From a virus: a stretch of 26,267 bases of DNA. The position numbers and the translations under genes were made by a program. Positions 1 through 26,267 of this stretch are shown piece by piece. The DNA is taken from positions 1-26,267 of the IMG/VR virus record IMGVR_UViG_3300037358_000207; one strand, given 5' to 3'. The notes under the pieces were generated by a model. The model was not told where the DNA came from and did not search any database. It saw nothing but the letters and a program-made list of their open reading frames with translations. How positions within the stretch are numbered: the stretch's first letter is position 1; the number at the start of each line of letters is the position of its first letter.

Positions 1-192
1 GACGTTTTGAAGTTGAGCGAAGCCGAATAACTCGATGGTGATATTGGAAGAAGCGATCCCGGCGAGCGTTACGTTTCCAATGGATGCTGGCGTCGCGATG
101 CCGGCCACTTCGTTGTAGATGTTAAAGGCGTTTGTATCCAGCCACAGGACCAGGGCGCCCTCGCCGGCAGAAGTAGGATTGATGTCGGTCAT
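1..192 (-). CDS. Unknown protein, cut by left window edge
   Basis: The reading frame opens at an ATG (190-192, minus strand) and stays open to base 1, giving 64 residues that begin MTDINPTSAGEGALVLWLDT. A perfect AAGGAGGT ribosome site (199-206) lies 6 bases upstream, so this start is one of the best supported in the window. The protein is neutral, rich in Ala, Ile, Thr and Asn, with no signal peptide or transmembrane segment in the visible part. I do not recognise the family. It is the last visible gene of the leftward early operon, and the stop codon of the preceding gene overlaps its ribosome site. The C-terminus lies outside the window. Confidence 0.7.
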   Translation of the reverse strand, partial: MTDINPTSAGEGALVLWLDTNAFNIYNEVAGIATPASIGNVTLAGIASSNITIELFGFAQLQNV

Positions 193-196
193 GGCT

Positions 197-415
197 CTAC
201 CTCCTTGCGGGCCGTGCGGGCGGCGTGCCGGGGCCGCTAATGGCCAAGGGGCGCAGCTCTTCGAGCTTCAGCTCGCGGGCCATGGCTTTCATGATGGCGA
301 GCCGGAAGTTCTGCTCCTGGTCGGTGGGGTAATCGATGCCGCAGTTGGCTTCGTGGATCCTCACCAGCGCGGTGAACGTCATGCCTTTTTCGTTGTCGGG
401 TTTTTGGTCTGCCAT
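197..415 (-). CDS. Small hypothetical protein, 72 aa
   Basis: I chose the ATG at 415 (MADQKPDNEKG). An upstream in-frame start would add 54 Pro/Ala/Arg-rich residues that run over the neighbouring gene. The product has a charged N-terminus, a helical middle (FTALVRIHEANCGIDYPTDQ) and a Pro/Arg-rich tail. I do not recognise the family. It ends inside the ribosome site of the next gene and starts 10 bases after the zinc-finger gene upstream. Only a weak GAAAG stretch precedes the start. The position after MuB in the early operon suggests an accessory early function, which is an inference only. Confidence 0.6.
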   Translation of the reverse strand: MADQKPDNEKGMTFTALVRIHEANCGIDYPTDQEQNFRLAIMKAMARELKLEELRPLAISGPGTPPARPARR

Positions 416-425
416 AACTAACTTT

Positions 426-815
426 CTATTTTGTGGGTTTAACGGAAGAGGACTCGCGCGGAGGCGCAGGGGCGCGGAGGGGGTTGCCTGGGATGCAGGC
501 GGTGCAGAGGGTTTCGGCTTCATCCACCCAGCCGCAGGGATGGCCGGTCTTGCGGACGCATTTATGGCAATCATCATCGGTGCAGCCGCAGACGAGGCAG
601 ACGCCGAGCGGGAAGCCTGTGGTGGATGGAAGGAGACGGGCGACCATCCGGGCGATGTCGATGTCGTATAGGTAGAGGGCGCGAGACCACTCCATTCCCC
701 AATCGGCGACCTGCTCGTATGCGAAGCAGGGAAATTTTTCAGGCACGTCGGCGTACTCGATGTGCCCGGCCTTCACCCACTGCTTCCATTCCTGTTTGCC
801 TTTTAGAAAAATCAT
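426..815 (-). CDS. Cysteine-rich (zinc-binding-like) protein, 129 aa
   Basis: The start at 815 (MIFLKGKQEWKQW) has a strong AAAGGAG ribosome site and a 4-bp ATGA overlap with the stop of the gene before it. Residues 1-65 form an alpha/beta-looking region. Residues 73-107 hold eight cysteines (73, 76, 78, 83, 86, 94, 104, 107) in the pattern CLVCGCTDDDC, CGWV, LCTAC. I associate this CxxCGCT...C..W...LC.AC cluster with small phage and plasmid zinc-binding modules. Metal binding is inferred. The last 20 residues come from a CGC-rich repeat-like stretch (about 449-485) and look like a low-complexity extension. Its biochemical role is unknown. Confidence 0.72.
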   Translation of the reverse strand: MIFLKGKQEWKQWVKAGHIEYADVPEKFPCFAYEQVADWGMEWSRALYLYDIDIARMVARLLPSTTGFPLGVCLVCGCTDDDCHKCVRKTGHPCGWVDEAETLCTACIPGNPLRAPAPPRESSSVKPTK

Positions 816-1021
816 GGCCGGGGCTCCTTTCGGCGTGGAGGCAGTTCCCCTTTCACGCGTGCCTTGAGATCGCGGAGCTGCTCGATCAGGGCGAGGCCCT
901 GGGCGGACGGGAGGGGCCAATGCCTGTCGGCGGCCAGGATCGAGCGGATCGCATCCTGGAGGCTGGAGCGGCAGGCCTCGTTGCGCTGCTTGCGGGTGGG
1001 CTTTGTGGACAGGGTGGACAT
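812..1021 (-). CDS. Small basic protein, 69 aa
   Basis: The ORF starts at an ATG (1019-1021) and ends in an ATGA overlap with the zinc-binding gene. The product begins MSTLSTKPTRKQRNEACR and contains a predicted helical core (LQDAIRSILAADRHW, GLALIEQLRDLKARV), with a basic tail. No Shine-Dalgarno sequence is visible. The first codons lie in the direct repeat GTGGACAGGGTGGAC (1005-1019, plus strand), so the true start could be later. The gap to the MuB-like gene is 23 bases. Family and function are not recognised. Confidence 0.55.
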   Translation of the reverse strand: MSTLSTKPTRKQRNEACRSSLQDAIRSILAADRHWPLPSAQGLALIEQLRDLKARVKGELPPRRKEPRP

Positions 1022-1044
1022 GGGATTGATGGGAAGGATGGGAG

Positions 1045-2295
1045 TTATGACCAGAGGGTGGTTTCCGCGCGGTCGATGCAGTAGGCTTTGAGCACGTAAT
1101 GCCAGTCGGGCGCTTTGCGCTCGCGGGCGGCGAGATCGACGGCCAGGTCGAGGATGCTGATCCAGATGCCGAGGCCCTCGCCGGCGACGACGGCGCTTTG
1201 GAGTTCGAGGGGGCTGCGGATAAATTGCTCGGTGGTTGGCTGGCCCTGGTCGTTCACGGCGTCGTAGCTGACGCCGATCTTCTTCGCCGGCGCGGCCGGG
1301 AGGCCGCGGGCCTTGGCAAAGAGGGCGAGATCGTCGTCGGGCAGGACGTTCGGGAGCTGGATCGGCGCGGTCCGGCGGCGCCAGAGCTGCTCGAGCCGTT
1401 TGCGCTCGGGACCTCTTACCAGCAGGTCCCGGCCCTCGTTGGTCATGAAGATGCCGACGCCGATGCGGCGATCATCAAAGAGCGACTGGATGAAATCGTA
1501 CAGCCGGTGGTTGCCGGCGCGCCGGAGCGCCCGGTGAAAATTGTCGAAGATGAGCAGCTTGCCCTCGCGGAAGCACGAGGCGATGGCGTCGCCGAGATCG
1601 CTGGGGCGGCTGACGCCGGAGAGCGCGAGCGACATCCCCAGGCGTTTCTTGACCTGGGCCAGCGAGGGCGTGTCGGGCATGTCGATGGCGATGGTCTCGC
1701 CGTGGTTGTGCCGGCGCGTGTACTCGGCGATGGACTCGCTCTTGCCGATCTGGCTGTCGCCGAAGATGAAGGCGATCTTGCGGTATTGCCGGGCGCGATC
1801 GAGCCGGTCGAAGATGGCGCGGCTCATCCGGGTATCGACGAACCCCGAGGATTCGAGCCGGCTGGCGGGCTCGACGGCGGTCTGGAATGCCTGGATCGCC
1901 TCGACGACCGGGATGATGTTGGCGCCCTGCTCGACACGGCGGCCGGTGAGGACCTGGTACAGCGTGTCGTAGCTGTAGAACTTGCCGTCGCCGGATGATC
2001 CGGATGCACCTTTCGAGAGCAGGCTGCCCATCTCCTCGCGGCCCAGGTTCTTGTGCCGGCAATAGCCGCCGAACCATTCGAGGGCCTTGGCCTGGTCATC
2101 GTCGATGATGCCGCGGTCGATGGCTTCCTTGACGGCAACGGAGATGACGTTGGCCGGGATCCGGAACCGGATCGCGCGCATGGCCTCGACGGCCTCGGAT
2201 TTGATGGGGCTATCAACAGGGACCCTTCGGGTCTCGAATGCGTCGGGCAGCCGGTCGAGCGGCTCGTCTTCGGTGAGGGCGTCTGGGGTCTTCAT
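1045..2295 (-). CDS. MuB-like AAA ATPase, transposition target protein
   Basis: A 416-aa P-loop ATPase directly downstream of the transposase, as in Mu-like phages. The Walker A motif is GDSQIGKS at residues 179-186. Walker B is KLLIFDNFHRA with Asp251. The N-terminal 120 residues contain a helical, DNA-binding-like region (GYCRHKNLGREEMGSLL, SYDTLYQVLTGRR). In Mu, the B protein binds target DNA, activates the transposase and gives target immunity. The same role is inferred here from fold, size and gene order. The start overlaps the transposase stop (ATGA, 2292-2295), implying translational coupling, and no separate ribosome site is seen. Confidence 0.88.
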   Translation of the reverse strand: MKTPDALTEDEPLDRLPDAFETRRVPVDSPIKSEAVEAMRAIRFRIPANVISVAVKEAIDRGIIDDDQAKALEWFGGYCRHKNLGREEMGSLLSKGASGSSGDGKFYSYDTLYQVLTGRRVEQGANIIPVVEAIQAFQTAVEPASRLESSGFVDTRMSRAIFDRLDRARQYRKIAFIFGDSQIGKSESIAEYTRRHNHGETIAIDMPDTPSLAQVKKRLGMSLALSGVSRPSDLGDAIASCFREGKLLIFDNFHRALRRAGNHRLYDFIQSLFDDRRIGVGIFMTNEGRDLLVRGPERKRLEQLWRRRTAPIQLPNVLPDDDLALFAKARGLPAAPAKKIGVSYDAVNDQGQPTTEQFIRSPLELQSAVVAGEGLGIWISILDLAVDLAARERKAPDWHYVLKAYCIDRAETTLWS

Positions 2296-4328
2296 ATGTG
2301 GCGGATTTCGATTTCCTCCTCGGTGGACGGGGTGGACACGATGGACGGGGTGGACTGGCGGATCGCAGCGCCTACGGCTGCCGCTTCATCGCCATCCGGG
2401 TCCTGGGATTCTCCGAGGGCATCGGCATTCGAAGACGCGCGCCGCGCCATTTCGCGGGCCTCCGCAAGGTGGCGGGCGCGGACCGGCGCGAGCAGCTCGC
2501 CCTCGCGCTTTGCAGCGGCTCCGCAGGCCCGCTGCACGGCCTCGACATCGGCCCTGCACGGCGCGTTGATCCGCCGGCATTGGCCGATGTAGCCGCCGCG
2601 GGCGTTGCAGACGAAGAGGGTGTCGGGCGCGAAGGGATTGACGAACGCCTGATAGGTTTCCCCGTCGCGCAAGGCCACCGGATGCCCATCGGCGTCGGTG
2701 GCCATCCCGGAGTAGCGATGCATGCCGGGGCCGACTTCGGCGTCCTGGAACTCGAACTGGTTCTTGACCACCTTGCGCTCGACGGCCAGGTCCGGCCCGA
2801 GGATGTCGCACACGCCCCAGGCGGGGAATTTGATGAGATCGGCCGCGCCCATGTCCCACACCTCGCGCCGGCTCATCTTGCGGGGGCGTGTGAGGATTTC
2901 GCCTGATTCGATCAGCATGTGGACGACCTGCCGCTGGGCGTCGGTCATGGACAGGAGCGCGCCGCGGTCCACCCAATGCTTTCCGATCAGCATCTCATTG
3001 ACCACGTGCCCGCAGTCGATCCAGTCGGAGAGTTCGTGGTCGGTGTACTGCTCGATGTTGGTGTACAGCTCGCCGGCGATGTGCATGAACTCGTTGAGTT
3101 CCAGGAGGTCGAACTCGAGCTTCGCGGCGGTGGCCGGGCGGAGCTGCTCGCGGGCCCAGAGGAGCATCTGGTTGTGCTTGAGCTGCGCCTCGAGGCCCTC
3201 GGGCCGGTGCGCGAGGTCCATGCCGGTCTGCGCCGGCAGATGGGCAAATTCGTTGTGGGTCAGGTTGTTGCTCGATTCCAGCGACGCCTTGTGCCGGAAG
3301 TTGCCCCGGCTGAGGCCGGGGTATTGGCCGGCGTGGGCCGCGGCGCCTTTCATGCCGGAGTCGGAAACGGTGATGAGTGGGCTGCCCGCGGCATCGCGCT
3401 CGCAATGCTGGGCCAGCGCTTCGCGGACGCGGTCGTTGAAGGCGGCGGTGCCGTGCTCGACCACCATGATCGTGCCGCGCGGGCTGTAGCCGTCCAGGAA
3501 GAGCGTGGCGGCCAGCACGTAGCGGGTCATGCGCTCTTCGAGCCCGGACATGCTCCCGTCCGCCTTGCGGGTCCGGACCCGGACGCCCCAGCGGATTTTG
3601 CGGGCGCTGAAGAGGTCGTGCGAGAAAAGCTCGAGCGGGCGGCCGGCCTGTTTCTCCGCGAATGTGTTGACGAAGAAATCGTGCCACATGTCGTCGAACA
3701 TGATGTGGCTTCCGACCCAGAGGCCCTTGCGCGTGGTGTACACCAGCGGGCGCTCCGCATCCGCGGCGGTGCGGCCGATGCGGGCCGCGGTCAGCTCGTA
3801 CCGGGTGGGGGCGTGCTTGACCAGGTTGCGGTAGCTGCACCCAATGGGGTAATCGACCACGGGATCGACCTCGGGCCACGGCAGGTGGGGGAGTTTGCCG
3901 GCGCGCCAGTCGCGGATCATCCGGCGCCAGGCGGACCGGTTCTTGCGCTGGTCGCTTTCGCAATAACCGCGGAAGCACTCGATAATCTCAGGGGGAACGC
4001 CCTTGCATTCCTGGGGCGCGACGGAGCGGTTGATGAAGACGCGCCAGTCGCCGGCGTCGAACCAGGTCCGCTTTCCATGGCCCTTCTTGTTGGGCGCGCC
4101 CTTGTAACCGCCCTGGCGGTAGATGTCGTACAGCCGGCGTGCCGTGGCGTCGCTCACGTCCATGTCCCTGGCCACGCGGCGCAGCGCGTCGCCGATCTTG
4201 CACCGGCAGCCCTGGGGCGGATTGAACACGGGCGTCAGGATCCGCAGCCAGCGCCGGACATTGTTCCGGACTTCGAGCGGGAGCCCAGCGTACTCGGCGG
4301 CGTCGGAAGTCGGGATGGCGAGGGTCAC
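2292..4328 (-). CDS. MuA-like DDE transposase
   Basis: A 678-aa protein with Mu transposase layout: N-terminal helix-turn-helix-like region (about 40-75, with DVSDATARRLYDIYRQGG), a catalytic RNase H-like core (about 200-400) and a beta-rich Mu-C-like domain (about 520-580, AFVNPFAPDTLFVCN). Candidate catalytic residues are D212 or D213 (MFDDMWHD), E291 in VVEHGTAAF where a second Asp is expected, and E351 (ASLESSNN). It would carry out strand transfer during integration and replicative transposition. The start is a GTG at 4328 with an AAAGGAAG ribosome site and a GTGA overlap with the upstream gene. The C-terminal tail (STPSIVSTPSTEEE) is encoded by a GTGGAC direct repeat (2323-2355). Confidence 0.9.
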   Translation of the reverse strand: MTLAIPTSDAAEYAGLPLEVRNNVRRWLRILTPVFNPPQGCRCKIGDALRRVARDMDVSDATARRLYDIYRQGGYKGAPNKKGHGKRTWFDAGDWRVFINRSVAPQECKGVPPEIIECFRGYCESDQRKNRSAWRRMIRDWRAGKLPHLPWPEVDPVVDYPIGCSYRNLVKHAPTRYELTAARIGRTAADAERPLVYTTRKGLWVGSHIMFDDMWHDFFVNTFAEKQAGRPLELFSHDLFSARKIRWGVRVRTRKADGSMSGLEERMTRYVLAATLFLDGYSPRGTIMVVEHGTAAFNDRVREALAQHCERDAAGSPLITVSDSGMKGAAAHAGQYPGLSRGNFRHKASLESSNNLTHNEFAHLPAQTGMDLAHRPEGLEAQLKHNQMLLWAREQLRPATAAKLEFDLLELNEFMHIAGELYTNIEQYTDHELSDWIDCGHVVNEMLIGKHWVDRGALLSMTDAQRQVVHMLIESGEILTRPRKMSRREVWDMGAADLIKFPAWGVCDILGPDLAVERKVVKNQFEFQDAEVGPGMHRYSGMATDADGHPVALRDGETYQAFVNPFAPDTLFVCNARGGYIGQCRRINAPCRADVEAVQRACGAAAKREGELLAPVRARHLAEAREMARRASSNADALGESQDPDGDEAAAVGAAIRQSTPSIVSTPSTEEEIEIRHI

Positions 4329-5083
4329 TTCGTGACTTCCTTTCTCGGCTTCGCCTCGAGCGGCAATAGGCCCTTCCTCATCTCGATGAGGAGGCCGTCC
4401 AGCTCGCGCCGCTTCGCGCCGGGGAGATGCGTCCAGAGCGGGGCCTCGCCCTGGGCGCTGTGCCAGTCAGCGGAAATCTTGAGCAGCGGCTCGTAGAGCA
4501 GGGTCGAGGCGATCTCCGCATTGTCCTCGGGGTCGCCGGCTTTCTTGTGCGCGCCGGTGTCGCCGCCTTTGAGCTTCTTCTTTTCCTTGAATCCATCCAG
4601 CCAGGAGCGCTGGCTGGTGCCGTCGATGAACGCGAAGAGGTCCTGCTGGAGCTTGCGCTCCTTGTCGCTCAGCTTCTCGGGCTCGGCGGTGGCCAGGGCG
4701 GCGAAGCCGAGAGACTTGCGAATTTTGGCCGGGAGCGCGAATTGGTCCTGGACGGACTTCGCGATGTCCTTGAACCGGTAGGCTGTGGCCCGATTGACCT
4801 CGGGGGCGTTCCGTTCGAGCCATCCCTTGACGCCGTCGCCCTTGATGCCGTTGCCGGTCACACGGTGTCCACGTGCGGACAAGGTGTTTTCCGCGCGATT
4901 CTCGAGCATCTGTTCGAGCAGCAGCATCATGGCTCCGAACCGCAGCACCTCGCGCATGCCGCCGGTGGCGCGATGGTATTGCTCGGTGAGCTGGGCGCCC
5001 ATCAGGGCGTCATCGGTGACAACACTCTGTCCACGCGTGGACAGAGTGTCGGGAGGCTGGGCGAGTACGATCTCTTTGCTCAT
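4325..5083 (-). CDS. DUF3102-like early phage protein with in-frame palindromic inserts
   Basis: A 252-aa protein that starts at 5083 with an AGGAGA ribosome site about 8 bases upstream. The segment GWLERNAPEVNRATAYRF followed by KDIA resembles the DUF3102 pattern (G.WL..N.P.v..rTA.Ry...A) seen beside MuA/MuB genes. The function is unknown, possibly DNA binding. Residues around 11-21 (PPDTLSTRGQSV) are encoded by a perfect 28-bp palindrome, and a related peptide (ENTLSARGHRV) by a degenerate copy. The first 50 residues are duplicated in the small ORF immediately upstream, which lacks the palindrome. Start and stop overlap neighbours by 4 bases. Confidence 0.75.
   Translation of the reverse strand: MSKEIVLAQPPDTLSTRGQSVVTDDALMGAQLTEQYHRATGGMREVLRFGAMMLLLEQMLENRAENTLSARGHRVTGNGIKGDGVKGWLERNAPEVNRATAYRFKDIAKSVQDQFALPAKIRKSLGFAALATAEPEKLSDKERKLQQDLFAFIDGTSQRSWLDGFKEKKKLKGGDTGAHKKAGDPEDNAEIASTLLYEPLLKISADWHSAQGEAPLWTHLPGAKRRELDGLLIEMRKGLLPLEAKPRKEVTK
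4860..4887. repeat. Degenerate 28-bp coding palindrome
   Basis: The arms ACACGGTGTCCACG and TGCGGACAAGGTGT pair at 10 of 14 positions. It has the same length and lies in the same reading frame as the perfect palindrome at 5022-5049. It encodes NTLSARGHRV against DTLSTRGQSV of the other copy. Read as an older, decaying copy of the same element. Confidence 0.55.
4930..5014. repeat. 85-bp tandem duplication, copy A
   Basis: By eye this 85-base segment matches 5121-5205 at 76 of 85 positions with no gap. It encodes the conserved DDALMGAQLTEQY...GMREVLR stretch of the DUF3102-like protein. The copies are in direct orientation, separated by about 106 bases, consistent with local duplication of the gene's 5' end. 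Confidence 0.85.
5022..5049. repeat. Perfect 28-bp palindrome inside a coding region
   Basis: Left arm ACACTCTGTCCACG is followed directly by its exact reverse complement CGTGGACAGAGTGT. It lies in frame within the DUF3102-like gene and encodes the core of DTLSTRGQSV. The duplicated 5' fragment at 5080-5232 reads straight through this site without it, with a net difference of 33 bases (11 codons). The centre contains GTCCACGCGTGGAC. Confidence 0.9.
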
Positions 5084-5232
5084 TTCGGTTCGTCTCCTGA
5101 AGGCCGGATTTTCAGGATCGTGGCGCCGAGGCGGAGGACCTCGCGCATGCCGGCGGTGGCGCGGCGGTATTGCTCGGTGAGCTGGGCGCCCATGAGGGCG
5201 TCATCATCGGGAGGTACGGTTTCTTTGTTCAT
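5080..5232 (-). CDS. 50-aa partial paralogue of the DUF3102-like protein
   Basis: An ORF of 50 codons starts MNKETVPPDDDALMGAQLTE. It overlaps the methyltransferase stop by ATGA (5229-5232) and the next gene's start by ATGA (5080-5083). Its residues 9-37 match the N-terminus of the 252-aa protein downstream (DDALMGAQLTEQY.RAT.GMREVLR.GA), then it diverges into KIRPSGDEPK and stops. It is therefore a truncated tandem duplicate. It may be a decayed remnant, or may be kept because its end provides the AGGAGA ribosome site and translational coupling for the full-length gene. No independent function can be assigned. Confidence 0.7.
   Translation of the reverse strand: MNKETVPPDDDALMGAQLTEQYRRATAGMREVLRLGATILKIRPSGDEPK
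5121..5205. repeat. 85-bp tandem duplication, copy B
   Basis: Partner of the repeat at 4930-5014 (about 89% identical by eye). It lies inside the 50-aa partial paralogue and lacks the palindromic insert found beside copy A. Confidence 0.85.
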
Positions 5233-5843
5233 TTTTTGGGGCTGCGAAAGGGACGTTGGAAGAGCAGGCCGTCGATGCCGGACTCGGCCAGGGCGGCCGC
5301 GTTATTGCTGCCATAGGCGACGAGGACCGACATGAACGCCGGGCGGCCGGCGCAGACCGTTCCATCGAGGTGATGGAACTTGATGCGCCCCTTGAAGAAG
5401 AGGATCGCGTCACAGGCCGCCACGGCCTCGTGGAACCAGGCGGCATCGGTGCGGGAATGCAGGAGCACGATGGCGTTGCCGTGCGCCGCGGCTTTGCGGA
5501 CCCAGCGCGGGCCTTCGGCGCCATACGGAGGGTTGAGCCACACGCGGGTCGAGCCCTTTGGGCTGCGTAAATCCCAGTCCTGGGAGAGCCCGTCGTCAAT
5601 GACAGTGAAATGCAGCTTGGCCGTGGGCCAGGGGCGATTGATGGGGGCGCAGGGATCGAGGTCGAACTCGCCCAGGGCGGCGATCAGCTCCGGCGGCGTG
5701 AGCCAGTCGTCCTTTGTGCCCGGCGTCCGAACATCGCCTCCGCGCGACTTCTCCCCGAACGATGGGCGGGCCATCGGGCGGCTCAAGGCCTTCAGGGCGG
5801 CATCGACGACCCGGTGACCGGGGGCATTATCGGCTTTGCTCAT
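5229..5843 (-). CDS. Phage DNA adenine-N6 methyltransferase (Dam family)
   Basis: A 204-aa protein of the phage N-6-adenine methyltransferase type. Diagnostic features are DDWLTPPELIAALGEFDLDP (45-64, with the DP.CA-like DPCAP just after) and the catalytic NPPY at residues 104-107 in VWLNPPYGAEGPRWV. A later GRIKF (152-156) fits the family core. It would transfer a methyl group from S-adenosylmethionine to adenine N6, probably modifying phage DNA against host restriction, a role Mu fulfils with Mom. The recognition site cannot be read from sequence. The first 40 residues are a basic, flexible extension. Its start overlaps the upstream stop by ATGA, and no clear Shine-Dalgarno is seen. Confidence 0.87.
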   Translation of the reverse strand: MSKADNAPGHRVVDAALKALSRPMARPSFGEKSRGGDVRTPGTKDDWLTPPELIAALGEFDLDPCAPINRPWPTAKLHFTVIDDGLSQDWDLRSPKGSTRVWLNPPYGAEGPRWVRKAAAHGNAIVLLHSRTDAAWFHEAVAACDAILFFKGRIKFHHLDGTVCAGRPAFMSVLVAYGSNNAAALAESGIDGLLFQRPFRSPKK

Positions 5844-6178
5844 TCTTCAAATGTCCGGTGTTGAGCAGGCTCGCGGCGCTCGACCAGGGATGCGAGCAGC
5901 TCTCGGGCGGAGTGGTCGCGGAAGGTCAGATGGTTGGCGAGTTTGCGGAGGGCGCGTTTCTCGATCTCGTAGATGGCGCCGTCGGTCGTGCCGGCCCAGG
6001 CGGCGATTTCCTCGCGGGTGTAACAGATGCCGGGCAGAGCCACGCGGTGGAGCAGCGCCAGGCCAAGGTCGGTGCGGGCCTTCTTTGCGGCGCCGGAGAC
6101 ACCGAAGGAATGGTCGCGGCATTCGGCGCGCGACTGCCTGCGACGCTCAACTTGCTGGGCACTGGAAAGGGCGCTCAT
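5840..6178 (-). CDS. Sigma-70 region 4-like DNA-binding protein, 112 aa
   Basis: The start at 6178 (MSALSSAQQVERRR) overlaps the upstream stop by ATGA; a longer in-frame extension is Arg/Pro-rich shadow. Residues 53-82 (YTREEIAAWAGTTDGAIYEI followed by EKRALRKLANHL) fit the helix-turn-helix of sigma-70 region 4, including the I-E-x-x-A-L-R-K-L end. No sigma region 2 is present, so it is not a full sigma factor. It could be a transcription regulator of early or late genes, an analogue in role of Mu Mor or C, but this is inferred. A phage-specific HTH protein unrelated to RNA polymerase is the alternative. Confidence 0.7.
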   Translation of the reverse strand: MSALSSAQQVERRRQSRAECRDHSFGVSGAAKKARTDLGLALLHRVALPGICYTREEIAAWAGTTDGAIYEIEKRALRKLANHLTFRDHSARELLASLVERREPAQHRTFEE

Positions 6179-6411
6179 GACAGGGAGTGGGCGAAGTCTT
6201 CGAGGTCGAGCGAGAGCCACTGGGCTTCCGAGAAGACCGCGGGCCGGAAGGGCGTCGAGGTGAGGAGGTCGAAGCAATCGCTCGGCAGCATCGCCTGCAT
6301 GAGTTGGCCCTGGAGGTACCGGACGCCGCTCGGCCGGCGCCGGTCCAGGACGCCGATGGGGATGTCGAGCCGGGCGGCCTCGATGCCGTGCTTGGCGTAG
6401 GTGGTCTTCAT
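6175..6411 (-). CDS. Hypothetical protein, 78 aa
   Basis: ATG at 6411 with an AGAGGAAA ribosome site, and ATGA overlaps at both ends (6408-6411 and 6175-6178). It begins MKTTYAKHGIEAARLDIPIG and ends AQWLSLDLEDFAHSLS. The composition is that of a soluble protein with a hydrophobic Leu/Met-rich middle. No motif is recognised. The tight operon overlaps are the main evidence that it is translated. Confidence 0.6.
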   Translation of the reverse strand: MKTTYAKHGIEAARLDIPIGVLDRRRPSGVRYLQGQLMQAMLPSDCFDLLTSTPFRPAVFSEAQWLSLDLEDFAHSLS

Positions 6412-6635
6412 TTTCCTCTGCGCCTCTGCGTTTGCTGGCCTGGCCGTTGCTTCGCATCCGTTGCAGCCGCGGGAGCTTCCTCGATAATGCGGACGATGCG
6501 GACCTCGCTCTCGGCCACGAAGCCGGCGTTGCGGTTGCCGTCGAAGAAGCAGATGTACCCGGCGGAATGGAGGTAATTGGTGGCCCGGATTTCCTCGACG
6601 GTCCCGTCGCGAAAGGTGATCTTGAAGGTCTTCAT
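6408..6635 (-). CDS. Hypothetical protein, 75 aa
   Basis: The start at 6635 has a GGAGGT ribosome site 6 bases upstream and overlaps the upstream stop by ATGA. It begins MKTFKITFRDGTVEEIRATN, a short beta-strand pattern (GYICFFDGNRNAGFVAESEV) typical of a small beta-barrel or SH3-like fold. The last residues (TQRRRGK) come from a CGCAGAG-type repeat (about 6415-6432), suggesting the tail was added by a repeat. Function unknown. Confidence 0.65.
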   Translation of the reverse strand: MKTFKITFRDGTVEEIRATNYLHSAGYICFFDGNRNAGFVAESEVRIVRIIEEAPAAATDAKQRPGQQTQRRRGK

Positions 6636-7018
6636 GCCGCGACCTCCATCGTCTGGTTCCTTACTCCCGTTGCGGTGCGAGGCCAGGGCTGTGCATGGCG
6701 TTCGCGCTCGGCGGCTTCGAAGGCGCGAACGCGGGCGACGTAATCGCGGCCCCGGATGTCGGTGCCTTTCTCCTCGCGGAGTCGCTTAAAGAGGAAGCCG
6801 ATGGTGAAGACAAAATCCTTGCGCTCGCGAGGATCGGTGATGGACCGGATGGCGGCTTGCATATCGGCGTAGCCGCCGTTGAACGGGTATTTGAGCGTGA
6901 GACGGCGGTGGGCCTCGTCGACCATGTCCAGGTGCTTGGATATGACGCGGGCGTGGATGGTGGCGGCGAATTCGCCGGCGAGGCTGTGGGTTTGCTGCGA
7001 GCTGAGGGTGATGTTCAT
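6632..7018 (-). CDS. Hypothetical early phage protein, 128 aa
   Basis: I prefer the ATG at 7018 (MNITLSSQQTHSLAGEFAAT). The alternative is a GTG at 7045 that adds 9 residues and overlaps the end of a 21-codon mini-ORF (7042-7107) by GTGA. The protein is mostly alpha-helical with a basic C-terminal half (RERKDFVFTIGFLFKRLREE, GRDYVARVRAFEAAERERHA). Position between the excisionase-like protein and the sigma-like protein places it among early regulatory or replication accessory genes. No family is recognised. Confidence 0.6.
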   Translation of the reverse strand: MNITLSSQQTHSLAGEFAATIHARVISKHLDMVDEAHRRLTLKYPFNGGYADMQAAIRSITDPRERKDFVFTIGFLFKRLREEKGTDIRGRDYVARVRAFEAAERERHAQPWPRTATGVRNQTMEVAA

Positions 7019-7056
7019 GGGATTGATGATTTCCGCCGAAATCACCCCTTGCGGGG

Positions 7057-7070
7057 CTCGCTGAAGCGAG
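7057..7070. repeat. Short palindrome with TGAA centre
   Basis: CTCGC-TGAA-GCGAG, a perfect 5-bp stem around TGAA, in the leader between two leftward genes. A second small hairpin (CCCC-TTGC-GGGG, 7046-7055 region) is adjacent. It has the same TGAA centre as the other intergenic palindromes of the window but a different stem. Confidence 0.55.
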
Positions 7071-7127
7071 TCGTCTCGCTCCGCTCGGCTGGTTGGTTGA
7101 GGTTCATTGGTTGCTGGTGAAATTGGC

Positions 7128-7141
7128 GTCGATGCATCGAC
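7128..7141 (-). repeat. Stop-proximal palindrome (GTCGAT type)
   Basis: On the minus strand GTCGATGCATCGAC follows the TGA of the excisionase-like gene by two bases or fewer. The context TGAGGTCGATG.ATCGACGCC is nearly the same as at 19804-19824 on the plus strand, so the element is oriented with transcription. Confidence 0.7.
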
Positions 7142-7142
7142 C

Positions 7143-7436
7143 TCAGTCCTTGGGCCCGATGCGGCTGGCGCGGACGTAGGCGTCGTAGGCGCTCACCGGG
7201 ATGCGGATGGATTGGCGGGGGGATTTGTTGCCGCCGCCCTTGATGTCGATGCCGGCGATGAGCCCCTCCTGGCAGAGGTCGATCACGTGCCGGATGGTGC
7301 AGTTGAGCGCATCGGCCACCTCCGCCACGCGCAGCGTGGTGCGGCCGGGAAAGAGGACGTGCGGCAGGATGCTGTTGAGCGGCAGCTCCTTCTGGGCCGG
7401 ATCACTATTCGCTTTGCGATGCGGGGCCATGATCAC
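7143..7436 (-). CDS. Excisionase/MerR-type winged-helix DNA-binding protein, 97 aa
   Basis: The helix-turn-helix TLRVAEVADALNCTIRHVID is followed by CQEGLIAGIDIKG and a strand RIPVSAYDAYVRA, the usual arrangement of HTH_17 or excisionase-like proteins (helix-turn-helix, wing, then RI.....Y..Y). It probably binds DNA as an early regulator or recombination accessory factor. The start is a GTG at 7436 with GGGAGG 6 bases upstream, or an ATG at 7430. A hairpin follows the stop directly. It sits second or third in the leftward early operon after the Ner-like gene. Confidence 0.75.
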   Translation of the reverse strand: MIMAPHRKANSDPAQKELPLNSILPHVLFPGRTTLRVAEVADALNCTIRHVIDLCQEGLIAGIDIKGGGNKSPRQSIRIPVSAYDAYVRASRIGPKD

Positions 7437-7930
7437 GGCTTGCCTCCCAGGTTACGGCCGGTACGCTGGCGGGATGAAGCCGTGGACCCGCTGCCGGCGC
7501 GCGGTGCAGCCAATCCTTGAATCGCTGCATGCAGCAAGGCCATTGCGGATTCCGCATAACGATCCAGAGCAATGGATTCGCGAGATCCCCTTCCTGGAGC
7601 TTTGGCAGTGCGATGAAATGTGCGATGAGCTGCGGAGAGCACCCGGTTTATGGCGCGAAGCTGATCTCGGATTTCCATTCGCAGAACCGCGGGGAGCCGG
7701 GAGTACTGAAGAGCAAGAGAGGATGGCAGAGCGACTCGCCATTCAACTGGCGCTGCGGCTGCGGCTGGCGATGGATGCGGGGAGGTGCGATTTCCTGCGC
7801 GAGGGGACGCGCTGGACCGGCGATCTGGGGGATGATCTGCGCGAGCTGCTGATCCGGCAGTGGTACGGGAACGGGATGGCCTGGGCAGCGTGGGCCGCCC
7901 AGCGCGGGTCTCTTTAGGGGTTTGTTTCAC
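7433..7930 (-). CDS. Possible early-operon protein, antisense to another ORF
   Basis: This frame has a GTG overlapping the Ner-like stop (GTGA, 7927-7930) and a stop overlapping the next start (GTGA, 7433-7436), exactly the coupling used elsewhere in the operon. The last 81 residues (MEIRDQLRAINRVLSAAHRT ... YAESAMALLHAAIQGL) look like a real protein, but the first 80 are Pro/Arg/Ser-rich and third-position GC is low for this genome. A shorter version could start at 7678. It conflicts with the plus-strand ORF at 7474-7917. I cannot decide which is expressed. Confidence 0.35.
   Translation of the reverse strand: MKQTPKETRAGRPTLPRPSRSRTTAGSAARADHPPDRRSSASPRAGNRTSPHPSPAAAAAPVEWRVALPSSLALQYSRLPAVLRMEIRDQLRAINRVLSAAHRTFHRTAKAPGRGSRESIALDRYAESAMALLHAAIQGLAAPRAGSGSTASSRQRTGRNLGGKP
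7474..7917 (+). CDS. Possible 147-aa protein, convergent to the early operon
   Basis: The plus-strand frame begins with an ATG at 7474 after GGCGGG and encodes MKPWTRCRRAVQPILESLHA. Its second half (ERMAERLAIQLALRLRLAMD, LGDDLRELLIRQWYGNGMAW) has normal protein composition and high third-position GC, as in confirmed genes of this window. That favours it over the antisense frame. It is unusual because it faces the early operon and lies inside it. If real it would be expressed from its own promoter, perhaps during lysogeny with the repressor. Family not recognised. Confidence 0.48.
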   Translation: MKPWTRCRRAVQPILESLHAARPLRIPHNDPEQWIREIPFLELWQCDEMCDELRRAPGLWREADLGFPFAEPRGAGSTEEQERMAERLAIQLALRLRLAMDAGRCDFLREGTRWTGDLGDDLRELLIRQWYGNGMAWAAWAAQRGSL

Positions 7931-8133
7931 GCCCTGGCCTCCTTGACGAGGTCCCGGTACCGGCGCAGAAGCTCCCGGCTGGTCCGGTGGCCGTGGATGA
8001 CGTACGAGAGATGCACGCGGTGGACGCCGAGGATCTGCGCGGCGGCGATAACGGTGAGGCGCTTGGGGCCGATGGATCGGCTGCGAATGAGGGTTTTTGC
8101 TTTCCTCTTCGGGCTTGTAACCGTTACAGTCAT
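7927..8133 (-). CDS. Ner/Cro-like small HTH regulator, 68 aa
   Basis: First gene of the leftward operon. I start it at the ATG 8131-8133 (MTVTVTSPKRKAKTLI); upstream in-frame codons lie in the control gap and in the repressor gene. The C-terminal part (LTVIAAAQILGVHRVHLSYV followed by IHGHRTSRELLRRYRDLV) has the spacing of a Cro/Ner-type helix-turn-helix with a recognition helix around HRVHLSYVI. In Mu, Ner represses early and repressor promoters when lytic growth begins. Position opposite an XRE repressor supports the same role. There is no Shine-Dalgarno sequence, so it may be leaderless. The start codons overlap a GTAAC-C-GTTAC palindrome. Confidence 0.72.
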   Translation of the reverse strand: MTVTVTSPKRKAKTLIRSRSIGPKRLTVIAAAQILGVHRVHLSYVIHGHRTSRELLRRYRDLVKEARA

Positions 8134-8178
8134 GCAAGAATGAATATGCAATTCTGAATAGGGGCGCAAGGGGATTTT
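8117..8178. promoter_or_regulatory. Divergent control region between Ner-like and repressor genes
   Basis: The 45 bases between the two regulators are the only AT-rich gap nearby. They hold repeated GAATGAATA and TTCTGAATA words and an AGAAT...ATTCT inverted repeat (about 8137-8155). A perfect GTAAC-C-GTTAC palindrome (8117-8127) overlaps the first Ner codons. These are candidate operators for the two regulators. I could not fix convincing -35/-10 boxes on either strand. Confidence 0.55.
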
Positions 8179-8631
8179 ATGCAGAATCGCATATTTTCTG
8201 AGCAGCTCGCCGACCTGATGCGGCGGCGCGGGGTAAACCAGGTGACGCTGGCCCAGGCGGTCGGGACCTCGCAATCGACGATCTCCCGAGCTCTACAGGG
8301 GAAGCCACCGAAGGCGGAGGAGGTGGGAAGGCTGGCCGACTACTTCGGGGTGAGCACGGACGTGCTTCTCAAGGGCTGGGACCGCGGCACCATGGTCCAG
8401 AGCATCCGGGCGGCCGTGGCCGGCGCCACGATGGTGCAGGAATCCGGGGACCAGGGGAACGAGGCTTTCAACCAGATCGCCATGGCCGAGGCCAGGGGCG
8501 AGATCGCCGGGGAAGCAAAGGCCAGGAGGGAGATCGCGGCGGAGATCCGCGCCATCGTGCAAACCCTCGGGAAGCTTGCCGACCGGCTCGACCCGCGGCC
8601 CAGGTCGCAGGCGCGCAGGCAGAAGATGTAA
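8179..8631 (+). CDS. XRE-family phage repressor, 150 aa
   Basis: Residues 5-65 form a classic Cro/CI-type helix-turn-helix (QLADLMRRRGVNQVTLAQAV, GTSQSTISRALQGK, then LADYFGVSTDVLLKG). The C-terminal half is a helical, Ala/Glu/Arg-rich coiled-coil-like region (EARGEIAGEAKARREIAAEI), suitable for dimerization. There is no S24 peptidase domain, so RecA-induced self-cleavage is not expected. ATG at 8179 with AAGGGG about 7 bases upstream. Located divergently from the Ner-like gene, it is the likely lysogeny repressor. The gene is followed after 11 bases by the GYF_2 protein, probably in the same transcript. Confidence 0.82.
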   Translation: MQNRIFSEQLADLMRRRGVNQVTLAQAVGTSQSTISRALQGKPPKAEEVGRLADYFGVSTDVLLKGWDRGTMVQSIRAAVAGATMVQESGDQGNEAFNQIAMAEARGEIAGEAKARREIAAEIRAIVQTLGKLADRLDPRPRSQARRQKM

Positions 8632-8642
8632 AGGGGACACCG

Positions 8643-9023
8643 ATGGAGGAGGCTTTTTGGATATGGTGGTACGAGCAGCAGAGCGGCCCCTTTACCATGC
8701 GCCGGCTGATGAGCATGGCGAAGGAGGGTGAGATCGACGGCGACACCCTCTTCTGGTCCGACCGGCGGAACGAATGGATCCCGCTCCGGGGAATCCTGCA
8801 GGACCTGTACCCCGACCGGCTCGATGGCCCTAGACAGGCGGGAATCAAATGGGTGAAGTTCATCGACTCCGGCACCGGGGAGGATTGCGAGGTATGCCGG
8901 GGCCTCAACGGAAAAACCTTTCCAATCGAGGCCGCGCCGGCGATGCCGCCTCCGGGCTGCGAATGCTCGCCCTGGTGCCGGAGCCTGCTCACAACCGCGA
9001 CCGATATTGAAGGCAAACCATAG
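8643..9023 (+). CDS. GYF_2 domain fused to a Mu F-like C-terminal motif, 126 aa
   Basis: Residues 5-55 (WWYEQQSGPFTMRRLMSMAK, then GDTLFWSDRRNEWIPLRGI) match the GYF_2/DUF4339 pattern, thought to mediate protein binding. Residues 74-115 (IDSGTGEDCEVCRGLNGKTF, P.A.PPPGCECSPWCRS) resemble the C-terminal D..C..C..L.GK.F....P.....C.C motif of Mu F/SPP1 gp7 minor head proteins, with cysteines at 82, 85, 106, 108 and 112. The combination is unusual. AAGGGG lies 7 bases before the ATG. It follows the repressor by 11 bases, so it may be made in lysogens. Function unknown; metal binding by the cysteines is an inference. Confidence 0.75.
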   Translation: MEEAFWIWWYEQQSGPFTMRRLMSMAKEGEIDGDTLFWSDRRNEWIPLRGILQDLYPDRLDGPRQAGIKWVKFIDSGTGEDCEVCRGLNGKTFPIEAAPAMPPPGCECSPWCRSLLTTATDIEGKP

Positions 9024-9041
9024 AGGCGCTAGAATGCGCCT
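9024..9041 (+). terminator. Small intergenic hairpin
   Basis: AGGCGC-tagaat-GCGCCT starts directly after the TAG stop of the GYF_2 gene. The stem is 6 bp with no U tract, so it is a weak terminator or an mRNA-processing or stability element at best. Confidence 0.4.
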
Positions 9042-9056
9042 GAAGGAAGGGCAACC

Positions 9057-9347
9057 ATGAAAACGATCATCGTAGTGGCGGCGGCGCTGATTCTGGCCGG
9101 CTGCTCGAAGCCAGCGGAGAAATGGGATTACAAGGAAGTCGAGGGCGATCAGACCACACTCGAACTTTACGGCCGTTACGGGTGGGAGTTGGTTTCAAGC
9201 GCTCCCGATCCGGGAAAACCCAACTGGACGAAGTACACTCTCAAGCGAGTGCAGGGGACCGACGACCAGGCGGATGAGGGGCTGGCTGAGACGAAGGACC
9301 AAGGCCGCGTGTTCGAGGCGCAGATGAAGGAGATCGACGGCAAATGA
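9057..9347 (+). CDS. DUF4177-like lipoprotein, 96 aa
   Basis: An N-terminal signal (MKTIIVVAAALILAGC) ends in a lipobox LAGC with the lipidated Cys at residue 16. The mature part contains KWDYKEVEG ... LYGRYGWELVSSAPDPGK ... YTLKRVQ, which fits the small DUF4177 pattern (Y.v...G...GWElvs......Y.LKR). GGAAGG lies 6 bases before the ATG. It should be anchored in a membrane by lipid. Its place behind the repressor suggests a lysogenic-conversion (moron) gene, for example superinfection exclusion or envelope modification. That role is inferred and untested. Confidence 0.75.
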   Translation: MKTIIVVAAALILAGCSKPAEKWDYKEVEGDQTTLELYGRYGWELVSSAPDPGKPNWTKYTLKRVQGTDDQADEGLAETKDQGRVFEAQMKEIDGK

Positions 9348-9580
9348 AACCCTACGATCAGCCGGCGCCGTCGCGCCGCGACTTCCTGCGGATGTCGAAG
9401 CTGTCGCCGGAAGAGCAGCTCGATGCGAAGTGCGAGCGGGAGCGGCTCTATGCGGAGAGGTTCATCGGCCGCCCGCGTTATGAGGACAAGGCCCTCGCCT
9501 ATTGGCTGATGGCTATGGCCGTGCTCGTGATCGCCGGGATCGTCGCCGCGGTGGCGTGGCTTTTCGGGTTTCATCCGTAG
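9344..9580 (+). CDS. Small membrane protein with C-terminal helix, 78 aa
   Basis: ATGA overlap with the lipoprotein stop (9344-9347). Residues 1-48 are charged and helical (SPEEQLDAKCERERLYAERF). Residues 51-76 form one transmembrane segment (ALAYWLMAMAVLVIAGIVAA), ending in FGFHP. The layout is that of a tail-anchored membrane protein with a cytoplasmic N-terminal part. It is coupled to the lipoprotein gene, so the two may act together. No family recognised. Confidence 0.68.
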   Translation: MKPYDQPAPSRRDFLRMSKLSPEEQLDAKCERERLYAERFIGRPRYEDKALAYWLMAMAVLVIAGIVAAVAWLFGFHP

Positions 9581-9605
9581 GCTTCCAGGGCCGCGTGGGG
9601 CCTGG

Positions 9606-9661
9606 GGCGGCTCATTCTAGCCGCCGGGGCCTAAAAAGCCGTTTGCAAGGCGTGCAAACGG
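9606..9661 (+). terminator. Two strong hairpins closing the repressor transcript
   Basis: The first is GGCGGCT-cattct-AGCCGCC (9606-9625), a 7-bp GC stem. The second is CCGTTTGCA-aggcg-TGCAAACGG (9639-9661), a 9-bp stem. There is no long T run, so rho-independent termination is uncertain, but placement 26 bases after the last cassette gene suits a transcription boundary. The rest of 9581-9834 shows no gene. A CCGAGA...TCTCGG hairpin lies just before the next ORF. Confidence 0.6.
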
Positions 9662-9834
9662 GTTTGCGGCCACACTGAGGGATGCGTGACGAGAATCGGC
9701 AGCGGTCCGGAATGGCGGGCGGTCCGGTTTTGGAGGTGATCGCGGTCTCCGAAAGCAACTTTTTCGGAATGGACTGAACCGAGTGAGTGGGCGGGTTTGG
9801 GATTCCGAGAACCTGAGGCAGTCTCGGCGGCGTC

Positions 9835-10272
9835 ATGGACCCCGCCACGCCGAATTCTTCTACCTCCCAGGCTTCGCCGGGGCAAGCAAAGGACGCAGAG
9901 ACCGCAAAGCTTTCTGAAATCGCCTCCGGCGCGCTTGAGGGGTTGAGCGCGCTCGAGACCGAACCAAAGGGGGGCGCCGAGGTGTTGGGGAACGCCGCGG
10001 CGCCATTGGCGAGGCTGTTCGAGCCGCAGGCGGCGGCGTGGCTCAACCGGGTGCTCAACAAGCCCTCCTGGAAGACGGGTGAGTTCTGGGGCCTGATCCT
10101 TGGGCTGATCGCGCTCAACACCCTGGCGAAGATGGGGATCGTGACCGGCGACGTGGCCGGGTTCCTGGACGTGGTCTCGCCGCTGGTGTTCCAGTATTTG
10201 CGGCAGAATTTCAAGCTGGGCAACGCACCGGCGATCATTGACGCGGCACAAAAGGAGATCGCTGCCAAGTGA
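9835..10272 (+). CDS. Putative membrane protein of the lysis/accessory region, 145 aa
   Basis: The ORF starts at ATG 9835 (MDPATPNSSTSQASP). A disordered Ser/Ala-rich N-terminus of about 45 residues is followed by an amphipathic region (LARLFEPQAAAWLNRVLNKP), one hydrophobic segment (FWGLILGLIALNTLAKMGIV, about 84-103) and a second weakly hydrophobic helix (VAGFLDVVSPLVFQYL). Holins of phages with GH108 lysozymes can look like this, but the assignment is an inference. The words GGACGCAGAGACCGC (about 9891) show a CGCAGAG-type repeat embedded in the coding region. No good ribosome site is seen. Confidence 0.6.
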   Translation: MDPATPNSSTSQASPGQAKDAETAKLSEIASGALEGLSALETEPKGGAEVLGNAAAPLARLFEPQAAAWLNRVLNKPSWKTGEFWGLILGLIALNTLAKMGIVTGDVAGFLDVVSPLVFQYLRQNFKLGNAPAIIDAAQKEIAAK

Positions 10273-10307
10273 TGGAAGGGATCGAGGATTAAACGCTGGA
10301 TGCGCCG

Positions 10308-10520
10308 GTGGCGGAGAGCCTCGGGTATCGCCCGCTCACCAATGGCTACGGGCCCAGCGAGCGCGGGATGCTGGCCCGCGTCATCCACGATATGCGGCGC
10401 GGCCGCATCGACTTCTGCCTGGTGCCGATCTGCCAGGGCTTCTTCGAGGTCTGGCGCAAGAACCTGCGCGACCGGGAGGAAAGCCGCCGCGCGGCCATCC
10501 AAACGGCCAACCTCATCTGA
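10308..10520 (+). CDS. Hypothetical protein, 70 aa, 5' end possibly interrupted
   Basis: The product (MAESLGYRPLTNGYGPSERG ... IDFCLVPICQGFFEVWRKNL) uses a GTG at 10308 with no clear ribosome site. In the same frame an ATG at 10272 overlaps the previous stop (TGATG) but meets a TAA at 10290-10292 after MEGIED. The codons after the TAA (TLDAPVAESLGYRPL) read like continuing protein. So this may be a slightly larger gene broken by a nonsense mutation, or a gene that simply starts at GTG. Function unknown. The stop is followed directly by a palindrome. Confidence 0.5.
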   Translation: MAESLGYRPLTNGYGPSERGMLARVIHDMRRGRIDFCLVPICQGFFEVWRKNLRDREESRRAAIQTANLI

Positions 10521-10534
10521 GCCGATGGATCGGC
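10521..10534 (+). repeat. Stop-proximal palindrome (GCCGAT type)
   Basis: GCCGATGGATCGGC starts on the base after a TGA stop. It is a 5-bp stem around TGGA, 10 bases before the lipoprotein start codon. Confidence 0.65.
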
Positions 10535-10544
10535 GGCAATTTTT

Positions 10545-10892
10545 ATGAAAACCAAAACCGGCAGCTTGAAGCTGCACACAATGTTCGCGGCCATTGCCGC
10601 GATTGCAGTACTCGGCGCGGCGGCCTTGATGGCCGGCTGCGCTTCCACACCCACCACCGCGGCGAAGGTCGCCCAGGTGGAATCGACCATCAACACGGCG
10701 GAGAAGGCGGTGAGCACGCTGGAGCCGGTGGTGAACGGGATCGCGGCGACGGTCTCGGGGACGAACGCGGCGAAGACGACCGGGCAACTGGACGCGGTCG
10801 AGGCGGACATCACCCAGGCGGAGAGCGACATCAGTTTGCTCGAGGGGATCGTGACGGCCGTCACCGCGCCGCCGGCCACGACGGGGAGCTGA
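10545..10892 (+). CDS. Lipoprotein, 115 aa, helical mature part
   Basis: The signal sequence has the lipobox LMAGC with Cys32 if translation starts at 10545, or Cys20 if it starts at the ATG 10581. The mature protein is Ala/Thr-rich and predicted to form helical hairpins (VAQVESTINTAEKAVSTLEP, LDAVEADITQAESDISLLEG) with heptad-like spacing. A small outer-membrane lipoprotein near a lysozyme gene could be an Rz1-like spanin subunit, but its length and coiled-coil content also fit a structural lipoprotein. The first codons contain the palindrome GCAGCTTGAAGCTGC, so the short start may be the ancestral one. Confidence 0.68.
   Translation: MKTKTGSLKLHTMFAAIAAIAVLGAAALMAGCASTPTTAAKVAQVESTINTAEKAVSTLEPVVNGIAATVSGTNAAKTTGQLDAVEADITQAESDISLLEGIVTAVTAPPATTGS
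10561..10575 (+). repeat. CAGCTTGAAGCTG-type palindrome
   Basis: GCAGC-TTGAA-GCTGC followed by ACACAATG. It shares stem, centre and the ACACA tail with elements at 21467 and 25461, but here it is inside, or just upstream of, the lipoprotein coding region depending on the start used. Confidence 0.6.
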
Positions 10893-10900
10893 GTTCTTAA

Positions 10901-10951
10901 CCGCAGAGAACACAGAGATCGCAAAGGCGAAAAAATACCTACCTACCTACA
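10901..10951. repeat. CGCAGAG-type repeat and CTAC microsatellite
   Basis: AACCGCAGAGAACACAGAG and ATCGCAAAGG form a purine-rich CGCAGAG-type intergenic repeat (about 10901-10926). It is followed by TACC tetranucleotide repeats (about 10937-10951) directly before the next ATG. A reversed copy of the repeat lies inside the following gene (about 11056-11083). Confidence 0.6.
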
Positions 10952-11304
10952 TGAAAATGACCGCTCCCCACTCTGGCCGTACTCCGTTGCGCAACGGGGC
11001 TGGAGTCGCGCGCCGGTTTGCCGAGGGATGGGGAGTTACCCCTCTGGCTCTTCTGCTTTGCGCTCTCTGCGTTCTTTGCGGTTGCTCTTCTGTGCCGCCG
11101 CCGGCGCCGCAAACGCTGGCCAGCCGCATCGGCTACACCGCCGAGCACCTGGCCGAAGGCGGTTACCGCCTCATCACCGCTCCCATCCAGGACGTGCGCG
11201 TCTGCATCGTGTCGCCGTCGGGCATCACGCTCCTGGAGATCGACAACCGCAACCTCCCGTTCCTTTCGGGCTCTACCACGCTCATCGCCGCAACACCGCA
11301 CTGA
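10951..11304 (+). CDS. Lipoprotein with repeat-derived N-terminus, 117 aa
   Basis: A long N-terminal region (30 residues, GRTPLRNGAGVARRF) leads into a hydrophobic stretch LALLLCALCVLCGC with lipobox Cys45. The mature part (QTLASRIGYTAEHLAEGGYR, VRVCIVSPSGITLLEIDNRN) looks like a compact alpha/beta domain. The hydrophobic core is encoded by the reversed CGCAGAG-type repeat, and the N-terminus by a CCGTTGCGCAACGG palindrome (about 10983-10996), so the signal peptide may have been built from intergenic repeats. The start is uncertain. It may be a lysis or exclusion lipoprotein. Confidence 0.6.
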   Translation: MKMTAPHSGRTPLRNGAGVARRFAEGWGVTPLALLLCALCVLCGCSSVPPPAPQTLASRIGYTAEHLAEGGYRLITAPIQDVRVCIVSPSGITLLEIDNRNLPFLSGSTTLIAATPH

Positions 11305-11315
11305 AATCTCACATC

Positions 11316-11558
11316 ATGAAATTAACCCTCACTCCCGCCCAGTTCCATGCCGCGTTGTCAAAGCTCTACAGCGAGCCCGGCGCATCCGTCAGCCTCGGCT
11401 CCGGCGGCAACAGCGGCTCGGTCACCGGCGACGGCGTCACCATCGGTTTCACTTACGACGGCAGCAGCTCGCTCGCGGTCAATGTGCTGAGCAAGCCCTG
11501 GTACCTGCCGGAATCCGTCGTCGAGTCCCACATCTCGCAGTACTTCGCCGCGCAATAA
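11316..11558 (+). CDS. Hypothetical protein, 80 aa
   Basis: The ATG at 11316 (MKLTLTPAQFHAALSKLYSE) follows the lipoprotein stop by 11 bases. The product has a helical N-terminus and a Gly/Ser-rich beta region (SVTGDGVTIGFTYDGSSSLA) that ends VESHISQYFAAQ. It looks like a small soluble protein. No family is recognised. The next start codon overlaps the region directly after its TAA stop. Confidence 0.6.
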   Translation: MKLTLTPAQFHAALSKLYSEPGASVSLGSGGNSGSVTGDGVTIGFTYDGSSSLAVNVLSKPWYLPESVVESHISQYFAAQ

Positions 11559-11705
11559 ATGGAACCAAAATCAACCTGCTGCAACGCCCCGGTGCTGGCC
11601 CGCGACGGCAACATCACGGTCTGTCAAAACTGCGGCCTCGATTGCGGGACGGCGACCATCGACGACCTCGGCGACGGAAACGCAATGCAGGCCATCGAAT
11701 CATGA
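11559..11705 (+). CDS. Zinc-ribbon mini-protein, 48 aa
   Basis: The ATG at 11559 is immediately after the preceding stop. It encodes MEPKSTCCNAPVLARDGNIT followed by VCQNCGLDCG. Cysteines at 7, 8, 22, 25 and 29 make a CC...CxxC ribbon, a very common pattern for small zinc-binding proteins. It ends in an ATGA overlap with the next gene. The role is unknown. Confidence 0.55.
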   Translation: MEPKSTCCNAPVLARDGNITVCQNCGLDCGTATIDDLGDGNAMQAIES

Positions 11706-11824
11706 TCGGGCTTATCATCCTCGCGGCCGTCTCCCTGGTCCTGATCGGCGGGGCGTGGCTGCTGCCGCCATCGGAGGGACCGCAAGCCCCTTTCCAGGGC
11801 GATGACGACTACTACTACCGCTGA
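11702..11824 (+). CDS. Single-span membrane peptide, 40 aa
   Basis: Starts inside the stop of the zinc-ribbon gene (ATGA). MIGLIILAAVSLVLIGGAWL forms one transmembrane segment, followed by a short acidic and aromatic tail ending DDDYYYR. A peptide of this type 20 bases before a lysozyme could be a holin or antiholin, or a spanin-like partner. This is inferred from position only. Confidence 0.5.
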   Translation: MIGLIILAAVSLVLIGGAWLLPPSEGPQAPFQGDDDYYYR

Positions 11825-11843
11825 CCCTTCCTTTTCAAAACCT

Positions 11844-12419
11844 ATGAAAGATAATTTCGTCCCGTCCCTTGGCTTCGTGCTTCGCCACGAGTGCGTTTTC
11901 GAGAAGGGACATGACAATGATCTGAACTTCGTCGTGGTCGAGGACGTGCCCGGCGATTCCGGTGGCCTCACGAAATTCGGCATCGACGCGGCGGACCATC
12001 CTGGGATCGATATCCGGGCGCTCACGCTCGAGGTGGCGACGGAGATGTACCGGGCCGGCGAGTGGACCGCCTGCTTTTGCGACGGCCTTCCGGAGAAGGT
12101 GGACACGGCGGTCTTCGATTGCGCGGTGAATTGCGGCTGCGCGGTCTCCGCAATCCTGCTGCAGCGGGCGATCAACGCCCGCGGGTTCAAGGTCGTGACC
12201 GACGGAGAGATCGGGCAGCGGACGGCCGCGGCGGCGATGGCGATCTGCGCGGGGTCGGGCGGGGCGGATTACATGGTCTCCGCCCTCCTGGCGATGCGGC
12301 GGACCCGGTACGAGAACATTGTGCTGGCGCATCCGAGCGACGCGAAGTTCCTGAAGGGCTGGCTCAACCGCGTGGACGACCTGGAGACGTTTTTGAAAGG
12401 GCAAGCTCCGGCGCAATGA
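11844..12419 (+). CDS. GH108 family lysozyme (endolysin)
   Basis: A 191-aa protein of the glycosyl hydrolase 108 type. It carries the N-terminal LGFVLRHECVF with catalytic Glu16, then VEDVPGDSGGLTKFGID, typical of the G.T.yGI signature, and VFDCAVNCG. The C-terminal half (LLQRAINARGFKVVTDGEIG) fits the peptidoglycan-binding PG_binding_3 domain of the same family. It would cut peptidoglycan glycan strands for lysis. No signal peptide is present, so a holin is required. Start at 11844 (MKDNFVPSLG), with an upstream frame extension rejected because it overlaps the membrane peptide. It corresponds to the Mu lysozyme position. Confidence 0.88.
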   Translation: MKDNFVPSLGFVLRHECVFEKGHDNDLNFVVVEDVPGDSGGLTKFGIDAADHPGIDIRALTLEVATEMYRAGEWTACFCDGLPEKVDTAVFDCAVNCGCAVSAILLQRAINARGFKVVTDGEIGQRTAAAAMAICAGSGGADYMVSALLAMRRTRYENIVLAHPSDAKFLKGWLNRVDDLETFLKGQAPAQ

Positions 12420-12826
12420 ACGGCTGGGAAATATCGGCGGTCCTCATCGCGGCGGTGTCACTGCTGGTGAACATCATCCAGGGGTACGCGCTCAAGCGGC
12501 GCAAGGACCAGGTGGAGGTGAGCGGGAGTGTGCATGTGCAGCAGAAGCCGAAGGAGGGCGTGACCGTCGACCACATGAGCGTGGTGCTGGGAGGCTACGC
12601 GACCAAGACGGACCTCTCTGATGTCGAGGACCAGCTCGGCAACAAAATCGAGCAGAAGTTCAGCCAGCTCGACGGGAAACGGAGCGAGGACATCCGGGGA
12701 TTGCACGACAAAGTGAACAAGACCAGGGAGGACGTGGCGAGGCTCGCGGAGCGGACGGAAACGCAAACGGCGATGCTCTCGAACATGGACGCGAAGCTCA
12801 CGAATTTAATGAGGAGGCCGGGGTGA
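12416..12826 (+). CDS. Membrane-anchored coiled-coil protein (DUF2730-like or spanin-like), 136 aa
   Basis: Coupled to the lysozyme stop by ATGA. Residues 4-25 form a transmembrane helix (WEISAVLIAAVSLLVNIIQG), then a basic patch RRK, and residues 70-130 form a long charged coiled coil (VEDQLGNKIEQKFSQLDGKR, LHDKVNKTREDVARLAERTE). Mu-like phages have a DUF2730 protein of this size and shape just before gp27, and i-spanins (Rz) share it too. I favour DUF2730 because of gene order, but function in lysis cannot be excluded. Confidence 0.65.
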   Translation: MNGWEISAVLIAAVSLLVNIIQGYALKRRKDQVEVSGSVHVQQKPKEGVTVDHMSVVLGGYATKTDLSDVEDQLGNKIEQKFSQLDGKRSEDIRGLHDKVNKTREDVARLAERTETQTAMLSNMDAKLTNLMRRPG

Positions 12827-13095
12827 ACGCGGAACAACGGGAGCTATTGCGCGTCGGCATCCTGACCGCGCTGGTCGCCAGCGGCAAATACACGCCGGCA
12901 GCCGGGGTTCTCCATTTCCGGCTCAAGCGCGGCGGCTTCCCGGAATTGACCGCCGAAGAGTTGGCGGTCGAGCTGCAGTACCTGCTCGACAAAGGCCTGG
13001 CGGTCGAGACCGACAAACGGATTTCGCCCGAGAACAAGCAGTACCGGATTACCGCCGAGGGCCGGGACTTTCTCGCGCAGGAGGGCCTGGCCTGA
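12823..13095 (+). CDS. Winged-helix-like protein, 90 aa
   Basis: GTG start at 12823 overlaps the upstream stop (GTGA) and has GGAGG about 8 bases before it. The sequence (LRVGILTALVASGKYTPAAG, ELTAEELAVELQYLLDKGLA, QYRITAEGRDFLAQEG) follows the helix-helix-helix-wing pattern of small winged-helix proteins, including the typical YR.T..G..fL ending. Such a protein lies in the same place in other Mu-like late operons. A DNA-binding function is inferred. Confidence 0.68.
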   Translation: MNAEQRELLRVGILTALVASGKYTPAAGVLHFRLKRGGFPELTAEELAVELQYLLDKGLAVETDKRISPENKQYRITAEGRDFLAQEGLA

Positions 13096-13406
13096 TGGGC
13101 GCCGTCCTAAGTCATCACGCGGTAACTCGGGGGCGCCAGCGCATGAGCCTCTCCCAGCAGGCGATGATGCGCATGGCGGAACTGGCTCTGGAGAACGGCA
13201 TCAAGCACGCGGAGACAGCCGGCGCCCTCAACCGGTACCTGGATGGCCTCTATCTCCAGCACGGGACGGCGAACAACACCCGGATCTACGGGGAGATTGT
13301 ATTCATTTTCCACGGGTCGAAGCTGATCACGGTTTATCCGCTGCCGGGCGAGTTCAAGCGGACGGCGGCGAAAATCCGGTCGCGGAAAAAGGGGGCAACG
13401 GTTTGA
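13095..13406 (+). CDS. DUF4258/BECR-like small protein, 103 aa
   Basis: TGATG coupling with the preceding gene. The N-terminal HHAVTRGRQRMSLSQQAMMR followed by a helix, and later IYGEIVFIFHGSKLITVYPL, match the general pattern of DUF4258-type proteins (HH...R..qRgi, then two strands ending in TVy). These belong to the wider RelE/barnase-like fold class, some of which are nucleases. No catalytic function can be claimed. An alternative is a small structural adaptor of the packaging operon. Confidence 0.58.
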   Translation: MGAVLSHHAVTRGRQRMSLSQQAMMRMAELALENGIKHAETAGALNRYLDGLYLQHGTANNTRIYGEIVFIFHGSKLITVYPLPGEFKRTAAKIRSRKKGATV

Positions 13407-13964
13407 ATGGCTGGCAAGGTACGCTCGGACGCATGGTGGGCCGGCTTCCCGGAGGAGCGGCTCGATCAGATCGCGGAGTGGTGCAAGGCGCCGAAGACGG
13501 AAGAATCGCCGGGCGGGTTGCAGCATGCGCGCGAGCAGCTCGCCGCGGATGGCGTCAAGGTCTCGCTCTCGGCTGTGGTGCGATTCTTCTCCTGGTACCG
13601 GCTGCAATCGAATTTCGCGGGCTGCGAGAATTTTGCGCGGAGTGTGGAGGAGGCGTTGAAGAAAACGCCGGGCCTGACAGCCGATGCGATCTCGGCGGCC
13701 GGCCAGGTGGCCTTCACCGCGGCGGCGACCGCCCGGCAGGACCCGGAGGAGTTTCGCGAGATGGAATATCTGCGCCTGGCAAAGGAGACCGCCGCGACCA
13801 AGGCCCGGCAGAAAGACCAGGACCTCAAGCTCGCGGAACGGCGGGTGCGGGTACTCGAAGAGAAAATCCAGAAGGCCAAGGAGGAGCTGACCAAGATCGC
13901 CAGCAAGGGCGGGCTGACTCCGGAAACCCTCAGGCAAATCGAGGAGGCGGCGAAGCTGTTGTGA
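13407..13964 (+). CDS. Terminase small subunit, Mu gp27-like (DUF3486)
   Basis: A 185-aa protein with DUF3486 features: an N-terminal short helix-turn-helix-like region (ERLDQIAEWCKAP, LQHAREQLAADGVKVSLSAV, VRFFSWYRL) that may bind DNA, then a long helical part with a C-terminal coiled coil (LAERRVRVLEEKIQKAKEEL). It directly precedes the large terminase. In Mu-like phages it helps recognise the phage end for head-full packaging. The ATG follows the upstream stop without a gap. Its stop overlaps the next start (GTGA, 13961-13964). Confidence 0.85.
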   Translation: MAGKVRSDAWWAGFPEERLDQIAEWCKAPKTEESPGGLQHAREQLAADGVKVSLSAVVRFFSWYRLQSNFAGCENFARSVEEALKKTPGLTADAISAAGQVAFTAAATARQDPEEFREMEYLRLAKETAATKARQKDQDLKLAERRVRVLEEKIQKAKEELTKIASKGGLTPETLRQIEEAAKLL

Positions 13965-15415
13965 GCAGGCCCTCCTACGTCGCGGCGGACTTCGCAGGCG
14001 CTTGCAAGCGCTTCCCTGAGCGGGACACGCTGCTGCTGCCGTACCAGGCCGCATGGGTCAATGACGGCTCGCGGCTCAAGCTGGCGGAAAAAGGGCGCCA
14101 GATCGGCTGGACCTGGGCGACCGCGTACCGGGTGGTCCGGACCAAATCGATGGTGGACGCGAAGCTCGATAGCTGGATCAGTTCCCGCGACGACATCCAG
14201 GCCCGGCTCTTCCTGGAAGACTGCAAGCATTTCGCGGCGGTGCTCGATGCCGGCGCCAAGGACCTCGGCGAGCGCGTGATCGATGAGGCCGGCCACACGG
14301 CTTATGTCCTGAACTATGCCAACGGCCTCCGGACGCACAGCATGTCGAGCAACCCCGACGCCCAGGCCGGCAAGCGCGGCGACCGCGTCCTGGACGAGTT
14401 CGCGCTCCACCCGGACCCGCGCAAGCTCTACTCGATCGCGTATCCCGGCATCACCTGGGGCGGGTCTCTCGAGATCTTCTCGACGCACCGTGGCAGCGAC
14501 AATTTCTTCGCCGACCTGGTCAACGAAATCCGGCACAAAGGGAACCCGAAACACTTCTCGCTGCACCGGGTCACGCTCCAGGATGCGCTCGACCAGGGCT
14601 TCCTCTACAAGCTCCAGACGAAACTCCCGCCCGATGACGAGCGCCAGGCGATGGACGAGGCGGAGTACTTCGACTTCATCCGGAGCGGATGCGCGGATGA
14701 GGAGAGCTTCCAGCAGGAGTTCTGCTGCGTGCCTGCGGATGACAACGCCGCCTTCCTCAGCTATGACCTGATCCAGGGCTGCGAATACAAGGCCGGGGAC
14801 CAATGGGAGCAGACCATCGAGGAGCTGAGGCGCTGCGCCAATCCCCTTTACCTCGGCGGCGACATCGGCCGCACGAAGGACCTCACGGTGTTCTGGGTGA
14901 TCGAGAAAGCCGGCGGCGTGAATCTCACGCGCAAGCTGGTGATCTGCGACCGCGAGACGTTCGATGCCCAGGAGGCGAAGCTGTACGAGCTGCTCGCACT
15001 GCCGTCATTGCGCCGCGCCTGCATCGATAACACCGGCATCGGCCGCCAGCTCGTCGAGCGGGCCCAGAAACGCTACGGGCAATACAAGGTCGAGGCGGTG
15101 ACGTTCACCGGGCCGGTCAAGGAAGACCTGGCCTACCCGGTGCGCAGCGCGTTCGAGGACCGCAGCGTGCGTGTGCCGAATGACCGGTTTGTCCGCGCGG
15201 ACCTGCGGGGCGTGCGCAAGGAGACGACGGCCGCCGGCAACATCCGCTTCGTCGGGGAGCGGACTGTCAATGGCCATAGCGACCGGTTCTGGGCGCTGGC
15301 GCTCGCCCTCCATGCCGGCAAGACGAGTTTCGCGGAGTTCGGCTACGACGCGCCGGAGGAGATTCCGGGCGGGAAGTTCGGGCACATCGAGCGGCGGGGG
15401 GTGGCGCTATGCTGA
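13961..15415 (+). CDS. Terminase large subunit, Mu gp28-like
   Basis: A 484-aa packaging motor. The ATPase part carries a family-type Walker A variant (EKGRQIGWTWA, residues 43-53) and Walker B VLDEFA with D145 and E146. The nuclease part has an RNase H-like acidic set: D301 (GGDIGRTKD), D356 (CIDNTGIG) and D441 (HSDRFWALALA). GTG start overlaps the small-subunit stop. It translocates DNA into the prohead and cuts the packaged phage DNA together with flanking host DNA, as in Mu (established for the family). Full-length, with no interruption. Confidence 0.9.
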   Translation: MSRPSYVAADFAGACKRFPERDTLLLPYQAAWVNDGSRLKLAEKGRQIGWTWATAYRVVRTKSMVDAKLDSWISSRDDIQARLFLEDCKHFAAVLDAGAKDLGERVIDEAGHTAYVLNYANGLRTHSMSSNPDAQAGKRGDRVLDEFALHPDPRKLYSIAYPGITWGGSLEIFSTHRGSDNFFADLVNEIRHKGNPKHFSLHRVTLQDALDQGFLYKLQTKLPPDDERQAMDEAEYFDFIRSGCADEESFQQEFCCVPADDNAAFLSYDLIQGCEYKAGDQWEQTIEELRRCANPLYLGGDIGRTKDLTVFWVIEKAGGVNLTRKLVICDRETFDAQEAKLYELLALPSLRRACIDNTGIGRQLVERAQKRYGQYKVEAVTFTGPVKEDLAYPVRSAFEDRSVRVPNDRFVRADLRGVRKETTAAGNIRFVGERTVNGHSDRFWALALALHAGKTSFAEFGYDAPEEIPGGKFGHIERRGVALC

Positions 15416-15594
15416 AACGCGCTCAGCGCCCCGCCAAGGCCGCTCCGGCCAAAACCCGCCGTACTGACGCCCGCGGCGCGGGAAAACGATTCTGCAACGC
15501 CCTTGCATTGACGGGGCAGGGCGTGGAATTCGCGCCGGGCAAATTTTTGGTCGATGAATCGACGGCATTAAGGATCGGAGGGGGCGCGATATGA
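15409..15594 (+). CDS. Small basic protein between terminase and portal, 61 aa
   Basis: The ORF overlaps the terminase end by 7 bases and the portal start by 4 bases (ATGA). The product is basic at the start (MLKRAQRPAKAAPAKTRRTD) and then contains EFAPGKFLVDESTALRIGGG. The VDEST residues are encoded by the GTCGATGAATCGAC palindrome. It may be a true linker gene, or the frame may be open by chance across a leader. Function unknown. Confidence 0.45.
   Translation: MLKRAQRPAKAAPAKTRRTDARGAGKRFCNALALTGQGVEFAPGKFLVDESTALRIGGGAI
15550..15563 (+). repeat. GTCGATGAATCGAC palindrome within a small ORF
   Basis: Same 14-base core as at 19808. Here it follows a T-rich stretch (aaatttttg) rather than a stop codon and is read through by the 61-aa ORF. 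Confidence 0.7.
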
Positions 15595-17309
15595 GGAAGC
15601 GGTCGCAGAAAACGAAGTTGAACGGGACTTCGCGGCAACGGCTGGCCAATGCCTCGGATTCCATGGCGGGCTCTCCGCAGGGATCGCGGGCGGCGGAAAT
15701 TGCCGGGATTTCCGCGGTGACGGTCACCGAGGCCGGCGATCCGTCGAAGCACAAGGGACCGCCGAAGACCGACAGCATGATCACGGCGGATGTGGTGATG
15801 CTCGCCCTCCGGAGCCGGTTCAACCCGCTTCGGCAGCTCACGCCGCAGCTCCTCTCGATATACCTGGACCAGCGGCTCCTGGGGTTCGTGGCATACGCCG
15901 CGCTCGTCTGGGACCAGATCGAGTGCCGGGACGACACACTGCGGAATGTCGCCTCGAAGAGGAAGAAGGCGGTGGCGAAGCTGCAAAGGCAATCGCTGCA
16001 ACGGGAGCAGAGCGACGAGGCCGCGGCCCACGCCCAGGCGCTGGATGAGTTCTACGACAACATGACCGTCGTCAACGCGCTCGATCAAAACGAGTGCGGC
16101 GGGTTCCCGCTCCTGGTGCGGCAAATGATGGATGCCGTCGGGAAATACTACGCGGTTCACGAAATCGTCTGGCAGCCAGGGTCGCTGAGCGACGGCAGTA
16201 ACGTCCTCACCGCGGAGCTGCGGTTCGTCCCCCTCTGGTTCTTCGAGAATCGCTCCGGCAGGCTCCAGTTTCTCAAGCTCCCGCTTGGCGGCGCCAATGG
16301 TGAACCGCTCGAACCTGGCGGATGGATGATCACCAAGGGCGACGGCATCATGGAAGCCTGCTCCATCGCTTACATGTTCAAGAACATGCCCCTCAAGGAT
16401 TGGGTGAGCTACTCCGACAAATTCGGCACGCCCGGCGTCCTGGGCCAGACGAACGCGGCAAAAGGCAGTGACGCCGGCGAAGCCTTGAAAGCGGCGGTCG
16501 CCGCCTTCGGCCAGAACTGGTCGGGCGTGGTGTACGGCGTCGACGGGACCATCAAGGAGCCGATCTCGCTGGTGACAGCCGCGAAGGAAGGCACCCTCCC
16601 CTTCCCGCCCCTGGTCGAGCGGATGGACCGGGCGATGGCCGCGCTGTGGCGCGGCTCGGACCTTTCGACCATGTCCGCGGACACAAAGGGCGCCAGCGTC
16701 CAGGAAGGCGAAAGCGACATCCTCCTCGAGGACGACGCCGCGATGATCAGCGAGACGCTGAACCTCTACATCGATCGCTGGGTCATCTGGCAGAAGTTCG
16801 GCGTCAAGCCCCTGGCCTACTCGAAGATTGTCATCTCCGAGGTGAAGAACGTGCAGATGGACCTGGCGATTGACGAGCTGCTCCTCAAGGCCGGCGCCAG
16901 AATGGGCGAGCGGGAGCGGCTCGAGTACTACGGCCGCCCGATCATCGCCGATGATGACCTGCCGCTGCACAACCCCGCGACCGTCACCGAGAAGGTCCAG
17001 GATGACGAGCAGGGCGCCCCGACGCCGACGGAGGAGGTCGCGAACATGCTGCGCGAGCTGGGCGTGGCCACCAATGCGAACACGACGCCTGTCCTGGAGC
17101 GCCTGGTGAAGCTGCGGGCGACACCGCGCGAGCTTTACGCCGGCGAGCTGGGGGCCTTCATCCGGGAGCTGCCGGAACTTAGTAACTCGATTTTGTCTGA
17201 TCCAAACCCAGCCGCGGCGGAAGCATTCCAGCGCGGCCTTGTGGCAGCCCTGTTCAACGGGTTTGCAGCCGCTCCCGCACCCAAAAAACCAACCAAGAAA
17301 AAAGCATGA
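15591..17309 (+). CDS. Portal protein, Mu gp29-like (DUF935)
   Basis: A 572-aa protein of the DUF935 portal type. The N-terminal region contains RSRFNPLRQLTPQLLSIYLD and the central segment FDQRLLGF-like pattern plus WLFEN-like LWFFENRSGRLQFLKLP. In DUF935 proteins this precedes the conserved G...P...GW...K family pattern (here LEPGGWMITKGDGIMEACSI). The helical C-terminal part is acidic. It forms the 12-fold ring at the packaging vertex. GGAGGGGG lies upstream of the ATG. The stop overlaps the protease start (ATGA). Confidence 0.87.
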   Translation: MRKRSQKTKLNGTSRQRLANASDSMAGSPQGSRAAEIAGISAVTVTEAGDPSKHKGPPKTDSMITADVVMLALRSRFNPLRQLTPQLLSIYLDQRLLGFVAYAALVWDQIECRDDTLRNVASKRKKAVAKLQRQSLQREQSDEAAAHAQALDEFYDNMTVVNALDQNECGGFPLLVRQMMDAVGKYYAVHEIVWQPGSLSDGSNVLTAELRFVPLWFFENRSGRLQFLKLPLGGANGEPLEPGGWMITKGDGIMEACSIAYMFKNMPLKDWVSYSDKFGTPGVLGQTNAAKGSDAGEALKAAVAAFGQNWSGVVYGVDGTIKEPISLVTAAKEGTLPFPPLVERMDRAMAALWRGSDLSTMSADTKGASVQEGESDILLEDDAAMISETLNLYIDRWVIWQKFGVKPLAYSKIVISEVKNVQMDLAIDELLLKAGARMGERERLEYYGRPIIADDDLPLHNPATVTEKVQDDEQGAPTPTEEVANMLRELGVATNANTTPVLERLVKLRATPRELYAGELGAFIRELPELSNSILSDPNPAAAEAFQRGLVAALFNGFAAAPAPKKPTKKKA

Positions 17310-18961
17310 GAATCCTCGAAACCTGCATCTCCTCGATGCTTCCAAAACGCCCGGTCCGGCCGGTGTGGCTGGCCAATGAATCAGCCACCCAGTCCGGCAA
17401 AACCTCGATCACGCTCTTCCTGCCCAACCAGCTTTCGCCGGTCGAGCCCGGCAAGGATCATTGGGTCCAGCTCTCGCCCTTCGGCGATTTCGGTAATCGC
17501 ACGGGCAACACGCGGGTCATCCAACGCTTCCGCAAGGAGGACGCGGACCAAATCTGCAACTCGTTCAACGGGGCGGCACGGAAGGTCCTCCAGCCTTTCG
17601 GGATGCCGTTCTATATCGGGCATCCCGATCACGCGGCGTTCTCGGGCAAGCCGGGCCACACCGACACCAGGTCTTACGGCCGGGGCAAGGAGATGGTGGT
17701 CCGGCATGACGCGGCCTGCGCAGGGTGCAAGGCATTTGCCAATGCCCAGGGCAATGATGCGGCGCCCTGCCCGGAGCACGGGCTGTTCGTGAAGATGCAC
17801 TGGAATCCAGACGGCGAGCACCTGCTCTCGAATGAGAGCTTCCACGGGCACAGCGTCAACTGGGCGGCGATGCCGGACGGGATGGAAGGCGGCGTCCAGG
17901 TTTATCGGCCCATCAAGGTGAAGTCGGCCGGGTTCACCAATGAGCCGAACATCCCGGTGCGTCCGGCATCCCTCGCCAACGCGGAGGCGAGCGACGGAGA
18001 AGTCCAGGAGGGCAAAGCCATCGTGCCGCCCGGCCTGAAGGAGATCGCCGGGTTCAAGCCGGACGAGGACGTGACGATGGAGCAGATCATCGAGGCGCTC
18101 AAGAATGCGAAAAAGGATATCGCCGACGGCGCCGGGACCTCGACCCATGCCAACGCGGCGGACGACAGTTCGATCACGGATGATTTCTTCGCCTGGCTCA
18201 AGACGGCGATTGCCGGCGGATACGACAAACTGCCGGACAGCCTGCGTTACCCGATCGATTCCCTCCTGGAGGCGCACCGCAACGCGAAGGACGCCGGCGC
18301 GATTGCGGCCGGCAACGTGGCGCTGCTGGATCCGCGCGCCGCGGCGCTGGCCCTCGTGCTCCTGGGCAACGACGCGGCCGATGGCGACGACGCGGAAAAG
18401 AAATCGTTCGTCGACCAGGTGCACGGCATCCTGGGGACCGACCCAGCGACGGGGAAGGCGGGCGCGATCTCGGCGCTCCAGGACAAGGTCAAGAAGGCTG
18501 GCCTGGTCGAGAAGGTCAAAGCAGCCGGCTCCGCGGCGAAGGCTGCCATGGACAAGCACTTCAAGGCCCGGCAGGACCTCGAGACGCACCTCGCCAATGA
18601 ACGCAAGGCGCACGCCACGCTGCTCGTCGATGGCCTGGTCAGGGCGGGCAAGGTCGTCACCAAGGATCGCGAGGCCGCGATCACTCAGCTCGTCAATGCC
18701 GGCGACAAGTTCGGCGAGGTCGCCACGCAACTCGGCAACGGCGCCACCGTGGTGAAGACGGTCCCGAAGTCGAAGGACCTGGCCAACCAGCACGCCTCCG
18801 CCACAAGGAGCGAGACCGAGCGCCGGGCGAAATTCCAGCAGCTCATGGATGAGCGGCAGAAACAATTCCCGAACGAAGCCTACGACGCGCGGTTCGCGGC
18901 GGTCGCCGACTCCGCGGAAGGCAGGCAACTCTTTGCGCAGATGACCGTGCCCCAGGAATAA
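17306..18961 (+). CDS. Mu gpI-like prohead protease/scaffold, 551 aa
   Basis: The N-terminal 220 residues fit the phage Mu I protease region: VQLSPFGDFGNRTGNTRVIQ near residue 54, PFYIGHPDH near 101, YGRGKEM, and HWNPDGEHLLSNESFHGHSV around 165-184. A Cys-containing insertion (C138, C141, C155) is present in the middle. From about residue 260 the protein is Ala/Lys/Asp-rich and helical (NAKKDIADGAG, KAAGSAAKAAMDKHF, LETHLANERKAHATLLVDGL), typical of a scaffold. The scaffold part is probably cleaved during maturation, an inference from Mu. It follows the portal as in Mu-like phages. Confidence 0.78.
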   Translation: MRILETCISSMLPKRPVRPVWLANESATQSGKTSITLFLPNQLSPVEPGKDHWVQLSPFGDFGNRTGNTRVIQRFRKEDADQICNSFNGAARKVLQPFGMPFYIGHPDHAAFSGKPGHTDTRSYGRGKEMVVRHDAACAGCKAFANAQGNDAAPCPEHGLFVKMHWNPDGEHLLSNESFHGHSVNWAAMPDGMEGGVQVYRPIKVKSAGFTNEPNIPVRPASLANAEASDGEVQEGKAIVPPGLKEIAGFKPDEDVTMEQIIEALKNAKKDIADGAGTSTHANAADDSSITDDFFAWLKTAIAGGYDKLPDSLRYPIDSLLEAHRNAKDAGAIAAGNVALLDPRAAALALVLLGNDAADGDDAEKKSFVDQVHGILGTDPATGKAGAISALQDKVKKAGLVEKVKAAGSAAKAAMDKHFKARQDLETHLANERKAHATLLVDGLVRAGKVVTKDREAAITQLVNAGDKFGEVATQLGNGATVVKTVPKSKDLANQHASATRSETERRAKFQQLMDERQKQFPNEAYDARFAAVADSAEGRQLFAQMTVPQE

Positions 18962-18992
18962 TTCCTGGACCTGATTTCCGCCTGACGGCGGA
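18952..18992 (+). terminator. Two hairpins at and after the protease stop
   Basis: CCAGGAAT-A-ATTCCTGG (18952-18968) includes the TAA stop in its arm. TCCGCC-TGAC-GGCGGA (18977-18992) follows and is trailed by CCAAAAAAAACC. They may stabilise the upstream mRNA end or cause partial termination before the head-protein genes. Confidence 0.55.
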
Positions 18993-19027
18993 CCAAAAAA
19001 AACCACCACACCACCAGAAATACCAAT

Positions 19028-19180
19028 ATGGCAGATGAAACCAAAGACGCGGCCCCGAGCCGCGACGAATTGATCCGGCTCAAAGTAAGGGCCGGGCTCA
19101 CCCGCGAACAGGCGACCGACGTGGTCGACCGCCAGCTCGCCTACGACAAGGACCAGGCGAAGAAGGCCAAGGCCAAATAA
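19028..19180 (+). CDS. Small charged protein, 50 aa
   Basis: ORF MADETKDAAPSRDELIRLKV continuing RAGLTREQATDVVDRQ and a Lys/Ala tail (DQAKKAKAK). It looks like a short helical hairpin. It lies between protease and decoration genes where many phages have a small head-assembly accessory protein. No strong ribosome site is visible. Recognisable protein-like codon use and a clean start/stop are the only support. Confidence 0.55.
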   Translation: MADETKDAAPSRDELIRLKVRAGLTREQATDVVDRQLAYDKDQAKKAKAK

Positions 19181-19248
19181 CGAATTTGCCGCCGGGCAAT
19201 TCCGCTCCGGAGGCAGCAACCACAAAACAACAAAGGAGACAAAAACCA

Positions 19249-19806
19249 ATGATCCATCCGATCATCACCTGCCTTGTGTTGCTGCTCATCCTGGCAGCGG
19301 CATGGGCCTTCATCAGCAAACGGCGAGTCGTCAATCGCGGTCGATCCATCGACCTCGCGAACAACGCGCTCATCGTCAACATCACTCCCAAGGGTCGCGC
19401 GACGGCAATCGGGGACGTGGCTTTCCAAAGCCGGTACCTGATCGCGAAGCGCGGCGCCTATGAGTACAGCATCGCGATCGCGGGCCAGGGCGACATCCCT
19501 TACGGGGTGGTGCCGGACATGACGCCCACGACCGATTCGCAGTCGCCGGGCGGCAGCGATTACAACCTGCCGGTCAATATCTTTGGGCTCAACCAGGACA
19601 CCGAGCGCGTGATCGCAAGCGGCGCCATCAACATTGACGACCTGGTGACCACGGATGCGGCCGGCCAGGTGCGTTCGATCACGCCTCTGCCGCCGGGCAC
19701 TTACTGGGTCATCGGCAAGGCCAAGACGGCCACGGTTGCGCAGGGGGACCAGTTGGAGCTGATCCCGGCGTTCCCTTACCAGAAGACCATCGACATCCAG
19801 GCCTGA
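19249..19806 (+). CDS. DUF2190-like head decoration protein with N-terminal hydrophobic segment
   Basis: From residue 45 on, the 185-aa protein resembles small capsid cement proteins: GDVAFQSRYLIAKRGAYEYS, then IPYGVVPDM, VNIFGLNQDTERVIASGAIN and YWVIGKAKTATVAQGDQLEL. This is the beta-rich pattern in which values are coupled to an IG.A....G....v ending. It is preceded by MIHPIITCLVLLLILAAAWA, a clear membrane or signal segment not expected for a decoration protein. AAAGGAG lies 12 bases before the ATG. The gene sits just upstream of the major head protein. Confidence 0.65.
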   Translation: MIHPIITCLVLLLILAAAWAFISKRRVVNRGRSIDLANNALIVNITPKGRATAIGDVAFQSRYLIAKRGAYEYSIAIAGQGDIPYGVVPDMTPTTDSQSPGGSDYNLPVNIFGLNQDTERVIASGAINIDDLVTTDAAGQVRSITPLPPGTYWVIGKAKTATVAQGDQLELIPAFPYQKTIDIQA

Positions 19807-19807
19807 G

Positions 19808-19821
19808 GTCGATGAATCGAC
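19808..19821 (+). repeat. Stop-proximal palindrome (GTCGAT type)
   Basis: GTCGATGAATCGAC begins two bases after the TGA stop at 19804-19806 and is followed by GCCATTAAC. It matches the minus-strand element at 7128-7141 in core and flanks. Confidence 0.75.
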
Positions 19822-19846
19822 GCCATTAACAACACAGAATCCACTT

Positions 19847-20233
19847 ATGAAATCGAAAATTACTTTCCTGACTCTTCTCTTCATCGCCGTCGCGGTGCTG
19901 ATCGTTGGGTCGTACAGCCGCGCCAACGCGGGCGCTCCGGCGCAGTACGACGTCGCCTATGCCATCCGCGTGAGCGGCACCGGCCCCATGCTGCTGAAAT
20001 ACCTCGGCACGTCCGGGACCTGGCAGACCATCAATGTCTCGGCAACCAACGGCGTCGTGCAGACGACCGGCAGCGGCCTCACGGTCGACCAGGGCTTGCA
20101 GCTCTCGAGCACGGCCTCCATCGCGGCGGCCAGCGGCACGAATGCGCTGCCGGCGGGGCTGATCGGGCTCAGCTCGAGCAACACCGAGGCCATCTCGACC
20201 GGGACCGGCCAGGGCTTCCGGAACGCCCCATAA
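19847..20233 (+). CDS. Exported-like protein in the head cluster, 128 aa
   Basis: The N-terminus MKSKITFLTLLFIAVAVLIV and the following GSYSRANAGAP form a classic Sec signal with a likely A-x-A cleavage near residue 29. The mature part is Ser/Thr/Gly-rich and beta-like (TWQTINVSATNGVVQTTGSG, LIGLSSSNTEAISTGTGQGF). It could be a capsid surface protein or an adhesin-like decoration. No family is recognised. Why a protein between decoration and major head genes should have a signal peptide is unclear. Confidence 0.6.
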   Translation: MKSKITFLTLLFIAVAVLIVGSYSRANAGAPAQYDVAYAIRVSGTGPMLLKYLGTSGTWQTINVSATNGVVQTTGSGLTVDQGLQLSSTASIAAASGTNALPAGLIGLSSSNTEAISTGTGQGFRNAP

Positions 20234-20267
20234 GCAACCGCAAAAACGTAAAGCACCAATCATCATC

Positions 20268-21374
20268 ATGAAAAGAGCATCATCCAAATCCGACCTGGTC
20301 CCGAGCATGACGCGGGGCCAGCTCCGCAGTCACTACCTGGGCGCCATGCGCGCCATCCTCCCGCTCATGGCGGGGCCGACGAAGCAGGCCATCGAATTGT
20401 CCAACATGGCCATCGCGGGCAACGCCGCGGGCGAGATCTATCTCGCCAACGAGTCGGTGTTCACCCAGCAGTACTTCAACGAGCCGCTGACGACGTATGC
20501 GATCGGCTGGCGCGACCCGAACGACATCGAGGCGTCGCTGGAGTTCCTGGCGCCCAGCGTCCCGACTCCGCGCCGGTTCACCTACAAGTCGTGGGTCAAC
20601 ATCGAGGAGTTTCTCTCGGAGGGCGCCAACGATGACCTGCGCGCCATCGGCGGCGACTTCCCCGAGGCAAAGTACACCGGCTCCGAGGTCCAGGCCCGGA
20701 CCGATAACCGCGGATTGACTTACGTCGTCGACATGGACGAGGTGGCCGATCCTGACAGCGCGCTCGCCGGCGGCGTCCCGGCGTTCCAGGCGCGCGTCGT
20801 CGAGAAGCTGAAGCGCCGGATCCTGCGGAATTCGTTCCGCCGGGCGGCCGGCATCCTCTCCGCGGCGGCGATCAACACCGCGAAGACCTGGTACACGACC
20901 GCGGCCGGGACCGACCCGGACAACGACGTGCTGACCCAGCTCGTGGCCGCGGCGACGCAATCGGGCATCCGGCCCAACCGCGTCTGCTACGGCGATACGT
21001 CGTGGTCCAAGCGCGTCTATGGCCACCGGGCGCAGAACACGGCCGGCGGTTTCGCCAGCGCCGGTCTCTCGCCCGAGCAGGTCGGGATGTTCCTGAACGC
21101 CATGTGCTACGTATCGAAGGAGCGCTTCAGCGCTTCCGGCGCGGCGCTGGCGGAGGTCATCGGCGACCTGGTCTTCATGTTCTACGCGCTGGCCGGCCAG
21201 GACACCGAGGACCCGTCCAACATCAAGCGGTTCTACTCGATGACCGACTCCGGCGGCCCGTGGCGCGTGTACGTGCAGCAGGTCACCAGCAAGCTCATCC
21301 GGATCACGGTCGAGCATTACGAGAAGGTTGTGCCGACGTCGTTGCTCGGCATCAACCAGTTCACCATCAGCTGA
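20268..21374 (+). CDS. Major head (capsid) protein, 368 aa
   Basis: The position after decoration and before the connector gene, the 368-aa length and the fold pattern support a HK97-like major capsid protein. The N-terminal arm contains MTRGQLRSHYLGAMR; the central part has SWVNIEEFLSEGANDDLRAI and GLTYVVDMDEVADPDSALAG; the C-terminal half has LTQLVAAATQSGIRPNRVCY and RITVEHYEKVVPTSLLGINQ. I read it as a relative of Mu-like head proteins, but no short diagnostic motif exists. No Shine-Dalgarno is visible. The stop is followed by a hairpin chain. Confidence 0.75.
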   Translation: MKRASSKSDLVPSMTRGQLRSHYLGAMRAILPLMAGPTKQAIELSNMAIAGNAAGEIYLANESVFTQQYFNEPLTTYAIGWRDPNDIEASLEFLAPSVPTPRRFTYKSWVNIEEFLSEGANDDLRAIGGDFPEAKYTGSEVQARTDNRGLTYVVDMDEVADPDSALAGGVPAFQARVVEKLKRRILRNSFRRAAGILSAAAINTAKTWYTTAAGTDPDNDVLTQLVAAATQSGIRPNRVCYGDTSWSKRVYGHRAQNTAGGFASAGLSPEQVGMFLNAMCYVSKERFSASGAALAEVIGDLVFMFYALAGQDTEDPSNIKRFYSMTDSGGPWRVYVQQVTSKLIRITVEHYEKVVPTSLLGINQFTIS

Positions 21375-21490
21375 GGCGGCTGCCTCTTTTGAGACGGGCT
21401 TTGCCCGTATGCCAATCCATCACCCGTGAGCCCCTGAAAAGGGGCCACGGGTTGAGGCGGTAGAAACCAGCTTTGAAGCTGGACACAGTA
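21373..21490 (+). terminator. Chain of four hairpins after the major head gene
   Basis: In order: GAGGC-ggct-GCCTC then TTTT (21373-21390), ACGGGC-ttt-GCCCGT (21394-21408), CCCGTG-ag-CCCCT-gaaa-AGGGG-c-CACGGG (21423-21451), and CCAGCTT-tg-AAGCTGG (21467-21482). The first resembles a rho-independent terminator, which would lower transcription past the abundant head protein. The last is a copy of the CAGCTTGAAGCTG-type element, followed by ACACAGTAAAAATG. No gene lies in this 119-base gap. Confidence 0.65.
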
Positions 21491-21493
21491 AAA

Positions 21494-21946
21494 ATGTCTA
21501 ACTGGACACCAATCACCATCGACAGCCTGATGGCTGCCGGGCACAGCGCAATCGTCACGGCCGCGCAGACGGCCGGCGTCGGCGGCGTGGACCCCGTCGC
21601 GGAGTCCATCGCGGACGCGGTGGCGCGAGTGCGCGCCGCTTGCTCGACCGGGAACGACATGGACGCGGACCCGGCGAAAATCCCCAACAGCCTCAAGAGC
21701 CTGACCATCCGGCTTGCGCTCTTCACGCTGATGGAGCGCATCGGATATCCACTGAGCGAAGATCAGCGCGATACCAGGCGAAACGACAATAGCTGGCTGC
21801 TGCGCATCAGCGACGACAAGCAGAGGTTCGAGCAGCCCGACACGCCGGCAGGCAACGCCGAGATGCAGCCGGGCATGACAATCGATATTGTCACCCAGAC
21901 GCGGCGGAAACCTTACACTCGGGAGGGGATGGACGGACTGCTATGA
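21494..21946 (+). CDS. Head-tail connector, Mu gp36-like (DUF1320-like)
   Basis: Start at 21494 (MSNWTPITIDSLMAAGHSAI); an earlier in-frame ATG would begin inside the hairpin repeat. The 150-aa protein is helical with the pattern of gp36 connectors: DAVARVRAACSTGN, then IPNSLKSLTIRLALFTLMER and WLLRISDDKQRF near the end. It probably binds at the portal ring as an adaptor for tail joining. The stop overlaps the gpF-like start (ATGA, 21943-21946). Confidence 0.7.
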   Translation: MSNWTPITIDSLMAAGHSAIVTAAQTAGVGGVDPVAESIADAVARVRAACSTGNDMDADPAKIPNSLKSLTIRLALFTLMERIGYPLSEDQRDTRRNDNSWLLRISDDKQRFEQPDTPAGNAEMQPGMTIDIVTQTRRKPYTREGMDGLL

Positions 21947-22839
21947 ACGGGTTTGACTTAGTCCAGGGGAATGTGGCCGTGCTGATCAACGCGCTCGATC
22001 CCAACAACGAGGCGGGGCGGCACGACCGGCTCCGGCAGCCGACGATGGCGCGGATGCAGAAGGTCATCGAGCGGCACATGGGCTACGCGCGGCGCGAGAC
22101 GCTGGCAAAGATCGAGCGTGCGGGGCTCTTGCATGAGCGCAGCATCGCCAATGCAGAAGGTGGTTTCGGCGCCGCGGCGGACCTGACTTTTGATCTCGAT
22201 CCATTTTCCGATGGGCTCACGCTCGCGATGCGCAAGGAGCAGAAGGCCGCGCTCGGCACGGCCGGCGAGCAGCTCCTCGAGGAGTTGCAGGCCCAGGGCG
22301 TCAAGGACCTCCCGGACGTATTCAAGATGCCGCCGGATGCGGTGATCAAGTTTCTCGATCAGCGCGAGAACCTCATCAAGGGCGCCAGCCAGCAAGTCCA
22401 CGACGAGGTCATGACCACGGTCCAGCAGGGGCTCGACGCCGGCGACACGACGGTCGAGCTGGCGGACCGGGTCAAAGGGAAGTTCGACGACATGACCACC
22501 GCGCGGGCGAAGACGATCGCCACGACCGAGACCGGCGCGGCCTATGGCGTTGCCCGGCATGACGGGATGACGCGGGCCGGCATTCAGAAAAAGAAGTGGC
22601 TCACGGCCGAGGATGACCGGGTGCGCGCCGCGCACGAGGATGCCGACGGGCAGGTCCGCGACATCGATGAACCTTTCGACGTGGGCGGCGAGCAGCTCCA
22701 ATACCCGTGCGACGAGGACGGCAGCCCGGAAAACGTCATCAATTGCCGGTGCGTCAGCATCGCCGCGATTCCGGGCGACGACGATGACCAGGCTGAGCCT
22801 GGACCCGGTGAAGACGAAGGAGACGACGATGGCGATTAA
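21943..22839 (+). CDS. Minor head protein, Mu gpF-like (SPP1 gp7 family)
   Basis: A 298-aa protein with the Mu F signature: TTARAKTIATTETGAAYGVA (about 185-204), then KKKWLTAEDDRVRAAHEDAD and the final NCRC at 267-270 before an acidic tail. In Mu this protein (gp30) is associated with the portal and head morphogenesis. It usually lies nearer the portal gene, whereas here it follows the connector. The acidic C-terminus (DDDDQAEPGPGEDEGDDDGD) overlaps the start of the next gene by 11 bases. Confidence 0.85.
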   Translation: MNGFDLVQGNVAVLINALDPNNEAGRHDRLRQPTMARMQKVIERHMGYARRETLAKIERAGLLHERSIANAEGGFGAAADLTFDLDPFSDGLTLAMRKEQKAALGTAGEQLLEELQAQGVKDLPDVFKMPPDAVIKFLDQRENLIKGASQQVHDEVMTTVQQGLDAGDTTVELADRVKGKFDDMTTARAKTIATTETGAAYGVARHDGMTRAGIQKKKWLTAEDDRVRAAHEDADGQVRDIDEPFDVGGEQLQYPCDEDGSPENVINCRCVSIAAIPGDDDDQAEPGPGEDEGDDDGD

Positions 22840-23422
22840 GCTTCAGGTCCAGTGGTCGCCGGCAGCGAGCAGCGCCCTGGACACGCTGCGCACGATGCCC
22901 GAGCGGCTCGGCCCGGCAATCGCGCGCGGCCTCGATGCCGCCAATCAGCTCGTGCTCGGGCGCATCACGCAAAAGCGTTTCACCGGCAAAGGGCCGTTTG
23001 CCGTCGGCGATCACCGCCTTGGCATCGTCACGGGCCGGCTGCGCCAATCGCTCAACGCCAGGCCGGCTGAGCTGCGGAGCGGCAACGGGAGTGGCGGCGG
23101 ATCGATAGTGGCCGACAGCGGGATCGGCAGCAACGTGAAGTACATGGGCCCCCACGAGTTCGGCTACAAGGGGGACGTCCAGGTCCGGAGCTTTACCCGC
23201 CACAACCCGCGCGGCGACATCAAGCAGCCCATCAGCCGCATGCGCCGGGGCAAGCAGAAGATCGTCTATCGCCAGCTCGCCACCGGCATCAGCGTCGTCA
23301 AGGCCCACACAAGGAAAATGGACATCCCGGAGCGGGCGCCCATCCGCACCGGCGTCGAGGAGAACAAAGCCATCTACGGCGAGCAGCTCAGCAACGCCGT
23401 CCTCGAGGAGATGAAGAAATGA
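22829..23422 (+). CDS. Mu gpG-like virion morphogenesis/tail completion protein
   Basis: A 197-aa protein with AAGGAG 7 bases before the ATG at 22829. The sequence contains IVTGRLRQSLNA, VKYMGPHEFGYKG and the closing PERAPIRTGVEENKAIYGEQ, which fits the gpG pattern (tG.Lr.sl ... Y...hefG ... pPRpflr). Such proteins act at head-tail joining. The central part is rich in Arg and Gly. It overlaps the gpF-like gene by 11 bases and the next by 4 bases. Confidence 0.75.
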   Translation: MAIKLQVQWSPAASSALDTLRTMPERLGPAIARGLDAANQLVLGRITQKRFTGKGPFAVGDHRLGIVTGRLRQSLNARPAELRSGNGSGGGSIVADSGIGSNVKYMGPHEFGYKGDVQVRSFTRHNPRGDIKQPISRMRRGKQKIVYRQLATGISVVKAHTRKMDIPERAPIRTGVEENKAIYGEQLSNAVLEEMKK

Positions 23423-23748
23423 GCGCGCACCACACGATCAGGTCCGCCAGGATGGAGCCCGGCATCGGCGGCGAACTGCTCATCTACGCCAACACGGCCG
23501 AGGAGACGATTGTGCTGCACTTGCCGGGCGGACTGGCGGTGGCCCTTCTCATCGCCGATCTGCTCATCCTCAATCACAAGGTCGCGCTCGAGGCGCGGCC
23601 GGCGTGTGACGAAGCCGGCGCGGCCCGGATTCACCAGGCCATCCAGGAGTCCCGCAGGAAGTCCGACGAGGTGCTCGCCGCGGCGCTGGACACGAATGAG
23701 CGCGAACCAATTGGCGCGGCAGCGCCATCAAAGGAGGCAATCGCCTAA
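23419..23748 (+). CDS. Hypothetical structural-operon protein, 109 aa
   Basis: ATGA overlap with the preceding gene and TAATG coupling with the next. The product (MSAHHTIRSARMEPGIGGEL, LPGGLAVALLIADLLILNHK) has one amphipathic or weakly hydrophobic segment in the middle, and an Ala/Glu-rich helical tail. It is not recognised. Its place among head-tail joining genes suggests a neck or tail-assembly accessory. Confidence 0.58.
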   Translation: MSAHHTIRSARMEPGIGGELLIYANTAEETIVLHLPGGLAVALLIADLLILNHKVALEARPACDEAGAARIHQAIQESRRKSDEVLAAALDTNEREPIGAAAPSKEAIA

Positions 23749-24491
23749 TGAGCCTCCAGCAATTCCAGCTCGACGTGGGCGCCCAGGTATCGACCCTCCC
23801 GATGGTCGCGAATATCCCGGTCTTCATCATGCGCCCTCGGGCCGCGATGACGGCCGTGCAAATCCAAAGCAAGATCGACGCGGCCCTGGGCTCGCTCACG
23901 GCCAAGGGCGGCAAAGCCGGTCTGGCGCTGACGGTCGAGATGCCGACGCTCCGGATCCAGCGTGGGCAGCAGGAGCTGCCCGGCCCGTACCTCAGCCTTC
24001 GCTGCCAGGTCCGCGTCCAGGAGAACCCGCTCATCAACATGGGCGCCAACGGCACGAAGATCGCCGCCGAGGATTGCGCGATCGCGGTCAGCCAGGCGCT
24101 GCACCTCTGGACGCCCGGCGGCACGGCCGGCATTGTGCGGGCGTCGCTCGATACCATCACTCCCGACCTCAGCTTCGAGAACCTCCTGACATACTGGGTC
24201 AACGTCGAGAGCGAGCCCAATATTCCGGACCTGGGCTTTACGCTGCCGGCGGTGATCGCGGTCGCCAGCGGCAGCGCCACGCTTACCTGCGCCTCATATG
24301 GAGCGTCGATCTATTACACGCTCGATGGGACCACGCCATTCCCGTCGACCGGCGAAATTGTCACTACCGCGCAGCTCTACACCGAGCCCTTCAGCCTGGC
24401 CGTCCCCGTGTTCGATCCTCCTCCTCTCATACGCGCTGCGGCCTTTTCACCCGGCAATCGCGGCAGCGACATCACCTGTTACCAAACCTGA
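23748..24491 (+). CDS. Neck/tail terminator-like protein fused to a chitobiase-C-like Ig domain, 247 aa
   Basis: The first 165 residues (FQLDVGAQVSTLPMVANIPV, ELPGPYLSLRCQVRVQENPL, AEDCAIAVSQALHLW) look like the Mu gp37-like tail terminator fold. Residues 168-245 (ASYGASIYYTLDGTTPFPST, LYTEPFSLAVP, LIRAAAFSPGN) match the CHB_HEX_C_1 pattern YTlDGs.P......Y..P......i.A.a. Such Ig-like domains on virion proteins often face outward and may help bind surface sugars, which is inferred here. Start by TAATG with AAAGGAGG upstream. The stop is followed directly by a palindrome. Confidence 0.62.
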   Translation: MSLQQFQLDVGAQVSTLPMVANIPVFIMRPRAAMTAVQIQSKIDAALGSLTAKGGKAGLALTVEMPTLRIQRGQQELPGPYLSLRCQVRVQENPLINMGANGTKIAAEDCAIAVSQALHLWTPGGTAGIVRASLDTITPDLSFENLLTYWVNVESEPNIPDLGFTLPAVIAVASGSATLTCASYGASIYYTLDGTTPFPSTGEIVTTAQLYTEPFSLAVPVFDPPPLIRAAAFSPGNRGSDITCYQT

Positions 24492-24505
24492 GCCGATGAA
24501 TCGGC
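24492..24505 (+). repeat. Stop-proximal palindrome (GCCGAT type)
   Basis: GCCGATGAATCGGC begins right after the TGA stop at 24489-24491 and is followed by ACCAATAG, 16 bases before the tube gene's start. Confidence 0.7.
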
Positions 24506-24521
24506 ACCAATAGCCAACACC

Positions 24522-25460
24522 ATGAGCATCCCACTCCGCATCCACGGCCCCGCAATCATCACGTTCAACGGCGTCTCCTACTACTTCAAGACCGGCCTCA
24601 AGGGCTCGATCAAACGCAACCGGGCGAAGATCGAGGTCGATGCCTTCGGCCAGATTGCCGAGGTCGCCAAGGATTGTGTCGTCGAGTTCACCGGCACGCC
24701 AGCGGGCGCGATCCGCAGCGGCGACATTGCCGGGCAGATGCCATTCGGGCCTGGCGCCGTCGGCTCCTCGATCTTCGGCTCGAGCGACACGCCGCTGGTC
24801 GTGCAGACCATCAATGATGGCGCGACGATCACCTGGTCCCGTGGCGCTATCAGCAAGTACGCCCCGATGCTCCTCTCCGCGACGATGGGCACGATCTACC
24901 GCGGCGACATGACCTTCTCCTGCCTGATGGCGAGCACTTTCACGCCGATTTCGACGACGGCATGGAAGTCGATCACGTCGAACGCGTTTGCGGACACGAC
25001 CTTTGACCAGACGAAGGTGCGCATGGGCCAGTACGTCGCGGCCTGGGGCAGCACGAGCCCATACACCGCGATGATCTCGCAGGACGGGTTCCAGTTCGAT
25101 CCGGTCATCGCCACGGAGAATATCTCGGTCGATAACTACGGCATTATCGACATGACGCTGAAGTCGGTGGTGGGAACCTGCAAGTTCAAGCCTGCCAACT
25201 TGACCGAGGCACAGATCGACACGCTGATCAATCTCCAGGGCTCCACGGCATGGCTGCCGGGCCAGGCGATTGGTGACGGCGGCAATGACCTCGTCATCAC
25301 CGGTCCGCATCTCACGGCCACGCTCAAGATGGCCGGCGCGGTCGACTACGACCTGCTCTATCAGACAGGGAAGCTCCGGAGCGGCGAGGTCGCCTTCGCC
25401 GCCGCCACCACGTTCACGTCCGGCGTTCCCAACGCCGTCTTCACCTTTGCAGTGAGCTAA
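24522..25460 (+). CDS. Major tail tube-like protein, 312 aa
   Basis: A beta-rich, Ala/Thr/Gly-rich protein with the composition and position of a tail tube protein: GPAIITFNGVSYYFKTGLKG near the start, VTWSRGAISKYAP-like (ITWSRGAISKYAPMLLSATM), and repeated strand segments to the end (AVDYDLLYQTGKLRSGEVAF). Tube proteins follow the neck genes in siphophages. No sheath gene is found in front of it, which argues for a non-contractile tail. No ribosome site is obvious. Confidence 0.62.
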   Translation: MSIPLRIHGPAIITFNGVSYYFKTGLKGSIKRNRAKIEVDAFGQIAEVAKDCVVEFTGTPAGAIRSGDIAGQMPFGPGAVGSSIFGSSDTPLVVQTINDGATITWSRGAISKYAPMLLSATMGTIYRGDMTFSCLMASTFTPISTTAWKSITSNAFADTTFDQTKVRMGQYVAAWGSTSPYTAMISQDGFQFDPVIATENISVDNYGIIDMTLKSVVGTCKFKPANLTEAQIDTLINLQGSTAWLPGQAIGDGGNDLVITGPHLTATLKMAGAVDYDLLYQTGKLRSGEVAFAAATTFTSGVPNAVFTFAVS

Positions 25461-25475
25461 CCAGCTTGAAGCTGG
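25461..25475 (+). repeat. CAGCTTGAAGCTG-type palindrome after a stop
   Basis: CCAGCTTGAAGCTGG starts directly after the TAA of the tube gene and is followed by ACACAGTAT. It is the same element as at 21467-21482, with one base fewer in the centre. Confidence 0.7.
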
Positions 25476-25526
25476 ACACAGTATTTCAATCAGCAATCGA
25501 ACCTCAGCAATCATCAATCCACCAAT

Positions 25527-25841
25527 ATGGCACTAAACAAACCCACCAACGCAGCCTCCAATTTGCTGGAGGCTACCGTCACCGAACTGCAGGCCGCCGT
25601 CGCTAACGCGAAGAATCGCCTTGCAGGAAAACCCAACGCCAGCTCGCCGTCGGTCGCCACACCCCAGCAAGTCCAGGACGAGGCCGATCCCGCCACGTGG
25701 GCCACGCTTCAGGCCTTTTTGCTCCTGGCCGATTGCAATGACCTGCCAGCGCTCAACGCCGCGGTCACCGCTTTAACGCCGGCAGTCGCCGCGCCGAAGG
25801 CTTCCGCTGCTCCCGCTCCGGCCGCCCCCGCCAAAAACTAA
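25527..25841 (+). CDS. Putative tail assembly protein, 104 aa
   Basis: The first 35 residues form a helical segment (ASNLLEATVTELQAAVANAK). A middle region (DPATWATLQAFLLLADCNDL) resembles small domains of tail assembly chaperones, and the tail is a Pro/Ala-rich linker (AAPKASAAPAPAAPAKN). Location right after the tube gene matches a chaperone, but a programmed frameshift site is not evident. Family not recognised. Confidence 0.52.
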   Translation: MALNKPTNAASNLLEATVTELQAAVANAKNRLAGKPNASSPSVATPQQVQDEADPATWATLQAFLLLADCNDLPALNAAVTALTPAVAAPKASAAPAPAAPAKN

Positions 25842-25850
25842 GCCTGAGCC

Positions 25851-26267
25851 GTGCTCGTCACGATCGGCAATTGGGCCTGCTGCGATGGCACCCGCGAAGG
25901 CGGAGTCGGGACTTCCCGGCTCCGCTTCCGTGTCGCTCGCAAGCTGCAGACGGCGGAAATCTTCCGCGCCCCGACGGTCAATATATTCCAGCGTGGCAAC
26001 ACGAAAACCACCTTGACGTTCGAGGTGGTAAGGACCTTCCCGGACCAAAAGTCGGCCGACCTCTATGCGCTCCAGCACGAAACCCTGGTGCCGATCACCG
26101 GCCTGATCACCTTTACGTCGTTCGGGACGAACGGCCAGAAGACCATTCGATACCTCAATCCCGGTTTCGTCGAGTCCCACGAGTTGGTCGAGCAAATCGG
26201 CGTCACGACGCGCCACCAATACCAGATCATCGGCGGCGCCGTGACCGCCACGATGCCCGGCTCTTAA
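25851..26267 (+). CDS. Hypothetical tail-region protein, 138 aa
   Basis: GTG start at 25851, nine bases after the previous stop, and its TAA is the last codon of the window. The sequence (SRLRFRVARKLQTAEIFRAP, TVNIFQRGNTKTTLTFEVVR, KSADLYALQHETLVPITGLI) is beta-strand rich with an orderly hydrophobic pattern, like baseplate, tube-initiator or distal tail proteins. I do not recognise a family. Confidence 0.58.
   Translation: MLVTIGNWACCDGTREGGVGTSRLRFRVARKLQTAEIFRAPTVNIFQRGNTKTTLTFEVVRTFPDQKSADLYALQHETLVPITGLITFTSFGTNGQKTIRYLNPGFVESHELVEQIGVTTRHQYQIIGGAVTATMPGS

Follow-up and report, generated by a model that had tools for sequence, protein, structure and literature searches.

A palindrome read in frame in a transposition operon

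Does a perfect palindrome that is read in frame within a phage early gene record the insertion of a small mobile element, or does it belong to the gene in which it lies? The question is raised by a 28-bp palindrome at positions 5022-5049 of an IMG/VR viral sequence of 26,267 nucleotides (the window), identified as a Mu-like phage by its genes for a Mu-type portal, terminase, TniB, transposase and Dam methyltransferase. The palindrome lies within a minus-strand gene of an orphan family (4325-5083; 252 aa, with an HTH-like W-L-x-A-P-x-V-x-x-A-T-A-Y-R-F segment), which we call the palindrome gene. Directly downstream on the same strand follows the Mu-type transposase gene (2292-4328), whose start overlaps the end of the palindrome gene, and the same operon contains a gene for a TniB/MuB-like AAA ATPase (1045-2295, minus) and, upstream of the palindrome gene, one for a Dam-type N6-adenine methyltransferase (5229-5843, minus). 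A truncated tandem duplicate of the 5' end of the palindrome gene (5080-5232, minus; 50 aa) is free of the palindrome and stops just before the linker described below. The same type of transposase and TniB adjoin all near relatives of the palindrome gene and several distant ones. Where host contigs of homologues are named or grouped, they belong mostly to Verrucomicrobiota; the MAG of the sister phage L031 is titled Betaproteobacteria, and its genome is grouped in the same class as the Spartobacteria MAG G002. A literature search retrieved no paper on transposable phages of Verrucomicrobia.

The initial annotation described the palindrome as perfect and in frame, and both statements hold: it reads ACACTCTGTCCACGCGTGGACAGAGTGT and encodes DTLSTRGQSV. 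A perfect palindrome of this length has a chance expectation of about 1e-4 in the window (26267/4^14). It was the sole inverted repeat scoring at least 9.4 in the window, five shuffles combined gave one, and its score was not reached in 60 synonymous-codon shuffles of the gene. The net gain of 33 nt (11 codons) over the truncated duplicate, whose reading frame (MNKETVPPDDDALMG...) is without the palindrome, is also as claimed. Among the homologues compared, this in-frame palindromic gain in the N-terminal tail is common only to the window and L031, the transposases of which are 99% identical. The truncated duplicate is missing from L031, where the left edge of the N-terminal palindrome marks the join.

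The label "DUF3102-like" given to the gene had to be dropped: not one of 28 family members matched DUF3102 (PF11300) and none reached any Pfam cut-off, the only weak DUF3102 match (E 0.014) coming from an analogous gene of L018. The window's own gene matched nothing in Pfam or PHROG, a protein search of viral contigs and phage records with this gene as sole query returned no match, and DUF3102 appeared in the literature search only in papers on unrelated subjects. An AlphaFold2 model computed with 15 homologues predicts a helical protein (mean pLDDT 73.6) in which the N-terminal palindrome encodes residues 12-21 of a disordered tail. Relatives of the gene were also seen in 74 of 346 genomes in the class of G030, often with at least seven candidates per genome, mostly with short linkers and palindrome-free.

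The linker as the resident site

A second, related palindrome, overlooked in the initial annotation, lies in the same gene at 4860-4887. This central copy (ACACGGTGTCCACGTGCGGACAAGGTGT; an imperfect 28 bp encoding NTLSARGHRV) is 79% identical to the N-terminal one when the two are compared by eye, with two mismatches in a 16-bp core, and shuffles yield 0.13 such matches per window. It was recognised by core match and position, being too imperfect for the gap-free inverted-repeat test (p=0.41), and it may be decaying, since it carries two adjacent mismatched pairs and one G.T. In the AlphaFold2 model it encodes residues 66-75, which span the end of the helix 43-70 and the beginning of a loop modelled at low confidence. 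Its position is the site of a palindrome that is conserved, with covarying arms, across the family. An IMG/VR scan for TGTCCACRYGTGGACA returned 14 contigs, and in L004 and L008 the match falls inside a homologue of the gene (tblastn 6e-40 and 5e-23, respectively), at the place of the window's central copy.

We collected the linkers of 45 homologues, nearly all through peptide patterns that do not touch the palindrome, the linker being the stretch between the end of the FGAMM helix and the W-L...A-P...T-A-Y segment. An inverted repeat significant against dinucleotide shuffles (p<0.05) was present in 27 of them, as exemplified by AATTTGTCCACGCGTGGACAAATT (L020), GAGTAGTGTCCACGTGTGGACACTACTC (L008), GATCACCTTTTCCACGATGGAAAAGGTGATC (L019), GATCAAAGTCCAACGTGGACTTTGATC (L022), ACACCTTGTCCAATGTGGACAAGGTGT (L131), ACTGTTCTCACGCGTGAGAACAGT (L041) and CGGGCAGTCTCACGCGTGAGACTGCCCG (L049); L032 carries tandem copies. 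The palindromes, about 14-40 bp long across all instances, form stems of 10-14 bp with loops of 3-4 nt and tolerate 1x1 mismatches and one bulge. Palindromy is conserved among phages whose proteins are only 25-45% identical, and the trait clusters on a tree from which the linker was left out (6 changes versus 12.6 in shuffles). The linker of this gene makes up about 1% of the bases in 221 kb of related loci, and it held 12 of the 27 strong inverted repeats there. The palindrome is not essential to the whole family, because several short-linker relatives are without it.

The N-terminal copy has a narrow distribution. A search with the full 28-mer found no further copy, its 26-bp core occurs elsewhere only in L031, and an exact 18-mer scan of IMG/VR gave no other match. 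A 24-bp relative with matching arms lies in the central linker of the distant phage L149. The best reading of these sequence comparisons is that the N-terminal copy is an additional copy of the resident element, confined to the lineage of the window and L031.

Several observations concern palindromes at other places or of other types. A second palindrome, GCCCGCGCCGNNCGGCGCGGGC, lies in the same linker of L067, L068 and L071 (genomes G030, G066 and G240), where it encodes ARPAPVGAG-like peptides; it is found in 1-3 copies per genome, some within the same prophage. The upstream part of L054 (G094) holds an array of TTTTTCCAATGATTGGAAAAA-type palindromes adjoining a gene of the wider family. In L017, whose transposase is 49% identical to that of the window, the palindrome GTTAATTCACAAGTATAGTTGTGAATTAAC (5166-5195) sits in the gene preceding the transposase, the homology of this gene to the palindrome gene being weak and uncertain. 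L016, a phage that has a terminase and a small HTH gene in common with the window, carries GTGTCCACATGTGGACAC at three intergenic places within 170 bp (3950-4116), in one case with a mismatch.

The two arms change together while the peptide does not persist

Covariation of the arms was quantified in an alignment restricted to 24 even-spaced palindromes with a 12-pair structure. In this set 86% of the cells were paired and two-sided changes numbered 90 as compared to 30 in shuffled data, counts that are not independent events because the sequences are related by descent. The covariation score was 0.728 versus 0.217 +/- 0.026 after shuffling (reached in 0 of 500 shuffles), and it fell to at most 0.151 in slid controls in which the partner was moved by 1-3 columns. 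Across 30 palindromes, the Watson-Crick fraction of pairs 5-11 was 0.81 for arms of the same phage and did not exceed 0.51 once arms were swapped among phages (0/5000). The five centre-proximal pairs are the least variable (TCCA/TGGA, with a centre that is mostly CGCG), while the outer pairs vary freely yet jointly, and one-sided changes are rare in the arms.

The encoded peptide shows no such constancy. One 13-mer, GTCCAACGTGGAC, occurs in both L022 and L027 but in different frames, encoding SNVD in the former and VQRG in the latter, and the homologous palindromes of L143 and L146, two genes in the genome G739, are likewise read in different frames (NSTRGV versus SPRADS). The spacer is 3 or 4 nt long, so its parity varies, and the reading frame too changes while the palindrome persists. 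The peptide LSTRGQ was accordingly rejected as the target of selection, as frames and peptides change among phages. Conserved palindromy, joint changes of the arms and the turnover of sequence, parity and frame together argue that the palindrome is maintained as nucleic acid and not for the sake of the peptide it encodes.

Residence in one gene and dispersal in one phage

The initial annotation likened the palindrome to the in-frame palindromic elements of Rickettsia. The main rival to the reading proposed below is a small mobile or selfish phage palindrome, similar in style to the Rickettsia and Wolbachia elements, that would insert in frame where the protein tolerates it, with the linker as a hotspot. 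In host genomes of 2-6 Mb, each tested core occurred once, or twice where the gene has two palindrome copies. TGTCCACNNGTGGACA was found solely in the palindrome gene, twice in G001 and once in G002; TCTCACGCGTGAGA once each in G030, G223 and G263, always in the palindrome gene; and AGTCCGCGCGCGGACT exactly once in G066, with a one-mismatch copy in G240, in both cases in the palindrome gene. Since the cores are confined to this gene, a dispersed host repeat is rejected.

L019 is the exception. Its phage record holds three dispersed copies of GATCCANNNTGGATC (type AAACTGATCCA-NNN-TGGATCAGTTT; 983-1007, 1179-1199 and the 7704 region), of which a single one is intergenic and the other two are read in frame, in a small ORF with a signal-like start and in the C-terminus of the transposase. 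The L019 copies, which lie in an intergenic gap, in a small secreted-protein ORF and in the transposase gene, count in favour of mobility, as do the presence or absence of the palindrome among homologues, the extra N-terminal copy in the window and L031, the tandem copies in L032, the placement of the encoded peptides in disordered segments and the resemblance of the window's N-terminal copy to the central copy of the distant phage L149. Against it, the core is restricted to the palindrome gene in most phages and in all host genomes tested, the L019 core is missing from 388 genomes of the phylum, and neither a target-site duplication nor an associated enzyme was found. Covarying arms at one orthologous place further point to long residence. 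Copies in many genes were not found, and the palindrome is an old resident of a single linker of this gene family. Given the dispersed in-frame copies of L019, we regard a mobile or selfish element as a possible but rather unlikely account.

The comparison with Rickettsia palindromic elements stands in part. Those elements are 105-146 bp long and, within one genome, are spread over many genes as well as intergenic sites (PMC2229807). As in the Rickettsia and Wolbachia elements (RPE and WPE), palindromic DNA lies within coding sequence and is read through in frame in a tolerant protein segment. The likeness ends with length and dispersion: the window element measures about 28 bp and the instances here about 14-40 bp as compared to about 100-150 bp for RPEs. 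A phage normally carries one or two, their place is one orthologous gene and their arms covary; L019 excepted, the core (in G066 the exact core) is found only in the palindrome gene in G001, G002, G030, G223, G263 and G066. REPs, which are extragenic and of high copy number in the chromosome (PMC3733652), resemble the palindromes described here, as do REPINs and other extragenic palindromes, in being palindromes of 20-40 bp, but the present ones are intragenic, phage-borne and present in 1-2 copies.

Template switching and transcript folding

Matched arms could also be preserved in a tolerated palindrome without function if hairpin-templated template switching copied one arm onto the other, the palindrome serving in addition as a breakpoint of recombination or duplication. 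In favour of such a process, L143 and L146 share about 96-97% identity ahead of the linker palindrome and about 70% after it, the truncated duplicate of the window stops just before the linker, and paired changes are dense among sister phages. What it leaves unexplained is why the linker of one gene keeps a palindrome in many diverged phages and others do not, and we consider this reading improbable. This change from about 96-97% to about 70% identity forms a sharp mosaic boundary at the palindrome in the two prophage genes of G739 (14795 region of L147 and 1297 region of L148).

A hairpin in the coding sequence of the mRNA, controlling translation or decay of the transposition operon transcript, would agree with stems of 10-14 bp, loops of 3-4 nt and free parity, with a variable stem that covaries, and with the tolerance of 1x1 mismatches and a bulge. 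On the coding strand, G.U pairs (8-9) are not in excess of A.C pairs (11-12) and one-sided intermediates are few; an mRNA hairpin is therefore not favoured over a DNA dyad or cruciform. There was no Rfam match, and no terminator tail save a weak match on the antisense strand. We hold control through the folded transcript to be improbable. A known RNA family and an intrinsic terminator were rejected as well, the first for want of any Rfam family that matched and the second after a search that gave nothing convincing. An ordinary repressor operator is not supported, because the divergent regulatory regions of the window (near 8140) and of L019 hold no copy of the site, the only copies in the window at up to 4 mismatches being the two intragenic ones.

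Discussion

A palindrome kept at a fixed spot while its letters change suggests an unrecognised DNA control or recognition site. In our proposal, an early gene of Mu-like phages of Verrucomicrobiota harbours the palindrome as a cis-acting DNA element. Its home would be the linker that joins the long second helix to the HTH-like segment, with the transposase and TniB genes following just downstream. There it could act as a dyad or cruciform site bound by a phage-encoded DNA-binding protein that co-evolves with it. The simplest candidate for such a binder would be the gene's own HTH-like product, and the transposase would be another by analogy with the Mu enhancer. The putative role of the site would be to regulate expression of the transposition operon or to aid transposition or transpososome assembly, and the N-terminal copy at 5022-5049 would have been gained as an extra copy in the lineage of the window and L031. 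We give this account, in which a co-evolving phage protein recognises a gene-resident dyad or cruciform site within the transposition operon, about an even chance of being right, both binding and function being inferred. Several points count against it: the gene product has no significant structural match in Foldseek searches of PDB and BFVD, a spacer of variable parity (3 or 4 nt) is unusual for a dimer site, the divergent regulatory regions of the window and L019 hold no copy, several short-linker relatives are without the palindrome, and hairpin-templated mutation could keep the arms matched without selection.

A narrower form of the proposal, which we advance tentatively and hold to be doubtful, is that the palindrome represents a new class of protein-coding cis element, serving as a specificity site placed in frame in the gene of its own binding protein beside the transposase. 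It would diversify rapidly as its arms change in concert and its frame shifts, with the result that specificity differs between related phages and even between two in one genome.

The Mu enhancer lies in an AT-rich intergenic operator region, outside coding sequence, and it is not a single perfect palindrome, whereas the palindrome described here lies inside coding sequence. The two are alike in that each would act in cis as a DNA site close to the early region and the transposase genes of a Mu-like phage, the position next to the transposase gene being the feature observed here; in Mu, the enhancer (internal activating sequence) is recognised by the transposase (PMC5977238), and binding is envisaged here by analogy. 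Stoperators of cluster A mycobacteriophages are 13-bp asymmetric sites, present in more than 20 copies per genome in short intergenic gaps (PMC9283540). Like them, the linker palindromes are short and phage-specific, and they could diversify along with immunity specificity or block transcription within operons; unlike them, they are dyad-symmetric, coding and present in 1-2 copies per genome, and they are absent from the divergent promoter region.

What looks like a palindromic insertion can be a second copy of a resident site, a point relevant to the origin of palindromic insertions of the Rickettsia type. Genic sequence is usually read as protein alone; in this gene, across many phages, the palindromic character of a coding stretch is conserved despite changing letters, peptide and frame. 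The case is natural and directly testable as an example of nucleic-acid-level selection within a gene, and the site is a candidate for recognition in transposition control among Mu-like phages of Verrucomicrobiota, a group that is large and unstudied.
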